Assembly (NCBI GenBank): GCA_900317055.1
Contig: ONFF01000025.1
Coordinates: 1 to 64,000 of the forward strand
Length of the DNA stretch: 64,000 bases
DNA from: an uncultured Bacteroidales bacterium
Lineage (GTDB): Bacteria; Bacteroidota; Bacteroidia; Bacteroidales; F082
Direction of reading: 5' to 3'
Shown: one piece after another, positions 1-64,000 of the stretch
Position numbering within the stretch: the first letter of the stretch is position 1
Layout: each line of letters starts with the position of its first letter
Notes under the pieces: model-generated
The model's input: the letters and a program-made list of their open reading frames with translations, nothing else
The model's database searches: none
What the model was told of the DNA's origin: nothing
Program-made: the position numbers and the translations under genes

Positions 1-974
1 CGGAACGGGGTGTGACGGCCACCTTCTTCCTTGCTCAGGACATAGACCTGACCCTTGAAGTGGTGGTAAGGCTTCACCGAACCGGGCTTGGCAATAACCA
101 TACCACGGCGGATTTCGTCCTTGTCGATACCACGGAGCAACAGACCAGCGTTATCGCCAGCTTCACCTTCGTCCAAAATCTTACGGAACATTTCCACACC
201 GGTAACGACTGACTTCAGCTTCTCAGCACCCATACCGAGGATATCGACGGGATCACCAACATGGATGACACCAGTCTCGATACGACCAGTAGCAACGGTA
301 CCACGGCCAGTGATGGAGAACACGTCCTCGATAGGCATCAGGAACGGTTTATCAATGGCACGCTGAGGCTCAGGAATCCAAGTGTCGCAAGCGTCCATCA
401 GTTGGTCGATGGCGGGAGTCCACTTCGGGTCGTCGTTCAAGGCACCCAGAGCAGAGCCACGGATGATAGGCGTATTTTCGGCATCGAATTCGTACTTGCC
501 AAGGAGGTCGCGGACTTCCATCTCAACCAACTCCAGCAACTCTTCATCGTCAACAAGGTCACACTTGTTCAGGAACACCACGAGGCGCGGCACACCAACC
601 TGACGGGCGAGCAGGATGTGCTCACGGGTTTGAGGCATGGGACCGTCGGTGGCGGCAACAACGATGATAGCACCGTCCATCTGAGCAGCACCAGTAACCA
701 TGTTCTTCACATAGTCAGCGTGGCCAGGGCAGTCGACGTGTGCATAGTGACGCTTCTCAGTCTGATACTCGACGTGAGCGGTATTGATGGTGATACCTCT
801 CTCCTTCTCTTCCGGAGCGGAGTCGATGGAGTCGAAGCTCTTGACCTCTGACAGACCCTTCTTAGCAAGGTGAAGGGTGATAGCAGCGGTCAAAGTGGTC
901 TTACCGTGGTCAACGTGGCCAATCGTACCAATGTTGACGTGCGGTTTAGTTCTTTCGAATTTTTCTTTTGCCAT
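1..974 (-). CDS. tuf: Elongation factor Tu, partial (C-terminus beyond window)
   Basis: GTPase that delivers aminoacyl-tRNA to the ribosome. The first about 324 of the usual 395 or so residues are present; the C-terminal barrel runs off the left edge. Visible motifs are the P-loop GHVDHGKT (residues 19-26), the G3 DCPGH and the G4 NKCD, with the start of domains 2 and 3. The start [10 protein letters not shown] at 974 matches the family N-terminus. It lies 45 nt downstream of tRNA-Thr(GGT) and is probably cotranscribed with the four upstream tRNAs. Confidence 0.98.
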
Positions 975-1019
975 TTTGTTTTCTATTTAAGGTTATGAAC
1001 TCTATTCCATAAAAAATCG

Positions 1020-1091
1020 AGCCGATGGGGAGAATTGAACTCCCGACCCCTTCCTTACCAAGGAAGTGCTCTACCGCTGAGCTACATCGGC
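1020..1091 (-). tRNA. tRNA-Thr (anticodon GGT)
   Basis: A 72-nt cloverleaf read on the minus strand: acceptor GCCGATG pairs with CATCGGC, the T-arm contains GTTCAAT, and the anticodon stem CTTCC/GGAAG holds loop TTGGTAA, giving anticodon GGT. CCA is not encoded. It is the last tRNA before tuf. Confidence 0.96.
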
Positions 1092-1106
1092 TTGTTGTTT
1101 CATCTG

Positions 1107-1179
1107 AGCGGAAGACGGGGCTCGAACCCGCCACCTAAAGCTTGGAAGGCTTTCGCTCTGCCAAATGAGCTACTTCCGC
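1107..1179 (-). tRNA. tRNA-Gly (anticodon TCC)
   Basis: A 73-nt cloverleaf on the minus strand with acceptor GCGGAAG/CTTCCGC, T-loop GTTCGAG and anticodon stem AAAGC/GCTTT with loop CTTCCAA, giving TCC. CCA is not encoded. It lies 15 nt from tRNA-Thr(GGT). Confidence 0.96.
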
Positions 1180-1194
1180 TTGTCCGCTTGACTG

Positions 1195-1276
1195 TGGGGG
1201 AGGGTGGACTCGAACCACCGAACGGATTCCCGGACAGATTTACAGTCTGTTGCAATTGCCACTATGCGACTCCCCC
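1195..1276 (-). tRNA. tRNA-Tyr (anticodon GTA)
   Basis: An 82-nt tRNA with the long variable arm expected of tRNA-Tyr. Acceptor GGGGGAG pairs with CTCCCCC, and anticodon stem ACAGA/TCTGT holds loop CTGTAAA, giving GTA. The discriminator base is A, as tyrosyl-tRNA synthetase requires. Confidence 0.96.
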
Positions 1277-1286
1277 GTCTTAACTG

Positions 1287-1359
1287 AGCCGGTAGACGGA
1301 CTCGAACCGCCGACAGGCTGATTACAAATCAGCTACTCTACCAACTGAGTTATACCGGC
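1287..1359 (-). tRNA. tRNA-Thr (anticodon TGT)
   Basis: A 73-nt cloverleaf with acceptor GCCGGTA/TACCGGC and anticodon stem GCTGA/TCAGC with loop TTTGTAA, giving TGT. It is the first tRNA of the cluster in the direction of transcription and lies about 58 nt downstream of the promoter box at 1418. Confidence 0.96.
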
Positions 1360-1417
1360 ATGATGTGAAAGAACGACTTGCTTCTTTTAGCCGCCTTTTC
1401 TCCTCTGAAAAGGTGTG

Positions 1418-1448
1418 CAAAAATACTGCTTTTTCCTGAATTGACAAT
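1418..1448 (-). promoter_or_regulatory. Promoter for the tRNA-tuf operon
   Basis: On the minus strand the sequence reads ATTG-N19-TATTTTTG, close to the Bacteroidetes consensus TTTG-N19-TAnnTTTG. It sits just upstream of the first tRNA of the cluster, and no other gene could use it. Confidence 0.7.
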
Positions 1449-1539
1449 GCGTTTTCTGCTTTTTTTTCGAAAAAAAATCGATTATTTTTTGTATTTTACT
1501 AAAAATCAACTTATTATATATTGCTCTTTTTAGGCCAAA

Positions 1540-1574
1540 AAGAAGCCGACTCATGGTTTCCGGGCCGGCTTCTT
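1540..1574 (-). terminator. Intrinsic terminator after hpf
   Basis: A 9-bp stem (AAGAAGCCG with CGGCTTCTT) encloses a 17-nt loop and runs into a T-rich stretch on the minus strand. It lies about 40 nt past the hpf stop codon and separates xerC-hpf from the tRNA-tuf unit. Confidence 0.85.
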
Positions 1575-1611
1575 GTGCTAAATGTTGGTTTTTGGGATTT
1601 TTTGGCAGGTA

Positions 1612-1908
1612 TTATTTGCCCGTTTTACCCTTGTATTTCTCCAATTGTTTCTTGAGTGCGTCGATGGAGGTGTCGATGGATTCCTCAAATGTCTTGCTCT
1701 GCTTGCTGGCATACAGGTCATCGCCACGCAATACCAGTCGGACATCAGCGATCTTGTTTTCGGGAGTGTCAGTGTTGTCGAGCTTCAGCGAAACCTCGGC
1801 ATTGATCACCTCGCTGTACTTGGCGCAAAGCTTTTCCACTTTCTGCGTAATGAAGTCTTCAAGTTTTTGGTCAGCCTTGAAGTGAACTGAATTGATCATA
1901 ACTTTCAT
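1612..1908 (-). CDS. hpf: Ribosome hibernation-promoting factor, short form
   Basis: This 98-residue protein belongs to the HPF/YfiA (RaiA) family, which binds the 30S decoding region and silences or dimerises ribosomes in starved cells. The family beta-alpha-beta pattern is visible: MKVMINSVHFKAD, then KLEDFITQKVEKLCAKY, then a basic KQSKTFEESID helix. It lacks the long C-terminal dimerisation domain. I chose the ATG at 1906-1908 because AAGGAGT lies 8 nt upstream, an unusually clear Shine-Dalgarno for this genome; the longer reading frame would overlap the end of xerC. It starts 20 nt after xerC, so the two are probably one transcript. Confidence 0.92.
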   Translation of the reverse strand: MKVMINSVHFKADQKLEDFITQKVEKLCAKYSEVINAEVSLKLDNTDTPENKIADVRLVLRGDDLYASKQSKTFEESIDTSIDALKKQLEKYKGKTGK

Positions 1909-1928
1909 AATAAACTCCTTTCTTTTAA

Positions 1929-2804
1929 TCATCCTTTCGGATGGGCTTGTTTATGAATTTTCTTGAGTTGTTCTATTGTATTGTGGGCATAAATCTGGGT
2001 CGTGGCCAGGTTCTTATGCCCGAGAAGTTTCTGTATGGCTACCAGGCTTGCGCCTTCGTCCAACAGGTGGGTGGCAAAGGTGTGGCGCAACACGTGCGGG
2101 CTCTTTTGCTTCAGCGTCGTCACCCCTTCAAGCATGTGATGCACCTTATTATATACATACGAGGGCGACATCTCCTCCCCTTTGTCATTCAAAAGGAGGC
2201 GGTCGGCCTTGGTCGTGAAAGTAGCATCGCGCAAAGCTTGGTATTGGACTATCAACTGTATCATCTCCCTTGATAACGGAACCAGCCGGTCTTTATTGCG
2301 CTTACCGTGTATTTTCAGCTGCATGTCTATCTTGTCGACATCGCCGTCCTCCAATCCGCGCAGCTCTGCCTGCCGCATGCCCGTCTGATACAGCAATTCG
2401 AAGATCAGGTGATCACGTTGGGTCGAAAAATCGGCTTCCTCACCAAACGACACCTTATTAATATCTGTCTCGGTGACAAACTTGACAAGGGTCTTGGGCT
2501 GTTTCAACGCCTTGATGCCCGTCATGGGCGATTTCTCTATCAGGTTCTCGCGCAGGCAATATTTATAAAAGGTACGAAGTGTAGAAGTCTTGCGGTTGAT
2601 GCTCCGATTGACCAGTCCTTCCTCCTTCAGATGGACGATATACGACTTCACCATTGTCGTTTTCACTTGAGTCAAGTCATCGATATCCAACTCATCTTTC
2701 AGAAAATGAGCAAATTGATCCATGTCGCTCTGGTAGGCTTCGACAGTGAGCGGAGAGAATCGTTTTTCCGCTTCGATGTAGGATATGAACTGATCAATGA
2801 GCAT
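1929..2804 (-). CDS. xerC: XerC/XerD-type tyrosine recombinase
   Basis: A 291-residue tyrosine recombinase with an N-terminal SAM-like core-binding domain (residues about 1-90) and a C-terminal catalytic domain. The catalytic set is complete: R144 (GMRQAELRG), K168 (HGKRN), H237 and R240 (HVLRHTFATHL), H263 (LGHKN) and nucleophile Y272 (IYAH). Length and sequence fit the housekeeping XerC/D proteins that resolve chromosome dimers rather than a phage integrase. I see no attachment-site repeats nearby. Which of XerC or XerD it is cannot be settled from sequence alone. It lies between rpsU and hpf, a usual Bacteroidetes arrangement. Confidence 0.88.
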   Translation of the reverse strand: MLIDQFISYIEAEKRFSPLTVEAYQSDMDQFAHFLKDELDIDDLTQVKTTMVKSYIVHLKEEGLVNRSINRKTSTLRTFYKYCLRENLIEKSPMTGIKALKQPKTLVKFVTETDINKVSFGEEADFSTQRDHLIFELLYQTGMRQAELRGLEDGDVDKIDMQLKIHGKRNKDRLVPLSREMIQLIVQYQALRDATFTTKADRLLLNDKGEEMSPSYVYNKVHHMLEGVTTLKQKSPHVLRHTFATHLLDEGASLVAIQKLLGHKNLATTQIYAHNTIEQLKKIHKQAHPKG

Positions 2805-2810
2805 AACAAA

Positions 2811-2859
2811 AAACTTCGCTGTAAAATTAGTAATAAATTACCAATTCACAGCGAAGTTT
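2811..2859 (-). terminator. Hairpin terminator or attenuator between rpsU and xerC
   Basis: A 12-bp perfect stem (AAACTTCGCTGT with its complement at 2848-2859) encloses a second inverted repeat (AATTGGTAAT/ATTACTAATT). On the minus strand it is followed by TTTTTTG only a few bases before the xerC ATG. It could end the rpsU transcript or attenuate read-through into xerC-hpf. Confidence 0.75.
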
Positions 2860-2891
2860 GCCTAAAAAAATTATTTTCCTAAGCGGGCGAA

Positions 2892-3089
2892 TTACATATT
2901 CTGTTCAGCCTCACGGAGTTTCTGCACATAGATAGCCTTCATCAGCTGTGCACGCTTGATGACTGAGGGCTTGGTGAACTGTTGGCGAGCGCGCAATTCT
3001 TTCACGACGCCGGTCTTTTCATACTTTCTCTTGTAGCGCTTCAAAGCTCTGTCGATGCTTTCGCCTTCTTTTACAGGAACAATAATCAT
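2892..3089 (-). CDS. rpsU: 30S ribosomal protein S21
   Basis: This 65-residue basic protein has the S21 signature: MIIVPVKEGESIDRALKRYKRKYEKTGV, then basic stretch RARQQFTKPSVIKR. S21 sits near the anti-Shine-Dalgarno end of 16S rRNA in the small subunit. It is probably transcribed alone or with xerC-hpf, from a TATTTTTG -7 box at 3146-3153 about 57 nt upstream, and followed by the hairpin at 2811-2859. Confidence 0.96.
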   Translation of the reverse strand: MIIVPVKEGESIDRALKRYKRKYEKTGVVKELRARQQFTKPSVIKRAQLMKAIYVQKLREAEQNM

Positions 3090-3248
3090 TTTAAAACACT
3101 TCCTTCTTTTAAATGGTTAGTACTAATGGTTTAATTTTGAGGCCGCAAAAATACAACTTTTTCTTTTACAGCGATAAAAATATGTACAAAAAAAACTTGT
3201 TTTGACACAAAATCAGCAATACTTTCAAAAAAACATATTGGTTTTTAT

Positions 3249-3256
3249 TATCTTTG
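3249..3256 (+). promoter_or_regulatory. -7 promoter box upstream of tatA
   Basis: TATCTTTG matches the Bacteroidetes -7 element TAnnTTTG and lies 30 nt before the tatA ATG. I see no good TTTG -33 element at the right distance. Confidence 0.6.
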
Positions 3257-3286
3257 CCGTTTTAAAACCATCAAAAACATACTAAT

Positions 3287-3472
3287 ATGCAATTACTCTT
3301 AGCATACGGAACCGAGATTCTAATAATTGCCATTTTGATCTTGCTCCTTTTTGGCGGCAAGAAGATTCCAGAACTAATGAAAGGCATTGGAAAGGGTGTG
3401 AAAAGCTACAAGGACGGCATGAACGGCGTGGAAGAACCTGAAATCAAGGAAGACAAGGAAAAGAAGGAATGA
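3287..3472 (+). CDS. tatA: Twin-arginine translocase subunit TatA/E
   Basis: A 61-residue protein with one N-terminal hydrophobic helix (residues about 8-21), the conserved FGG hinge, the amphipathic segment KKIPELMKGIGKGVKSYKDGM, and an acidic/basic charged tail. TatA forms the pore that moves folded proteins across the inner membrane. Its stop overlaps the tatC start by 4 nt, so the two are translationally coupled. No separate tatB is nearby, as is usual in minimal TatA-TatC systems of this phylum. Confidence 0.94.
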   Translation: MQLLLAYGTEILIIAILILLLFGGKKIPELMKGIGKGVKSYKDGMNGVEEPEIKEDKEKKE

Positions 3473-4284
3473 GCGAGCGTGAGGTCAGCAGTTTCTGGGA
3501 CCACTTGGATGTGCTTCGGAAAGTGCTGTTCCGCTGTCTGATTGCCTGGTTTGTCGGGGCGGTGGCTGCGTTCTGCTTCAAGAACTTGCTTTTCGGCCTG
3601 TTGTTTGCCCCCTCGCGCGACGACTTCATCTCGTACCAAGGCTTGGCATGGCTTTGTGAGCGCACAGGTTGGCAGTCGCTCTGCCCAGGCAATTTCCAGG
3701 CTTCGTTCATCAACACGGACTTGGCGGCACAGTTCATGACCCACATCAAGGTGGCCCTCGGGGCGGGATTCGTGGTGGTTTCGCCTTACCTCATCGTGCA
3801 ACTTTACGGTTTCATCGCGCCTGCGCTCTATGAAAAGGAAAAACGCCATGCCGCACCTATTATAATATGGGGCACGCTGCTCTTCATCTTAGGTGTGCTG
3901 ATGAACTATTTCATCATCTTCCCTTTCGCATTCCGTTTCCTTAACGATTACCAAGTGTATGAAGAGGTGAGAAACCAAATTTCCCTCTCGTCCTACATCT
4001 CCAACTTACTCATGCTCAGCCTGCTGATGGGTATTCTCTTCGAGATCCCCATCGTCAACTACCTCTTGGCCAAGGCCGGACTGCTCCGTGCCGAGACCTT
4101 GAAGAAATACCGCCGCCACGCCATCGTGGGCATCGCCATCGTGGCGGCCGTCATTACTCCGACAGGGGACGCCGTGACACTGACGCTAGTGACTTTGCCG
4201 ATTTACTTGCTGTATGAAGCAAGTATTCTCATAGTGAAAAGAGTCCAAGCCTCAGAACAACCACCGGACCCCAAAATGTCATAG
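3469..4284 (+). CDS. tatC: Twin-arginine translocase subunit TatC
   Basis: A 271-residue polytopic protein with about six membrane helices, the subunit that recognises twin-arginine signal peptides. Visible signatures are the N-terminal FWDHLDVLRK (family HLxELR with E replaced by V), the periplasmic loop, and the LFEIPIVNYLLAKAGLL motif containing the conserved glutamate. There is an extra cysteine-containing insertion (residues about 60-72, including CERTG and CPGN). The stop codon TAG at 4282 lies inside a repeat element, so the last residues may derive from it. The two genes downstream encode Tat-motif proteins. Confidence 0.95.
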   Translation: MSEREVSSFWDHLDVLRKVLFRCLIAWFVGAVAAFCFKNLLFGLLFAPSRDDFISYQGLAWLCERTGWQSLCPGNFQASFINTDLAAQFMTHIKVALGAGFVVVSPYLIVQLYGFIAPALYEKEKRHAAPIIIWGTLLFILGVLMNYFIIFPFAFRFLNDYQVYEEVRNQISLSSYISNLLMLSLLMGILFEIPIVNYLLAKAGLLRAETLKKYRRHAIVGIAIVAAVITPTGDAVTLTLVTLPIYLLYEASILIVKRVQASEQPPDPKMS

Positions 4285-4362
4285 CGGGCTTGACCCGCTA
4301 TCTCCCAAGTGCAAGGATGTCGTCTTCGCACATGGGAGATGGCGGATGTAACTCCGCCATGA
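4280..4362 (+). repeat. Palindromic repeat element at the tatC stop
   Basis: Two small hairpins (TAGCGGG/CCCGCTA at 4282-4300; ATGGCGGA/TCCGCCAT at 4339-4360) flank a further pair (ATCTCCCA and TGGGAGAT). The nested layout fits an interspersed fold-back element rather than a terminator, as no T-run follows. Confidence 0.6.
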
Positions 4363-4430
4363 CGGTTAAGGGTTAGAGAAACAATCCCAGTCAAATCTCA
4401 CAAAACAAATATCTTAAATACCATACTAAT

Positions 4431-5903
4431 ATGTTACGAAAAATCAGAATCTGTCTACAAGTGGTCATGATGACCTTAGTGACCCTGTTGCTACTCGGCA
4501 TCGGTTTCCAAGTGCATCTCTGGGCGGGCTGGGCGGCCAAAATCCAATTTTTGCCTGCCTTCCTTGCCTTCAACTCAGTTGTGGTGATTGCCATCATTTT
4601 AGTCACCATTTTTTTCGGAAGAATCTATTGTAGCGTGGTTTGCCCTTTGGGCATCATGCAGGACTTCTTCTCGTGGCTTGGCGGCAAGGCCAAAAAGAAC
4701 CGTTTCAGCTATGCCAAGGAAATCAAATGGCTGCGTTATGGCTTCTTTGCCGTTTTCGCCATCATGCTCATCATCGGTTTTGCGCCGCTGACGACCTTGT
4801 TTGCGCCCTACAGTGCATACGGCCGCATCGTCAACAGCCTGTTCAAGCCGCTTTACGACCTGCTGAACAACTGGCTCGCAGGCCTCGATGCCGCCAACGA
4901 CCGCTACAACTTCACCGAGGTCCAAATCTGGACCCGCAGCGTGACGACCTTCATAGTGGCCATCCTTACTTTAGTCATATTAGGCTTCCTCGCCTGGCGC
5001 AAAGGACGCCTATATTGCAACACGATTTGTCCTGTGGGTACTTTCCTCAGCTTCTTCTCGCGTTTCTCCCTGCTTCGCGTCCGATTCGACAAGGACAAGT
5101 GCAAGAACTGCGGCATGTGTGAGAAGAACTGCAAGGCACAAGCCATCGATTTCAAAGAAGGAAAAATCGATTATTCGCGCTGTGTGGTTTGCGGCGACTG
5201 CCTCGACAAATGCAAATTCGACGCGCTGAAATATGGCAGAGACTTGTCTGCTTTTAAAACTGAATCAAAGCCCGTCGATACCGAGCGTCGTGCCTTCCTC
5301 GTAGGTGCAGCAGTGGCCGGCACTACAGCTGCATTGGCCCAAACCGAGATGAAGGTGGATGGCGGCTTGGCGGTCATCGAGGACAAGGTTGCTCCCAAAC
5401 GGAATACGCTCATCACGCCTCCAGGTTCAGTGTCAGCGCGCCACATGCAAAAGCATTGCACGGCTTGTCAACTCTGCGTTTCGAGTTGTCCGAACAATGT
5501 GCTCCGTCCTTCCACCGATTTACAGCACTTCATGCAACCCACGATGTCGTTTGAGCGCGGCTATTGCCGTCCCGAATGCACGCGATGCAGCGAGGTCTGC
5601 CCCGCTGGTGCCATCAAGCCCATTTCCCGTGAGGAAAAAACTGGCATCCATGTAGGTCATGCCGTTTGGATTAAAGATAATTGTGTTGTGTTGACCGACG
5701 GTGTCAGCTGCGGCAACTGCGCACGCCACTGCCCCACAGGTGCCATCCAGATGGTAGAATATGAAGGACCGAACGGCAAGGTGCAAGTGCCTGCTGTGGA
5801 CGAGAACAAATGCATCGGCTGCGGCGCCTGCGAGAACCTCTGCCCTGCCCGACCGTTCAGCGCGATTTATGTGGAGGGGAATGAGATACATCATGTCAAT
5901 TGA
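4431..5903 (+). CDS. Membrane 4Fe-4S protein, NapH-like with ferredoxin-rich C-terminus and internal Tat motif
   Basis: A 490-residue protein. The N-terminal half has about five hydrophobic segments and two cysteine motifs typical of NapH/YccM proteins, YCSVVCP (66-72) and YCNTICP (185-191), then two ferredoxin motifs, CKNCGMCEKNC (214-224) and CVVCGDCLDKC (241-251). At 285-302 comes ERRAFLVGAAVAG plus a small hydrophobic stretch, resembling a twin-arginine signal peptide inside the chain. After it are four more Cys clusters (about 343, 379, 437 and 461) resembling NapG/MauM. The inferred role is moving electrons from the quinone pool or cytoplasm to periplasmic Fe-S clusters; the partner is probably the next gene. 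No known subunit name fits exactly. Confidence 0.85.
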   Translation: MLRKIRICLQVVMMTLVTLLLLGIGFQVHLWAGWAAKIQFLPAFLAFNSVVVIAIILVTIFFGRIYCSVVCPLGIMQDFFSWLGGKAKKNRFSYAKEIKWLRYGFFAVFAIMLIIGFAPLTTLFAPYSAYGRIVNSLFKPLYDLLNNWLAGLDAANDRYNFTEVQIWTRSVTTFIVAILTLVILGFLAWRKGRLYCNTICPVGTFLSFFSRFSLLRVRFDKDKCKNCGMCEKNCKAQAIDFKEGKIDYSRCVVCGDCLDKCKFDALKYGRDLSAFKTESKPVDTERRAFLVGAAVAGTTAALAQTEMKVDGGLAVIEDKVAPKRNTLITPPGSVSARHMQKHCTACQLCVSSCPNNVLRPSTDLQHFMQPTMSFERGYCRPECTRCSEVCPAGAIKPISREEKTGIHVGHAVWIKDNCVVLTDGVSCGNCARHCPTGAIQMVEYEGPNGKVQVPAVDENKCIGCGACENLCPARPFSAIYVEGNEIHHVN

Positions 5904-5987
5904 TAATTGATAGTTGATAATTGTTAATTATTTCAAGTTGTCATTACAATCTATCAACTCTAAACACTAAACTCTAAACTAAACAAA

Positions 5988-7385
5988 ATGGACAGAAGAG
6001 AATTCTTAAAACATATGGGCGGCGCGGCAGTAGCGACCTCGGTGGTGCTCTCCGCCTGCAAAAACAACGATGAATCACCCATCATCCCAAAAAATGTAAT
6101 TGATGGCCAAGGCGAGATGACCTATCGCACCAATCCCAACACGGGCGACAAGGTGTCGCTCTTGGGGTATGGCATGATGCGTCTGCCCATCGAAAACGGC
6201 GCGGACATGCGAAAAGACCCCAACGCCCGCGTTGACCAGGAAATGGTCAACGAGGAAGTGAACTATGCGTTGGCACACGGTGTCAACTACTTCGACACTG
6301 CCCCTGTTTATACACGAGGCTATTCCGAGACCGCCACAGGCATAGCTCTGTCGCGGCACCCGCGCAATAGCTATTACATCGCCACCAAGCTCTCCAATTT
6401 CAGTCAATCGACATGGGACGCAGAGGCTTCGAAAGCCATGTTTGAGAACTCACTCAAGCAACTACAGACCGACTACATCGACTATCTGCTCATGCACAGC
6501 ATCGGTGGCTCGAACAAAGAGTTGACCAGCATGGAGATGTTCAATGCCCGCTTTATGGACAATGGCATCCTCGACTGGCTCGTGGAACAGAAAAAAGCTG
6601 GACGCATCCGCAACCTCGGTTTTTCGTTCCACGGCGACCCGAAACTATTCGACACCATGATGCAATGGCATGATGAAGGCCGCTACCATTGGGACTTCGT
6701 GCAAATCCAGCTGAACTATGTGGACTGGAGCTTCGGTGAGATAGAAGGCGAAGGCGTCAACTCATCATACCTTTACGAAGAACTGCATCGTCGTGGTATC
6801 CCTGTAGTGATTATGGAACCGTTGCTCGGAGGAGGTCTTGCAAAACAGCCCGACCACATCGTAAAGCAAATGAAAGAGCGTGAGCCAGAGACACCTGTCG
6901 CCCGCTGGGCATTCCGCTTTGCCGGCACACCTGAAGGCATCCTCACCGTGCTGAGTGGCATGACTTATATGGAACACCTGGTGCAAAACGTGGAAACCTA
7001 TTCACCCTTGCGACCCATCACACCCGAAGAAGACGAGTTCTTGATGCAGGTAGCCGAACTGTTCATCAAACTGAAAACCGTGCCGTGCACCGCCTGTAAC
7101 TACTGCATGCCCTGCCCTTACGGATTGAACATTCCGGCTGTGTTTGGCTACTACAACGAGAGCATCATCCATGGCAATATGCCCACCGGCAATCGCGAGG
7201 CAAAAGCATATTGGGAAGCAAGGAAACGTTTCCTTATCGGCTACGACCGCAACATTCCTGGAATGCGACAAGCCAGCCATTGCATCGGCTGCAACCAATG
7301 CACCGAGCACTGCCCACAAGAGATCGACATCCCCGCGGAAATGCACCGCATCGATGAATTTGTGGAGCAACTTAAACAGATGTGA
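5988..7385 (+). CDS. Tat-exported lipoprotein aldo/keto reductase with C-terminal ferredoxin domain
   Basis: A 465-residue protein starting MDRREFLK, a twin-arginine motif, with a hydrophobic core and lipobox LSAC (C24): a predicted Tat-dependent lipoprotein. The middle is an aldo/keto reductase barrel with the catalytic tetrad apparently kept: D103 and Y108 (FDTAPVY), K134 (ATK) and H170 (LLMH). The C-terminus carries two 4Fe-4S-type motifs, from C367 (CTACNYCMPC) and C432 (CIGCNQCTEHCP). NAD(P)H is not expected outside the cytoplasm, so electrons may instead come from the upstream Fe-S membrane protein. The substrate is unknown. It follows that gene by 84 nt. Confidence 0.87.
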   Translation: MDRREFLKHMGGAAVATSVVLSACKNNDESPIIPKNVIDGQGEMTYRTNPNTGDKVSLLGYGMMRLPIENGADMRKDPNARVDQEMVNEEVNYALAHGVNYFDTAPVYTRGYSETATGIALSRHPRNSYYIATKLSNFSQSTWDAEASKAMFENSLKQLQTDYIDYLLMHSIGGSNKELTSMEMFNARFMDNGILDWLVEQKKAGRIRNLGFSFHGDPKLFDTMMQWHDEGRYHWDFVQIQLNYVDWSFGEIEGEGVNSSYLYEELHRRGIPVVIMEPLLGGGLAKQPDHIVKQMKEREPETPVARWAFRFAGTPEGILTVLSGMTYMEHLVQNVETYSPLRPITPEEDEFLMQVAELFIKLKTVPCTACNYCMPCPYGLNIPAVFGYYNESIIHGNMPTGNREAKAYWEARKRFLIGYDRNIPGMRQASHCIGCNQCTEHCPQEIDIPAEMHRIDEFVEQLKQM

Positions 7386-7389
7386 CAAC

Positions 7390-8070
7390 CTAAGGACAGC
7401 GGCAAGGCTGAGCACTCGGTATAGGCTCAATCTTGCCCAAGAAATGCGGCTGTTTGTTGACCATCAAATCGAGAACCACCTTCACCTTGGCCAAGGCCTC
7501 GCGGAGGTGGTTCTTCAGATATATCTTTCTGCCTGCAGTGTAGTCCTGTGCACAAAAAGCGATGGCATCAAGGTCATAATGACTGGCGATGTAAATAGCA
7601 CGCTCGTTGTGCCATTGCTGCGAGACCACCGTTACCGAGTCCTGGGCAAAGACCTTCTTGGCCCGCACCATGGAATCAAATGTTCGAAATCCAGCACAGT
7701 CAAGATAGATGACCGAATCGGGCACACCTCTCTCAACGAGCGACTGACGCATCGACTCGGGCTCATTGTAATGGCTTATGTGGTTGTCGCCGCTGAGCAG
7801 TAAATAGGATACTTTGTGAGCAAAATAGAGTTCTGCCGCAGCATCCATACGATATTGGTAATATCTGTTTGGGCGGCCATTCACAAGGGGAATGGTCCCT
7901 AAAACCAACCCAACCTTACGGTATGGCACCTCGCTTACCTCAGAATACGCCCTGCCCTTGGCTTGATGTTTCACAACATCATTGCAGATACCTATCGTGC
8001 CTCCGCCGATAGCCAATACCAAAAGAAGGGCTACGAAAATGATTCTGCCCCAACGACGCTTTGCTTTCAT
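7390..8070 (-). CDS. SanA-like DUF218 membrane protein
   Basis: A 226-residue protein with one N-terminal membrane helix and a DUF218 (SanA/YdcF) domain: VGLVLGT, the NRYYQYRMDAAAELYF stretch, LLLSGDN, and FRTFDSMVRAKKVF. E. coli SanA affects envelope permeability to vancomycin, but its biochemical activity is unsettled. The ATG at 8068-8070 is chosen because the longer frame would run back into the preceding small gene. It follows the 59-residue gene by 10 nt and converges with the aldo/keto reductase gene, leaving only 4 nt between stop codons. Confidence 0.88.
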   Translation of the reverse strand: MKAKRRWGRIIFVALLLVLAIGGGTIGICNDVVKHQAKGRAYSEVSEVPYRKVGLVLGTIPLVNGRPNRYYQYRMDAAAELYFAHKVSYLLLSGDNHISHYNEPESMRQSLVERGVPDSVIYLDCAGFRTFDSMVRAKKVFAQDSVTVVSQQWHNERAIYIASHYDLDAIAFCAQDYTAGRKIYLKNHLREALAKVKVVLDLMVNKQPHFLGKIEPIPSAQPCRCP

Positions 8071-8080
8071 TTTTGAGTGT

Positions 8081-8260
8081 TTATTTCGCAGGCTCCCACT
8101 TGCAGCGGACGGGCGACACAATGGCGCCTTCCTTCTTCAAGGCATCGAAAGCCTTGTCGACCACTTTACGGTCAAGGCCGGTCATTTCGGCCACTTTACC
8201 GGCATTCACGGGAGCGCCAGCCTCACGCATGGCTTGCAGCACTTGTTCTTTTGCTTCCAT
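8081..8260 (-). CDS. Small winged-helix-like protein (59 aa)
   Basis: The reading frame encodes 59 residues beginning MEAKEQVLQAMREAGAPVN and ending VRCKWEPAK. The helix-turn-helix pattern is AGKVAEMTGLDRKVVDKAFDAL, followed by KKEGAIVSPVRC as the wing strand. It resembles MarR/Rrf2-type DNA-binding folds reduced to the winged helix. It has a TATCTTTG -7 box on the minus strand at 8292-8299, 31 nt upstream, and precedes the sanA-like gene. It may be a small regulator; its target is unknown. Confidence 0.75.
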   Translation of the reverse strand: MEAKEQVLQAMREAGAPVNAGKVAEMTGLDRKVVDKAFDALKKEGAIVSPVRCKWEPAK

Positions 8261-8377
8261 TTTTCGAATATTTAAGGTTAAGAATAGACGGCAAAGATAG
8301 CATTTTTATTGTTGCCGCAACCCTCTCGTTACAACGTTTTCGCAAAACCCCTATCTTTGCACCAAGATTCTATTCCT

Positions 8378-11300
8378 ATGAAAAGCGAGAATAGAGAACG
8401 GGATATTTATAAAACCACCCTTGTTGGCGGAGCCGTGAATGTGATCCTACTGCTGTTCAAGTTCATCGCAGGCATATTAGGGCACAGCTCCGCCATGATT
8501 GCCGACGCTATCCACTCGCTTTCCGATTTCGTGACAGACATCATCGTGCTGGTCTTTGTCAAGATCAGTAACAAGCCGCAAGACAAGTCGCACGACTATG
8601 GGCACGGCAAATACGAAACTCTGGCGCTCACCATCATCGGCATTGCCTTGATGGCAGTCGCCATCAGCATCATTGTGAAAGGTGCCATTAAGATTGCCGC
8701 CTGGGCCAACGGCGAGGTGCTCGAAGCACCTGGAATGCTGGCTTTCTGGGCTGCCATTGTGTCAATTGTTCTGAAAGAGGCCGTTTACCGCTATTCCATC
8801 GTCAAAGCGAAAAAGCTGAACTCAAAGGCTTTGGAGGCGAATGCGTGGCATCATCGCAGCGACGCGCTGTCGTCAATAGGTACAGCCGTGGGCATCGGCG
8901 GTGCCATCTTCCTTGGTGAGCGATGGACCATCCTCGACCCCGTTGCTTCGGTGGCGGTGGGTGCTTTCATCGTCAAGGTTGCCTTCGACCTGCTCAAGAA
9001 CGGCATCGGTGACCTGATGGAGCAGTCATTACCTGATGAAGTGGAAAATGAAATCCTAAAATTGGTCGCTGAAATGCCCGGTGTCGACGAACCTCACGAC
9101 CTACGCACCCGACGCATCGGCAACCACTATGCCATCGAATTACACATCCTGATGGACGGCGACATCAGCCTCAAGGAAGCCCACGACAAAGCCTCAGAAG
9201 TGGAAGACCTGCTCCGTCAACATTACGGAGAAGAAACGCATGTGGCGGTCCATGTGGAGCCAAAAGAGAAGCCTTCAAATAAGACCACATTGAAAAGCAT
9301 TTTAGTTCTGCTTTTCCTTGCCCTTTCCTTTGGCGCACAAGCCCAAACGGTTGACAGCCTTTCACTTGGCCCTATCTTTGTCAACGAAGGCGAGACCACC
9401 ATCTACCACATCAGCCGCGACCCGAAGGCAAGACAAGGCACCATCTCAGATGCCCTGCAAAATGTTCCAGGCGTTAAAGTCGACACCGAAGGCAACATCA
9501 CCTTGCGTGGAGTGGACAATGTAGAGCTATTCATCAACGGGCGGCCTTCTCATTTCGATGAAGAAAGCCAGAAAAACTACCTTCAACAGGTGAAGGCCAT
9601 CTCCATCGAACGCATCGAAGTGATGACCAATCCCTCGGCACAATACACTTCAGCCTCTGACACAGGCGTCATCAACATCATTACGGATACTGGAGACAGT
9701 TCTGAACAGCATCTCAGCATCGGCCTGCAATCCAACACCCGCCCCAATGTTTCGCCTTGGCTGTCCTACATCTGGAGCAACAAAAAATGGTCGTTCAACG
9801 CCAATCTGAAAGGCGGCTATTCAGGTGTCAAAGAGCATTCTCATGGCTACAGTTACTCCTTTGTGGACCATTTAGAGAGCGGCTTGCCTGGCGGACTCGA
9901 CACGACCAGCATCACGCGCTATTCCAGAAACGACACCTCTTTTAATTATGAGGTCGAAGCCTTCCTCAAAGCCGAATACCGCCCCAATCGACAAAACGAT
10001 TTCACAGTCTACTTCGGCATCAGCCCAAGCATGAGCCATGCTTCTTCATTCTCCAACACCTATCGGAAGGAGTACATCAACGACATTGGAGAATACGACT
10101 ATGCCATCCACAACGAAAACCGCCAAAACTACTCCGTTGGTGCCATAGGTATCGGCTGGCAGCATCGTTTCGACCAACCTGGACAATCCTTAGGCGTCTT
10201 CCTGAATTCCGAATACGATTTCGGCAATGGCATCGCAAAAGAACAGCGTACCTTTAAGAACCAGCCCCACCTCAACCGCGATATCATCAGCACCAACGAC
10301 TTCACAGACATAGGCTACGATGCCAAAGTGGAATACACCCACCCCTATCGTTTTCCAATAACTGAAGGAAAGGCCCCGCATTTCGGAGAAATCTACCTGA
10401 GCCTCACTGACTACATGAAGCCTGACAACAACATCGGCATATACGACACCTTAGGAGCAGATGGCTACGTCACCGACTGGAACCGCTCCGAAAACCGCCG
10501 TTTCAGCACCAACAAAGCGGCTGCCACTTTAATGGTATTGCATCATATCGGGAACTCCATCACCATTAAGCCTGGCATCAGTTGGGAAAACGCTTGGATC
10601 AAATCACACTACCTTGACACCCCTGCATATGATACCCTTTTGCGGCATGCCTATTGGAGACCTTCATTGCACATCAGCTACCGAACACCGTCAATGCACA
10701 ACTTCAGTTTCAGCTATACCCGCAAGACTTATTATCCATGGGTACGCTATTTCACCAGAAAAAAAATGTATGACGAAGAATCGTTCTCGGTTGGCAATCC
10801 CACACTGAAGCCCACACTGATAGATGTTTTCGAACTGTCATGGGCCAAATACGCCGACCAACTAGGTTCGATAAGTGTGAAAGGCTATTTCAACAACTCC
10901 ATCAACGCCATTAACATGGTGAGCGATGTGGCATACGACTCTCTATGGAATCGTGTGGTACCTTTCAGCATACCCGTCAACCTTAACAAATACTATGAAA
11001 CAGGTGGAGAATTCAATGTCACCTACCGGCCAAACGCCACCTTCAACATCAGATTAGAAGCCAACATCTATGATTCTCACATTGAGACCTACTACAACAA
11101 AACCTTAGACAGTCTGATTCTCAGTAATATGTGGGCCTACAACTTGCGTCTCAGCACATGGGTCAAACTATGGGACAAACTCGAACTGCACGCCACCGCC
11201 TATTACAATTCACCCACGCAAACGCTCTTCGCCACCAAACAAACCGCCTACGGCATCGACTTTGGCCTTCGCGCCGACTTCTTCGGAAATCGGCTCTCCT

Positions 11301-11437
11301 TCCTCCTTAACGCTTTCGACATCTTCAACTGGAACAAAGAAGACAACTATACCTACAATCCCTATTACATTTCCTACAAATCAAACAAGGCCAACAGCCG
11401 TTATGTCAGCGTTGAGTTGATCTATAAAATTTGGTGA
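8378..11437 (+). CDS. Cation diffusion facilitator fused in frame to an outer-membrane TonB-receptor-like protein
   Basis: One open frame of 1019 residues from the ATG at 8378. Residues about 1-304 are a cation diffusion facilitator: ADAIHSLSDF and HHRSDA metal-site motifs in two helices, YGHGKYE loop, and a cytoplasmic domain ending HVAVHVEPKEK. A signal-peptide-like stretch follows (KSILVLLFLALSFGAQAQ) with a signal peptidase I-like AQA site. The rest is a plug domain (SDALQNVPGVKV, LRGVDNVELFINGR, IERIEVMTNPSAQY, GVINIIT) and a large beta-barrel. An in-frame TTG at 9290 would start the second protein as MKSILVLLFL and give 715 residues. Likely metal export or uptake; whether it is one chain, two overlapping genes or a lost stop is unresolved. 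Confidence 0.8.
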   Translation: MKSENRERDIYKTTLVGGAVNVILLLFKFIAGILGHSSAMIADAIHSLSDFVTDIIVLVFVKISNKPQDKSHDYGHGKYETLALTIIGIALMAVAISIIVKGAIKIAAWANGEVLEAPGMLAFWAAIVSIVLKEAVYRYSIVKAKKLNSKALEANAWHHRSDALSSIGTAVGIGGAIFLGERWTILDPVASVAVGAFIVKVAFDLLKNGIGDLMEQSLPDEVENEILKLVAEMPGVDEPHDLRTRRIGNHYAIELHILMDGDISLKEAHDKASEVEDLLRQHYGEETHVAVHVEPKEKPSNKTTLKSILVLLFLALSFGAQAQTVDSLSLGPIFVNEGETTIYHISRDPKARQGTISDALQNVPGVKVDTEGNITLRGVDNVELFINGRPSHFDEESQKNYLQQVKAISIERIEVMTNPSAQYTSASDTGVINIITDTGDSSEQHLSIGLQSNTRPNVSPWLSYIWSNKKWSFNANLKGGYSGVKEHSHGYSYSFVDHLESGLPGGLDTTSITRYSRNDTSFNYEVEAFLKAEYRPNRQNDFTVYFGISPSMSHASSFSNTYRKEYINDIGEYDYAIHNENRQNYSVGAIGIGWQHRFDQPGQSLGVFLNSEYDFGNGIAKEQRTFKNQPHLNRDIISTNDFTDIGYDAKVEYTHPYRFPITEGKAPHFGEIYLSLTDYMKPDNNIGIYDTLGADGYVTDWNRSENRRFSTNKAAATLMVLHHIGNSITIKPGISWENAWIKSHYLDTPAYDTLLRHAYWRPSLHISYRTPSMHNFSFSYTRKTYYPWVRYFTRKKMYDEESFSVGNPTLKPTLIDVFELSWAKYADQLGSISVKGYFNNSINAINMVSDVAYDSLWNRVVPFSIPVNLNKYYETGGEFNVTYRPNATFNIRLEANIYDSHIETYYNKTLDSLILSNMWAYNLRLSTWVKLWDKLELHATAYYNSPTQTLFATKQTAYGIDFGLRADFFGNRLSFLLNAFDIFNWNKEDNYTYNPYYISYKSNKANSRYVSVELIYKIW
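9290..11437 (+). CDS. Alternative start: outer-membrane receptor-like protein from internal TTG
   Basis: If translation restarts at the TTG at 9290, the product is 715 residues with a textbook signal peptide (MKSILVLLFLALSFGAQA then QT). A plug-like domain and a barrel of the Bacteroidetes outer-membrane family follow, without an N-terminal carboxypeptidase-like domain. No Shine-Dalgarno is visible. This entry is the second half of the joined frame, listed separately because its separate synthesis would resolve the topology problem of an inner- and outer-membrane protein in one chain. Confidence 0.45.
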   Translation: MKSILVLLFLALSFGAQAQTVDSLSLGPIFVNEGETTIYHISRDPKARQGTISDALQNVPGVKVDTEGNITLRGVDNVELFINGRPSHFDEESQKNYLQQVKAISIERIEVMTNPSAQYTSASDTGVINIITDTGDSSEQHLSIGLQSNTRPNVSPWLSYIWSNKKWSFNANLKGGYSGVKEHSHGYSYSFVDHLESGLPGGLDTTSITRYSRNDTSFNYEVEAFLKAEYRPNRQNDFTVYFGISPSMSHASSFSNTYRKEYINDIGEYDYAIHNENRQNYSVGAIGIGWQHRFDQPGQSLGVFLNSEYDFGNGIAKEQRTFKNQPHLNRDIISTNDFTDIGYDAKVEYTHPYRFPITEGKAPHFGEIYLSLTDYMKPDNNIGIYDTLGADGYVTDWNRSENRRFSTNKAAATLMVLHHIGNSITIKPGISWENAWIKSHYLDTPAYDTLLRHAYWRPSLHISYRTPSMHNFSFSYTRKTYYPWVRYFTRKKMYDEESFSVGNPTLKPTLIDVFELSWAKYADQLGSISVKGYFNNSINAINMVSDVAYDSLWNRVVPFSIPVNLNKYYETGGEFNVTYRPNATFNIRLEANIYDSHIETYYNKTLDSLILSNMWAYNLRLSTWVKLWDKLELHATAYYNSPTQTLFATKQTAYGIDFGLRADFFGNRLSFLLNAFDIFNWNKEDNYTYNPYYISYKSNKANSRYVSVELIYKIW

Positions 11438-11535
11438 ACAACTTCACAATAACAGATGATTTTTCAAGTTATATACAACATAATAAAGACAAATTTCAAC
11501 AACCCAAAATAATCAACAACTAAAACCAATTCAAA

Positions 11536-12132
11536 ATGAAAAAAGCATTAGCTATCGTGGCGCTCATCGCCGCAATGTTCGTTGCCGGAAAAGTGCAGGC
11601 ACAATCAATGATCTATGCAGGTTACGCTCCCGAATCCTTCGTTTCAGGGAATAATAGCAGCAACTATCAAGGTTTCTTCGCCGGATTCACCAAGAATTTT
11701 GGCCTCTCAAAAGGCATTGGTGTTGCCGCTGGTGCCGAATTCCGTATGAACACCAAGAGTGGAGACGCCTTCTTCGGATTTGGAACGGGTAAAAGCACCC
11801 AAGCCCTTATCGATGTCCCGATTCTGTTCAACTATAGTATCGGTATCAACCGCGACCTTGCAATCACACCTTTCGTTGGTCCCATGGTGAGCTTAGCTCT
11901 TGTAGGCAATACCAAAACAACAATTGGCAACAATACTACTACATCCAATTGGTATGGCGACAACAGCAGATTGAACCGTTTCAACCTCTACGCTGTGTTT
12001 GGTGCCGATGTAAAGTTCAGCCAATTCAACCTGTTTGGCGGCTATCGTCTCGGCCTGCTTGACCTCAATTCAAGCGACAACATTACCTTAAAGGCCAATG
12101 GTTTCTTCATTGGACTCGGCTACACCTTATAA
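11536..12132 (+). CDS. Outer-membrane beta-barrel protein (porin-like)
   Basis: A 198-residue protein with a clear signal peptide (cleavage near KVQAQS) and alternating hydrophobic strands, for example GFFAGFTKNFGLSKGIGVAAGAEFRM, ending in the strand GFFIGLGYTL, as in 8- to 10-stranded outer-membrane barrels. No enzymatic motif is visible. It follows the receptor-like gene by 98 nt without an obvious -7 box and may share its transcript. A strong terminator ends the unit. Confidence 0.75.
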   Translation: MKKALAIVALIAAMFVAGKVQAQSMIYAGYAPESFVSGNNSSNYQGFFAGFTKNFGLSKGIGVAAGAEFRMNTKSGDAFFGFGTGKSTQALIDVPILFNYSIGINRDLAITPFVGPMVSLALVGNTKTTIGNNTTTSNWYGDNSRLNRFNLYAVFGADVKFSQFNLFGGYRLGLLDLNSSDNITLKANGFFIGLGYTL

Positions 12133-12156
12133 TTTGAGGTTTTCAGACAAAACGAA

Positions 12157-12188
12157 ACGCGAGCGGCAATTGTCGCTCGCGTTTTTTT
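12157..12188 (+). terminator. Intrinsic terminator after the beta-barrel gene
   Basis: A 9-bp GC-rich stem (ACGCGAGCG/CGCTCGCGT) followed by a run of seven T on the plus strand, 25 nt past the stop codon. Confidence 0.92.
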
Positions 12189-12210
12189 GTTGTCCAAAAC
12201 ACAAGATCCT

Positions 12211-14430
12211 TTACTCTCCTAAAAGATGTTCAAACAAGAAGTTGTCAATCTTGTTGAAGAGGTGCATACGGCACTCGCCGCTGCCATATTCGTAGCCACC
12301 ATAAATGCCGTGGTTCTTGTTGGGATATATCATCAGGTCGAACTGCTTTCCGTTCGAAATCATGGCCTTGATGAGTTCCATGGCGTTCTGGTAGTGAACA
12401 TTGTCATCACCACTACCGTGGCAGAGCAGGTAGTTGCCCTTAATCATCGCTGTGTTATGAACAGGTGAATTTAGGTCGTAGCCGTCGGGATTCTCCTGAG
12501 GTGTGCGCATGAAACGCTCAGTGTAGACATTGTCGTAATAGCGCCAGTTGGTCACAGGAGCCACCGACACAGCCGTGCTGATGACATCGGCGCCCTTAGT
12601 AATGCCGTTGGCCGCCATGAAGCCACCGTAACTCCAGCCGTAGATACCGATACGGTCTGCATCCACATAGGGTTGTTTGGCCATGTACTTGGCGAGGGTA
12701 ATCATGTCCTCGGTCTCATATTTACCGAGTTGCAGGTAAGTCATCTTCTTGAACACTTCACCCTGAGCGCCGCTACCACGGTTGTTGATGGACACGCTGA
12801 TGATGCCATGCTGCGCCAGCAACTGCATCCACCAGTAATCGCTGTCGGCCCATGAATTGTTGACCGTCTGATGACCAGGACCACCATACACATAAATCAA
12901 AACAGGGTATTTCTTCGAAGGATCAAAGTCGGGAGGCAGGATTTGCCAAGCGTCCACATCAACTTGAGTGCCATCAGGCAAAGTGAAAGCCGGGTCACTG
13001 ATCTTCATGAGTTTCTTTTCACCGAGATTGAAGGTCTTCAACTTCTCGGCAAATTCATGGTTGTCCTCAAGCACACGCACCAGTTTACCCTTATTGGTGT
13101 AAAGTTCGAATTGGCGCGGCTGGTTGATGGTGCTGTTTATATTAATAAGGTAGCTGAAGTCGTTGCTAAATGTAGCTTGGTTGGTGCCTTCGCGACCAAT
13201 CACCTCGCGCATTTTACCTTCTAAGTTGACGGCATAAATCTGACGGTCGACGGGCGTGTTCTTTGCAGCTTGGAAATACACTTCCTTGCCATCGAAACCA
13301 TAGACTTCGGTCACATCCCAAGGGCCATTGGTAAGTTGTTTCGTCCGAATGCCATCGAGATTGCAAAGGTAGATGTGGTTGTAGCCGCTCCTTTCTGAAG
13401 TCATGAGGAAATGTTTTCCGTCTTCAAGGAAATGCCAGTCGTCAGTGATGTCGATGTAGTAGTCGTTTGTATCATCATAGAACACACGGCTCTTGCCTGT
13501 GTTGGCATCGGCGGCCAAAATCTCCAGATGATTCTGATGTCGGTTGAGGCGTTGGATGGCCAAAACATTGGCATCCTTAGTCCAAGCAATACGCGGCAGG
13601 TAAATATCGGTTTCCTTGCCCGTATCCATCTTCACGGTCTTACCGTTTTCGAGGTTGTAGACATAAATCTCGACGATGGAATTGTCCTCGCCTGCCTTGG
13701 GATACTTGAAGCTGTACCAGTCGGGATAAAGACCTTCGAACTCCTCCATCTGGAACTCGCGCACGTTCGACTCGTCAAACTTCATGAAGGCAATCTTCTT
13801 GCTGTCGGGCGACCAATAAAAGCCCTGCGAAAAGCTGAATTCTTCCTCGTAGACCCAGTCGGGGGCACCGTTGATGATATGGTTATAGAGGCCATCGTTC
13901 GTGAACTGCTTCTCCTCCCCTGTCTTCAAATCCTTGATGAACAAGTTATTGTCGCGCATAAAAGCAACTTTAGTGGCATCAGGCGAAAAAGTAGCCAGAC
14001 GCTGCTTGCCATTCTTCGAAAGAGGTTGTAAAGTCTTTGTGGCAAAGTCGTAAACATAATAATTGGCATGGAAAGAATGACGATAGATGCTCTCCATATC
14101 AGTAAGACACAACATCTTATCCTCATTCTCGCTCAACTCATAGTTCTGCAAGCCGATAGGCAACGAGTCGGGATGCATAGTAAGGTCGGTGATGCCGAAC
14201 AAGGTCTTTTCAAGCTTTCCTGTCTTGTAGTTGTAAATGTTGAGTTGGCCTTTCTCGAAGGAGCCGTAGGTCTTTCCGTCCTTCATCGAGTTCATGCCTC
14301 TGACGCTCTTGGCATAGAACGTGGGGCGCATGTAAAGGTCTTCCAAATCGAAATTCTTCTTCTCTTGGGCCGTAGCCGAAAGCGTTCCAAAAACAAGGAA
14401 CAAGCTGACTAATAGGTATTTAAACTTCAT
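12211..14430 (-). CDS. Secreted dipeptidyl peptidase IV (S9 family)
   Basis: A 739-residue protein with signal peptide MKFKYLLVSLFLVFG to SATAQ. The N-terminal region (about 30-480) is the eight-bladed propeller. The C-terminal alpha/beta hydrolase has nucleophile serine in GWSYGG, aspartate in GSGDDNVHYQN and histidine in NKNHGIYGG, as in DPP-IV enzymes that remove Xaa-Pro dipeptides. The substrate-anchoring double glutamate is present in VYEEEFSF. Such enzymes let asaccharolytic or proteolytic Bacteroidales use peptides. The ATG at 14428-14430 leaves a short leader after the -7 box TACCTTTG (14451-14458). Confidence 0.94.
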   Translation of the reverse strand: MKFKYLLVSLFLVFGTLSATAQEKKNFDLEDLYMRPTFYAKSVRGMNSMKDGKTYGSFEKGQLNIYNYKTGKLEKTLFGITDLTMHPDSLPIGLQNYELSENEDKMLCLTDMESIYRHSFHANYYVYDFATKTLQPLSKNGKQRLATFSPDATKVAFMRDNNLFIKDLKTGEEKQFTNDGLYNHIINGAPDWVYEEEFSFSQGFYWSPDSKKIAFMKFDESNVREFQMEEFEGLYPDWYSFKYPKAGEDNSIVEIYVYNLENGKTVKMDTGKETDIYLPRIAWTKDANVLAIQRLNRHQNHLEILAADANTGKSRVFYDDTNDYYIDITDDWHFLEDGKHFLMTSERSGYNHIYLCNLDGIRTKQLTNGPWDVTEVYGFDGKEVYFQAAKNTPVDRQIYAVNLEGKMREVIGREGTNQATFSNDFSYLININSTINQPRQFELYTNKGKLVRVLEDNHEFAEKLKTFNLGEKKLMKISDPAFTLPDGTQVDVDAWQILPPDFDPSKKYPVLIYVYGGPGHQTVNNSWADSDYWWMQLLAQHGIISVSINNRGSGAQGEVFKKMTYLQLGKYETEDMITLAKYMAKQPYVDADRIGIYGWSYGGFMAANGITKGADVISTAVSVAPVTNWRYYDNVYTERFMRTPQENPDGYDLNSPVHNTAMIKGNYLLCHGSGDDNVHYQNAMELIKAMISNGKQFDLMIYPNKNHGIYGGYEYGSGECRMHLFNKIDNFLFEHLLGE

Positions 14431-14450
14431 AACAAATAGATTTGATTGCA

Positions 14451-14458
14451 CAAAGGTA
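14451..14458 (-). promoter_or_regulatory. -7 box for the DPP-IV gene
   Basis: TACCTTTG on the minus strand, 20 nt upstream of the DPP-IV ATG, with TCTG 19 nt further upstream as a weak -33 element. Confidence 0.6.
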
Positions 14459-14487
14459 GAATTTTTTTGAAAAAAAGCAGAAAAAAT

Positions 14488-14518
14488 CTTGTGGGTTTCA
14501 GAAAAAGCCGTATTTTTG
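14488..14518 (+). promoter_or_regulatory. Promoter for the tRNA-Val pair
   Basis: CTTG-N19-TATTTTTG on the plus strand, 11 nt before the first tRNA-Val. It lies back to back with the DPP-IV promoter. Confidence 0.65.
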
Positions 14519-14529
14519 CACCCGCATTT

Positions 14530-14604
14530 GGGACGGTAGCTCAGTTGGTTTAGAGCGCATGCTTGACAGGCATGAGGTCACAAGTTCGATCCTTGTTCGC
14601 CCCA
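14530..14604 (+). tRNA. tRNA-Val (anticodon GAC)
   Basis: A 75-nt cloverleaf with D-arm, T-loop GTTCGAT and anticodon stem CATGC/GCATG holding loop TTGACAG, giving GAC. The acceptor stem GGGACGG pairs with TCGCCCC except for an A-C mismatch at the fourth pair (14533 with 14600) and a terminal G-T pair. CCA is not encoded. Confidence 0.93.
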
Positions 14605-14609
14605 CAGTA

Positions 14610-14635
14610 GAGACGCATTGAATGCGTCTCTTTTC
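14610..14635 (+). terminator. GAGACGC-type terminator between the tRNA-Val genes
   Basis: GAGACGCAT and ATGCGTCTC form a 9-bp stem with a 3-nt loop followed by TTTTCT. A close relative occurs at 19182-19208. Confidence 0.75.
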
Positions 14636-14654
14636 TAAACCCCAAACGGTTATC

Positions 14655-14732
14655 GGGACGTTAGCCCAGTTGGTTTAGAGCGCTGCCTTCACACGGCAGA
14701 GGTCACTGGTTCGAGTCCAGTACGTCCCACCA
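14655..14732 (+). tRNA. tRNA-Val (anticodon CAC)
   Basis: Acceptor GGGACGT pairs fully with ACGTCCC. Anticodon stem CTGCC/GGCAG holds loop TTCACAC, giving CAC, and the T-loop is GTTCGAG. The 3' CCA appears to be encoded (14730-14732), unlike the other tRNAs in the window. Confidence 0.93.
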
Positions 14733-14737
14733 ACAAC

Positions 14738-14763
14738 AAAACCCGCTGGTTTCAGCGGGTTTT
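14738..14763. terminator. Bidirectional terminator after tRNA-Val(CAC)
   Basis: An 11-bp stem (AAAACCCGCTG/CAGCGGGTTTT) with a 4-nt loop carries A and T tracts on both sides. It can stop the tRNA transcript on the plus strand and the C1 peptidase transcript on the minus strand. Confidence 0.88.
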
Positions 14764-14793
14764 GCGTTTTATTTAGCGCTTCTATAGCGTGTG

Positions 14794-15969
14794 TCATTTC
14801 ACACCGAGTTTCTTTGCGATGTTCTTAGGAAGTGCGTCCTTGTGCAGGACAATGTTCATGGTCTTGTATTTGGCGAAAGTCTCAGAGACATACCATATGC
14901 CGTGGTATTTGCCACTATCACCCCACGAGTTCTTACCCATGAAGTATTCCTTGCCGTTTTGGTCTTTGGCCTTGCCGAAGATGAGCAGACCGTGGTCGTC
15001 GCCAGTCTCCCAGTTATCAAAGGCTTCCTGACGCATCTCTTGCGTGACTTCAATCTCTGGCATTGGCTTAGAGGTCAGCTCGTTGCGACGATTTGCCGCC
15101 GACATGCCCAACCAATGTGCCATGTCGGAGCCTGAGAGTTCGGCCGCTTTTTCGGCATCGGGGTAGACGGCAATGCCATCACGGGTGAATCCTTGCTCGC
15201 TGACATCGGCACTCCATTGGAAGGTGTAGCCTTTGTCGATGGCATATTGCATGACCTCCATCAGTTCATCGATAGGCAGGTTATAATAAGGGCAGCCACG
15301 CCAGTTGTCTTCGATCTCAAGTGCAAAAGGCTCATAGAAAGGATGATGCGTGAAAGAGGTGAGGGTGATGTAGTTGTCGGCTTCGAGACCCAACGACTTG
15401 GCATATTCCTGTGGCGTCATGCCATTCACCTTTTCAGGATATTTGCCAAGATAAGCATCGTAAATACCTTGCAGGCCTTCTTTCCACACGGGGCTGAGTT
15501 TGCTGATGTCACTTTTGGCAAGGGCTTTCACATAACCTGTGGCCACGAGGTCGAGTTCGGTGTGATTGGGCAAGGTTCCGCCATAACGGTTGCCAGGCAT
15601 GTCTTCCTGACGGACGAAGCCATAGTGCTCCAAGCAGTAAAGCACGTCGCCGCACTTGCCGCCTGGCGCCCAGCTGGCGTTGCCGTGCAGACGGACATAT
15701 TTTTCGGCACGATCCATCATGGAATGGCTGACAACATACATCTCGGAGAGGTCGACGTCAACGCCCTTGATGCGGAGTGCTTCGGCTTCCATCAGGGCAA
15801 TGCCGGAATGGGCCCAGCATGTGGAAGAACGATGTTGGTCGCGAACGGCCGTGATTGGAATTTCCTTGATTGTAGTAAACTGGAATCCTTCTTCTTTCTT
15901 TTCATCTTGTGCCTTGACGGACGTGAAGCCCATCATCAAGGCTAAGGCAAGTAACAATTGCTTTTTCAT
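14794..15969 (-). CDS. Secreted C1 family peptidase (aminopeptidase C / bleomycin hydrolase type)
   Basis: A 391-residue protein with signal peptide MKKQLLLALALMMGFTSVKA. The catalytic set of papain-fold bleomycin hydrolases is visible: Gln and Cys in DQHRSSTCWAHSG (C51), His in TGDDHGLLIFG and Asn in GKNSWGD. Family members trim N-terminal residues from peptides. Cytoplasmic PepC lacks a signal peptide, so this one acts outside the cytoplasm, perhaps downstream of the neighbouring DPP-IV in peptide use. It ends GVK. Confidence 0.9.
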   Translation of the reverse strand: MKKQLLLALALMMGFTSVKAQDEKKEEGFQFTTIKEIPITAVRDQHRSSTCWAHSGIALMEAEALRIKGVDVDLSEMYVVSHSMMDRAEKYVRLHGNASWAPGGKCGDVLYCLEHYGFVRQEDMPGNRYGGTLPNHTELDLVATGYVKALAKSDISKLSPVWKEGLQGIYDAYLGKYPEKVNGMTPQEYAKSLGLEADNYITLTSFTHHPFYEPFALEIEDNWRGCPYYNLPIDELMEVMQYAIDKGYTFQWSADVSEQGFTRDGIAVYPDAEKAAELSGSDMAHWLGMSAANRRNELTSKPMPEIEVTQEMRQEAFDNWETGDDHGLLIFGKAKDQNGKEYFMGKNSWGDSGKYHGIWYVSETFAKYKTMNIVLHKDALPKNIAKKLGVK

Positions 15970-16050
15970 TAGTATTTGAATTTAATGATTTGCTATCTAA
16001 GAACAAACCTAGATTTGCAGCACGACAGTCTGCCGTGAGGTTTGCAAGCG

Positions 16051-16058
16051 CAAAAATA
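16051..16058 (-). promoter_or_regulatory. -7 box upstream of the C1 peptidase
   Basis: TATTTTTG on the minus strand, about 80 nt before the peptidase ATG, leaving a leader of about 75 nt. Confidence 0.5.
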
Positions 16059-16100
16059 GGAAAACTACAGTTACCACGGTAAAGACTTAATCATTTTATT

Positions 16101-16131
16101 TTTGCACGTCTCAAATAATTTCCTATCTTTG
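16101..16131 (+). promoter_or_regulatory. Promoter of the aminotransferase gene
   Basis: An exact match to the Bacteroidetes promoter: TTTG-N19-TATCTTTG, 40 nt before the start codon. It is the best-formed promoter in the window. Confidence 0.85.
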
Positions 16132-16171
16132 CCGTTCCAAACAATAACGAGTATTATTTTTCAAAACAGAT

Positions 16172-17491
16172 ATGATGCAACACAATATCGTACCCCAAGA
16201 TTTAGCAAAGAAAATCTTTGCAGAAAGTGGTCTGCCGAGCATCGGAAGAGCTGGCATCCGTGAAATCAACAAGTTGGCCTTTGACCTTGAAGCCGCCTGT
16301 GGCAAAAAGTTCATCCACATGGAGTTAGGCAACCCCGGACTGCCTGCCGCTCGTGCTGGCGTGGAAGCCCAAATCAAAGCCTTGCAAAATGGTGTGGCGG
16401 CCAACTACCCACCCATCGATGGTGCACCTATATTAAAAAAAGAGGCCTCGCGCTTCATCAAGAACTTCCTTGACCTCGATGTCGACCCCGCCAACTGCGT
16501 GCCTACCGTTGGATCCATGCAAGGTGCTTTCGCCTCGTTCATGATTGCCGGACATTCTGACGCAAAGAAAAACACCATCCTCTTCATCGACCCGGGCTTC
16601 CCCGTCCACAAGTTCCAAAACAAGGTGCTTGGCATCCCGATGGAGCATTTCGACATTTACGAATACCGTGGCGAGAAGCTGCGCGCCAAATTGGAAGAGG
16701 TGCTGAGTAAAGGTAACATCCACAGCCTGCTCTACTCCAACCCCAACAACCCGACATGGGTGTGCCTCACCGACGAGGAATTGCGCATCATAGGCGAACT
16801 GACCAACAAGTACAATGTCATCGTCATGGAAGACCTCGCCTATTTCGGCATGGACTTCCGCAAGGACTACAGCCATCCTGGTGAAGCCCCTTACCAACCC
16901 ACCGTGGGCAAATACACCGACTACTACATCCTGATGATTTCCAGCTCAAAGGCCTTCAGCTACGCCGGCGAGCGTTGCGCCATCCTTGGCATCAGCAACA
17001 AGTTGGCCCAGCACCACTTCCCCGACCTGAAAGCTTTCTGCGGACAGGAAGTCTTCTTGCGTGCCATCCTCTTCGGTGCCTTGCACCCGCTCAGTTCAGG
17101 CACTTCGCACTCGGCACAACACGCTTTGGCCGCCGTGCTGAAAGCCGTGAACGATGGCACCTACAACTATCGTGAGGATGTGTTGGAATACGGTCGCAAG
17201 GCCGAGTTGATGAAGAAAGCCTTCCTCGACAACGGCTTCTACATCACCTACGATGAAGACTGCGGTGAACCTATCGCTGACGGTTTCTACTTCACCTATT
17301 GCTATCCCGGCTTCACAGGTGCCGACCTCGTTGAGGAGATGATGTATTACGGCGTCTCCGGTATCTCGCTCGACACCTGCGGCAGCACCAAACAAGGCGT
17401 CCGCGCCTGTACTTCGCTCATCCAAAGGGAAGAAATCCCGATTCTGGCGGAAAGGCTGAAGGCGTTTGCCTTGGACCATCCCGTTCAGTAG
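16172..17491 (+). CDS. Class I/II pyridoxal-phosphate aminotransferase
   Basis: A 439-residue fold-type I aminotransferase. K260 in SSSKAFSYAGER is the expected Schiff-base lysine. Other signatures are the substrate/cofactor loop YSNPNNPTW (188-196), the aspartate in EDLAYFG (220-226), and a late arginine region (KQGVRACTSLIQ). The amino donor and acceptor cannot be told from sequence. The ATG at 16172 is followed by a second at 16175, and either may be used. The CotH-like gene begins 7 nt after its stop. Confidence 0.85.
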   Translation: MMQHNIVPQDLAKKIFAESGLPSIGRAGIREINKLAFDLEAACGKKFIHMELGNPGLPAARAGVEAQIKALQNGVAANYPPIDGAPILKKEASRFIKNFLDLDVDPANCVPTVGSMQGAFASFMIAGHSDAKKNTILFIDPGFPVHKFQNKVLGIPMEHFDIYEYRGEKLRAKLEEVLSKGNIHSLLYSNPNNPTWVCLTDEELRIIGELTNKYNVIVMEDLAYFGMDFRKDYSHPGEAPYQPTVGKYTDYYILMISSSKAFSYAGERCAILGISNKLAQHHFPDLKAFCGQEVFLRAILFGALHPLSSGTSHSAQHALAAVLKAVNDGTYNYREDVLEYGRKAELMKKAFLDNGFYITYDEDCGEPIADGFYFTYCYPGFTGADLVEEMMYYGVSGISLDTCGSTKQGVRACTSLIQREEIPILAERLKAFALDHPVQ

Positions 17492-17498
17492 ATGCAAC

Positions 17499-19163
17499 AT
17501 GTACAAGCACGTCAATGTACTATTGTTCCTTCTGCTTTTCTTTGTCGGATGCCACAACGAGAAATCTAACAAAGTAGCCACAAGAAGTACATTGCCGTGC
17601 TTGTACATCACGCTTGAGCAATCCCAACTTGACTCCATACTGCTAGATCGCAACCACAAAGCTCCTGCCGACGCAGTCTTAATTGACGCGAACGGAGACA
17701 CACTCTACGACGGGCCGTTAAAACATTTCAAGACAAGAGGAAATGCCACTTTCACTCGTCAAGATAAAAAACCATTTTCCATCAAGTTTACAAAGACTCA
17801 CAACCTCTTTCATTTAGACAAAAGCAAATCTTTTGTCTTGCTTGCCAACGCCTACGATGAAAGTCATTTGAGGAATGCTATTGCTTTTGATGTTTCACGA
17901 GCGATAGGTCTACCCACACCTCACTACGTATTCGTGTCATTATACATCAATGACAAATACAACGGGCTGTACCAGATGACCAACAAAGTGGAAATCAACA
18001 AACACGCATTGGATATTACGGATTTGGAAAAGCTCAACAAAGAAGTAAATCCTCGTCCGCTGAAAGAATCCGTTAAGTTTAGCGAAGGAATGCAGAATCA
18101 AATCGTCCAAAGCAAAGGTTTCTTATTAGAAAACACTCCAGAAGACATTACTGGTGGCTACCTTTTAGAAATCATCGGCTTTCAGGATCGCTATAAGCGA
18201 AAAGATTGTGGTTTTATGTCTTCGAAAGGAGAGTTGATCGTAATAAGGGAACCTGAACATGCTTCAAAAGAAGAAGTGGACTATATAGCGGATTACTATG
18301 ACCAGATGGAAACCGCATTGCATGATCCTAAGGGCTATAATGCTCTTACGGGAAAACACTATTCCGACTATTTGGATGTGTATTCATTTGCAAAGTATTA
18401 TATATTGAACGAATTAGTGATGAACCTCGATGCCGGCATTACAAGTTGTTTCATGTATAAAGACTGTAACAGTAAGATGATGGCAGGGCCTTCGTGGGAT
18501 TTTGATGCATCGTTAAACTATAGCCTATGGGGCGGAAAGTATTGTTCCGCAAATCAAATATGGGCAGGCTCAAAAGCAGGGTATTTAGGGCATAGTTCCT
18601 TGGATGGTATTCTTTATATTTTAATGAAACATGATGATTTCAGACGACTCGTTTATCAAGAATGGAACGACACAATTAGCCCCATTTGCCATCATATACT
18701 CGAAAGCGGGCATTGGGACTCGCTTGCCAGCCACCTTTCCTATGATGCAGAAAGAGACTTCATTCAGAACAACAACCGTCAAAGTGACAATTACAGTATG
18801 GCAGTCCGCCGGCCGTTGGATTTCCTACATGAAAGAATAGAATTCTTGGATTGGTTGTGGACCACAAACGGCGATGATGTCATTAGTGTTGCAGATAGCA
18901 CTTTCGCGGAAATGAAGCTCTATGAAAAACACAACCAACTATTTTATCGCACTGGTGAACCAATAATTTATCCCACCATAAAAAAACTAATATGTTACGA
19001 TGACCCAATACCAGAGTTTTTTATAGCTGGGACAGACTCCATAATACCTAACGGAACCGTCTTAAATCGTCCTGCAAAGCTTGAAATACGATGGCGTGGA
19101 CCAACCTGGAAAGAGGTGCAGATTCGTAGAGTCAAAAAGAAAATCAACCAGATATTCGGATAA
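17499..19163 (+). CDS. CotH-like secreted lipoprotein
   Basis: A 554-residue protein starting MYKHVNVLLFLLLFFVGCH: a lipoprotein signal with lipobox FVGC. The CotH family pattern is present: FKTRGNATF, KKPFSIKF, HLRNAIAFDVSRAIGL, YNGLYQMTNKVEINK and GPSWDFDAS. Spore-coat CotH is an atypical protein kinase; in Bacteroidetes such proteins are extracellular and their substrates are unknown. I chose the ATG at 17499 because the longer frame would overlap the aminotransferase and spoil the signal peptide. Codon and base use seem more AT-rich than in the aminotransferase. Confidence 0.82.
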   Translation: MYKHVNVLLFLLLFFVGCHNEKSNKVATRSTLPCLYITLEQSQLDSILLDRNHKAPADAVLIDANGDTLYDGPLKHFKTRGNATFTRQDKKPFSIKFTKTHNLFHLDKSKSFVLLANAYDESHLRNAIAFDVSRAIGLPTPHYVFVSLYINDKYNGLYQMTNKVEINKHALDITDLEKLNKEVNPRPLKESVKFSEGMQNQIVQSKGFLLENTPEDITGGYLLEIIGFQDRYKRKDCGFMSSKGELIVIREPEHASKEEVDYIADYYDQMETALHDPKGYNALTGKHYSDYLDVYSFAKYYILNELVMNLDAGITSCFMYKDCNSKMMAGPSWDFDASLNYSLWGGKYCSANQIWAGSKAGYLGHSSLDGILYILMKHDDFRRLVYQEWNDTISPICHHILESGHWDSLASHLSYDAERDFIQNNNRQSDNYSMAVRRPLDFLHERIEFLDWLWTTNGDDVISVADSTFAEMKLYEKHNQLFYRTGEPIIYPTIKKLICYDDPIPEFFIAGTDSIIPNGTVLNRPAKLEIRWRGPTWKEVQIRRVKKKINQIFG

Positions 19164-19181
19164 AGGTCAACAATGTAAAGT

Positions 19182-19208
19182 AGAGACGCAATGATCGCGT
19201 CTCTTTTC
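19182..19208 (+). terminator. GAGACGC-type terminator after the CotH-like gene
   Basis: AGAGACGC and GCGTCTCT form an 8-bp stem followed by TTTTCTT, 20 nt past the stop codon. It matches the terminator at 14610-14635. Confidence 0.8.
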
Positions 19209-19366
19209 TTATCACAACAGACAAAAACCATCAGTTTTGTTTATAATCAATCTAAATTAGCATTCTGCCCCGAAATTAAACGAAAAGTCGTGCACCATTT
19301 GCCCAAAATTCCCTAATTTCGTGGCTCATTATTAAACGACACAACAAATCCTAAATCTTAATCAAT

Positions 19367-19591
19367 ATGGCAAAATTCAGAGGAGCCATCGTCGTTGACA
19401 TCGAGCGTTGCAAAGGCTGCGGCGTATGTATCACAGCCTGCCCATGCAAGGTCATCGAACTGGCAAAAGAAGTAAACGGAAAAGGTTACAATTACGCCTT
19501 CATGGCGAACCCCGAAGCCTGTATAGGCTGCGCGAGCTGCGGCATCACCTGCCCCGACGGCGTCATCAAGGTCTACAAGAAAGCCCTGTAA
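19367..19591 (+). CDS. 2-oxoacid:ferredoxin oxidoreductase, delta (ferredoxin) subunit
   Basis: A 74-residue protein with two 4Fe-4S motifs, CKGCGVCITACP (from C15) and CIGCASCGITCP, the usual delta subunit. It accepts electrons from the thiamine-pyrophosphate centre and passes them to soluble ferredoxin. It begins a four-gene operon (delta, alpha, beta, gamma), with 38 nt before the alpha gene. A TAATTTCG box at 19314-19321 is a possible promoter -7 element, but no -33 element fits. Confidence 0.9.
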   Translation: MAKFRGAIVVDIERCKGCGVCITACPCKVIELAKEVNGKGYNYAFMANPEACIGCASCGITCPDGVIKVYKKAL

Positions 19592-19629
19592 TCCAACCAA
19601 TTGTCTAACAAATCAAAAAATCTTACATA

Positions 19630-20643
19630 ATGGGAGAATTAAAACTGATGAAGGGTAACGAGGCATTGGCCGAAGCCGCCATCCGTTGCGGCGCCGATGC
19701 TTATTTCGGATATCCTATCACCCCCCAGTCGGAAGTGATCGAGTATCTGTCGGAACAGAACCCTTACGAACGCACCGGTATGGTCGTTCTTCAATCGTCA
19801 AGCCCAGGCGTGTGCCTGAAGCAAGAAGGTTTGGCTTACATCGCTGGCGCCGAAGTGCCCTGCGTCTTCGCCGACGTGGTGCGTGGCGGCCCGGGCCTCG
19901 GTACCATCCAGCCCTCACAAGCTGACTATTTCCAAAACACCAAAGGCGGTGGCAATGGTGACTATCGTAACATCGTCCTCGCCCCTGCTTCCGTCCAGGA
20001 AATGGCTGACTTCGTGCCGCTGGGCTTCGAACTGGCCTTCAAGTACAGAATGGCAGTGTGCATCCTCTCCGACGGTGCCATCGGCCAGATGATGGAAAAG
20101 GTCGTCCTGCCCGAGCAGAAAGCCCGCCTCACCGAAGAGGAAATCAAAGCCAAGTATCCTTGGGCACTGACAGGCCGCAAGCGTGGCACGCAACACCGCG
20201 TCATCACCTCCTTGGACCTCGACTCCGCCCGCATGGAAGAGCACAACCGTCACCTCCAACGCAAATACGATGAAGTGACCAAGAACGAAGTCCGTTACGA
20301 AATGATCGACTGCGACGATGCCGAATACGTATTCGTTGCCTACGGCTCCAGCGCCCGTATCGCCCAGAAGTCGGTGCAACTCGGTCGCGCCGCTGGTCTG
20401 AAGGTCGGTCTGCTCCGTCCTATCACCCTGTGGCCCTACCCCACCCAAGCCATCCGTAACCTCATCGACAAGGGTGTCAAGGGATTCCTCTCAGTCGAAT
20501 TGAGCTGTGGTCAGATGATCGAAGACGTGCTGCTGGCCTGCAACGGCCGCGCCAAGGCCGAACACTTTGGCCGCGTCGGTGGCATCATCCACACCCCGGA
20601 AGAAGTTCTCGAAGCTATGAAGAAACAAATTATAGGAGAATAA
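19630..20643 (+). CDS. 2-oxoacid:ferredoxin oxidoreductase, alpha subunit (VorB/KorA type), with core deletion
   Basis: A 337-residue alpha subunit: KGNEALAEAAIRCGADAYFGYPITPQSEV, VRGGPGLGTIQPSQADYF, ILSDGAIGQMMEKV, VEHFGR-like AEHFGRVGG. Relatives run GMVVLQ, then a segment with ESE and a glycine-rich loop, then SSSSPG. Here MVVLQ (51-55) joins directly to SSSPG at nucleotide 19795, so about 22-24 residues are missing in frame. That segment normally holds the glutamate thought to contact thiamine pyrophosphate. Either the enzyme is impaired or the assembly dropped about 70 bases. VorB (branched-chain) is the nearest type, but a 2-oxoglutarate enzyme is possible. Confidence 0.87.
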   Translation: MGELKLMKGNEALAEAAIRCGADAYFGYPITPQSEVIEYLSEQNPYERTGMVVLQSSSPGVCLKQEGLAYIAGAEVPCVFADVVRGGPGLGTIQPSQADYFQNTKGGGNGDYRNIVLAPASVQEMADFVPLGFELAFKYRMAVCILSDGAIGQMMEKVVLPEQKARLTEEEIKAKYPWALTGRKRGTQHRVITSLDLDSARMEEHNRHLQRKYDEVTKNEVRYEMIDCDDAEYVFVAYGSSARIAQKSVQLGRAAGLKVGLLRPITLWPYPTQAIRNLIDKGVKGFLSVELSCGQMIEDVLLACNGRAKAEHFGRVGGIIHTPEEVLEAMKKQIIGE

Positions 20644-20647
20644 GACA

Positions 20648-21457
20648 ATGGCAGAAATCACATTACAAGATATCATCCAGCCTGAAAACTTGGTTTACGA
20701 AAAATCAAAGCTGCTGACTGAAAAACCTTTCCACTACTGCCCCGGCTGCGGTCACGGCACTGTGCACCGCATCATCGCCGAAGTGCTCGAAGAGCTTGGC
20801 GTTGACGACCGTACCATCGGTGTCTCCCCCGTGGGTTGCGCCGTTATGGCTTACGACTACTTCGACGTTGACTTCGTCGAGGCTGCCCACGGCCGCGCTC
20901 CGGCGTGCGCCACGGGTATCAAGCGCGTGTGGCCCGACAAGGTCGTGTTCTCCTACCAAGGCGACGGCGACCTCGCTGCCATCGGCACCTGCGAGACCAT
21001 CCACACCTGCAACCGTGGTGAGAACATCACCATGATCTTTGTCAACAACGGTATCTACGGCATGACCGGTGGCCAGATGGCTCCCACCACCCTCGTGGGC
21101 ATGAAGACCGCCACCACGCCTTACGGCCGTATGCCTCAGTGGCCCGACGGAACGCCTAACAACGGTTTCCCGCTCCAGATCACCCAACTGCTGGCCCAGC
21201 TGCCCGGCACGCGCTATGTCACCCGTCAGGCAGTGTTCAGCGCCGCCGCCGTGCGTAACTGCAAGAAGGCCATCAAGAAGGCTTTCCAGAACCAGATTGA
21301 GAACAAGAACGGTGTCAACTTCGTTGAAATCGTTTCGAACTGCAACTCCAACTGGAAGATGAGCGCCGTCGACGCCAACAAGTGGTTGCAAGACAACATG
21401 CTGCCCGTCTATCCTTTGGGCGACCTCAAGGACAATTTCGAGCTGATTAAGAAATAA
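20648..21457 (+). CDS. 2-oxoacid:ferredoxin oxidoreductase, beta (thiamine-pyrophosphate) subunit
   Basis: A 269-residue beta subunit that binds thiamine pyrophosphate and the substrate. CPGCGHGTVHR supplies Cys ligands of the proximal cluster. YQGDGDLAAIG, VNNGIYGMTGGQ and the following MAPTT make the cofactor motif GDGD...N-x-YGMTGGQ, which is complete. It starts 4 nt after the alpha gene stop and ends 17 nt before the gamma gene. Confidence 0.92.
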   Translation: MAEITLQDIIQPENLVYEKSKLLTEKPFHYCPGCGHGTVHRIIAEVLEELGVDDRTIGVSPVGCAVMAYDYFDVDFVEAAHGRAPACATGIKRVWPDKVVFSYQGDGDLAAIGTCETIHTCNRGENITMIFVNNGIYGMTGGQMAPTTLVGMKTATTPYGRMPQWPDGTPNNGFPLQITQLLAQLPGTRYVTRQAVFSAAAVRNCKKAIKKAFQNQIENKNGVNFVEIVSNCNSNWKMSAVDANKWLQDNMLPVYPLGDLKDNFELIKK

Positions 21458-21474
21458 CTAAAAACGACAAAGCA

Positions 21475-22020
21475 ATGACAGAAGAAATTATTATAGCCGG
21501 TTTCGGCGGACAAGGTGTCTTGTCAATGGGTAAGATCCTTGCTTACAGTGGTATCATGCAGGACAAGGAAGTCAGCTGGATGCCTTCATACGGCCCCGAG
21601 ATGCGTGGCGGTACGGCCAATGTGACCGTCATCGTCAGCGACGAGCGCGTGTGCTCCCCCATCCTCAACGCTTTCGACACTGCCGTCATTCTGAATCAGC
21701 AGTCGCTCGACAAGTTTGAGGACAAAGTGAAACCCGGTGGCTACCTCATCTACGACCCCAACGGCATCACACACAAGCCCACCCGTAAGGACATCCACAT
21801 CTACAGCATCGAAGGCGCACAACTCGCCTCCGACATGGGCAACAGCAAGGTGTTCAACATGATCATCTTGGGTGCTTTCCTGAAGGTGCGTCCCATCATC
21901 GACAACAAGAATGTCGAAGAAGGTTTGCGTCACAGTTTGCCTGAGCGCGCCCACAAGCTCATCCCGCTGAACATGCAGGCCGTCCAGGTCGGTATGGACA
22001 ACATCAAGGCTGAGAACTAA
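21475..22020 (+). CDS. 2-oxoacid:ferredoxin oxidoreductase, gamma subunit
   Basis: A 181-residue gamma subunit beginning MTEEIIIAGFGGQGVLSMG, with the family signature SYGPEMRGGTANVTVIVSDE (about residues 39-58). The gamma chain closes the active site with alpha and beta. It is the last gene of the operon and is followed by a terminator. Confidence 0.92.
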   Translation: MTEEIIIAGFGGQGVLSMGKILAYSGIMQDKEVSWMPSYGPEMRGGTANVTVIVSDERVCSPILNAFDTAVILNQQSLDKFEDKVKPGGYLIYDPNGITHKPTRKDIHIYSIEGAQLASDMGNSKVFNMIILGAFLKVRPIIDNKNVEEGLRHSLPERAHKLIPLNMQAVQVGMDNIKAEN

Positions 22021-22042
22021 GCATCGGTTTACCGAGCAAAGC

Positions 22043-22078
22043 AAAAAGCCGCTCCGATTGGGGGCGGCTTTTTTTTTG
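22043..22078 (+). terminator. Intrinsic terminator after the oxidoreductase operon
   Basis: A 10-bp stem (AAAAAGCCGC/GCGGCTTTTT) with a long run of T on the plus strand, about 22 nt past the stop codon. Confidence 0.92.
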
Positions 22079-22080
22079 GT

Positions 22081-22480
22081 TTTCCTGTCACCCCTACGGG
22101 GTTCCAATAGGTATATCATCCTATTATCCCCTGCATCTCACAACCGACCTGCGGCTGCCGTAATACGACAGCCACACCACGCGATGACGCAGCCATAGAT
22201 CCCATGCCATCCCACAGACCAGCGTCGGGATGACATGGCTGCTGCAGGATGCAGGCCTCAGAAAACATGTCTTCCCTGCGGTGGCCAAGCGGGCAAAGGC
22301 ATGGGATCTATGCTTTCTGAGGCCGTCCTTTATGGTCTTTGCTGCTTGAACCGACCTTCTATAAATTCCCTGCTCTCGCACATATCCACGCGGGAATGAC
22401 ATAGAAGGTCTAGCGTAGAATGACATGGGAGGCTTGCGGGGGATGACATGGCTGCTGCGGAACACCCCGACACACAAAAA
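22081..22480. repeat. Repeat-rich non-coding spacer
   Basis: No credible gene. The stretch holds the palindrome GGCTGCCGTAATACGACAGCC (22153-22173), with a near-identical copy at 60763. It also holds a 15-bp inverted repeat (22194-22208/22298-22312), an 11-bp one (22254-22264/22314-22324) and a fold-back GACCTTCTAT...ATAGAAGGTC (22353-22410). A 19-nt direct repeat, GGGATGACATGGCTGCTGC, is at 22227 and 22440. It looks like a pile-up of interspersed elements. Confidence 0.7.
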
Positions 22481-22482
22481 AA

Positions 22483-22514
22483 GCGGAGGCCGCGCCACAA
22501 AAGCGCGCCTCCGC
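22483..22514 (-). terminator. Terminator for the lipoprotein gene at 22619
   Basis: GCGGAGGC and GCCTCCGC form the stem. On the minus strand it runs into seven or more T. It lies downstream of a larger hairpin at 22528-22595. Confidence 0.8.
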
Positions 22515-22527
22515 AAATGATTGCACT

Positions 22528-22595
22528 GCGAAAAAGTTGCCGAGCGGGGCTGGGTAGCCCGCTGCCGCAGGCGCCCCGCCCGCCAACTTTTTCGC
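22528..22595 (-). repeat. Strong hairpin downstream of the lipoprotein gene
   Basis: A perfect 12-bp stem, GCGAAAAAGTTG/CAACTTTTTCGC, encloses a further 7-bp GC-rich stem (GCGGGGC/GCCCCGC). No T-run follows directly. It is probably a fold-back repeat or a transcript-stabilising 3' structure. Confidence 0.6.
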
Positions 22596-22618
22596 CCGTG
22601 CCCGTAACGGAACAAAGG

Positions 22619-24001
22619 TTAGTTCTGAGCCGAACGAACTGGACGCACACTCCGACCGTAGTAGCGGTAGTAGTAGTAGTTCATTAAGTAATATTCCGAA
22701 TTGAAGTAGAGTAGCCACGCGTTGTTCGGGGTGCCCGTGTAGAGCGAACTCGACCAGTAGTAGCCGCCGCTGCCTTCGTAGTCGAGGCTGATATTGCTGC
22801 GGTAGCCAGCGGCGGGCAGGAAGAGACTGTTGCCGTTGCTGGCGGTGAAGAGGCGACCGTTCACGCCGTTCTGCTGCGTCCAGGTGACGGTCGTGTTGCT
22901 GTAGAGTTCCTGCCATTCTTCCTTGGTGGGCATACGCCAGCCATAGCTCCATCGGATTGTGGCAGCATCATTCTCTGGCTCCAAAACAGTTGGGTTGTAA
23001 TTCGGGAATAAGTAGGTAGCCTCAGTGTATTCATCCTTCGGGTAGACTTCAGCCCATGCGATGTAGTCGCCATATTCCTCAGGCGTGTTGGCACCTATGT
23101 TGCAGGTAGCCCAACGCAGGCCGCTCGGCAGGCCGAGGTCGACCTCCTCGTGGTTGTCAAGAATCGTTATCTCAACAGGTGAGAAATACTTGATCAGGTT
23201 ACGATACACTTGAGCACCATGACCTTCAACAACATATATTTCACCGATTTGATAGTCGCCATCATAGATTTTAACAGCGACACCAGGTCTCAAGGTGTTA
23301 GGTGGCAACACGGCGTAGAACGCAGCGGCCTCGCTCGCACTGGCTGGCAGCATCACATCGCAGGTGAGGGTAATCATCTGAGTGCCCTCTGAACCGGATT
23401 CATTCTGAAAATCAGGGTCGTCATAGGCGGCCCAGAACTCACCGTTCAATCTATCCCAAGGATCTTCGATGGTGATACTGGTCACATGGGCACCGTCGCC
23501 ATACAGTTGGATACCCAAGCCACCGCAGAGACTCGTGAATTGCAGGTTTTCATCCTCAGCGTAAGCCACCATGGGATTTGCGTCTTGGGCGAAGGTGCCG
23601 GGTTGGGTGATGTTTTGCACTGCGGGCACATTGTAGTAGACATGGCCTTCGTCCAAATCAACCTCTGTCGTGTAGGGATAGACCGCCACATAGGGAGGCA
23701 CCAGTTCGAATTCGCCAGCAAAAGTGAAAACAGCGTTAGTTGTGTTAGCACCCGATTTCAGGGTAAACACTTGCGACTCGCCGTTGCCGTTGTAGATCTT
23801 AATCTTGTCGCCTGCCGACCATAACACTTGGGCTTCGCCGCTCAAAAAGTCCGGGTCAAGATGGGTTCTACCCTGATTCCCCGATTCAATGTTGGCGTAG
23901 AAAACGGTCTTGCCGTCATTGTTGTCCTTGTCTTTTTTGCACGAGACGAGCATCATCAAGCCCATCATGAGTGCCATCGAGATTAATGTGAGTTTTCTCA
24001 T
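22619..24001 (-). CDS. Secreted lipoprotein with C-terminal FISUMP/DUF1566-like domain
   Basis: A 460-residue protein starting MRKLTLISMALMMGLMMLVSC, a lipoprotein signal with lipobox LVSC. The N-terminal part (about 30-290) resembles fimbrillin-like or Mfa-type Bacteroidales lipoproteins (SAGDKIKIY, FYAVLPPNTLRPG). The C-terminal part has DLGLPSGLRWATCNIGANTPEEYG, a RMPTKEEWQEL segment, YYWSSS and a closing SVRPVRS, typical of the FISUMP family of surface domains. Function unknown; likely surface adhesion or display. It ends in a Tyr-rich stretch (LMNYYYYRYYG). The upstream small gene is 32 nt away and probably cotranscribed. Confidence 0.75.
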   Translation of the reverse strand: MRKLTLISMALMMGLMMLVSCKKDKDNNDGKTVFYANIESGNQGRTHLDPDFLSGEAQVLWSAGDKIKIYNGNGESQVFTLKSGANTTNAVFTFAGEFELVPPYVAVYPYTTEVDLDEGHVYYNVPAVQNITQPGTFAQDANPMVAYAEDENLQFTSLCGGLGIQLYGDGAHVTSITIEDPWDRLNGEFWAAYDDPDFQNESGSEGTQMITLTCDVMLPASASEAAAFYAVLPPNTLRPGVAVKIYDGDYQIGEIYVVEGHGAQVYRNLIKYFSPVEITILDNHEEVDLGLPSGLRWATCNIGANTPEEYGDYIAWAEVYPKDEYTEATYLFPNYNPTVLEPENDAATIRWSYGWRMPTKEEWQELYSNTTVTWTQQNGVNGRLFTASNGNSLFLPAAGYRSNISLDYEGSGGYYWSSSLYTGTPNNAWLLYFNSEYYLMNYYYYRYYGRSVRPVRSAQN

Positions 24002-24033
24002 GTTCGTGTCCTCCATTTTAATGATTCATAACA

Positions 24034-24198
24034 TCAGCCATGCCAAAAATCAGTGATTTCAGACATGCCCATGTTTGTCGTTCCGGCGCCTTTGTTCGTG
24101 ACAGGGCTGCCACCCGAGGTACACAAAATGCCCTGGGGCTCGATTTCTATGACCTCCACTTGGGGAGCTTCATAGCGTTTTTCAGTTGTTTTTTTCAT
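24034..24198 (-). CDS. Small Bacteroidales-type peptide gene (54 aa)
   Basis: The frame encodes 54 residues: MKKTTEKRYEAPQVEVIEIE, then PQGILCTSGGSPVTNKG, then a C-terminus ending FWHG. Short proteins of the form MKK...Y..P.VEVIE....ILC..GG are frequent in Bacteroidales next to surface lipoproteins; I know no function for them. It has no signal peptide and no obvious Shine-Dalgarno. It precedes the lipoprotein gene by 32 nt and shares the promoter at 24430-24461. Confidence 0.6.
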   Translation of the reverse strand: MKKTTEKRYEAPQVEVIEIEPQGILCTSGGSPVTNKGAGTTNMGMSEITDFWHG

Positions 24199-24429
24199 CT
24201 TGTTTAGGTTTTAAGGGGTTAAAATTTAAGTATTTAGGGTTATAAGATTTCAAGGGATCTTCTCACCACGACGCAAAGCGCCAAAATGCTCAGTAAGACA
24301 AAAAGGAGAAGTACAAATAGGTATACAAAAGGAATAGAGGTTAAGTATTTTGCTACCTCTAATATCAATAACGATATGGTTATCAATATTTTGCAAGTTA
24401 TTTTGCTTATTTAACATAATGGCATGGTG
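24199..24429 (-). other. Long AT-rich leader, no gene seen
   Basis: About 230 nt lie between the promoter-like box at 24430 and the small peptide gene. A short open frame exists on the minus strand but has no family resemblance or start context. I see no riboswitch motif I can name. It may be an untranslated leader. Confidence 0.5.
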
Positions 24430-24461
24430 CAAAAATAGAAAAACATCTGAAACAAAACAAA
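24430..24461 (-). promoter_or_regulatory. Promoter for the small peptide-lipoprotein unit
   Basis: On the minus strand TTTG-N20-TATTTTTG, within one base of the ideal spacing. It transcribes towards the 54-residue gene through a leader of about 230 nt. Confidence 0.65.
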
Positions 24462-24478
24462 AAAAACGCAAAAAAAAA

Positions 24479-24504
24479 GAAAGGCCGCCTCACGGCAGCC
24501 TTTC
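24479..24504 (-). terminator. Terminator of the ribosomal-protein/rpoA operon
   Basis: GAAAGGCTGCC and GGCGGCCTTTC form an 11-bp stem with one G-T pair and loop GTGA. Eight T follow on the minus strand. It lies 23 nt past the rplQ stop. Confidence 0.92.
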
Positions 24505-24527
24505 TCCATCTGTATAGAAAAAAACAT

Positions 24528-25034
24528 TTACTCTTTCGTCTCTTCGACGGGAGCTTCGGCAGGAGCCTCAGCCTTGGGAGCAGCCTTCTTGCTGCTACGG
24601 CGGGTGCTCTTAGCCTTGGCGGCAGTCTTCTGACCCTCGCGGGTGTAGACCTCATTGTAGTCAACGAGCTCCATCATAGCCATCTCAGCGGCATCACCTT
24701 TACGGTTTTCAGGCATGCGGATGATGCGGGTGTAGCCACCAGGACGGGTAGCCACTTTCGGGCCAACCTCACGGAACAGCTCGGTCACGGCATACTTGTT
24801 TTGCAGGAGTGCAAAAACGACGCGGCGGTTGCTCGAACCTGTTTCAGTTGTGGTGTTGTTCTCAGGCTTAGCCTTGGTGATCAACGGCTCGATGTACATA
24901 CGCAGAGCCTTGGCCTTGGCCGTCGTGGTGATGATGCGTTTGTGAAGAATCAGCGAAGAAGCCATGTTCGAGAGCATAGCCTTGCGGTGTGCGCTCTTTC
25001 TTCCCAAGTGATTGAATTTCTTATTGTGTCTCAT
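24528..25034 (-). CDS. rplQ: 50S ribosomal protein L17
   Basis: A 168-residue protein with the L17 core ([42 protein letters not shown]). It is longer than the usual 116-130 residues because of an Ala/Lys/Pro/Glu-rich C-terminal tail ([17 protein letters not shown]), a common extension in Bacteroidetes. It is the last gene of the cluster, 5 nt after rpoA. Confidence 0.97.
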
Positions 25035-25039
25035 CTTTC

Positions 25040-26032
25040 TTATTCCTTATCTAATTTATATTTGCTGACATTCATACCGAACTCGAGGCCCTTGCTTCTG
25101 ACCAGTTCGTCAAGTTCGGTGAGTGACTTCTTACCGAAGTTACGGAACTTGAGCAGGTCTTGCTTATTGAAGGCGACCAGTTCACCAAGCGTTTCAACCT
25201 CAGCAGCTTTCAAGCAGTTCAAGGCACGCACCGACAGGTCGAGGTCGACGAGCTTGGTCTTGAGGAGCTGACGGATATGCAACGAACCTTCATCAAAGTC
25301 TTCGGTCACGGTCTTTTCGTCGGGAACGAGGTTGATGTTCTCGTCGGAGAAGAGCATGAAGTGGTAGATGAGGATCTTTGCGGCTTCTTTCAAAGCATCT
25401 TTAGGATTAATCGAACCATCGGTATCGATTTCGATGACAAGTTTCTCATAGTCGGTCTTCTGTTCGACGCGCCAGTTTTCCACCTTGTAGCTCACATTGC
25501 GGATGGGCGTGTAGATGGAGTCGATGGCGATGGTGTCGACAGGGGCGCCGGCCACCTTGTTCTCGTCGGCAGGCACATAGCCTCTACCCTTTCCGATGTT
25601 GAGCTCGATGTTGAGCTTCACGGAAGGTTCGAGGTTGCAGATGACGAGTTCGGGATTCAGCACTTGGAAGGAGTTGAGGTACTTGTTGATGTCACCGGCC
25701 ACAAATTGCTCTTGGCCTGTGATGGTGAAGCTGACCTTCTCGTGCGTCTCCGTGGGGACAACTTGTTTGAGGCGGACTTGTTTAAAATTCAAGACCATGT
25801 CGGCGACATCCTCAATCACGCCGTCGATAGAGGCGAATTCATGGGTGACGCCGTCGATATGGATAGAAGTGATGGCGAAGCCTTCGAGAGAAGACAACAA
25901 AATCCTTCTAAGCGCATTACCAATGGTGATGCCGAAACCTGGTTCTAGAGGTCGAAACTCGAAAACGCCTTTGGTGTCGGAGCCTTCAACCATGATAACC
26001 TCATCGGGTTTTTGAAACGCTAATATTGCCAT
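25040..26032 (-). CDS. rpoA: RNA polymerase alpha subunit
   Basis: A 330-residue subunit with the N-terminal dimerisation domain ([20 protein letters not shown]) that nucleates polymerase assembly. The C-terminal domain includes [21 protein letters not shown] and [19 protein letters not shown], the part that contacts activators and upstream DNA. I chose [12 protein letters not shown] at 26032 as the start; a longer frame is open upstream without support. It lies between rpsD and rplQ. Confidence 0.97.
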
Positions 26033-26065
26033 GTTTAATGATTTTACCAGGTTAACAAACAACAA

Positions 26066-26674
26066 TTACTTAGAATACAATTCGACGATGAGCTGTTCGT
26101 TGATGTTTTCCGGAATATCTTCACGAGCCGGATAGTTCATGAACTTGCCGCACATCTTTTCCGAATCCCATTCCAGCCAGGCGAAGTTGCTGCCCTGACG
26201 GCCTTCCAAGGAATTGGTGACGACTTCCAAGCTCTTTGATTTTTCACGAACGCCGACAACATCACCGACCTTCACGAAATAGGAAGGGATGCTGAGGACA
26301 CTGCCGTTGACGACGATATGACGATGGTTCACAAGCTGACGAGCGGCGGCGCGGCTGGGAGCGATGCCCAGACGATAGACCACATTGTCAAGACGTGATT
26401 CCAAAAGTTGCATCAGGATAAGACCCGTGACACCTTCCTTACGGCGGGCGTGCTCGAAGGTCTTGCGGAATTGTCTCTCGAGAACTCCGTAGGTATATTT
26501 AGCCTTTTGCTTCTCCTTCAGCTGGGTGCCATATTCCGAAACTTTCTTTCTTCTGCTGTTGGCGCCATGCATTCCAGGAGGATAATTTCTCTTTTCGAAG
26601 TACTTGTCGGAACCGAAGATGGGTTCACCGAACTTACGAGCAATCTTCGTTTTTGGACCTGTATATCTTGCCAT
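26066..26674 (-). CDS. rpsD: 30S ribosomal protein S4
   Basis: A 202-residue protein starting [21 protein letters not shown], with the S4 RNA-binding domain near residues 93-155 ([28 protein letters not shown] split over this region). The N-terminus lacks the zinc-binding cysteines found in some S4 proteins. S4 nucleates 30S assembly and in many bacteria represses its own operon. Confidence 0.97.
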
Positions 26675-26699
26675 AATTCTACATTTTTAATTGTTCAAC

Positions 26700-27089
26700 T
26701 TACACTCTTCTACGTTTTGGAGGACGGCAGCCATTGTGAGGCAGCGGGGTGACGTCGATGATTTCGGTCACTTCAACGCCCATCGAATGGATGGCACGGA
26801 TGGCGGATTCACGTCCTGAACCAGGTCCCTTCACATAAACTTTAACTTTGCGTAATCCCAAGTCATAGGCAGTCTTGGCGCACTCTTCAGCAGCCATCTG
26901 AGCAGCGTATGGTGTGTTCTTCTTTGAGCCTTTAAAGCCCATCTTACCTGCTGATGCCCAAGAAATGACTTGTCCTTCATTGTTAGTCAGAGAAACGATG
27001 ACATTGTTGAAGGAAGCCTTCACGAAAGCCATGCCCGTTGCTTCAATCTTCACAACACGTTTCTTTGTAACTTTGTTGTTTTTTGCCAT
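26700..27089 (-). CDS. rpsK: 30S ribosomal protein S11
   Basis: A 129-residue protein. S11 features are [34 protein letters not shown] and the C-terminal PPKRRRV after the conserved [12 protein letters not shown]. It contributes to the 30S platform around the 3' end of 16S rRNA. Confidence 0.97.
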
Positions 27090-27135
27090 TTTTTAATTGT
27101 GTGGTTTTAATAATTAGATATGATCCAACTACCTA

Positions 27136-27513
27136 TTACTTGGTAGCTTTCTTCTTGTTAGCGACAGTCTTTTTACGGCCCTTACGGGTACGTGCGTTGT
27201 TCTTCGTGCTTTGTCCGCGGACGGGCAAACCGGCACGATGACGGATACCTCTGTAGCAACCGATATCCATCAAACGCTTAATGTTCATCTGAACTTCACC
27301 GCGAAGTTCACCTTCGGTCTTGTACTGTTCGGCGATAATGTCACGAACGGTCTTCTGCTCATCGTCGGTCCAGTCCTGAACTTTCTTTGCGGGCTCAACG
27401 CCAGCCTTCTTCAGGATCTCCTTTGAGAGTGATCTTCCAATACCGTAAATGTAGGTTAATGAGATCTCACCGGCCTTGTTGCTCGGGATATCTACACCAG
27501 CGATTCTTGCCAT
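27136..27513 (-). CDS. rpsM: 30S ribosomal protein S13
   Basis: A 125-residue protein starting [28 protein letters not shown]. The conserved C-terminal segment [19 protein letters not shown] is followed by a lysine-rich tail that reaches the P-site tRNA. It lies 39 nt after rpmJ. Confidence 0.97.
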
Positions 27514-27552
27514 ATTATCTTAATTACTTTAGTTTGAAATTTTCGACCAAGA

Positions 27553-27669
27553 TTAACCCTGACGCTGATTCTCTTTAGGGTTCTTCTTATTAATCACATA
27601 CACTCTGCCCTTGCGCTTCACGATGATGCAGTCGGCAGATCTTTTCTTCACAGATGCTTGAACTTTCAT
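27553..27669 (-). CDS. rpmJ: 50S ribosomal protein L36 (zinc-free form)
   Basis: Only 38 residues: [38 protein letters not shown]. The zinc ribbon of canonical L36 (three Cys and a His) is reduced to a single cysteine, so this is the zinc-independent type. It lies 18 nt after infA and 39 nt before rpsM. Confidence 0.95.
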
Positions 27670-27687
27670 TTCAATATACTTTTGTAG

Positions 27688-27909
27688 TTAACTCTTGTAT
27701 CTGAAGGTGATACGGCCCTTTGTCAAATCATAGGGAGACATCTCCAGCTTGACTTTGTCGCCAGGCAGAATCTTGATATAGTGCATGCGCATCTTGCCGG
27801 AAATGGTGGCGATAATCACCAAGCCGTTCTCCAACTCGACGCGAAACATGGCATTACCCAATGCTTCCACTACGGTGCCTTCCTGTTCTATCGACATTTG
27901 TTTTACCAT
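27688..27909 (-). CDS. infA: Translation initiation factor IF-1
   Basis: A 73-residue S1/OB-fold protein: [58 protein letters not shown]-1 occupies the ribosomal A site during initiation. It follows a 240-nt gap after secY and may start a transcript from the box at 27985-27992. Confidence 0.96.
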
Positions 27910-27984
27910 ACCTTATTCTTACAAATACTTATTACTTAGTTATTTACTTCAATCCCTGCCCCATCTGGACAGTTTTTCGGGCTG

Positions 27985-27992
27985 CAAAAGTA
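27985..27992 (-). promoter_or_regulatory. -7 box upstream of infA
   Basis: TACTTTTG followed by CAGC on the minus strand, 75 nt before infA. No good -33 element is seen. It would let the infA-to-rplQ genes be transcribed independently of secY. Confidence 0.5.
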
Positions 27993-28068
27993 AGAATTCT
28001 TTTCCAATTGGAGGTGATTTTTGTCAAATTTTTCATTCTCACCGATTTGCCTTCTTACTTTACCTTCG

Positions 28069-28108
28069 TTTCGGGGAACCTTCGGAAGGCTCCGAAGGTT
28101 TCCCGAAA
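28069..28108 (-). repeat. 18-bp hairpin in the secY-infA gap
   Basis: An 18-bp near-perfect stem (one G-T pair) with a 4-nt loop, around TTCGGGAAACCTTCGGA. It lies where methionine aminopeptidase (map) is usually encoded. It lacks a T-run, so it is not a standard terminator; it could stall polymerase, block RNA decay or be a repeat element. Confidence 0.65.
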
Positions 28109-28149
28109 GTTGGGTCAGCCTTGCTCAAATGGGCAAAGGACATTTAAAC

Positions 28150-29511
28150 TTACATTCTGCCGACGCGACCCTTGATACGACCGGTCTTGGTCAGACCATC
28201 GTAGTGGTGCATCAAGAGGTGGCTTTCAATCTGTTGCAAGGTGTCGAGCACAACGCCCACAAGAATCAGCAGCGAGGTGCCGCCATAGAAGTGGGAGAAA
28301 CCAGTGGTGACATTCATGAGCGAAGCCACGATGGCGGGCATGATGGCCACGATGCCGAGGAAAATGGATCCGGGCAAGGTGATTCTCGACATGATGGTGT
28401 CGAGGTATTCAGCCGTCTTCTTGCCAGGCTTCACACCGGGGATGAAACCGCCGTTCTTCTTGATGTCTTCCGCCATTTGGTTGGTGTTCATCGTCACAGC
28501 CGTATAGAAATAGGTGAAGGCGATGATCATGAGGAAGAACACGAGGTTGTACCAGAAACCGTTGATGTTAGTGAAAGCAGCAGCAAATCCTGTCAGGGTC
28601 TCCGACTGTCTGAAACCAGCGATGGTCACAGGCAGGAACATGATGGCCTGAGCGAAGATGATAGGCATAACGCCAGCGGCATTCACCTTCAGCGGGATGT
28701 ATTGGCGGACACCACCGTACTGGCGGTTGCCAACAACACGCTTGGCATACTGTACCGGAATCTTACGCGTACCTTGGACGAGGGCGATAGTGCCCACCAT
28801 CACGAAGAACAGCACAATCAACTCGATGACGAGGATCAAAAGACCCGTACCGCCTTGGTTGAAGCGAGCTGCGCATTCAGCGGTGAATGCACCGGGCAGA
28901 CGGGCAATGATACCGATCATAATGATGAGGGAGATACCATTGCCAATACCTCTATCCGTGATCTTTTCACCCAGCCACATGATGAACAGGGTGCCTGCAG
29001 CGAGCAGGATGACCGACGAGAAATAGAAGAACCATCCTGGAGCATCACCATTGAAAGGAGTGACAGCGGTGACAGCACCGGCCATTCTGAACTGTTCGAT
29101 GATGTTACGGATATAACCGGGAGCCTGTACTGCCACAATGACCACAGTCAGCCAACGCATGATTTGGTTCAGCTTCTTACGACCGCTCTCACCTTCCTTT
29201 TGCAGGCGTTGGAAGTAAGGCACTGCCATGCCGAGCAATTGGATGATAATGGATGCGGTGATGTAGGGCATGATACCAAGAGCGAAGATGGAGGCGTTGC
29301 CGAAAGCACCACCCGAGAACATGTTCAACAGTCCGAGGAGGCCGCCTTCGCTACTCTTCTGAATAATCGACAGTTGGTTGGGGTCAACACCAGGGATGAC
29401 GACAAACGATCCGAAGCGATAGACCAAGATGATGAGGACGGTAAACAGGATGCGTTTACGAAGTTCCTCAATCTTGAAGATATTCCTTATGGTTTCAATC
29501 AATCTGTTCAT
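28150..29511 (-). CDS. secY: Preprotein translocase subunit SecY
   Basis: A 453-residue, ten-helix channel protein. Landmarks are the plug region YRFGSFVVIPGVDP, FSGGAFGNASIFALGIMPYI, and the cytoplasmic loops with QGTRKIPVQYAKRVVG. It forms the Sec translocon with SecE and SecG. Its ATG overlaps the rplO stop by 4 nt, indicating translational coupling. Confidence 0.97.
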   Translation of the reverse strand: MNRLIETIRNIFKIEELRKRILFTVLIILVYRFGSFVVIPGVDPNQLSIIQKSSEGGLLGLLNMFSGGAFGNASIFALGIMPYITASIIIQLLGMAVPYFQRLQKEGESGRKKLNQIMRWLTVVIVAVQAPGYIRNIIEQFRMAGAVTAVTPFNGDAPGWFFYFSSVILLAAGTLFIMWLGEKITDRGIGNGISLIIMIGIIARLPGAFTAECAARFNQGGTGLLILVIELIVLFFVMVGTIALVQGTRKIPVQYAKRVVGNRQYGGVRQYIPLKVNAAGVMPIIFAQAIMFLPVTIAGFRQSETLTGFAAAFTNINGFWYNLVFFLMIIAFTYFYTAVTMNTNQMAEDIKKNGGFIPGVKPGKKTAEYLDTIMSRITLPGSIFLGIVAIMPAIVASLMNVTTGFSHFYGGTSLLILVGVVLDTLQQIESHLLMHHYDGLTKTGRIKGRVGRM

Positions 29512-29960
29512 TTCGTTTCGTATTTGTCGCAGGTTCCACCAGCGGCTTCGATCATCTCCTTAGCCTTGGCGGAAAAAGCGTGAGCCCTAACTTCAACTTT
29601 TGCAGTCAATTCGCCACGACCGAGGATCTTGACCAGTTCCTTCTTGTGGGTGACACCGTTTTCAACAAGCACTTCGGGAGTGATCACCGTAATGCCTTTG
29701 TCAGCAAGTTTCTGCAAAGTTGCAAGATTGACAGGGGTATACTCAATACGATTCATGTTCTTGAAACCGAACTTAGGAACCAAACGCTGGAGAGGCATCT
29801 GACCGCCTTGGAAGCCGATCTTACGCTTTGCGCCTGAGCGTGCTTGAGCACCCTTGTGACCGCGCGTTGACGTGCCGCCTCTTCCTGAACCTTGGCCACG
29901 GCCTAATCTTTTCTTTTCCTTTGTAGAACCTTTTGCTGGTTTGAGATTACTTAAATCCAT
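29508..29960 (-). CDS. rplO: 50S ribosomal protein L15
   Basis: A 150-residue protein. The glycine-rich basic N-terminus (RLGRGQGSGRGGTSTRGHKGAQARSG in pieces) and FEGGQMPLQR-like GFQGGQMPLQRLVPKFGF identify L15, which is inserted late in 50S assembly. It overlaps secY. Confidence 0.97.
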   Translation of the reverse strand: MDLSNLKPAKGSTKEKKRLGRGQGSGRGGTSTRGHKGAQARSGAKRKIGFQGGQMPLQRLVPKFGFKNMNRIEYTPVNLATLQKLADKGITVITPEVLVENGVTHKKELVKILGRGELTAKVEVRAHAFSAKAKEMIEAAGGTCDKYETK

Positions 29961-29989
29961 GATAAATGTAGATTAGATAAGTTCAACAA

Positions 29990-30172
29990 TTAGATTTCTT
30001 CGATCTTGAGAAGGTGGGCGATTTTGTTCACCATACCAGCCATGACGGGGTCGTCCATGTCGACCTCGACGGACTGATGCATCTTTCTCAGTTTGAGTGA
30101 CCTCAAAGTGTCCTTTTGATCTTGTGGTCTTCCGATACCACTTCTGACTTGGGTGATTCTTACTTTCTTCAT
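29990..30172 (-). CDS. rpmD: 50S ribosomal protein L30
   Basis: A 60-residue protein: MKKVRITQVRSGIGRPQDQ, TLRSLKLRKMHQSVEV, MAGMVNKIAHLLKIEEI. It matches the short bacterial L30 in length. It sits between rpsE (12 nt upstream) and rplO (29 nt downstream). Confidence 0.96.
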   Translation of the reverse strand: MKKVRITQVRSGIGRPQDQKDTLRSLKLRKMHQSVEVDMDDPVMAGMVNKIAHLLKIEEI

Positions 30173-30184
30173 AGTTCAAAAGTT

Positions 30185-30703
30185 TTATCCGTTAAACACA
30201 GTATCCAAATCCACACCTCTCAATTGTGCGACGGTGTAGGCATCGCGCATTTTGGTCAGAGCGTCGAAAGTGGCCTTCACCACCGAGTGGGGGTTGGAGG
30301 AGCCCTTCGACTTGGCCATCACGTTCTTCACGCCAACGCTCTCGAGGACGGCACGCATGGCACCACCGGCGATGACACCGGTACCAGGAGTAGCAGGTTG
30401 GATGTAGACGTAGGCGCCGCTGTACTTTCCGTATTGCTCGTGGGGCAGCGTGCCGTTCAGAACGGGAACCTTCACCAGGTTCTTCTTGGCGTCATCAACG
30501 CCCTTCTGGATGGCAGCGGTGGCTTCCTTGGCCTTGCCAAGACCGTAACCGACGACGCCGTTCTCATTGCCGACGACAACCAGTGCTGCGAAAGTGAAAG
30601 TACGACCACCTTTGGTCACCTTGGTGACGCGGTTGATGCTAACGAGACGTTCCTTGAACTCGATTTCGCTAGACTTTACTCTTTTTACATTAACTTCTGC
30701 CAT
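30185..30703 (-). CDS. rpsE: 30S ribosomal protein S5
   Basis: A 172-residue protein with an N-terminal double-stranded RNA-binding-like domain ([35 protein letters not shown]) and the C-terminal domain ([19 protein letters not shown]). It contributes to translational accuracy with S4 and S12. Confidence 0.97.
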
Positions 30704-30708
30704 GACAA

Positions 30709-31065
30709 TTAGAATTTTAATCCTCCATTACGAGCTGCGTCGGCCAGCGACTTCACTCTACCGTGATACAAATAACCATTACGATCGAACACGACTGTCT
30801 CGATGCCGACGGCCTTGGCCTTCTCAGCGATCAAAGCGCCAACCTTAGCGGCTTGTTCGGTCTTCGTGATCTTTTCATTTTCGATGCCGTTCTCGCGGGA
30901 ACTGGCGGCAGCCAGAGTCTTGCCGACCTCGTCGTCAATCAGCTGCACATAGATTTGCTTGTTGCTTCTGAAGACAGACATGCGCGGACGCTGGGCAGTA
31001 CCAGAAATCTTCTTTCTGATGCTCTTCTTGATGAACTGTCTTCTTTCTTCTTTAGTTTTTGCCAT
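30709..31065 (-). CDS. rplR: 50S ribosomal protein L18
   Basis: A 118-residue protein that binds 5S rRNA with L5. Features are [27 protein letters not shown] and [23 protein letters not shown] near the C-terminus. Confidence 0.97.
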
Positions 31066-31096
31066 TTTGTTACTTTTCTTACTGAGGTATTAATCT

Positions 31097-31654
31097 TTAC
31101 TTACCAGCAGCCTTACCTGCCTTACGTCTCAGGACTTCGCCTTCGAACTTGATACCCTTACCCTTATAAGGTTCAGGCTTACGCATTGAGCGGATCTTTG
31201 CGGCCACCTGACCAAGAAGTTGTTTGTCGTGTGAACGCATCTTCAAGATGGGGTTCTTACCTCTCTCGTTGATGGTTTCAATCTTAATCTCCGGAGGCAT
31301 CTCCATGAAGATGTTGTGGGAGAAGCCCAGAGCCATTTCGAGGATTTGTCCCTTGGCCTCGGCCTTGTAACCGACACCGACAAATTCCTGCACCGTTTCA
31401 AAACCTTCGCTCACGCCCTTCACCATGTTGTTGATGATGGCGCGATAGAGTCCGTGCATGGCGCCCGGCTTGCCAGCGGCAGTAGCCTCGTTGGGCTTCA
31501 CATGGAGCTGACCGTCTTCCATCTCGAGGATGACAGCGTCGCCGTACTTCTGCGAAAGTTCACCTAACTTACCTTTAACCGTGATGACACCGTCTTTGAT
31601 GTCGACCGTTACGCCAGCGGGGATGGCGATAGGCAATTTACCAATTCTTGACAT
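31097..31654 (-). CDS. rplF: 50S ribosomal protein L6
   Basis: A 185-residue protein with two repeated L6 domains: MSRIGKLPIAIPAGV in the first, then FVGVGYKAEAKG and KPEPYKGKGIKFEGE in the second. It lies near the GTPase-associated centre of the large subunit. Confidence 0.97.
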   Translation of the reverse strand: MSRIGKLPIAIPAGVTVDIKDGVITVKGKLGELSQKYGDAVILEMEDGQLHVKPNEATAAGKPGAMHGLYRAIINNMVKGVSEGFETVQEFVGVGYKAEAKGQILEMALGFSHNIFMEMPPEIKIETINERGKNPILKMRSHDKQLLGQVAAKIRSMRKPEPYKGKGIKFEGEVLRRKAGKAAGK

Positions 31655-31672
31655 ACTTTCTATCTCCTATAA

Positions 31673-32077
31673 TTAGCTAACGTAACAAATCACTTCACCG
31701 CCGATGTGGAGCTTGCGGGCTTCCTTGTCGGTCATCACACCCTGCGAGGTGGAGATGATGGCGATACCGAGGCCATTCATCACGCGCGGCAGGTTTTCAC
31801 TATCAGCATACCTTCTCAGGCCAGGACGCGAGACGCGGTCGATGGTCGTGATGGCGGGCAGCTTGGTCACAGGATGGTACTTAAGAGCGATCTTAATGAC
31901 ATTCTGTGATTTCTTTTCACCTTCTTCGAACTTGTAGTTGAGGATGTAGCCCTTCTCGAAGAGGATCTTCGTGATGGCCTTCTTCATGTTCGAAGCGGGG
32001 ATTTCAACGATTCTATGCTTGGCATTATTCGCATTGCGGATGCGAGTCAGATAATCTGCTATAGGGTCTGTATTCAT
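31673..32077 (-). CDS. rpsH: 30S ribosomal protein S8
   Basis: A 134-residue protein starting [17 protein letters not shown], with the C-terminal signature [26 protein letters not shown]. In E. coli S8 represses the spc operon by binding its mRNA; whether that holds here is unknown. Confidence 0.97.
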
Positions 32078-32099
32078 CTTTCAATCAATCTTAAAATGT

Positions 32100-32369
32100 T
32101 TACCAACTAGCTTTCTTTACGCCCGGGATCAAGCCTTTGAGGGCCATCTCACGGAAATCAATACGCGAAATGCCAAACTGGCGCATATAGCCTTTCGGAC
32201 GACCGCTGAGCTTGCAACGGTTGTGCAGGCGGACAGGGCACGAGTTTTTCGGCAGTTTTTGGAGGCCTTCGTAATCGCCGGCTGCTTTCAGGGCAGCGCG
32301 TTTCTCAGCATATTTCGCGACCATCTTTGCTCTCTTGCGCTCACGCGCTTTCATTGATTCTTTAGCCAT
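32100..32369 (-). CDS. rpsN: 30S ribosomal protein S14 (long, zinc-free form)
   Basis: An 89-residue protein: [64 protein letters not shown]. The length and lack of a CxxC...CxxC zinc site place it in the zinc-independent class. It is 3 nt after rplE. Confidence 0.97.
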
Positions 32370-32372
32370 AGT

Positions 32373-32930
32373 TTACTTGTTTTGATTTTTAAAGGGAAGA
32401 CCAAAATGTTTCAACAAAGCCAATGCCTCTTGGTCGGTCTTGGCTGAAGTGACGAAGGTGATGTTCATACCGTTCATCTTCACGACCTTCTCGATGTCGA
32501 TTTCGGGGAAGATGATTTGCTCGGTGACGCCGAAGCTGTAGTTGCCGCGGCCGTCGAAGCCTTTGTCGCTGATACCCCTGAAGTCACGCACACGCGGGAG
32601 AGCCACGCAGACAAGGCGCTCGAGAAACTCGTACATCTTGTCGCCACGCAGCGTCACGTGAACGCCGATCGGGTTGCCACGACGCAGTTTGAAGTTACTG
32701 ACGTCATGCTTGGAAATGGTAGGTACGGCTTTTTGACCGGTGATTGCGGACATCTCCTCAATACCGTAGTCGATCAGTTTCTTATCGGCCAAAGCTGCGC
32801 CGATGCCCTGATTGAGTGAGATTTTCAGAAGCCGTGGAACCTGCATCACGCTCTTGTAGTGGAATTCTTCCATCAATGCAGGCACGATCTCACTCTTGTA
32901 TTGTCCTCTAAGTCTGGGTTGATAGTTCAT
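32373..32930 (-). CDS. rplE: 50S ribosomal protein L5
   Basis: A 185-residue protein that binds 5S rRNA and the P-site tRNA. Features are [59 protein letters not shown]. It starts 2 nt after rplX. Confidence 0.97.
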
Positions 32931-32932
32931 GA

Positions 32933-33250
32933 TTACTTAATGATTTCACCTGATTTCTTTGAATAACGGACCAATTTGCCGTTCTCGTCTTTCTTACGCC
33001 CAATCCTCGAGGGTTTGCCGGTCGAGTCGACCACCATGAGGTTGGAGATGTGGATAGGGGCTTCTTGTTTGATGATGCCACCTTGAGGATGTTCCGCGTT
33101 GGGACGGGTGTGCTTGGAGATGATTCTAACGCCTTCGACGATAGCTCTGTTCTTCTTCACATCGACCCTGAGGATCTTACCTTGCTTGCCTTTGTCGTTG
33201 CCTGAAAGGACCAAAACGAGGTCGCCTTTCTTAACATGTAATTTGCTCAT
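32933..33250 (-). CDS. rplX: 50S ribosomal protein L24
   Basis: A 105-residue protein with the KOW motif [22 protein letters not shown] and the later NPAQGG-like [19 protein letters not shown]. It is one of two assembly initiators of the large subunit. Confidence 0.97.
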
Positions 33251-33273
33251 TTCTTTCAGTTTTTAAATGTTGA

Positions 33274-33642
33274 TTAAAGCACTTCTGGAGCGAGCGAAAC
33301 TATTTTCATGAACTGCTTTTCACGCAACTCTCTGGCCACTGGCCCGAAGATACGGGTGCCGATGAGTTCACCGGCTTGGTTCAGCAGCACGCAAGCATTG
33401 TCATCGAAGCGGATGTAGGATCCGTCGGCACGACGGGTTTCCTTCTTGGTGCGGACTACGACTGCCTTCGAGACGGTTCCTTTCTTTACGTTACCGCTCG
33501 GGATGGCGCTTTTCACGGTGACGACGATGATGTCGCCCGTGTGGGCGTAACGCTTCTTGGTTCCGCCCAACACTCTGATGCAGAGAACTTCCTTTGCACC
33601 GCTATTGTCAGCTACTGCGAGTCTGGTTTCCTGTTGTATCAT
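33274..33642 (-). CDS. rplN: 50S ribosomal protein L14
   Basis: A 122-residue protein starting [24 protein letters not shown], with [28 protein letters not shown] near the end: the canonical L14, part of an intersubunit bridge. Only 1 nt separates it from rpsQ. Confidence 0.97.
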
Positions 33643-33643
33643 T

Positions 33644-33898
33644 TTACTTAGCCCTTTCGATAATTTCTACTAATCTCCAATGTTTTCTCTTGCTCAGCGG
33701 ACGGGTTTCCATGATGCGCACGGTATCGCCGATGTTGCATTCTTCTTTCTCGTCATGAGCCATAAAACGGTTCGTCTTCTTGATAAACTTGCCGTAAATC
33801 GGGTGTTTCTCACGACGCTCGATTTCCACGACGATGGATTTCTGCATCTTGTTGCTGACGACCACGCCGATTCTTTCTTTTCTAAGGTTTCTTTCCAT
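33644..33898 (-). CDS. rpsQ: 30S ribosomal protein S17
   Basis: An 84-residue OB-fold protein: [58 protein letters not shown]. It binds the 5' domain of 16S rRNA early in assembly. Confidence 0.97.
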
Positions 33899-33915
33899 TT
33901 TTCTGCGTCGTTTAA

Positions 33916-34119
33916 TTATTTATTACCTTCAAGTTCACGTCTTCTCAATTCGGTCAGATAACGGGCAATGTTCTTGCGAGTTTCACGGATCTGATTGGGA
34001 TTGTCGAGCGGCGAAACGGCATGGTTCAGTCTCATCTTCACCAACTGCTCGCGGGCCTGGTCCAAACGGTCGTTCAGGTCGGCGGTGCTCATCTCTCTGA
34101 TTGCTTCTTGCTTTTTCAT
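33916..34119 (-). CDS. rpmC: 50S ribosomal protein L29
   Basis: A 67-residue two-helix protein: [47 protein letters not shown]. It lies at the polypeptide exit, close to the trigger factor and SRP docking site. Confidence 0.96.
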
Positions 34120-34137
34120 TGTATATTATCCTCCAAA

Positions 34138-34557
34138 TTATTCGACGTAATCTCTTCTAACAACAAACTTCGTGGTTACGGGAAGCTTCTGAGCGGCGAG
34201 ACGGAGAGCCTCTTTGGCAACGGCCAACGGCACACCCTCGGCTTCGAACAGCATGTGACCCGGAGTGACACGAGCTACAAAGTATTCGGGATCACCCTTA
34301 CCTTTACCCATACGAACATCCAAAGGCTTCTTGGTGATGGGTTTGTCGGGGAAGATGCGGATCCAGATTTGGCCTTCACGCTTCATGTAACGGGTGACGG
34401 CCTGACGGGCGGCCTCAATCTGACGAGCAGTAATCAAAGCCTCTTCAAGTGTCTTGATTCCAAAAGAGCCGAAAGCAAGTTGATGAGCGCGATGGGCGTT
34501 ACCTTTCATCTTGCCTTTCTGTGGCCTTCTGTATTTTTGTCTTTTAGGTTGTAACAT
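34138..34557 (-). CDS. rplP: 50S ribosomal protein L16
   Basis: A 139-residue protein: [57 protein letters not shown]. It organises the tRNA A-site region of the large subunit. Confidence 0.97.
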
Positions 34558-34587
34558 ATTCAGTCAACTTTTAAAGATTAAACACGA

Positions 34588-35322
34588 TCATTTACGTTTG
34601 CCTTCACCACCACGACGGGGACCACGACCGGCAGGACGCGGGGCACCACCTTGCTTCTTTGCAGGAGCATTGACGGAGGTGGGAACCAGCTCGGGCTTAC
34701 CATAAATTTCACCTTTACAGATCCACACCTTGATGCCGAGACGGCCGTAAGAGGTATGGGCTTCCACCAAGGAGTAGTCGATGTCGGCGCGCAGCGTGTG
34801 AAGCGGGATACGACCTTCCTTGTACGACTCGGAACGTGCGATTTCGGCACCTCCGACACGACCCGAAATCAAGATCTTGATGCCCTCAGCGCCCATTCTC
34901 ATGGTGCCGAACGAAGCGGTCTTGATGGCGCGGCGATACGACACGCGGCCTTCAATCTGCTTGGCAATGGTGCTTGCCACGATGTAAGCGTCAAGCTCAG
35001 GTCTCTTGATCTCGTTGATGTTGATTTGGATTTCCTTGCCGGTGAGCTTCACCAGTTCTTTCTTCAGCTTGTCGACTTCTTCGCCGCCCTTGCCGATGAT
35101 CATGCCCGGACGAGCAGTAAAGATGGTGACAGTGACATACTTCAAGGAACGTTCGATGGCGATCTTTGAGATGCCGGCTTTGCCGAGACGGGCGTTCAGA
35201 TACTTGCGGATCTTGTCGTCCTCAACGAGCTTAGCCGAAAAGTCTTTTCCGCCAAACCAATTGGAGTCCCATCCTTTGATGACTCCCAGTCTAAGACCTA
35301 TAGGATTAGTTTTTTGTCCCAT
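34588..35322 (-). CDS. rpsC: 30S ribosomal protein S3
   Basis: A 244-residue protein with a KH domain ([22 protein letters not shown]) and the C-terminal S3 domain ([16 protein letters not shown]). An extra Gly/Arg/Pro-rich tail ([17 protein letters not shown]) extends beyond the usual end. It lines the mRNA entry tunnel. Confidence 0.97.
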
Positions 35323-35346
35323 TATTTAAATCTTTTTATTCTCCAA

Positions 35347-35763
35347 TTATTCTTCGTTTGCATCGTTAGCAATTCTGCTGTCCACAATAATCGTAACGTG
35401 ATTTGAACGCTTGCGGATGTGGAATGCACGTCCGTGAGGGGCGGCCTGGATGCGCTTCAGCGTGCGGCCTTCGTCAACCCAGATCTCTTTCACGTAAAGG
35501 TTGCTGTCTTCAACGCGTTTGCCTTCGTTCTTGGCTTCCCAGTTGGCGATAGCCGAACGGAGCAGCTTGTAAACCGGCTTGGCGGCGTCCTTAGTCGAGT
35601 ATTGCAACGAGTGCAGTGCCAATTCCACCTTCATACCTCTGATCATGTCAGCCACGAGGCGCATCTTGTAAGGTGATGTCGGGGTATCGTTCAGATGAGC
35701 GATGGCGACATTCTTGCGAGCTTCCTTCAAAGCTTCTGCTCTTTTATGTTTTCTTGCTCCCAT
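35347..35763 (-). CDS. rplV: 50S ribosomal protein L22
   Basis: A 138-residue protein: [18 protein letters not shown], and [28 protein letters not shown], the hairpin that reaches into the exit tunnel. Confidence 0.97.
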
Positions 35764-35775
35764 TGTTACCTAGTA

Positions 35776-36054
35776 TTACTTGTTACCTTTATCTTTGTTA
35801 CCAGCATGACCTCTGAAGATACGGGTCGGAGCGAACTCGCCCAGCTTATGGCCAACCATGTTTTCAGTCACATAGACCGGGATGAACTTGTTGCCATTGT
35901 GGACGGCGATCGTTTGACCGACGAAATCAGGAGAAATCATTGATGCTCTTGACCAGGTCTTGATGACGGTCTTCTTGCCGCTTTGCACATTTTCCATCAC
36001 TCTCTGTTGGAGTTTGTAGTGGATGAACGGGCCTTTCTTAAGTGATCTACTCAT
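35776..36054 (-). CDS. rpsS: 30S ribosomal protein S19
   Basis: A 92-residue protein: [58 protein letters not shown] spread over its length. It sits on the 30S head with S13. Confidence 0.97.
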
Positions 36055-36078
36055 AGTTTTATGCGATTTTCCTGATTA

Positions 36079-36903
36079 TTACTTCTTTCTTCTGTCGATG
36101 ATATACTTGTTCGAAGCAGCCTTCGGTGAACGGGTCTTGTAACCCTTTGCCGGCAAGCCCTTGCGTGAGCGCGGGTGACCGCCAGAGGCACGACCTTCAC
36201 CACCACCCATCGGGTGATCGACCGGGTTCATGACAACACCACGGTTGTGAGGACGACGACCGAGCCAACGGCTACGGCCAGCCTTACCTGACTTCTCGAG
36301 GTTGTGGTCAGCATTCGAAACGCTGCCGATAGTAGCCTTACAAGCTTGGAGAATCATACGGGTCTCGCCTGAGGGCATGCGGAGGATGGCGTACTTGCCG
36401 TCGCGGCTCATCAGCTGAGCGTAGCTGCCGGCGCTGCGGGCCATCTTGGCGCCTTGGCCAGGACGAAGCTCGATGTTATGGATAATCGTACCGAAGGGGA
36501 TTTCGCTCAGATAAAGGGTGTTGCCCACATTGGGTTGGATACCCTTACCGGAGAGGATCTCCTGACCGACCTTCAGGCCGGCGGGGGCGATGATGTAACG
36601 CTTCTCACCATCCTTGTAGAATACAAGGGCGATGCGGGCGGTACGGTTGGGATCGTATTCAATAGTCTTCACAACGCCCGGGATACCATCCTTGTCGCGT
36701 TTGAAGTCAATGACTCTGTACATTCTCTTATGGCCGCCGCCACGGTAGCGGACAGTCATTTCACCACTTGAGTTACGACCACCCGTGCTCTTCTTGGGTC
36801 TCAGTAACGACTTCTCGGGTTTGTCGGTCGTGATCTCGTCAAAAGCGCTAATCACTTTGAAGCGCTGACCTGGTGTCGTTGGTTTATATTTCTTTAATGC
36901 CAT
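36079..36903 (-). CDS. rplB: 50S ribosomal protein L2
   Basis: A 274-residue protein, the large-subunit protein closest to the peptidyl-transferase centre. Features are [41 protein letters not shown], and [19 protein letters not shown], which contains the conserved histidine. Confidence 0.98.
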
Positions 36904-36905
36904 GA

Positions 36906-37196
36906 TCAGATGTTGCTATAAAAGTCAATTGTGTAACCTTCTTTCAACGTCACGATAGCTTTCTTGAAAGCGGCGGCGCGGCCATTGATGGCGCCCGACT
37001 TCGTGTAGCGTGACTTCTTCTTTCCATCGTAATTCATCGTGTTGACGGCCTCAACCTTCACATCGTAGAGCTTTTCGATGGCGTCCTTGATCTGATACTT
37101 GTTGGCGTTCTTGTCGACGATGAAAGCGAATCTGTTCAGCTTCTCGCTGATGGCGGTCATCTTTTCAGTAATGACGGGTTTCTTTATGATAATCAT
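36906..37196 (-). CDS. rplW: 50S ribosomal protein L23
   Basis: A 96-residue protein: [50 protein letters not shown] in sequence, then [18 protein letters not shown]. It is the main docking site for trigger factor and SRP at the exit. Only 2 nt separate it from rplB. Confidence 0.97.
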
Positions 37197-37223
37197 CTCT
37201 TTTCGTGTTTTAAGCGTTAAACA

Positions 37224-37850
37224 TTATCCAAGGATCTCGTCGATAGGCTTGATGGCGCTCTCGGTGAGGAAAATCTTCTTGGCTTTCAGAATATCATAAG
37301 TATTCAGGTTGCGGGCCAGGGCAACCTCGGTACGCTGAATGTTTCTGGCGCTGAGAACCACATTCTTGTTCGGCTCGGCGAACACGAACACATTTCTGCT
37401 GCCATTGGCCTTGAAAGCGTCGATAATCTTGACCATCTGCTTGGTCTTGGGAGCTTCGAAGTTGAAGTCCTCGATGACCATGATGGCATCGTCCGTAATC
37501 TTGCTCGACAGTGCAGATTTGCGGGCCAACACTTTCACTTTCTTATTCAGCTTGAAGCTGTAGTCGCGCGGCTTGGGACCAAACACGCGGGCACCACCTC
37601 TGAGGAGGGGTGAGTTGATGTCGCCGCGACGTGCACCGCCGGTACCCTTCTGACGGAAGAGCTTGCGGGTGCTGCCCGACAACTCGCTGCGTTCCTTTGA
37701 CTTGTGAGTGCCTTGGCGCTGATCGGCCAGGTATTGTCTCACTGCCAGATACATGACATGCTCGTTGGGTTCGATAGCGTAAATGTCGTCATTCAGCTGA
37801 ACCTTACGGCCAGTATCTTCGCCTTTGATGTTATATACTTTTAGCTCCAT
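37224..37850 (-). CDS. rplD: 50S ribosomal protein L4
   Basis: A 208-residue protein: [32 protein letters not shown] in the loop that lines the exit tunnel, followed by [17 protein letters not shown]. In E. coli L4 represses the S10 operon. Its ATG overlaps the end of rplC by 10 nt. Confidence 0.97.
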
Positions 37851-38470
37851 CTCTCAATCATTAAATATCCGTTATTATGGCCCGGAACGGCGCCCTTCAC
37901 CACTAACAAATTCTTCTCAGGAACCACCTTCATGATGAGGAGGTTCGTCACTTTCACCTTATGGTTGCCCATCTGGCCGCCCATACGCAATCCCTTGAAC
38001 ACTCTCGAAGGATAAGCGCAAGCGCCGATGGAACCCGGTTTTCTCAAACGGTTGTGCTGACCGTGAGTTGCTTGACCAACGCCATTGAAATGATGACGTT
38101 TCACTACGCCTTGGAAGCCTTTACCTTTGCTGATGCCGCTGACATCAACATACTCGCCTTCCATAAACACGTCGACGGTAAGGGTTTCGCCCAATTGTTT
38201 TCTGTGGCCTTCTTCGAAACGCGAGAATTCGCGCACCAGTTTCTTAGGAGTCGTACCGGCCTTGGCAAAGTGACCTTGCTCGGCCTTCGAGGTGTTCTTC
38301 ACCTTCTTCTCGTCGAAACCTAACTGGATGGCGCTGTAACCGTCTTTCTCAATCGTTCTGACTTGGGTGACAACGCAAGGACCTGCCTCGATGACAGTGA
38401 CGGGAACCATCTTTCCGGCCTCGTCGTAAATGCTTGTCATACCAATCTTTTTTCCTAGTAATCCTGACAT
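37841..38470 (-). CDS. rplC: 50S ribosomal protein L3
   Basis: A 209-residue protein starting [20 protein letters not shown]. The conserved loop near the peptidyl-transferase centre is [28 protein letters not shown] in the middle of the chain, including the glutamine methylated in many bacteria. Confidence 0.97.
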
Positions 38471-38511
38471 GCTACTTTAGCTTTTTAATTTGTTGTACTA
38501 GATAGGTTTAA

Positions 38512-38817
38512 TTACAATTTGATTTCTACTTCCACACCACTGGGGAGCTCCAGCTTCATCAGTGCGTCGATCGTCTGCGAAGTCGAGTTGTAGATGTCGA
38601 GCAAACGCTTGTAGGTCGAAAGCTCGAATTGCTCTCTCGATTTCTTGTGGACGAAGGTTGAGCGCAATACGGTGTAGATCTTCTTGTTAGTCGGCAACGG
38701 AATAGGACCGCTGACAACTGCTCCGGTCGCTTTGATGGTTTTTACGATCTTCTCGGCTGACTTGTCAACCAAGTTGTGGTCGTGCGACTTCAGTTTAATT
38801 CTAATTCTCTGGCTCAC
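38512..38817 (-). CDS. rpsJ: 30S ribosomal protein S10
   Basis: A 101-residue protein starting [21 protein letters not shown], with [27 protein letters not shown]10 also serves as NusE in antitermination. It follows fusA by 27 nt with no promoter seen in the gap, so the str and S10 units appear joined. Confidence 0.97.
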
Positions 38818-38844
38818 AATAATTATTTTTATTGAATTGTTTGC

Positions 38845-40968
38845 TTAAATGAATAATAGTCCTTTTGCCTTCTTGATCACCACTTCGGCAAGGGCTTCGG
38901 GGACGGGGGCGTAATGACTCAACTCCATGTTGAAGTTGGCACGGCCCGACGACAGCGAACGCAATTGGGTGATGTAACCAAACATCTCAGCCAACGGCAC
39001 ATCTGCCTTAATCGTCTGGAAGCCAATGTCGGCAATGACTTCGCGCAATATTGATCTCTTTTTGTTCAAATCGCCCGTGACGTCACCAATGTATTCGTCG
39101 GGGCAATGTATTTCTACTCTCATGATAGGTTCCATCAACACGGCACCAGCTTTCAGGCCGGCCTCCTTGAAGGCGATGTGCGCTGCACTCTCGAACGAGA
39201 GGGCGTCGCTATCCACCGGATGGAACGAACCGTCGGTAAGGGTCACCTTGAGGTTCTCGACCGGGAAGCCTGCCAACACACCGTTGGACAAGGCACCCTT
39301 GAAGCCTCTCTCCGTGGCTTGGATGAACTCGGCTGAGAGGACACCACCCTTCACTTCGTTGACAAACTGCAATCCGTGGACACCTTCTTCGGCAGGACCC
39401 ATAGTGAACTCGATATCGGCAAACTTTCCCTTGCCACCGGTCTGTTTTTTATAGACTTCACGATGCTGAATTGTTTGAGTAAAGGCTTCCTTGTACGCGA
39501 CCTGCGGACGGCCGGAGTTGACTTCAACGCCAAACTCTCTCTTGAGGCGGTCCATGATAATGTCAAGGTGCAATTCGCCCATACCGGACAATATGGTCTG
39601 ACCCGAATTTTCATCGGTGTGTACGAACAGCGTAGGATCTTCCTCAACCAATTTGGCCAAGGATTGATCCAGTTTGTCTAAGTCTGCTGTAACTTTGGGT
39701 TCGATGGCGATGTTGACCACAGGCTCTGGGAACTTGATGTTCTCGAGCACCAGCGGCTTGTTCTCGACACAAAGCGTATCGCCCGTGCGGATGAGCTTGA
39801 ATCCGACAGCGGCACCGATGTCGCCTGCCGAAATCTCTTCCAAGGGCAACTGCTTGTTGGCATGCATCTGAACAATCTTGGCGATGCGTTCGCGCTTGCC
39901 TGTCGACACATTGAGAACCATTTCACCAGCCTTCAAAGTCCCGGAATAGACGCGGAAGAAACAAAGACGACCGACAAAAGGATCGGTGGCAATCTTGAAC
40001 GCCAAGGCGCAGAAAGGCTCCTTGGGGTCGGCCTTGCGAATCTCTTCTTGTTCGGTCTTTGGATTGATACCCTTCACATGGTCGATGTCCAAGGGGCTGG
40101 GCAGGTAGTTGACGATGGCGTCAAGCAGAGGCTGCACACACTTGTTCTTGAACGATGAACCGCACATCACGGGGCAAATGCGAAGGTCAAGCGTAGCCTT
40201 GCGGATTTGGCCGATAATCTCTTCGGCAGTGATGCTGTCAGGGTCTTCCATGTATTTTTCAAACAAGGTCTCATCGTCTTCGACGGCGCCCTCGATGAGG
40301 TCGGTGCGATACTTCGCGACCATGTCCTTCATGTCTTCGGGAATCTCGATTTCGTCGTAGACGGAGCCATTGTCCGTTTCTTCCCAAGCGTACGCCTTAT
40401 TCGTGATAAGGTCAACAATACCGATGAAGTCGTCTTCGGCACCGATAGGCAGCTGGACGGCAACGGGAGTAGCATGGAGCTTCTCGCGGATTTGGTCCAA
40501 CACCTTAAAGAAATCGGCACCTGCGCGGTCCATCTTGTTGACATAGCAGATACGCGGGACGTTGTACTTGTTGGCTTGATGCCAGACGGTCTCTGACTGA
40601 GGCTCTACCCCACCGACAGCGCAGAAGATGGCGATAGCGCCATCGAGAACGCGCAGCGAACGTTCCACTTCGACGGTGAAGTCGACATGGCCTGGGGTGT
40701 CGATGATATTGATCTTATAAGCCTCATTGTTAAGGTGCCAGAACACCGTTGTTGCAGCAGAAGTGATGGTGATGCCACGCTCTTGCTCCTGTACCATCCA
40801 GTCCATGGTGGCGGCGCCGTCGTGAACTTCACCTATCTTATGACTACGGCCAGTATAATAGAGGATACGCTCCGTCGTGGTCGTCTTACCGGCGTCGATG
40901 TGAGCCATGATGCCGATATTACGCACGAGGTTGAGCGGATTCATCATATTTTCCTGTCCGTTTTGCAT
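38845..40968 (-). CDS. fusA: Elongation factor G
   Basis: A 707-residue translocation GTPase. Motifs: P-loop AHIDAGKTT (22-30), [17 protein letters not shown] and NKMD. Domains II to V follow, including PRVAYKE-like [10 protein letters not shown] in domain IV. The N-terminus has an alternative start two methionines later (residues 8-9), since AGGA also precedes that position; I keep the ATG at 40968. It follows rpsG by 18 nt. tuf is not next to it here but lies about 38 kb away, at the window start. Confidence 0.97.
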
Positions 40969-40986
40969 AATTCCTGATCTCTCCTA

Positions 40987-41454
40987 TTAGAATCTGAAAT
41001 GCGAGAATGCCTTGTTGGCATCTGCCATTCTGTGGATTTCTTCTTTCTTCTTGAATGCAGAACCTTCTTCCTTGTAAGCTGCCATGATTTCCGAAGCGAG
41101 CTTCAGAGCCATCGATTTCTCGTGACGTTTGCGGGCATAACCAATCAGGTTCTTCATACCGATGCTCTGCTTACGGGCAGGACGGATTTCTGAAGGAATC
41201 TGGAAGGTAGCACCACCGATACGACGGCTTCTTACTTCCACTTGAGGAGTAACATTGGCCAAGGCCTTTTTCCATACCTCAACTGGATTTTCGTTGAGCT
41301 TACTTTCAACGATGTCCATTGCTTCGTAGAAAATCTGATAAGCCAAATTCTTCTTACCCTTGAGCATGATGTTGTTCACGAACTTCGTGACTTGCACATC
41401 ACCGTACTTCGGGTCGGGAAGGATAATTCTCTTCTTTGGTTTAGCTTTTCTCAT
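40987..41454 (-). CDS. rpsG: 30S ribosomal protein S7
   Basis: A 155-residue protein: [34 protein letters not shown]-like [21 protein letters not shown], and [10 protein letters not shown] at the end. S7 nucleates the 30S head and can repress the str operon in E. coli. Confidence 0.97.
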
Positions 41455-41485
41455 GTCTGTTAAGTCTTTCTGTTTTGACTAATCG

Positions 41486-41872
41486 TTATTTCTTTGCGGC
41501 TTGTTTGGGTCGTTTAGCACCGTACTTTGATCTGCGTTGGCGGCGGCCTTCAACACCAGAGGTATCCAAAGCACCTCTGATGATGTGATAACGCACACCC
41601 GGCAAATCCTTAACACGACCTCCTCTGATCATAACAATGCTGTGTTCCTGCAAGTTGTGACCCTCACCGGGGATGTAGGCGTTGACCTCCTTTTGGTTGG
41701 TCAGACGAACCCTAGCGACCTTACGCATTGCTGAGTTAGGCTTCTTGGGGGTCGTCGTGTAAACACGCACGCACACACCACGACGTTGTGGGCTGGCATC
41801 CAATGCAGGCGACTTGCTCTTGTCGATCAATTTTTGGCGCCCTTTGCGCACTAATTGTTGAATAGTCGGCAT
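41486..41872 (-). CDS. rpsL: 30S ribosomal protein S12
   Basis: A 128-residue protein, first gene of the cluster. Features are [39 protein letters not shown], containing the streptomycin-site lysine, and [17 protein letters not shown]. The second streptomycin-site lysine corresponds to [10 protein letters not shown] leader of about 275 nt precedes it. Confidence 0.97.
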
Positions 41873-42147
41873 TTTTAATTTGTTAGGTTAATTTGTTAGT
41901 TATTTAATCCGTTGATTAGGAATTATTTACAAACTCATACCAAACTGGCCGAGGGCAACTCTTTCAAGATGTAGTCAGGGAAACATAATAAGCCATGGAC
42001 GGCTTAGAAGTCTATAAACCCACGCTGTGACAATATAAGAACGCTTGATTTTGGCGTCACATCGTGTAGAAACCTATTACGTTTAACTTATCAGGTTCCT
42101 TAACTATATCATTTTCAAGGGCAAGCCCTCATTCAATTCAGCGGGTG
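41873..42147 (-). promoter_or_regulatory. Leader of the str/ribosomal-protein operon
   Basis: About 275 nt lie between the -7 box at 42148 and rpsL, with no gene seen. On the minus strand it contains GGAACCTGAT...ATAGGTTTC and GTGACGCC...GGCGTCAC-like pairs (TGTGAC at 42027 and GTCACA at 42056). It is long enough to hold a ribosomal-protein or antitermination site, but I recognise no named motif. Confidence 0.45.
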
Positions 42148-42155
42148 CAAAAGTA
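42148..42155 (-). promoter_or_regulatory. -7 box of the str/S10/spc/alpha cluster
   Basis: TACTTTTG followed by CACC on the minus strand, the last -7-type box before rpsL. The -33 region is not well matched. Confidence 0.55.
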
Positions 42156-42278
42156 CAACTTTTTTCAATACGCTGAGCACTTTTTTGAAAATAATTGGAA
42201 AAAATGTTGATATATATGATTATAATACTGTTTTTCAATAATTTAAACCTGTTGAAAACTTTTACTTTTGCATAAAAA

Positions 42279-42318
42279 AAGCGTCTTTCCCGACCTGTTT
42301 TTGTCGAAAAAGACGCTT
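42279..42318 (-). terminator. Terminator of the hypothetical gene at 42509
   Basis: AAGCGTCTTT pairs with AAAGACGCTT over 10 bp, with three more pairs (GAC/GTC) inside. On the minus strand the stem is followed by seven T. It separates the hypothetical gene from the rpsL promoter. Confidence 0.82.
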
Positions 42319-42354
42319 ATGGGGTAAAAAAATCGACCGCTTATAACATTCCAC

Positions 42355-42470
42355 GCCCGACCTTTTATAGATTCCATTTTCACTTTTGACCTCCAATGTC
42401 ATTCCTTGCAAAGGGTGTGCGATTGGAATCTATTGGAGGGCAAAGTTAGGAATGACATAAAAGGTCGGGC
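42355..42470. repeat. Nested fold-back repeat element
   Basis: A perfect 14-bp terminal inverted repeat (GCCCGACCTTTTAT/ATAAAAGGTCGGGC) encloses two more inverted pairs (TAGATTCCA/TGGAATCTA and CCTCCAAT/ATTGGAGG). The tips resemble the element at 22353-22410 (GACCTTCTAT..GGAATGACATAGAAGGTC). No coding capacity. Confidence 0.75.
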
Positions 42471-42508
42471 ATACGGTGTAAATACACGGTCGGTTCCCAA
42501 AACCTATT

Positions 42509-42838
42509 CTAATACTTCACAAAACGGTCTTCACCGTTGCTCAATCCGAGCAGCTCGCTGCGACCGAAGAGGAGGAAAATCTTGTGGTCCCAGATAAGTT
42601 CCCACAGGATGCGGCTCACGCGCACCTGCTCCTCGGGAGCCAGCTCTTCGCTCGTGATGATCGTATCCTCAACTTTTTTCACCATATTTTCTTGGAAAGC
42701 CATCTGCATAACCTGGTAGCATAGGTTGACAAAGGTGATGCCCGTAGTATGGTCGCGGCTGTCCATAATCATGTTGATTCTGTCTCTGAGTTCCTCGTTA
42801 TTGTAGAGGAGATGAACGGGATTGGCGTCGTAATTCAT
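42509..42838 (-). CDS. Hypothetical protein (109 aa)
   Basis: A 109-residue mostly helical, acidic protein starting MNYDANPVHLLYNNEELRDRI. I do not recognise the family. It has no signal peptide or membrane segment, so it is probably cytoplasmic. The ATG at 42838 is chosen because a TATCTTTG -7 box with GTTG 19 nt further (42863-42893) leaves a leader of only about 20 nt. A terminator follows its stop. Confidence 0.7.
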   Translation of the reverse strand: MNYDANPVHLLYNNEELRDRINMIMDSRDHTTGITFVNLCYQVMQMAFQENMVKKVEDTIITSEELAPEEQVRVSRILWELIWDHKIFLLFGRSELLGLSNGEDRFVKY

Positions 42839-42862
42839 AGCTTTTCGTTTTGGAATATGGTG

Positions 42863-42893
42863 CAAAGATAGGGATTATTTCGAAACTTGCAAC
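42863..42893 (-). promoter_or_regulatory. Promoter of the hypothetical gene
   Basis: GTTG-N19-TATCTTTG on the minus strand, near the consensus for this phylum. Confidence 0.65.
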
Positions 42894-43009
42894 ATTTTGG
42901 CCGACTAACGAACACTTTTTTACACCTTATATTAATATGTCGCGCCGATTTCATATTTTTGCAGACGAATCAAGGGATTCAAAGATTTAAAATTCAAAAT
43001 TCAAAAATT

Positions 43010-43180
43010 GTGGTTATTGAGCTATTAATAGTTTGGATTGTAGGCGTAGTGGCCTTTTTTATGCTTTGGGCGGTTTTGACCAAAGTGATTAAACGTATCA
43101 GCGAAAAAAAAGGTCAAGATAAGGATGCTGTTCAAGAAAAAGTCACAGAAAAAGAACCCTCAGCCAAATCGGAAATATAA
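43010..43180 (+). CDS. Possible small membrane protein (56 aa)
   Basis: An open frame with a GTG at 43010 would give a 56-residue protein: VIELLIVWIVGVVAFFMLWAV as one membrane helix, then a Lys/Glu-rich tail (EKKGQDKDAVQEKVTEKEPS). TATTTTTG at 42954-42961 could be its -7 box. The start is uncertain because the frame is open upstream. Helix and charged tail suggest a real small protein, but no family is recognised. Confidence 0.4.
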   Translation: MVIELLIVWIVGVVAFFMLWAVLTKVIKRISEKKGQDKDAVQEKVTEKEPSAKSEI

Positions 43181-43228
43181 TACAGTTTTGAGCAAAATCT
43201 ACCAGTTTTTGGTTGGGTTTCGCAACCA

Positions 43229-44527
43229 CTAACCAAAATATGCCTCAACCGCATACAATGGAATGTTTTCCATCCAGCCTTGGTCTACATAGGGCTTCAT
43301 GCTGCATCGCAAACCTTTAAATTCCAACTCTTTGAAGTCTTCATTGACAAACACTGAAAGCGATTTTGACTTGACATTCTCTTCCGCCTTCACCTCTACG
43401 GGAATAATCCTTTCCGGCGTTATCACCAGAAAATCGACTTCCTGAGTGGAGTTGTCCTTGTTGTAATAATAGACGGGAGATTTTTGTTTGGCCGTCATTT
43501 GCTGCAACACGAAATTCTCCGCAAAAGCGCCTTTGAATTCAACGAAAGCCTTGCTTCCCAACAGGATGTCGGCTGGTTCTGTCTCACAAAGTGTAGCCAA
43601 CAGTCCGCAATCCAACAGATATATCTTGAACGCCGACGAATCCATATAGAACTTCAATGGCCGACGAGGGATTTTGCATCGGTCCACACGAATGACCAAT
43701 CCGGCATCAACAAGCCATTGCAGCGCCTCCTCAAACTGCGCCGCCCTCGCACCTTTCTTGACCATGCCAAAAATAAATTTTTTGTTCTCTTTGGCCAATT
43801 GGGCAGGAATGCTGTCCCATACCATACGGATATGCCTTACCATCGTCTTGGTGTGCTTGGCAAAATCCATATAATAAGCCCCAAGAATCTCTTGATGTAT
43901 CATCCTGACTGATTTCGGATTGTGGGTTTGCATCCACACAGACACTGCCTCTGGCATCCCGCCAGTAAAAAAATACTGCCTCAACCTTTCGGTGCATTCG
44001 TTATCCATAAGACGCATCGTGTCATAATCGAACCTATCTATGGCCTCGGCAAGTGCTTCCCTTCCCGATGCGATGAGGAATTCGGAAAAAGTCATAGGGT
44101 ACATCCTTAATGTGTTCACTTTCCCCACAGGAAAAGACTCGTCTTCCTTCAACGAAATCCCAAGCAACGAACCCGCCACAGCCACATGAAGCTCCCGCAT
44201 ATCCTCGCAAAAATACTTCAAGCTGGCGATGCCATTGTGGATCTCTTGAATCTCATCAAGGAAAAGCAGCGTTTTCCCAATGCTGATTTTCTGTCTCGTA
44301 TGAATGCCAATTTGATACAGAATACGGTTTATGTCAAAATCCGTGAAGAGGTTGGCCATAAACTCGTTGTTATGACAGTTGATATAGACCATATTGTCGA
44401 ATTCGTGTTCCCCGAATTGCTTCAAAATATAGGTTTTTCCCACTTGGCGTGCTCCGAGCAGTATCAGTGGTTTACGGTCAGGGCTGTCCTTCCACTCCAA
44501 AAGTTGGGCATAAATTGTTCTTTCCAT
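43229..44527 (-). CDS. AAA ATPase with DUF4143 domain
   Basis: A protein of 432 residues from the ATG at 44527 (two more if the ATG at 44533 is used). The Walker A motif is GARQVGKT and the Walker B is LLFLDEIQ, with AVAGSLLGI as a sensor-like region. The C-terminal part ends in a nuclease-like DUF4143 domain (FKGAFAENFVLQQM, STQEVDFLVI, VEVKAEENVKSKSL), where E...D..V...VK is the usual pattern. The family is widespread in anaerobes with unknown function; mobile-element or defence roles have been guessed. Three phased repeats precede it. Confidence 0.87.
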   Translation of the reverse strand: MERTIYAQLLEWKDSPDRKPLILLGARQVGKTYILKQFGEHEFDNMVYINCHNNEFMANLFTDFDINRILYQIGIHTRQKISIGKTLLFLDEIQEIHNGIASLKYFCEDMRELHVAVAGSLLGISLKEDESFPVGKVNTLRMYPMTFSEFLIASGREALAEAIDRFDYDTMRLMDNECTERLRQYFFTGGMPEAVSVWMQTHNPKSVRMIHQEILGAYYMDFAKHTKTMVRHIRMVWDSIPAQLAKENKKFIFGMVKKGARAAQFEEALQWLVDAGLVIRVDRCKIPRRPLKFYMDSSAFKIYLLDCGLLATLCETEPADILLGSKAFVEFKGAFAENFVLQQMTAKQKSPVYYYNKDNSTQEVDFLVITPERIIPVEVKAEENVKSKSLSVFVNEDFKELEFKGLRCSMKPYVDQGWMENIPLYAVEAYFG

Positions 44528-44551
44528 GTACATTACATTTCAATTCCGCTG

Positions 44552-44559
44552 CAAAAATA
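44552..44559 (-). promoter_or_regulatory. -7 box of the ATPase gene, overlapping a repeat
   Basis: TATTTTTG on the minus strand, 25 nt before the ATG at 44527. Its upstream edge touches the first of the three 20-bp repeats, so a protein on the repeats would block or guide polymerase. Confidence 0.6.
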
Positions 44560-44641
44560 CAATTTTATGAGGGAATATTATCGAAAAATTACAATTTTAT
44601 GAGGGAATAATTTTGGAAAACTACATTTTTATGAGGGAATG
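44558..44641 (-). repeat. Three 20-bp direct repeats with exact 32-bp period
   Basis: Copies at 44558-44577, 44590-44609 and 44622-44641 read TACAATTTTATGAGGGAATA on the plus strand; the third has one base changed in the middle (TACATTTTTATGAGGGAATG). The start-to-start distance is 32 bp both times, about three helical turns, so all face one side of the DNA. They cover the ATPase promoter and upstream region. Confidence 0.85.
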
Positions 44642-44650
44642 GACAAAAAC

Positions 44651-44690
44651 TCAGCCCCCGAAAGCTTTCCTTCCGAGGGCTGATTTTTTT
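44651..44690. terminator. Hairpin between ATPase and lipoprotein genes
   Basis: TCAGCCC/GGGCTGA with further pairs inside, followed by seven T on the plus strand and a shorter T stretch on the minus strand. It probably ends the minus-strand lipoprotein transcript. Confidence 0.6.
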
Positions 44691-44707
44691 AGTGAAAGTC
44701 GTAAACC

Positions 44708-45832
44708 TTACCGCACATCCTGCACAAGGCGGACAGCATAGCTTTCTGCACGATTTTGGCTAAATGATACATACGGTGAACCATTATTACTAAAACTCAT
44801 TTGATATGGTGTAGGACCATAATTTCCAGCACGCGTCGAACTGGCCCAATACATACCATGGCCTTCTTTCAGATCCAAAGTGACATAATGATTATAGTGA
44901 TCGTTGGCCCAATAGACATAGAATTGTCGGCGGCCTGTGTTGGGCAGAAACACCAATCCCGCAGGCTCGCAGATGTTTTCCCAAGTGGACTGACCAATGA
45001 TGTTGGTTGTTGTCGTTGGACGCCATTCGTTGATTCTGTCCAAGGTGTAGGCTGTGTTGTCCCAACCGTCGGGGATGAGTATGGCACCCATAACACCGTT
45101 CACAATCGCCGAACAGTAGCGGCTGCCTTCGCGCCCGTTGATGACGTACTCCCATTCTTCACCAGTCAAGGTGCGCCACAGGCCCGCCTGGTTGCCGCCG
45201 TTGCTAATGGCATTGTAAACACCCCAGTCGGCATTGGCGTATTGCCCCTCAAAACCGATGCTGGCATCACCGCCGAGAACAAAACATTCCGTTGGAGAAT
45301 GTTCGTACTCAGAAGGGTATACGACAGTGGTGTAAGGATGGTAGGCCTTCACACCGCCAGCCCAGCCGCTAGTGCCCCAAATGAAGAGATCCATCCAGCC
45401 TGTGTAAGTGGCCGAGGCAAGACAGTTGTCGCTTCCCGCAATAGTGCCTTCCCAAAGCTCGCCGGGAGTTATATTAGATTGGCCATACCAACCTCCAACA
45501 AAGTCCCAAGGATTGCCGAAGCGCCAAGTGCCTTCGGCCGTTCCGCCGTCAGCCACTGCGTGCATAGTGGCTGTGTTTCCACCATTCGTGGCGCTCCATT
45601 GCAGGTTGCCCCGCGAGAAATACACTTTGCCGCCGTGGTCATTGATGGTAAACAATCCGTCAACGGCACCTTGAGGAATGGTCGGCACTTCGGGGGTCTC
45701 GCCGCCGCCATTGTTACCACCACCGTTGTCGTCACCCCCGTTGTTCGGTTCATCGGGTTTCGTGCAGCCTGCGGCAAACACCACCGCCGCTGCGAGCATC
45801 AATACTGATGCAAATTTTCTTAGTTTCTTCAT
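44708..45832 (-). CDS. Secreted lipoprotein, FISUMP/FGE-like; tandem paralog 1
   Basis: A 374-residue protein from ATG 45832: signal MKKLRKFASVLMLAAAVVF with lipobox AAGC. A Gly/Asn-rich linker (GGGNNGGGETPEVPT) follows, then a globular domain with YFSRGNLQW, RFGNPWDFVGG, GEEWEYVINGR, LIPDGWDN, FLPNTGRR, GMYWASSTRAG and YAVRLVQ. The late YW.SS and AVRLV are typical of Bacteroidales FISUMP and formylglycine-enzyme-like surface lipoproteins. No catalytic residues can be named. TATCTTTG at 45861-45868 is its promoter box. It is closely related to the next gene. Confidence 0.78.
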   Translation of the reverse strand: MKKLRKFASVLMLAAAVVFAAGCTKPDEPNNGGDDNGGGNNGGGETPEVPTIPQGAVDGLFTINDHGGKVYFSRGNLQWSATNGGNTATMHAVADGGTAEGTWRFGNPWDFVGGWYGQSNITPGELWEGTIAGSDNCLASATYTGWMDLFIWGTSGWAGGVKAYHPYTTVVYPSEYEHSPTECFVLGGDASIGFEGQYANADWGVYNAISNGGNQAGLWRTLTGEEWEYVINGREGSRYCSAIVNGVMGAILIPDGWDNTAYTLDRINEWRPTTTTNIIGQSTWENICEPAGLVFLPNTGRRQFYVYWANDHYNHYVTLDLKEGHGMYWASSTRAGNYGPTPYQMSFSNNGSPYVSFSQNRAESYAVRLVQDVR

Positions 45833-45928
45833 AGTGAGTTGATTTAGAGTTTTCAAAGGGCAAAGATAAAAAATATTTGGATTGGGGAAAGAGAAACTAG
45901 AGAAGTTTTCTTGGTCATATACAATTTT

Positions 45929-45964
45929 GGGCGAAATCCATTACATTTTTGTGAGATTTCGCCC
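45929..45964 (-). terminator. Hairpin after the second lipoprotein paralog
   Basis: GGGCGAAATC/GATTTCGCCC forms a perfect 10-bp stem with a 16-nt loop, 27 nt beyond the stop of the gene at 45991. A clear T-run is lacking, so termination may be weak. Confidence 0.5.
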
Positions 45965-45990
45965 GAAAGAGTCAGCAAACAAGGACCATC

Positions 45991-47037
45991 TTACTGCATA
46001 TCCTGCACCAGGCGCACGGCCAAGCCTTGATAGCGCAATCCACCATCAAGATTCACGTTTCCGCTATGGAAATTGTATTGATAAGCGCTGGTCTCCGTCT
46101 TTGCAGTTGAAGACCAATAAAGGCCATAACCTTCGCTTAAATCCAAAGTAACGACATAATGGTCTCCCATACCATTGCACACCCGTTTCCCTGTTTGAGG
46201 CAGGAACACCAATCCGGCAGGGGCACAGGTATTTTCCCAAGTCGATTGGCTGATGGTGTTGGCATCAAACGCAGCACCCGTTGAGTTAATTCTATTCAAA
46301 GCAAACGAAACATTGTCCCAACCATCGGGAATAAGAATGAGGCCTTTCACACCATTTACGGTAGCTTTGCAGAAGCAACTCCCTTCACGGCCCTTGATGA
46401 CATACTCCCACTCGTCGCTGGTCAAGGTGCGCCACAGTCCTGCTTGGTTGCCGCCGTTGCTGATGGCATTATAAACGCCCCAGTCGGCATTGGCATACTG
46501 GCCAACAAGGCCATTGTTGCTATTGTCGCCAACAATATAATGTTCCCATGCATAAGTGTGGGGATATGGGTTCCCTACAATGCTATAAGGTTGGCAGGCC
46601 ATTACTCCCCCTGCCCAGCCGCTGGTGCCCCATGAGAACAGGTCAACCCATCCTGTGTAGGTGGCTGAAGCATGACAGTTATTGCTTTCAGCAATGGTAC
46701 CAGGCCAAGGCTCACCATCAGGGTTATAGCCTGTAATGCCATATGTGCCTCCGACAAAATCCCAAGGATTGCCGAAGCGCCAAGTTTGAGTCGAGGCTTG
46801 GTATTGCAGGTTACCCTGTGAGAAATAGACCTTACCTCCATTCTCATTGATAGAGAACTTGCCGTCAACGGCGCCCGCCGGAACGGTCGGCACCTCGGGG
46901 GTCTCGCCGCCGCCATTATTTCCACCACCGTTGTTGTTTCCACCGTTGTTCGGTTCATCGGGCTTCGTGCAGCCAACGGCAAAGATCACCGCTGCTGCAA
47001 GCATCAATACAGATGAGAGTTTTCTTAGTTGCTTCAT
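45991..47037 (-). CDS. Secreted lipoprotein, FISUMP/FGE-like; tandem paralog 2
   Basis: A 348-residue protein from ATG 47037, the likely duplicate of the gene next to it. Its signal (MKQLRKLSSVLMLAAAV) ends in lipobox AVGC. It has the same Asn/Gly-rich linker and the same blocks: FSQGNLQY, RFGNPWDFVGG, QYANADWGVYNAISNGGNQAGLWRTL, LIPDGWDN, FLPQTGKR, LYWSSTAKT and LAVRLVQDMQ. It is shorter by about 26 residues after the linker (no WSATNGGN insert). A TATCTTTG box at 47066-47073 lies at nearly the same distance as in paralog 1. Confidence 0.78.
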   Translation of the reverse strand: MKQLRKLSSVLMLAAAVIFAVGCTKPDEPNNGGNNNGGGNNGGGETPEVPTVPAGAVDGKFSINENGGKVYFSQGNLQYQASTQTWRFGNPWDFVGGTYGITGYNPDGEPWPGTIAESNNCHASATYTGWVDLFSWGTSGWAGGVMACQPYSIVGNPYPHTYAWEHYIVGDNSNNGLVGQYANADWGVYNAISNGGNQAGLWRTLTSDEWEYVIKGREGSCFCKATVNGVKGLILIPDGWDNVSFALNRINSTGAAFDANTISQSTWENTCAPAGLVFLPQTGKRVCNGMGDHYVVTLDLSEGYGLYWSSTAKTETSAYQYNFHSGNVNLDGGLRYQGLAVRLVQDMQ

Positions 47038-47135
47038 TGTGAGTTGATTTTGAGATTTCAAAGGGCAAAGATAAAAAAAATTGGATTGACGAAAGAAAAA
47101 GATACGTTTATTTAACTATTCGGTATTTTCGAATT

Positions 47136-47166
47136 ATTGCCGATTGCAGAATTTTTCGTAATTTCG
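47136..47166 (+). promoter_or_regulatory. Promoter of the dihydrolipoyl dehydrogenase gene
   Basis: ATTG-N19-TAATTTCG on the plus strand, 34 nt before the ATG; TAATTTCG is a common variant of the -7 box. Confidence 0.6.
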
Positions 47167-47200
47167 CAGTTTCAAAGAAAATCATCAAAACAAACGAAAT

Positions 47201-48592
47201 ATGAAATACGACGTCATCGTAATCGGCAGCGGCCCAGGAGGCTATGTGGCTGCCATCAGAGCATCACAACTTGGAAAGAAAACCGCTGTGGTCGAGAAGG
47301 CCGAAGTGGGTGGCATCTGCCTCAACTGGGGCTGCATCCCCACCAAAGCCCTGCTGAAGAGCGCACAGGTCTACACCTATATTAATCATGCCGAGAACTA
47401 CGGCATCAAAGTGGAAGGCGAAGTGAAACCCGACATGGAAGCCGTGGTGGCACGCAGCCGCGGCGTGGCCGACACTATGAGCAAGGGCGTGCAGTACCTA
47501 CTTAAGAAGAACAATGTGGATGTCATTGCTGGCTACGGCAAACTGACCGCCGACAAACAGGTGGAAGTGACCGACGCCGAAGGCAACAAGAACCTCTACG
47601 AAGCCGACCATATCATCCTCGCCACGGGTTCCCGCGTGCGCGAGCTGCCTGCTTTGCCCATCGACGGCAAGAAGATCATCGGTTACCGCCAAGCCCTCGT
47701 ACTCGACAAACTGCCTGAGAGCATGGTCGTGGTCGGTTCGGGCGCCATCGGCTCGGAGTTCGCCTTCTTCTTCACCTCGATGGGTGTGAAAGTTACCCTT
47801 GTGGAATTCCTGCCCAATGTAGTCCCGAACGAAGACGAGGAAGTCTCCAAGCAAGTTGAACGCGCCTTCAAGAAACTGAAGATGACCGTGATGACTGAAG
47901 CCTCGGTGACCCACGTCGACACCACCGGCGAGAAGTGCGTGTGCACCATCGCCACCAAGAAGGGTGAGAAGACCGTGGAGGCCGACATCGTCCTCAGCGC
48001 CGTCGGCGTACAGACCAATATCGACAACCTCGGACTTGAGGAACTCGGCATCACCACCGAACGCGGCAAGGTCAATGTGGACGAATGGTATCGCACCAAC
48101 GTGCCAGGCATCTATGCCATCGGTGACATCGTACACGGTCCTGCCTTAGCCCATAAAGCCGACCACGAAGCCACCATCTGTGTGGAGAAGCTCTGTGGCC
48201 TGGATCCCAAGCCACTGAACTACGCCAACATCCCTGGCTGCACCTACACCACGCCCGAAATCGCCTCTGTCGGCTTGAGCGAAGCCAAGGCTATTGCTGC
48301 AGGCTATGAAGTAAAAATCGGCAAGTTCCCCTTCACAGCCTCAGGCAAGGCTACCGCTGCCGGCAACCGCGACGGCTTCATCAAGGTCGTCTTCGATGCC
48401 AAGACCGGCGACTGGCTCGGCTGCCATATGGTCGGCGACAATGTGACCGAGATGGTGGCTGCCGCTGTGCTCTGCCGCGAACTGGGTGCCAAGGGAGAAG
48501 ACATCATCCATGCCGTGTTTCCCCACCCCACCATGTCGGAAGGCATCATGGAAGCCGCTGCAGCTGCATATAATGAGTGCGTACATCTTTAA
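47201..48592 (+). CDS. lpdA: Dihydrolipoyl dehydrogenase (E3)
   Basis: A 463-residue flavoprotein disulfide reductase. The FAD motif is IGSGPGGY (8-15), the redox cysteines are C40 and C45 (GICLNWGCIPTK), and the NAD motif is VGSGAIGSEF. The C-terminal base pair is His/Glu in FPHPTMSEG. It reoxidises lipoyl groups of 2-oxoacid dehydrogenases or the glycine cleavage system. No E1, E2 or lipoyl protein genes are adjacent, so its partner lies elsewhere. Confidence 0.95.
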   Translation: MKYDVIVIGSGPGGYVAAIRASQLGKKTAVVEKAEVGGICLNWGCIPTKALLKSAQVYTYINHAENYGIKVEGEVKPDMEAVVARSRGVADTMSKGVQYLLKKNNVDVIAGYGKLTADKQVEVTDAEGNKNLYEADHIILATGSRVRELPALPIDGKKIIGYRQALVLDKLPESMVVVGSGAIGSEFAFFFTSMGVKVTLVEFLPNVVPNEDEEVSKQVERAFKKLKMTVMTEASVTHVDTTGEKCVCTIATKKGEKTVEADIVLSAVGVQTNIDNLGLEELGITTERGKVNVDEWYRTNVPGIYAIGDIVHGPALAHKADHEATICVEKLCGLDPKPLNYANIPGCTYTTPEIASVGLSEAKAIAAGYEVKIGKFPFTASGKATAAGNRDGFIKVVFDAKTGDWLGCHMVGDNVTEMVAAAVLCRELGAKGEDIIHAVFPHPTMSEGIMEAAAAAYNECVHL

Positions 48593-48603
48593 TGAGGAAT
48601 CAT

Positions 48604-48691
48604 GAATGCTGAATGCTGAAATCGCAGATTCGACGAAGTCAATGTAGCAATGCGATGCTGGGATTTGTCCCTCATTCAGCATTCAGCATTC
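48604..48691. repeat. Inverted repeat between lpdA and rmlC
   Basis: GAATGCTGAATGCTGAA (48604-48620) and its perfect 17-bp complement (48675-48691) flank about 54 nt. Each arm contains AATGCTG twice. No T-run, so it is more likely an interspersed element than a terminator. Confidence 0.7.
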
Positions 48692-48713
48692 CACATTCCA
48701 AATTATTATTACC

Positions 48714-49256
48714 ATGGAAATCATAGAAACCAAAATAAAAGACCTGCTCATCATCAAGCCTGTCGTATTCATTGACGATCGCGGCTACTTCTTTGAAAAC
48801 TACAACAAGGAAAGCTTTGCCCAGCATGGGCTTGACATGACCTTTGTGCAGGACAACGAGTCGCAGTCGATGCGAGGCGTGCTGCGCGGACTGCATTTTC
48901 AAAAGCCGCCCTTTGCCCAAGGCAAGCTGGTGCGCGTGGTGAAAGGTGCTGTCATGGATGTGGCCGTCGACTTGCGGAAAGGCTCTCCGACATACGGACA
49001 ATGGGAATCAGTGGTGCTCACCGAGGACAACAAGTTCATGTACTGGATTCCAGAAGGCTTCGCCCACGGCTTCGTCTGCCTCGAAGATTATTCGGTGTTT
49101 ACTTATAAATGCACCAATGTCTACAACAAGGCCTCGGAAGGCAGCATCCGCTGGAACGACTCCGACCTCGGCATCGACTGGAACATTGAGAATCCGATTC
49201 TGTCTGAAAAGGACAAGGTTTCTCCAATGTTCAAGGATTTTGTGACACCATTTTAA
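48714..49256 (+). CDS. rfbC: dTDP-4-dehydrorhamnose 3,5-epimerase
   Basis: A 180-residue cupin enzyme of dTDP-L-rhamnose synthesis (RmlC). Motifs are RGVLRGLHFQ with the catalytic histidine, KLVRVVKGAVMDVAVDLR, and PEGFAHGFVCLEDYSVFTYKC. The aspartate of the catalytic dyad is in the AVDLR strand. Other rml genes are not adjacent, so the rhamnose pathway is split here. Confidence 0.94.
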   Translation: MEIIETKIKDLLIIKPVVFIDDRGYFFENYNKESFAQHGLDMTFVQDNESQSMRGVLRGLHFQKPPFAQGKLVRVVKGAVMDVAVDLRKGSPTYGQWESVVLTEDNKFMYWIPEGFAHGFVCLEDYSVFTYKCTNVYNKASEGSIRWNDSDLGIDWNIENPILSEKDKVSPMFKDFVTPF

Positions 49257-49258
49257 CC

Positions 49259-49325
49259 GGTGCTTCGGCAGACTCAGCAACCTCCGCTTATATTGAGCTA
49301 AGGTCCCTGAGCCTGTCGAAGGGCC
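49259..49325. repeat. Repeat pair of the CTGAGCCTGTCGAAGG type
   Basis: GGTGCTTCGGCAGACTCAGCAACC (49259-49282) and a near-complementary arm containing CCCTGAGCCTGTCGAAGGG (49302-49325). The same pair recurs at 56072-56132 in opposite order. Confidence 0.75.
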
Positions 49326-49371
49326 GTCATATAATAACACATCATTGATAACAAGAGCTCAACATATCACT

Positions 49372-50355
49372 ATGAAGACTAGAAACCTCCTCCTCGCCTG
49401 CGGCATGGCTATTATATTAATAGGTGTAACCGCTGCCATCACTTTTGCGCTGGCGCAATCCAACGATGAACAACTGGAAGAATATGAGGGCACTGAAAGA
49501 GAATACCTTTCGTTCGACCAAATCGACCACATCACCCACGACATCGAGCTGCCCGATTCGATGACCTTCTGCGGCGAGCAGGTGCCCTTGGATTTGTTCT
49601 ATGTCCGCGAACGCCTCGAGAGAGAACTTATGGTTAACTCGTACAGACATTCTGCCACCATCTTGCTCCTAAAACGTACTACACGCTGGTTCCCGGTGAT
49701 GGAACCACTGATGGAGAAATACGGCCTGCCTGAGGATTTCAAGTATCTCGCAATGATTGAGAGCGAACTGACCAACGCCGTCTCACCATCCAAGGCAGTA
49801 GGCTTCTGGCAGTTTTTGGAGGGCACAGGCAAGGAATACAGTTTGGAAATCAACAAGGAGGTGGACATGCGCTACAATGTGGAGAAAGAGACCGTGGCAG
49901 CCTGCAAATACCTGAAAGCCTCCTACCGCAAATTTGGTAACTGGACCTTGGCGGCAGCCGCCTTCAACTGTGGCAACGGACGCATTACAAAGACCCAAGA
50001 AGAGCAGCGCGTGGATTCGTACTACGACATGCTTCTGCCCGAGGAGACGCAACGCTATGTATTCCGCATCCTTGCCTTAAAGCTCATCACCGAGAACCCA
50101 GAGAAATACGGCTTCCAAATTGGCGACAACGGTTGGTATCGTCCCTACGAGACCAAAACCGTCATCGTCACGCAAAGCATCCCCAACTTGGTGGATTTCG
50201 CCTACGAGCAAGGCACTAACCTCAAGATGCTGAAATATTTCAACCCTTGGCTGCGCGGTAATTCGCTGACCATTTCGGCGGGAAACAGTTATGAGATCAA
50301 GATTCCGACGGGGAAATACGCGAAAACACATGGGAAAATGAGAAAAGCGGAATGA
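49372..50355 (+). CDS. Membrane-bound lytic transglycosylase (MltD-like)
   Basis: A 327-residue protein with an N-terminal signal or anchor (MKTRNLLLACGMAIILIGV) and an SLT domain. The catalytic glutamate is in MIESELTNAVSPSKAVGFWQF, followed by the aromatic/Asn motif AAFNCGNG. A LysM-like end (DFAYEQGTNLKMLKYFNP, GNSYEIKIPTG) should bind peptidoglycan. It cleaves glycan strands, producing 1,6-anhydro ends, during wall remodelling. I chose the ATG at 49372 because the leading residues of the longer frame break the signal. Its stop overlaps uvrA by 4 nt. Confidence 0.88.
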   Translation: MKTRNLLLACGMAIILIGVTAAITFALAQSNDEQLEEYEGTEREYLSFDQIDHITHDIELPDSMTFCGEQVPLDLFYVRERLERELMVNSYRHSATILLLKRTTRWFPVMEPLMEKYGLPEDFKYLAMIESELTNAVSPSKAVGFWQFLEGTGKEYSLEINKEVDMRYNVEKETVAACKYLKASYRKFGNWTLAAAAFNCGNGRITKTQEEQRVDSYYDMLLPEETQRYVFRILALKLITENPEKYGFQIGDNGWYRPYETKTVIVTQSIPNLVDFAYEQGTNLKMLKYFNPWLRGNSLTISAGNSYEIKIPTGKYAKTHGKMRKAE

Positions 50356-53192
50356 ACGAGTTTTCAGAAGACAAGACTTTAGAGATTTTAGGTGCAAGGG
50401 AAAACAACCTGAAAAACATCGACCTTTCCATTCCACGCAATGCCTTGGTGGTCGTCACCGGCATCAGCGGAAGTGGCAAGTCGTCGTTGGCCTTCGACAC
50501 CATCTATGCTGAGGGACAAAGGCGCTATATGGAGAGCTTCTCGGCCTATGCGCGACAGTTCATCGGCAACATGGAGCGCCCCGATGTCGACAAAATCACC
50601 GGATTGAGCCCTGTCATCAGCATCGAGCAGAAATCCGTGAACAAGAACCCTCGTTCTACAGTGGGCACCATCACAGAAATTTACGACTTTTTGCGTCTGC
50701 TGTATGCCCGTATTGGCGAGGCCTATTCCTACAACACGGGAGAAAAAATGGTGCGATACACCGAGGAGCAGATCACCGATTTGATTCTTAAAGAGTTTGA
50801 TGGCAAACGCATCAACATTTTGGCACCCACTGTACGCGGCAGAAAAGGCCATTACCGCGAACTGTTCGAACATATCCGCCAAGCAGGCTTCACCCGCGTG
50901 CGTGTCGACGGCGTGATGCACGAGATTGAGTTCGGCATGATGGTGGACCGCTACAAAACTCACGATATCGAAATCGTGGTCGACCGTATCGAAGTGCATG
51001 AGGACAGCCTCACGCGCATCAAGAAGTCGGTGCAGACAGCTTTCCGATACGGTAAAGGTCTACTTATGGTGCTTGACAACGACAGCCAACAGTTGCGCTA
51101 TTTCAGTCGACTGCTGATGTGCCCCGCCACAGGCCTCTCCTACGAAGACCCCGAGCCCAACACTTTCTCGTTCAACTCGCCCTATGGTGCCTGTCCCAAG
51201 TGCAATGGCCTTGGCGAAATCGCTGAGGTGGACAAGGAAAAGCTCATCCCCAACCCCAACTTGAGCCTTCGCAAAGGCGGTCTGGCTCCAGCTGGCGAGT
51301 ACAAAGCAGGAAGTTGGATCTTCAGACAGCTGGAAGCCATTGGACTAAAATACGGCTACACCCTCGACACGCCAATGAAAGACATCTCAGAGGAGGCCCT
51401 CGATGCCATCCTTTACGGCACCAATGAAACCTTCGAGGTGAAACGGGAGGCCCTCGGCATCACTTCGACCGTCAAAATCAATTTCGAGGGCATCATCAAC
51501 TTCATTGAGGACCAAAACAACGAAGAGGCCTCGGCAGCCATCGCACGCTGGGCAGGTTCGTTCATGAACCATGTGACTTGTCCAGTATGTGGAGGCACAA
51601 GGCTGAAGAAGGAATCGCAATGGTTCCGAATCGACGGGAAAAACATCGCTGAGGTGGCCAACATGGACACCCTAAGCCTAGGCAAGTGGATCGATGAGCT
51701 GCCTGGCAAACTCACTGAACGCCAAAATGATATTGCCAAAGAAATCCTGCGCGAAATCCACAAACGCGTGCATTTCCTCCTTGACATTGGCATCGACTAC
51801 CTCAACATGAATCGTCCAGCAGCATCTTTGTCAGGCGGAGAAGCGCAACGCATCCGACTGGCCACACAAATCGGCTCGCAACTGACGGGAGTACTGTACA
51901 TTCTGGATGAACCTAGCATCGGTTTGCACCAGCGCGACAACCAACGCCTTATCGAGTCGCTCAAGGAACTGCGTGACATCGGTAACTCAGTCATCGTGGT
52001 GGAGCACGACAAAGACACCATGCTCAATGCCGATTATCTGGTCGACATCGGTCCAGGTGCAGGAAGGCACGGCGGCGAAGTCGTCTTTGCCGGCACGCCT
52101 TCCGAGACCAAAACGGGACATTCCATCACCTGCGACTACCTCAACGGCATCCGCCAAATCGAAGTGCCGAAATCAAGGCGCAAACCTTTGGAGGACGACT
52201 TCCTCACCATCAAGGGCGCGAAAGGCCACAACCTGAAGAATGTGGACTTGAAATTGCCTCTCGGCGTGATGGTCTGCGTGACAGGCGTCAGCGGCTCTGG
52301 CAAGTCCACCTTAATTAATGAGACCCTCTCCCCCATCCTCAGCCAGAAGTTCTACCGCTCGGTGAAGGAACCTTTACCCTACGACAGCATCGAAGGTTTG
52401 GAGAAAATCGACAAGATCATCCAAATCGACCAGGCACCTATTGGGCGCACACCACGCTCAAATCCAGCGACTTATACCAAGGTCTTCGATGAAATCCGTA
52501 AACTTTATGGCGAGTTGCCCGAGTCGAAAATCCGAAACTACAAGGCTGGACGTTTCTCCTTCAATGTGAAAGGTGGTCGCTGCGAGGCATGCAAAGGCGC
52601 TGGCGTGCGTGTCATCGAAATGAACTTCCTGCCTGATGTGACGGTGCTATGCGAGGAATGTCAAGGCAAGCGCTACAACCGGGAGACCCTTGAGGTGCGC
52701 TACAAAGGAAAGTCGATCAACGATGTGCTCAACATGACCATCAACGAGGCGGTGGAGTTTTTCGAGAACATCCCAAGCATCATACAGAAAATCAGAACAT
52801 TGAAAGATGTCGGCTTGGGCTATTTGACCCTTGGTCAAGCCTCCACCACCATCTCAGGCGGCGAGGCTCAGCGTGTGAAACTGGCCACCGAACTCGCCAA
52901 GCGCGACACGGGTAAGACCCTCTATGTTTTGGATGAACCCACAACAGGTTTGCATTTCGAGGATATCAAGGTACTGATGAATGTATTGAACAAGCTCGTT
53001 GACAAGGGCAACACCGTCCTCATCATCGAGCACAACATGGACGTCATCAAGATGGCAGACTGGATCATCGACATGGGACCCGAGGGTGGCGAGCGTGGCG
53101 GACGCATCGTTTGCGAAGGAACGCCGGAGGAAATTTGTCAATGCGAAGAAAGCTACACGGCGAAGTATTTGAGTTTAGAGTTGAGAGTTTAG
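50352..53192 (+). CDS. uvrA: Excinuclease ABC subunit A
   Basis: A 946-residue nucleotide-excision-repair ATPase. Two ABC halves are visible: Walker A GISGSGKSS (38-46) and later GVSGSGKSTL, signatures SLSGGEAQRI and TISGGEAQRV, and Walker B ILDEPSIGL and LDEPTTGL. Zinc modules are present: CPKCNGLG, TCPVCGG, and GRCEACKGAGVR followed by CEECQG. It recognises damage with UvrB. Overlap with the transglycosylase gene suggests coupled translation. Confidence 0.97.
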   Translation: MNEFSEDKTLEILGARENNLKNIDLSIPRNALVVVTGISGSGKSSLAFDTIYAEGQRRYMESFSAYARQFIGNMERPDVDKITGLSPVISIEQKSVNKNPRSTVGTITEIYDFLRLLYARIGEAYSYNTGEKMVRYTEEQITDLILKEFDGKRINILAPTVRGRKGHYRELFEHIRQAGFTRVRVDGVMHEIEFGMMVDRYKTHDIEIVVDRIEVHEDSLTRIKKSVQTAFRYGKGLLMVLDNDSQQLRYFSRLLMCPATGLSYEDPEPNTFSFNSPYGACPKCNGLGEIAEVDKEKLIPNPNLSLRKGGLAPAGEYKAGSWIFRQLEAIGLKYGYTLDTPMKDISEEALDAILYGTNETFEVKREALGITSTVKINFEGIINFIEDQNNEEASAAIARWAGSFMNHVTCPVCGGTRLKKESQWFRIDGKNIAEVANMDTLSLGKWIDELPGKLTERQNDIAKEILREIHKRVHFLLDIGIDYLNMNRPAASLSGGEAQRIRLATQIGSQLTGVLYILDEPSIGLHQRDNQRLIESLKELRDIGNSVIVVEHDKDTMLNADYLVDIGPGAGRHGGEVVFAGTPSETKTGHSITCDYLNGIRQIEVPKSRRKPLEDDFLTIKGAKGHNLKNVDLKLPLGVMVCVTGVSGSGKSTLINETLSPILSQKFYRSVKEPLPYDSIEGLEKIDKIIQIDQAPIGRTPRSNPATYTKVFDEIRKLYGELPESKIRNYKAGRFSFNVKGGRCEACKGAGVRVIEMNFLPDVTVLCEECQGKRYNRETLEVRYKGKSINDVLNMTINEAVEFFENIPSIIQKIRTLKDVGLGYLTLGQASTTISGGEAQRVKLATELAKRDTGKTLYVLDEPTTGLHFEDIKVLMNVLNKLVDKGNTVLIIEHNMDVIKMADWIIDMGPEGGERGGRIVCEGTPEEICQCEESYTAKYLSLELRV

Positions 53193-53226
53193 AGTTTAGA
53201 GTTGTTGGAAGTCAACAAAAGGTGAT

Positions 53227-54192
53227 TTAACGCAACCAAAGTTCCTGCCCTTTGTGCAGTTTCTTGCCTTCCTTCAAGCCGTTCTTCCTCAAAATCTTCT
53301 CGGGCTTCACAGCGAAACGCAAAGCCACATCGCGAAGGGTCTCCCCTTCCTGAACTGTGTATTTCTTAGCCTTCCAGTTCTTGTTTCTCAGCTTTTCGAG
53401 ATATACCACATCACCACTGTGGAAGACCACCTCTTCGGGATGCTTCAGACAGTTGTATTGACAGAAACGCTTGAACTTAATCCCAAATGTTTTTGCCATA
53501 CTCTCCGGCGTCTCTCCTTCCTTAGCGTAAACAAAGCGCACACCGTTGTTCTCATAGATGAATCGACCCTCAGGAGTCATATCTGCCAAAGGAAATATGG
53601 ATTTGTCTTTGGGAGAAAAAGCTAACTCAAAATACTCATCAGCCTCGGGATCAATAGGTTCCACATCACTCTCCGCAAGCAAGCCGAGAGCAATTTGGTC
53701 GTATTGGGTCAGGTCGTAAAGCCTGATGCGGTCAATGAGCAATTGGGCATATTTCGGGTTGGTGGCATAGCCTGCCGCTTTCAATCCTTTCGCCCAGCCT
53801 TCATAGTCGGTGATATCAAGGTCGAACAATGCGGCATAACGACTACGGCCACATAAAAACTCGGAATGGTCGCGGAACGATTGCTCGACGTCATCATATT
53901 TTCGGAAACACTCGTTCTTCTCATCGTCATCCATGTAATAGGTGTCGCCTTCCCAACCTTTGTGGCACTTGATGCCAAAGTGGTTTTTAGCTTCCCGAGC
54001 CAAAGCGCTATTGCCCGCCCCCGATTCCAACAATCCCTGCGCCAAGGTAATCGATGCCGGAATCTTATGGGTCTTCATTTCCCGTATGGCAATGTCCTTA
54101 TAGGTCTGGATATATTCTTCGGGTGTAATACGCTGTGCTTGAACCAAAAAAGGAAGACAAGCCAATATGAAAATCAATTCTCTTTTCATCAT
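53227..54192 (-). CDS. Secreted glucosaminidase (GH73-like) with LysM repeats
   Basis: A 321-residue protein with signal peptide MMKRELIFILACLPFLVQAQ. The N-terminal domain (about 22-170) is a FlgJ/GH73-type N-acetylglucosaminidase, with LAQGLLESGAGNSALAREAKNHFGIK (catalytic glutamate in LLESG) and AGYATNPKYA. The C-terminal part has two LysM-like units, YAKEGETPESMAKTFGI and YTVQEGETLRDVALRFAV. It cuts peptidoglycan glycan chains. A second ATG (54189) is possible. It is 14 nt after the hypothetical gene at 54207. Confidence 0.87.
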   Translation of the reverse strand: MMKRELIFILACLPFLVQAQRITPEEYIQTYKDIAIREMKTHKIPASITLAQGLLESGAGNSALAREAKNHFGIKCHKGWEGDTYYMDDDEKNECFRKYDDVEQSFRDHSEFLCGRSRYAALFDLDITDYEGWAKGLKAAGYATNPKYAQLLIDRIRLYDLTQYDQIALGLLAESDVEPIDPEADEYFELAFSPKDKSIFPLADMTPEGRFIYENNGVRFVYAKEGETPESMAKTFGIKFKRFCQYNCLKHPEEVVFHSGDVVYLEKLRNKNWKAKKYTVQEGETLRDVALRFAVKPEKILRKNGLKEGKKLHKGQELWLR

Positions 54193-54206
54193 TCGCTTGG
54201 AATGGA

Positions 54207-55256
54207 TTATTTTCGATAAAGCAACTTGCCCTCTGCATTAAGTATGATTTCTCGAGTATCTTCGTAATATTTGGGTAATGGGCCCCATTCTCCCCTATAA
54301 CATTTTTGATTGCAGATTTTATAGAATCTCCCATCAGCACCATTATTACAAAACACCTTCTGACCATAATAAGTCGATATCAACAAATCCTCATCCACAT
54401 AAGGAATCGTCCGCTTTTTGTTTTTTTCTGAAATAAAGTAAGGACCTTCTATCCCTAAACAATAACTCAATTCATTGTTAATTGTCACTTTATACAAGAC
54501 ATCAGGATTACTATCTGTATTGACTTTATCCAATCTTTTCAACAATGAAAGGACAAACTCCTCAAGTTCAGAAATAGGAATGTTATCCATACAGATGCGT
54601 CGTGCTATCATTCCTTCCAAAGTGAAAGCAATATCATCATTTATGCGCCCGTCAACAGATAGATGTGTGCCGTACTTATCCTCAACGCATGAATACAAAT
54701 GCTTTTTACATGTTTTTATGGTCTTTTGCACACTTTTCAACTCAGTAACCACTTTTGTCTTAAAGTCCTTTGGGAAATAGCTACAATAATCGACCACCAT
54801 GTCACCCAATACTTGAAATCCATATTCACGGACAGCTTTTACCTTGATTAAGTTACGGAAATAACGACTATAGAACAAGCCATATAATCTATAATAAGAA
54901 GGGTACCCATCATACAATCCGTACGCGTCTTCATTCATCAACCCGCTCAATTCGTTTTCGTGTTTTTGAATATCAAATGACTTTAGAATACCAGCCGACA
55001 TAATCTGGCTACGATATTTATTGATGATTTTCATTTCCTGAGAACAATATTCAACACTTGGATATTGGGGGGTCAAACAAATTGAATCACCATCCCTTAA
55101 TAGGACGCTCTTGAAAAAAAGAGCTGAAGGATTCGAAGAATTCATTTGAGTTGAAGGCTTCGATGGAGTTACTGGAGTTAATGCAGGTGTGAGTTGAGAG
55201 TAAACATTTACCACCATAAACATTGAAAGAAATACCAATAATAACTTGTACCTCAT
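54207..55256 (-). CDS. Hypothetical secreted protein (349 aa)
   Basis: A 349-residue protein starting MRYKLLLVFLSMFMVVNVYS, a signal peptide. I recognise no family. It has several Tyr/Lys-rich segments, scattered cysteines, and an AT-rich codon bias that sets it apart from its neighbours. It precedes the glucosaminidase gene by 14 nt, so the two may share a transcript from a TATTTTTG box at 55284-55291, about 27 nt upstream. It could be a cell-wall or surface protein; this is inference from location. Confidence 0.65.
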   Translation of the reverse strand: MRYKLLLVFLSMFMVVNVYSQLTPALTPVTPSKPSTQMNSSNPSALFFKSVLLRDGDSICLTPQYPSVEYCSQEMKIINKYRSQIMSAGILKSFDIQKHENELSGLMNEDAYGLYDGYPSYYRLYGLFYSRYFRNLIKVKAVREYGFQVLGDMVVDYCSYFPKDFKTKVVTELKSVQKTIKTCKKHLYSCVEDKYGTHLSVDGRINDDIAFTLEGMIARRICMDNIPISELEEFVLSLLKRLDKVNTDSNPDVLYKVTINNELSYCLGIEGPYFISEKNKKRTIPYVDEDLLISTYYGQKVFCNNGADGRFYKICNQKCYRGEWGPLPKYYEDTREIILNAEGKLLYRK

Positions 55257-55411
55257 AGTTCCATTTTTTTGTTTTATGAACTGCAAAAATAATAAATTAT
55301 TGAAACATTGAACCTATAGTTTTTTTTGATTAGGTAGATACTATCGTGTGCTGTATTGTGTTTTTTTATCTTATTCCACAAAAACATTGCCGAACCAAAG
55401 CGTTTTTTCCG

Positions 55412-55419
55412 TATTTTTG
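55412..55419 (+). promoter_or_regulatory. -7 box of rsmG
   Basis: TATTTTTG 18 nt before the rsmG ATG, divergent from the -7 box of the hypothetical gene at 55284-55291. Confidence 0.6.
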
Positions 55420-55437
55420 ACCCCAATTTTAGAAACT

Positions 55438-56064
55438 ATGGATACAACCAGCCTATTCAAGTATTTCCCTGAGCTGAACGACAAGCAGAAAGAGCAGTAT
55501 AACCAACTGAAAGACTTATATTTGGACTGGAATAGCAAGATCAATGTCATATCACGCAAGGACATGGAGCATTTCTATGAGCACCATGTGTTGCACTCAT
55601 TGGCCATCGCCAAATACTATGAGCTGTTGCCTGGCATGAAAGTCATGGACTTGGGCACAGGCGGTGGTTTTCCGGGGATTCCTTTGGCCATCATGTTTCC
55701 ACAGACCCAATTCTACCTCATTGACGGCACTGGCAAGAAAATCAAGGTGGTGAACGCTGTTAAAGATGCCATCGGACTTGAGAATGTAGTGGCCGAACAA
55801 AAACGAGCAGAGGAAGTGAAGGAAAAATTTGATGTAATTACTGGTCGTGCTGTGATGACCTTGCCAGAGATTGCTAACCTTGCTGGCAACAAACTGAGAA
55901 TCAGGGGCGACATGGAAGCTGGTGGCATCCTTTACCTGAAAGGTGGCGACTTAACAGAAGAGTTCAAGGCACTTGGCCGTTATTGGAAGTACAAAAAAGC
56001 CATTATCAGCAAATGGTTTAAGGAGGATTATTTTGTGGAGAAGTATGTGGTGCATTTATATTAA
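55438..56064 (+). CDS. rsmG: 16S rRNA (guanine-N7)-methyltransferase RsmG
   Basis: A 208-residue SAM methyltransferase (GidB family) modifying G527 of 16S rRNA. Motifs: HVLHSLAIAKY, the SAM loop VMDLGTGGGFPGIPLAIMFP, DGTGKKI, and ITGRAVMTLPEI. The frame is open further upstream, but MDTTSLFKYFPEL at 55438 is the natural start and lies just after the -7 box. Confidence 0.95.
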   Translation: MDTTSLFKYFPELNDKQKEQYNQLKDLYLDWNSKINVISRKDMEHFYEHHVLHSLAIAKYYELLPGMKVMDLGTGGGFPGIPLAIMFPQTQFYLIDGTGKKIKVVNAVKDAIGLENVVAEQKRAEEVKEKFDVITGRAVMTLPEIANLAGNKLRIRGDMEAGGILYLKGGDLTEEFKALGRYWKYKKAIISKWFKEDYFVEKYVVHLY

Positions 56065-56071
56065 AAGTTAA

Positions 56072-56132
56072 GGCCCCTGAGCTCGTCGAAGGGCCAACTT
56101 GTATTGACGGTGCTTCAACAGGCTCAGCAACC
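56072..56132. repeat. Second copy of the CTGAGCCTGTCGAAGG repeat pair
   Basis: An arm with CCCTGAGCTCGTCGAAGGG (56072-56095) and GGTGCTTCAACAGGCTCAGCAACC (56109-56132): the same two arms as at 49259-49325 in reverse order. It lies just after rsmG. Confidence 0.75.
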
Positions 56133-56171
56133 TGCTTCAACTGAACAACTGAACAACTAATAACTATAAAA

Positions 56172-58973
56172 ATGAAAAAACTTACACTAACCCTTTTGGC
56201 AATGCTTGCCCTCAGTGCGACAATGTTCGCCCAGCAAGCCATGCCCGTGCCCTTCGACCAAAACATCAGAAGAGGCAAATTGGAGAACGGATTGACTTAC
56301 TACATTCGTCACAACGAGAAACCTGCCCAGCGCGCCAACTTCTACATCGCGCAAAAGGTCGGTTCCATCCTTGAAGAAGACGATCAGCAGGGTTTGGCCC
56401 ACTTCCTCGAGCACATGGCCTTTAACGGCACGAAGAACTTCCCCGGCAAGAATCTGCTCAACTACATGGAGCACAACGGCGTGAAGTTTGGTGAGAATGT
56501 CAACGCCTGGACCAGCATCGAGCAAACTGTCTACATGCTGACCAATGTGCCCACCACCAACATGAACCTCGTCGACTCGTGCATTCTCATCCTCCACGAC
56601 TGGTCGAGTTTCATCTCCTTGGAAGGCCCCGAAATCGACAAGGAACGTGGTGTCATCCTTGAGGAAAAACGCACCCGCAACGATGCCCAGCAGCGCATGT
56701 GGGAAAAGATGCTGCCTGAGATTTATCCCAACAGCCCCTACGGCCACCGTATGCCTATCGGAACCGAGGAAGTCATCACCGGCTTCGACCATGAGGCATT
56801 GCGTGCCTATTACCACAAATGGTATCGCCCCGACTTGCAAGGCATCATCATCATCGGCGATGTCGACGTGAACGAGGTGGAGAGCCATCTGAAGACCATC
56901 TTCGAGGACATCCCTGCTCCCGTCAACCCCGCTGAACGCACCCGCTTTGAGGTGGCCGACAACAAGGAACCCATCGTGAGCATCTGCACCGACCGCGAAG
57001 AGACCAACTACAACATTTCGTTATACTACAAGCACGATGTCGTACCGAACGAGGAGAAAGGCGATATCCAATACTGGCTGAAGGGCTACATTGACCAGCT
57101 CGTCGCCACCATGTACAACAACCGCATGGAAGAACTCACTCAGAAAGCCAACCCGCCCTTCATATTCGGCTATGGCTATTACGGCTCTTTCTTTGTCAGT
57201 GACACCAAAGATGCATGGACGACCCTGGCCTATGCCAAAGATGAGAACGGCATTGACGAGGCTCTGAGCGCACTTGTGGCCGAGAACAAACGCATGCAAC
57301 AATACGGCTTCACCGCTTCAGAATTTGAACGCGCCAAAGCCGACCTCATGAAACGCATCGAAAACCAATATGACGAGCGCGACAAGCAAGAGACTGCCCG
57401 CTACCTCAACCCCATCCTCGCCCACTTCCTCACCAACGAGCCGCTGATGGGCATCGAGAACGAGTATATGCTGCTCAGCCAAATCCTTCCTGCCTTGCCT
57501 GTTGAGGCTATCAACCAATATGTTCCAGAACTCATCCGTGAGGACAACATCGTCATCACGCTGACCGGTCCCGAGAAAGAAGGCGTGAAGTTGCCCACCA
57601 AGGAAGAGCTTGTCAACCTGCTCAACAAAGCCAAGGAAGTTGAAGTGGAACCCTATGTGGAGACCGTCAGCAACGAGCCTTTGATTGCCACGCTGCCTGT
57701 GAAAGGCTCCATCGAGAGCAGAAAACACGATGACACCTTTGATGCTACTGTGCTCACCCTGAAGAACGGCGTGAAGGTCATCTATAAGCCCACCACTTTC
57801 AAAGATGATGAAATCCTGATGAATGCCTACAGCTTTGGAGGCTATTCCGCCATGGACCAAAGCGACCCCTTCACCTTGCAGGAAATCAATTCCTTAGCTA
57901 CTCTCGGCGGCGTTGGCAACTTCAGCGCCATCGACCTGCCTAAGGTACTGGCTGGCAAGAGAGCCAGTGTTACCCCCAACATCAGCACCTTCACTGAAGG
58001 CATGAGTGGCAACTGCTCTGCCCGTGATCTTGAAACCATGCTTCAACTCACCTATCTATATTTCACATCACCCCGTAGCGACGAAGAAGCTTTCCAATCC
58101 TACATCACCCGCACCAAGGCCATGGTCGCCAACATCGAGTCCGACCCGAACACCGCCTTCCGCGACAACCTCATGTTAGCTATGTACGACAATCACCCGC
58201 TTATCAAGCGCATGAGAGCTGAAGACTACGACAAAGTTGACTATGCCAAGGCACTTAAGCTTTATGCCGACCGCTTTAAAGATGCCAACAACTTCGTGTT
58301 CACCTTCGTGGGCAACATCGACCCCGAGACCTTCGAGCCCATGATTGAGCAATATATCGGTTCCTTGAAGACCAAGAAAAACAACGAGACTTGGACCGCC
58401 AACGCTCCCTTCATCACCGATAAGGATGTCAACAGCCACTACACCAAGGCCATGGAGAACCCCAAGGTCACTTGCTACATGATCTACAATGGAGACATGG
58501 AATACACCCTGGAGAACCAACTGAAGATGAGAGTGTTGGGTGATGTTATGGACATTGTCTACACCGAGAAAATCCGTGAAGACGAAGGTGGCACCTATGG
58601 CGTGGGCGTGCAAGGCAGCCTCAGCCTCCGTCCAAAACCTAGCTTCATGTTCTTCATCGGCTTCGACACCAACAAAGAGATGTATGAAAAGTTGATGGGC
58701 GTTGCCATTGCCGAATTACAAAATGTGGCCAACCAAGGCCCGCGCCCCGAAGACCTGAAGAAGGTGAAGGAGTTCCTTGTCAAGAAGCATGCTGAAGACC
58801 TGGAGAGCAACCGTTACTGGATGGGCTGCATCCAAACCATGGATCGTGATAAATACAACCCAATGGCCAACTACGAGCAGATTGTCAATGGTATCACCGC
58901 TGACGATGTCGCCAACATGGCAAAGGCCGTGCTGAAAGGCTATAAGAAAGAAGTGGTGCAAATACCAGAATAA
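56172..58973 (+). CDS. Secreted M16 zinc peptidase (PqqL-like)
   Basis: A 933-residue protein with signal peptide MKKLTLTLLAMLALSATMFA. The inverted zinc motif is HFLEH (H77, E80, H81), with the distal glutamate in GVILEEKRTR. The C-terminal half is a second, inactive M16 domain, as expected for the two-half family. Such periplasmic peptidases degrade peptides or process partners. It is followed by a repeat spacer and then an MFS gene. Confidence 0.93.
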   Translation: MKKLTLTLLAMLALSATMFAQQAMPVPFDQNIRRGKLENGLTYYIRHNEKPAQRANFYIAQKVGSILEEDDQQGLAHFLEHMAFNGTKNFPGKNLLNYMEHNGVKFGENVNAWTSIEQTVYMLTNVPTTNMNLVDSCILILHDWSSFISLEGPEIDKERGVILEEKRTRNDAQQRMWEKMLPEIYPNSPYGHRMPIGTEEVITGFDHEALRAYYHKWYRPDLQGIIIIGDVDVNEVESHLKTIFEDIPAPVNPAERTRFEVADNKEPIVSICTDREETNYNISLYYKHDVVPNEEKGDIQYWLKGYIDQLVATMYNNRMEELTQKANPPFIFGYGYYGSFFVSDTKDAWTTLAYAKDENGIDEALSALVAENKRMQQYGFTASEFERAKADLMKRIENQYDERDKQETARYLNPILAHFLTNEPLMGIENEYMLLSQILPALPVEAINQYVPELIREDNIVITLTGPEKEGVKLPTKEELVNLLNKAKEVEVEPYVETVSNEPLIATLPVKGSIESRKHDDTFDATVLTLKNGVKVIYKPTTFKDDEILMNAYSFGGYSAMDQSDPFTLQEINSLATLGGVGNFSAIDLPKVLAGKRASVTPNISTFTEGMSGNCSARDLETMLQLTYLYFTSPRSDEEAFQSYITRTKAMVANIESDPNTAFRDNLMLAMYDNHPLIKRMRAEDYDKVDYAKALKLYADRFKDANNFVFTFVGNIDPETFEPMIEQYIGSLKTKKNNETWTANAPFITDKDVNSHYTKAMENPKVTCYMIYNGDMEYTLENQLKMRVLGDVMDIVYTEKIREDEGGTYGVGVQGSLSLRPKPSFMFFIGFDTNKEMYEKLMGVAIAELQNVANQGPRPEDLKKVKEFLVKKHAEDLESNRYWMGCIQTMDRDKYNPMANYEQIVNGITADDVANMAKAVLKGYKKEVVQIPE

Positions 58974-58976
58974 TTT

Positions 58977-59077
58977 GCTACTGGCTTTTAGCTTCTGGCT
59001 ACTGGCAGCTTGATGTAAAGGTAAAATTTACAGTTTATAACAAGCAGCCAAAAGCCAATAGCCAGAGGCCAGAAGCC
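58977..59077. repeat. Imperfect fold-back spacer
   Basis: GCTACTGGCTTTTAGCTTCTGG (58977-58998) and the TGGC-rich sequence after it are largely complementary to GCCAAAAGCC...GCCAGAAGCC (59047-59077). No gene; likely a TGGCTT-type interspersed repeat. Confidence 0.55.
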
Positions 59078-59114
59078 ATAAAACTGAAATCTTAAATCTT
59101 AAAATCAAACAAAT

Positions 59115-60734
59115 ATGACAGAAAAACTCACATTGAGAGACAACCCCACCATGAGGTGGGTTGCCTTGCTGCTGTTGGCTTTGGCCATGTTTTGCAGCTA
59201 CATTTTCATGGACATTTTGTCCCCCATCAAGGATTTGATGCAGACCGAGCGCGGTTGGGACAGTGCATCGTTCGGCCGTATGCAAGGTGCAGAAGTGTTC
59301 CTTAACGTCTATGTGTTCTTCCTCATCATTGCCGGTATTATCCTTGACAAGATGGGCGTTCGCTTTACGGCAGTACTTTCAGGTGCCGTGATGCTTGTCG
59401 GTGGACTGATTAAGTTCTATGCGTGCAGTGAGAACTTCATTGGCACAAGCATGGAGACTTGGTTCAACACACACCTCAACTGGAATGTCAACATTCCGTT
59501 CATTGGCGACATTCTGCCTTTTGCTGACGGAATGCCCGGCTCAGCCAAACTGGCCGCCATCGGATTCATGATCTTTGGTAGCGGCTGCGAAATGGCCGGT
59601 ATCACCGTAAGCCGTGGTATTGTGAAATGGTTCAAGGGTCGTGAGACCGCCTTGGCCATGGGTTCGGAGATGGCTCTTGCCCGTCTCGGTGTGGCCACCT
59701 GCATGATTTTCTCGCCCTATTTTGCCCGTCTCGGCGGCACTATCAATGTGAGCCGTTCCGTTGCTTTCGGCGTGGTGCTCCTCTGCATCGCCTTGATCAT
59801 GTTCATCGTCTACTTCTTCATGGACAAGAAACTCGACAGTCAGACTGGTGAAGCCGAAGAGAAAGACGACCCGTTCAAGATTTCCGACATAGGCAAGATC
59901 CTGTCGAGCCTTGGTTTCTGGCTGGTCGCCCTGCTTTGCGTGCTGTATTACAGTGCCATCTTCCCGTTCCAGAAGTATGCCGTTAACATGCTGCAGTGCA
60001 ACCTGACCTTGACCTTGCCTGCCGAAGGTTCCTTCTGGGCAGGAGACTCCGTCACCATCGTGCAATATGTCATCATGCTTTTGGTTGCCATTTGCTCCTT
60101 CGCCAGCAACTTCTCGAAGAAGAAGGGTATGAAGATTGGTTTGATGCTTGTTGCCATTGTTGCCCTTGTGGTTTACTGCTACATGGGTTACATGCGCGGC
60201 ACCGCCGAGACCATCTTCGCCGTGTTCCCGCTGCTGGCTGTGGCTATCACTCCTATCCTCGGTAGCTATGTCGACCACAAGGGCAAGGCCGCCACGATGC
60301 TTATGCTCGGCTCCTTGCTGCTTGTCGTATGCCACCTCACCTTCGCCTTCGTTTTGCCTGGTGTTTCAGCCAGTTCATCTGTTGGCGGTGTCATCGTGGC
60401 TTATGTGACCATCCTGGTGCTCGGTGCCTCGTTCTCGTTGGTGCCTGCCGCTTTGTGGCCAAGCGTGCCGAAGCTGGTGGATGAAAAGATCATCGGTTCG
60501 GCCTACGCTCTGATTTTCTGGATCCAGAATATCGGCCTCGGCCTCTTCCCGACCCTTATCGGCAACGTGCTGCAAAAGACCAACCCCGAAGGCACTGCTG
60601 CCCACGAACTGAACTACACTTGGGCACTCGTCATGTTGGCCGCCCTTGGTATCGCAGCCCTGCTCATCTCGGTCTACCTCAAGGCCGTCGACAAGAAGAA
60701 ACACTTCGGTTTGGAAGAACCCAATATTAAATAA
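59115..60734 (+). CDS. Major facilitator superfamily transporter
   Basis: A 539-residue, twelve-helix-type transporter. It begins MTEKLTLRDNPTMRW, with first helix VALLLLALAMFCSYIF, and has an MFS-like loop (SRGIVKWFKGRETALAMGSEMALARLG). There is a charged central loop (KLDSQTGEAEEKDDPFK) and a second-half loop (SNFSKKKGMKI). The substrate is unknown; overall shape is similar to nitrate/nitrite or organic-anion porters. No regulator or enzyme is adjacent to suggest a cargo. Confidence 0.85.
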   Translation: MTEKLTLRDNPTMRWVALLLLALAMFCSYIFMDILSPIKDLMQTERGWDSASFGRMQGAEVFLNVYVFFLIIAGIILDKMGVRFTAVLSGAVMLVGGLIKFYACSENFIGTSMETWFNTHLNWNVNIPFIGDILPFADGMPGSAKLAAIGFMIFGSGCEMAGITVSRGIVKWFKGRETALAMGSEMALARLGVATCMIFSPYFARLGGTINVSRSVAFGVVLLCIALIMFIVYFFMDKKLDSQTGEAEEKDDPFKISDIGKILSSLGFWLVALLCVLYYSAIFPFQKYAVNMLQCNLTLTLPAEGSFWAGDSVTIVQYVIMLLVAICSFASNFSKKKGMKIGLMLVAIVALVVYCYMGYMRGTAETIFAVFPLLAVAITPILGSYVDHKGKAATMLMLGSLLLVVCHLTFAFVLPGVSASSSVGGVIVAYVTILVLGASFSLVPAALWPSVPKLVDEKIIGSAYALIFWIQNIGLGLFPTLIGNVLQKTNPEGTAAHELNYTWALVMLAALGIAALLISVYLKAVDKKKHFGLEEPNIK

Positions 60735-60758
60735 ACCAGGAACCTGGTTGAATAATCT

Positions 60759-60787
60759 GTAGGGCTGCCGTAGTACGACAGCCCTAC
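60759..60787. repeat. Palindromic element serving as terminator between MFS and TerB-like genes
   Basis: GTAGGGCTG and CAGCCCTAC form a 9-bp stem around CCGTAGTACGA; the inner 21 nt are a palindrome found again at 22153-22173 with one centre base different. It lies between convergent genes and may act in both directions, though T-runs are short. Confidence 0.65.
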
Positions 60788-60790
60788 ATT

Positions 60791-61129
60791 TCATTTATGC
60801 ACAAACGGAACCTCGCACATCTCGAGGATTTCCTTGACAAATCTCCTTTCGCGGGGACCGAAATGTGTATCGGAACGCGAAACTTGGGTCATCATACGCG
60901 AAAAGATGCGTTTTTTTTCTATCGGCATCATTTTTAGTGTGTTGTAGGCTTGTTTAGGCAACTCGTTTCTTGGGATCGGCACAAAACCCGTGGTATCAAA
61001 CTCAAGTTCCTTCATGCAGGCATCGATGCATTCGCGCTCGGCATTGCGGGTACGAAAGTCGGCCTTGGCCAAATTATAGAGTACGCTGGCGATAGCCTTT
61101 TGTTCCACTTGGGTGAATTTTTCGTCCAT
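60791..61129 (-). CDS. Hypothetical TerB-like protein
   Basis: A 112-residue helical protein: MDEKFTQVEQKAIASVLYNLAKAD, LPKQAYNTLKMM, FGPRERRFVKEILEMCEVP. The helix pattern and late D-x-x-F..ERR..E segment resemble the TerB/tellurite-resistance fold, but the metal residues cannot be named with confidence. Cytoplasmic, no signal. It is convergent with the MFS gene. Confidence 0.55.
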   Translation of the reverse strand: MDEKFTQVEQKAIASVLYNLAKADFRTRNAERECIDACMKELEFDTTGFVPIPRNELPKQAYNTLKMMPIEKKRIFSRMMTQVSRSDTHFGPRERRFVKEILEMCEVPFVHK

Positions 61130-61164
61130 AACAACAAATTTTAGTGCAAAGAAACGATTTTTTC

Positions 61165-61172
61165 TAATTTTG
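61165..61172 (+). promoter_or_regulatory. -7 box of the T9SS-type gene pair
   Basis: TAATTTTG followed by CAGC, 29 nt before the ATG at 61202. No good -33 element. Confidence 0.5.
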
Positions 61173-61201
61173 CAGCAACAATCAACATAAAAAAAGCTGA
61201 C

Positions 61202-63082
61202 ATGAAGAAACTCACTTTACTATTCTTGACTTTGGCCTCTTTGGCAACATTGAAAGCCCAATGGGTCGACGACCCAGCCACCAACACCCGCATTGCCAAT
61301 TGTGCCGATGGTGCCGCCGAGGTATATGTTTCAACCGATGTCTCGACGGGTGACTCTTATGTGCAATGGCATTACCAAGGCGAAAACGGTTGGTCGCCAT
61401 GGTTGCAACGGCTGGATGCCGACGGTGTTCCGCAATGGCCTGCCAGCGGGATCCATGTCACCACACCCGATTTTGCGACCTGGTCTCCAGGCTATTCCAT
61501 GACCGCTGTCAACGGAGGCGTGGTAACAGTGTTCCGCACCCTCGGGCCGCATCACTGGGCGGTCAAGATCGACGCCGACGGCTCCTTCCCATGGGGTGAA
61601 CATGGCCTCATGCTCTTCGACGGTGAAGGCGGCGGCCGCTCCGAAGTGTTGTCAACCTATTATTATGACCATGACGACGGTGTATGGGCCTTGGGCACCG
61701 ACATGGACAGCACCTTCCTGCAATATATCAATGCCGACGGTACGCTGCGCCCCAAGACCACCATCAAAGACCCTGCAAAAAAATGCACCAATGGTCTGTT
61801 GATACCAGCTGAAGACGGTGTCTTTGTGGTGTATGCCAAGCAGACCCTACAAGGCTATACCAATTACAACAAGGAAATCCACGTCGCAGGATACAACAAG
61901 GACGGCGAACAGATCTTCCCCGATGCATTGCTGTTTGGGCAACAGACCATAGGTGCCAGCTATGTCCATTATGCCATTCCCGACAACCAAGGAGGCGGCT
62001 ATGTCTATCAATTCCACAACGCCATAGGTGGTGTGTATAACACCTATGTCACGCATTTCGATAAGAACGGCACGCCCACTATCACAGACCCCAACGGCAT
62101 CGCTGTACATAGTCCTGACTACAGTCACTTTTACACCAATGCCTACGCCACCGTCGACCCCGAGAGTAACGATCTCATCATCGCCTATCTCCAAAAGGAT
62201 GGAGCCTCCCAATCCGAACATCGAGTCTATGTCAACCGCATCACGGAATCAGGTGAAAGGCCATGGGGTGACGGCATTCTTGTGGCAGACTACACAAACC
62301 GTTCCTATAGCGACATCCATGTAGATGCCATCGATGCCGTATATGGATTCGTAGTGACTTACGGCACCAGTCAAGGCACAATTGAAGCTGTGGGCTACGA
62401 CAACGAAGGAAACCAGCAGTGGAGCACTATTATGAGTTCGACCCGCTACAATAAAACCATCAGCGAAAACACCACTGGTTTTCATGAAGGGCAAAACATT
62501 GTGGCATGGGTCAACAGTGATGATGGCGGTGTCTATGGACAAAACATCGGATGGGACGGTGCCTTGGGTGAGGTCAGTCCCCTGCCGCCCCCGCCAGTCC
62601 CCTGCTGTTATGCACCTGAAAACTTCGAAGGCTCCTATCTTTACAATGAAGAAACCGCTTCATACGGCGCCATGCTCACCTGGGAAGCACCAGCCTACAG
62701 TGTTCTCCACTATAACCTCTACCGAGAAAATCTTGATGACGGGACAACCAATGTCATCGAAATTGATGCCGATGTAACATCCTACTTTGATGAGACGGCA
62801 CCCAGCACATACAAATATCAACTCACAGCCATGTACGATGACTTTGAGTCCGAGTTCGCCCTAACCCCTGATGGAGAGGACTATATTATTATAGAGGTGA
62901 CATCGGTTTCCGAAAACAATAGCGAAAACGAAATCATCACAGTCTTAAAAATCTATTCCACCAATGGCCAGGTGATTCGCAAAGCTAACTTTGGTGAACT
63001 GAGTTCAGGCGTTTACATCATCCAAGGGCTAACCTATACGGGGAAACTTGTCACAAAAAAGGTTATTGTAAATAATGAATAA
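61202..63082 (+). CDS. Secreted protein with T9SS-type C-terminal domain, paralog 1
   Basis: A 626-residue protein with signal peptide MKKLTLLFLTLASLATLKA. About 450 residues follow with repeated beta-sheet elements of the form D-x-D-G...W (for example RLDADGVPQW, KIDADGSFPWG, YNKDGEQIF), propeller-like. A fibronectin-type segment (LTWEAPAYSVLHYNLYREN) comes next, and the end, LKIYSTNGQVIRKANFGELSSGVYIIQ then KKVIVNNE, matches the type A sorting domain of type IX secretion. Likely exported and anchored at the cell surface. The next gene is a paralog. Confidence 0.85.
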   Translation: MKKLTLLFLTLASLATLKAQWVDDPATNTRIANCADGAAEVYVSTDVSTGDSYVQWHYQGENGWSPWLQRLDADGVPQWPASGIHVTTPDFATWSPGYSMTAVNGGVVTVFRTLGPHHWAVKIDADGSFPWGEHGLMLFDGEGGGRSEVLSTYYYDHDDGVWALGTDMDSTFLQYINADGTLRPKTTIKDPAKKCTNGLLIPAEDGVFVVYAKQTLQGYTNYNKEIHVAGYNKDGEQIFPDALLFGQQTIGASYVHYAIPDNQGGGYVYQFHNAIGGVYNTYVTHFDKNGTPTITDPNGIAVHSPDYSHFYTNAYATVDPESNDLIIAYLQKDGASQSEHRVYVNRITESGERPWGDGILVADYTNRSYSDIHVDAIDAVYGFVVTYGTSQGTIEAVGYDNEGNQQWSTIMSSTRYNKTISENTTGFHEGQNIVAWVNSDDGGVYGQNIGWDGALGEVSPLPPPPVPCCYAPENFEGSYLYNEETASYGAMLTWEAPAYSVLHYNLYRENLDDGTTNVIEIDADVTSYFDETAPSTYKYQLTAMYDDFESEFALTPDGEDYIIIEVTSVSENNSENEIITVLKIYSTNGQVIRKANFGELSSGVYIIQGLTYTGKLVTKKVIVNNE

Positions 63083-63106
63083 AAGAAATCTAAAAATCAT
63101 ATCATC

Positions 63107-64000
63107 ATGAAAAAACTTGTACTTTTCTTAGTAGGCTTATTCGCTTTCACATCACTGCAAGCCCAATGGGTCGACGACCCAGCTACCAACACCTTCATCG
63201 CCAACTGCGGTAACAACGACGGCGAAGTATATCTCTCCACCAACACAAACACTGGTGACACTTACGTTCAATGGGAAGGATCAGCCTCCAACGGTTGGTC
63301 ACCCACCCTACAACGCCTCAATTATGAAGGCGTGCCACAATGGGGCGACGATGGCATCCATATCGGCGGACATGAATTCTCATCGATGTCGGAAGGTGTC
63401 GCCATGACTACCACCACCGATGGCTGCGTGGTGAGTTGTTTTGCCACTTACGACGCCTTCACATACGCTGTGAAGATTGATCCTGACGGCAATTTCGTTT
63501 GGGGAGAACAAGGCTTGCAACTCTTTGGTGGCCTTGGCTTTTCGCACACCGAATTGACAGCCGGCGATGATGGCGGTTTTTGGGCCTTAGGCTTTGACTA
63601 CTCAAACCTTTATCTGCAATATGTTGATGCTGATGGCACTTTAGGACCCACCACCACCATCAGCGACAGCGGCGGATACAAGTGCATGTTCGGCCAACTC
63701 ACTTTGAGCATCGACAACAATGTGCTGCTCACTTACGAAAAAGTGGGCTCTGGTTTTTATACCGACAAGGAGCTTTATGTCGTCGCTGTCACGCCGGAGG
63801 GTGGCATCATCAGTCCCGACCAACTCCTCATGTCTTCGCAGACTTTCCAATCCACCTATATCCATAAGGCTATTGCTGATGGCATGGGCGGCGGATATGC
63901 CTACATTTGGCATCCTGGCATCGGAGGAGCCTTCAACACTTATGTTTTTCATTTCAATGAGATAGGTTTTTCCACCATCAACGACCAGAACGGCATATCG
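63107..64000 (+). CDS. T9SS-type secreted protein, paralog 2 (3' end beyond window)
   Basis: The frame from ATG 63107 is open to the window end (298 codons). Signal peptide MKKLVLFLVGLFAFTSLQAQ, then WVDDPATNTFIANCG, the same start as paralog 1, and the same W/D/G repeats (RLNYEGVPQWG, KIDPDGNFVWGEQG). No stop is reached, so the sorting domain is not visible. It starts 24 nt after paralog 1 and is probably cotranscribed. Confidence 0.85.
   Translation, partial: MKKLVLFLVGLFAFTSLQAQWVDDPATNTFIANCGNNDGEVYLSTNTNTGDTYVQWEGSASNGWSPTLQRLNYEGVPQWGDDGIHIGGHEFSSMSEGVAMTTTTDGCVVSCFATYDAFTYAVKIDPDGNFVWGEQGLQLFGGLGFSHTELTAGDDGGFWALGFDYSNLYLQYVDADGTLGPTTTISDSGGYKCMFGQLTLSIDNNVLLTYEKVGSGFYTDKELYVVAVTPEGGIISPDQLLMSSQTFQSTYIHKAIADGMGGGYAYIWHPGIGGAFNTYVFHFNEIGFSTINDQNGIS

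Follow-up and report, generated by a model that had tools for sequence, protein, structure and literature searches.

Bacterial genes are usually viewed as having one start and giving one protein. The locus studied here, in the window (the whole 64,000-nucleotide stretch of contig ONFF01000025.1 that we analysed), raises the question of whether an exporter of the inner membrane and a receptor of the outer membrane could be made as one chain, and how such a chain could serve both membranes. An earlier note, made from the sequence alone, had described a frame running without a stop from a cation diffusion facilitator (CDF) ending HVEPKEK into PSNKTTLKSILVLLFLALSFGAQAQ, a signal peptide, a plug and a barrel. 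This description was borne out by the sequence and by a Pfam scan: positions 8378-11437 form a single open frame on the + strand, from an ATG at 8378 to a TGA at 11435-11437, which spans 1019 codons without an internal stop and encodes, in this order, a FieF/YiiP-type CDF exporter, a linker of seven residues, a signal peptide and a TonB-dependent receptor. The domains found in the 1019-residue protein, Cation_efflux (residues 16-214), ZT_dimer (218-295), Plug (352-427) and OMP_b-brl_3 (596-1016), all scored above the curated cut-offs.

The two halves of the frame

The exporter half (residues 1-297, 8378-9268; this and all features below are on the + strand) matches Cation_efflux at E 2.5e-47 and ZT_dimer at E 6.9e-26, and reaches 226.1 bits with TIGR01297, whose cut-off is 82.35; with the equivalog models, that of FieF included, it scores below each model's own cut-off. 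It is the only PF01545 match in its own genome, which is 98.7% complete. Two HxxxD pairs, H46/D50 in TM2 (8513-8527) and H158/D162 in TM5 (8849-8863), align with the metal site of FieF, where they correspond to D45/D49 and H153/D157 (FieF numbering), and both are invariant in the six fused proteins described below. By the HxxxD rule, we infer from these pairs that the half is a zinc-type exporter. It shares with FieF/YiiP-type exporters the fold, the ZT_dimer domain, the metal pairs and a length of about 300 residues; unlike them, the fused chain has no stop after HVEPK and continues through the signal peptide.

Where the free CDF has its stop codon, the fused frame carries the linker KPSNKTT (residues 298-304, 9269-9289). 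Codon 305 (9290-9292), a TTG in the window, lies by codon alignment at about the expected site of the former ATG of the receptor, and is followed by the h/c-region of the internal signal peptide (residues 306-322, 9293-9343), which ends in AQA (residues 320-322). The mature receptor would begin at Q323 and occupy 9344-11434, with the Plug at 9431-9658 and the barrel at 10163-11425. Signal peptide, plug and barrel are shared with the TonB-dependent receptors that carry a Plug and an OMP_b-brl_3 barrel; unlike typical members, the fused receptor has neither a conserved start codon nor a promoter box of its own, and it is short: at E up to 0.001, the Pfam scan showed no N-terminal domain of the CarboxypepD_reg type. 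Its best PDB matches in Foldseek were TonB-dependent transporters (8the at E 5.8e-18), and the fold matches PhuR, Cir, ZnuD and OprC. A sequence search of the PDB at E up to 0.1 gave no match for the receptor and its gene neighbours vary among relatives; therefore, we do not claim a substrate for it.

Conservation of the open joint

A search in other genomes, suggested in the earlier note, found the same open fusion in six of the 99 genomes of the genus, its own genome included. The other five fusions lie on separately deposited MAG contigs (CAMHJX010000023.1, CACXXW010000107.1, CADCJI010000040.1, CAMYXV010000138.1 and CAMJRR010000012.1), and the identity of the fused proteins to the window copy goes down to 79%. 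These relatives bear on the proposal that a missing or extra base, that is, an error of sequencing or assembly, had erased the stop or shifted the frame, which was based on a TAA lying out of frame just before the receptor; such a TAA is present, although at 9280-9282 and not at 9279-9281 as had been given. The same joint, however, is found in six genomes, of which five are separate MAG records, with protein divergence reaching 21% and with neither a stop nor a frameshift across it. The linker varies in sequence among the fused species, and its sole indel is the deletion of a whole codon in G135. For the receptor fusion, the relatives sharing the open joint thus refute an error, to which we give practically no weight.

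Another explanation is that the read-through is decaying or non-functional and that the CDF alone matters. The related genome G030 speaks in its favour, as the CDF of G030 is unfused, ends at a normal stop and has no receptor close by. In the CDF tree it falls within a fused group, so at least one lineage either lacks the fusion or has dropped it. Against decay, the dN/dS of the receptor was 0.07-0.12 in the five pairs computed, and none of the six carries a disrupted frame. The exporter half gave 0.025-0.058 in the four pairs computed; pairs with G027 or G135, in which dS was 0.87-1.88, gave 0.03-0.06 for the CDF and 0.09-0.12 for the receptor. For the pairs that were computed, these ratios indicate purifying selection on the CDF and the receptor alike, and a decaying read-through appears very improbable. 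The linker and signal peptide (residues 299-325) are fast-evolving, with dN/dS of 0.30-0.45, and as this stretch is also short, its lack of stops taken alone is weak evidence.

The fused receptors form one clade in the receptor tree (SH-aLRT 95), and the fusion most likely arose once within the genus. In relatives without it, the CDF and receptor genes are apart and the CDF stop falls about where the linker begins; the unfused CDF rows matching the motif (n=69) end 1 to 12 residues past HVEP. Among the loci examined there was no adjacent same-strand pair of this CDF and this receptor separated by a stop, and stop-bearing CDFs and lone receptors occur there in other gene arrangements. It presumably came about when a receptor gene was placed directly behind the CDF, with loss of the stop of the former gene pair's CDF and of the start of its receptor.

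Start codons and promoters around the joint

The receptor could also be translated separately, from the TTG at 9290 or from a GTG at V293 in the CDF tail, and the open joint would then be an incidental overlap. Most lone receptors in the receptor tree have an ATG immediately 5' of the signal peptide. The TTG, which the earlier note had put forward as a possible start, could act as such here and in two other genomes, and G016 has a GTG instead, such that four of the six carry TTG or GTG as codon 305. G027, however, has CTG there and G135 has CAA, although the receptors of both are similarly constrained, and a conserved TTG is ruled out as the general answer. In G135, no ATG, GTG or TTG was found between V293 and the end of the signal peptide. 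V293 itself is encoded by GTG in all eight fused rows, but GTG is also its commonest codon in the unfused CDFs (40 of 69), and selection for a GTG start at this position is unconvincing since both counts come from related rows. Coupled translation may occur in the receptor family, as the lone receptor of G033 overlaps its upstream gene by ATGA.

With regard to transcription, the box TAnnTTTG, presumably the Bacteroidetes -7 promoter consensus, lies 26 or 38 nt 5' of the CDF ATG in all six fused loci (in the window it reads TATCTTTG, 8352-8359), whereas within 400 nt 5' of the junction it was found in none of them, which argues against separate expression of the receptor and excludes a second promoter with this box in that part of the CDF. 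As a control, 14 of the 20 lone receptors in the receptor tree were checked and the box was upstream in 10. The joints of L134 and L112, two further apparent fusions of this CDF described below, also hold no ATG, GTG or TTG. An internal receptor start is possible in some species; as the explanation of the open joint, separate translation seems unlikely to us.

A putative signal peptidase site and other fused cargo

The reading that we consider probable is a true bacterial polyprotein, one chain that signal peptidase I would split into exporter and receptor. The earlier note had argued that one chain cannot sit in both membranes unless it is cut at the AQA site; we agree that it must be cut, and AQA is the most likely place. 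Q321, A322 and Q323, the last directly past A322, are invariant in all six fused proteins. A signal peptidase S26 gene was found in the genome itself. Bacteroidetes signal peptidase I is reported to follow a Q-rule in which Gln stands directly after the cleavage site (PMC5837995), and the invariant A|Q site fits this rule.

Alternatively, the chain could stay whole, exporter and receptor forming one envelope-spanning protein. The frame is single and uninterrupted, which favours this, and the cleavage is something that we infer; nevertheless, the invariance of a Bacteroidetes-type signal peptidase site argues against a whole chain, and the signal peptide is separated from the Plug match by only about 30 residues, which when stretched would cover at most about 11 nm, less than the usual widths of the periplasm. 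We regard this alternative as highly implausible.

AlphaFold, run with 66 rows (pLDDT 65.8), predicted six long helices followed by an alpha/beta domain, then a disordered joint (residues 294-339), the plug and the barrel. Over residues 581-900, the 10-residue blocks had pLDDT of 77-97, with one at 56; in this model the signal-peptide helix was not formed and the confidence of the CDF part was only middling. The C-terminus of YiiP is cytoplasmic, such that behind a CDF fold the internal signal peptide is expected to have N-in topology.

In the proposed polyprotein, the CDF half would insert into the inner membrane by its six helices, leaving the C-terminal ZT_dimer domain in the cytoplasm, and the internal signal peptide, oriented N-in as is usual, would enter Sec and carry the receptor into the periplasm. 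Signal peptidase I would cut between A322 and Q323. The N-terminal Gln of the receptor would probably be cyclised to pyroglutamate and the receptor, a TonB-dependent transporter, would go to the outer membrane, whereas the exporter would stay in the inner membrane with a seventh helix, the spent signal peptide, unless this is trimmed. As one chain would be cut in two, the products would be expected in a 1:1 ratio under one promoter, both this stoichiometry and the locations being predicted.

To our knowledge, polyproteins cut by signal peptidase are very rare in bacteria, with very few known cases such as FbcH. The closest precedent is FbcH of Bradyrhizobium, a cytochrome b/c1 polyprotein that signal peptidase I cleaves. 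In both, one gene encodes a polytopic inner-membrane protein whose C-terminus is cytoplasmic, then an internal signal peptide and a second protein that is exported; here, too, two unrelated proteins share one conserved frame with a putative internal signal peptide of N-in topology. The FbcH products, however, are two subunits of one inner-membrane complex, whereas those of the CDF-receptor chain would end up in two different membranes and are not known to work together. In the literature searched, by title or by the start of the abstract, this fusion is not described. It joins proteins of two membranes, six species of related gut bacteria have kept it, and there are parallels in which the cargo is different. 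With it one can test whether a polytopic membrane protein can deliver to Sec an outer-membrane protein that follows it in the chain. Fusions between compartments may survive by way of an internal signal peptide placed after a cytoplasmic C-terminus, and annotation may call such genes errors or assign false starts to them.

Two candidates for further fusions were rejected, as the 691-residue frame of G127 extends upstream and the CDF of the 660-residue candidate of G333 ends at a normal stop; the tally leaves out the long frames of G787 (505), G937 (423), G1022 (400) and G215 (409), as well as shorter ones and G1368 (385). The same CDF was found fused to an exported GH95 hydrolase in L134 and to a lipoprotein peptidase (S11) in L112, each in one genome only. 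No TAnnTTTG box precedes the CDF of L134, and just two of five lone GH95 loci have one, so the promoter test says little for L134. The dN/dS of its hydrolase against the five lone ones was uninformative, four comparisons being saturated and the fifth having a dS of 3.99. Counting the receptor, the hydrolase and the peptidase, there would be at least three captures of a neighbouring gene for an exported protein, and we suggest, tentatively and with slightly more doubt than conviction, that the CDF exporter is a recurrent polyprotein head in these Bacteroidales, whose cargo would be synthesised solely as a C-terminal extension of the inner-membrane exporter, with signal peptidase I or II then releasing it. 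If true, a polytopic membrane protein whose tail is cytoplasmic can serve as a ready-made carrier for co-translational export.

An open frame shared by six genomes

The cation diffusion facilitator (CDF, FieF/YiiP type) and the TonB-dependent receptor are indeed read as one frame of 1019 codons on the forward strand, from ATG 8378 to TGA 11435-11437, as the earlier note had described. The upstream-most start given by the ORF tool is TTG 8309; a promoter-like box, TATCTTTG (8352-8359, forward strand), which matches the element TAnnTTTG, sits after this TTG, such that ATG 8378 is the likelier start. Four Pfam domains score above cut-off, Cation_efflux (residues 16-214), ZT_dimer (218-295), Plug (352-427) and OMP_b-brl_3 (596-1016), and ZT_dimer is separated from Plug by a short linker followed by a signal peptide, KTTLKSILVLLFLALSFGAQA/Q.

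A sequencing or assembly error at the joint was ruled out by the same open frame in related genomes. A search of 100 of these, the window's own included, gave two further genomes with this frame, and a junction query found the fusion in 6 of the 99 genomes of the genus (the window's own, G000, and G132, G016, G129, G027 and G135), with frames of 1036-1049 residues; the five other loci lie on separately deposited MAG contigs. Protein identity to the window's copy over the whole frame is 98.6% (G132), 96.9% (G016), 97.3% (G129), 79.3% (G027) and 83.6% (G135). The earlier note had proposed looking for the fusion in other genomes, and had considered that a missing or extra base might have erased the normal stop; this second idea does not hold, as all six genomes are open at the joint and the sole linker indel among them is one whole codon absent in G135. 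An out-of-frame TAA does lie near the joint, at 9280-9282, one base off the position first reported.

The openness of the joint is not proof by itself, since the joint is too short. In the computed pairs involving G027 or G135, dS is 0.87-1.88, and dN/dS is 0.029-0.058 for the CDF half and 0.089-0.12 for the receptor half. Residues 299-325, the end of the linker and the signal peptide, change faster (dN/dS 0.30-0.45); linkers and signal peptides are typically fast-evolving. Judged from these comparisons of sequence, both halves are maintained, the frame between them is kept open, and the CDF-receptor is a real, conserved gene fusion.

Probable topology and cleavage of the product

The fusion product is most likely a polyprotein from which signal peptidase I would release two proteins, an exporter in the inner membrane and a receptor in the outer membrane. 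FbcH is a known example of this kind of polyprotein; the combination of exporter and receptor differs from it. This combination and the recurrence of CDF fusions appear new, and no description of this fusion was found in the literature searched by title and abstract opening.

In proteins of the YiiP/FieF type, six helices are followed by a C-terminal domain that lies in the cytoplasm. The CDF half matches the fold of 8f6h (E 3.3e-14) and has, by alignment, the HxxxD pairs H46/D50 and H158/D162. A signal peptide placed behind the cytoplasmic C-terminus would take the normal N-in orientation, so that the receptor would be delivered to the periplasm. The residues on either side of the predicted cut, A322 and Q323, do not vary among the fused proteins, and a signal peptidase S26 gene is present in the window's genome. 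For Bacteroidetes, Bochtler et al. (PMC5837995) report that signal peptidase I leaves most of its substrates with an exposed Gln, and that this Gln is cyclised to pyroglutamate. A chain left uncut would be unlikely because merely ~30 residues lie between the signal peptide and the Plug match.

An AlphaFold model across the junction, also suggested earlier (66 rows, mean pLDDT 65.8), gave six long helices of middling confidence and an alpha/beta domain for the CDF, and a plug followed by a mostly confident barrel for the receptor, but no signal-peptide helix, because the joint (294-339) is disordered; a helix at 302-322 was present in a first model, which was very poor. The best PDB matches of the model are TonB-dependent transporters, e.g., PhuR, Cir, ZnuD and OprC. 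The fused CDF is the sole PF01545 protein found in the window's genome, and for this reason it is probably required to function in the fused form.

Start and promoter of the receptor

Codon 305, the TTG at 9290-9292 offered earlier as a separate receptor start, does coincide with the ATG of lone receptors (encoded as separate genes in relatives) when N-termini are compared by eye, but among the six fused loci it is TTG in three, GTG in one, and CTG or CAA in the remaining two (one each). Were the receptor initiated separately inside the frame, the best opening would be the GTG at V293, present in all eight fused rows, counting L112 and L134 (CDF fusions to other proteins); however, 40 of 69 unfused CDF rows have this GTG too, and thus it proves nothing. 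G135 has CAA at codon 305, and no ATG, GTG or TTG occurs there from V293 to where the signal peptide ends, yet constraint on its receptor is similar to that on the others (dN/dS 0.089 vs. the window's own, 0.109 vs. G027).

A TAnnTTTG box stands ahead of the CDF ATG in all six fused loci, and in none of them do the 400 nt leading up to the joint contain one; the background in the window is 0.175 per 400 nt and strand. Of the 20 lone receptors in the receptor tree, 14 were checked, and 10 of these have such a box within 350 nt upstream of their NEG codon. Together with the start codons, the boxes suggest that the receptor has lost its own start and promoter and seems to depend on the CDF gene.

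Unfused relatives and other fusion partners

Unfused CDFs stop 1 to 12 residues past HVEP, a motif near their C-terminal end (69 unfused rows matching it), about where the window's linker begins. The gene order around the CDF is kept in G043 (locus L069): the aldo/keto reductase comes before it and the small barrel protein and DPP IV after it, no receptor separates the CDF from the barrel protein, and two small lipoprotein-like genes occupy the site of the DUF218 gene. The receptor of G033 (L070) is separate, in ATGA overlap with the preceding gene, and the CDF is ~3.7 kb off on the opposite strand. Some relatives carry a small lipoprotein-like gene (MKKVLPLLLLAFVMCQCNF...) in tandem between reductase and CDF, four at L164 8778-11393, three at L071 5828-7755 and two at L069 6225-7507. 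A CRISPR-like array of 24 repeat copies (38 nt as reported, period mostly 66 nt) adjoins a lone receptor at L073 9613-11177 (G120:C43).

Fused receptors form a single clade (SH-aLRT 95; 26 rows). The tree of CDFs comprises 77 rows, and on it the fused state needs two changes because the unfused CDF of G030 clusters with the fused ones of G027 and G135; since the receptor clade is single, the two trees together are most simply read as one gain followed by one loss. Among the matches listed for G030 there is no close receptor (best 39%). Its locus L072 has, at 8252-9148, an unfused CDF with a normal stop, nested among fused ones, the receptor apparently lost. The CDF of L124 (CADCBK010000031.1), titled Spirochaetaceae, groups with the Prevotella row L123 (SH-aLRT 89), and this is probably a misbinned contig.

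The CDF was found at E 1e-60 in 88 of the 173 family genomes, where frames longer than 443 residues belong only to the six fused loci and G127; the latter was discarded as a further fusion, its long frame extending upstream. Across the order, the junction profile matched in 41 of 393 genomes; three frames of 400-505 aside, the one plain fusion among them is that of the window.

In Prevotella-type genomes, the same CDF is fused to other proteins, in one genome each. L134 (CAJOFA010000002.1, 5248-8508; G213) joins it through KTRHHKRSLLSVLLLTVALTGFAQ to an exported GH95 hydrolase with an internal signal peptide, with no ATG, GTG or TTG from the GTG of HVEP to the hydrophobic core. L112 (JAFPZD010000076.1, 1214-3148; G214) has a repeat-rich linker, a lipoprotein signal, LLAVTGC, and an S11 peptidase; a CTG occupies the place where the peptidase probably once started. 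L171 (386-1978; G296) adds TrmO, a cytoplasmic tRNA methyltransferase, with its internal ATG kept and no signal peptide, and this fusion respects the cytoplasmic C-terminus of the CDF. The junction profile matched 125 of 398 genomes in one set and 26 of 399 in another, with fusions found only in G213, G214 and G296. The joint of L134 is whole only in G213 among the matches listed (199 genomes) and that of L112 only in G214 (119 genomes); occurring in one genome each, the two are unconfirmed by relatives. In G213 the fused chain is the only PF01545 protein; G214 has two.

At L107, L129, L142 and L187, a gene resembling the L134 hydrolase, matched by the start of its sequence alone, has its own ATG 11-29 nt past the CDF stop, at L187 in the same frame as the CDF; these arrangements are likely precursors of the L134 fusion. 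All four genes have signal peptides of their own. Of 78 CDF places, nine are fused (six receptor fusions plus L112, L134 and L171), 38 are followed on the same strand by a gene that starts within 150 nt, 30 are not and one is too short; a crude signal-peptide rule, which missed some clear cases such as L187, was positive for 10 of the 38 downstream genes. At L185, an exported peptidase-like gene begins 12 nt past the CDF stop, in frame.
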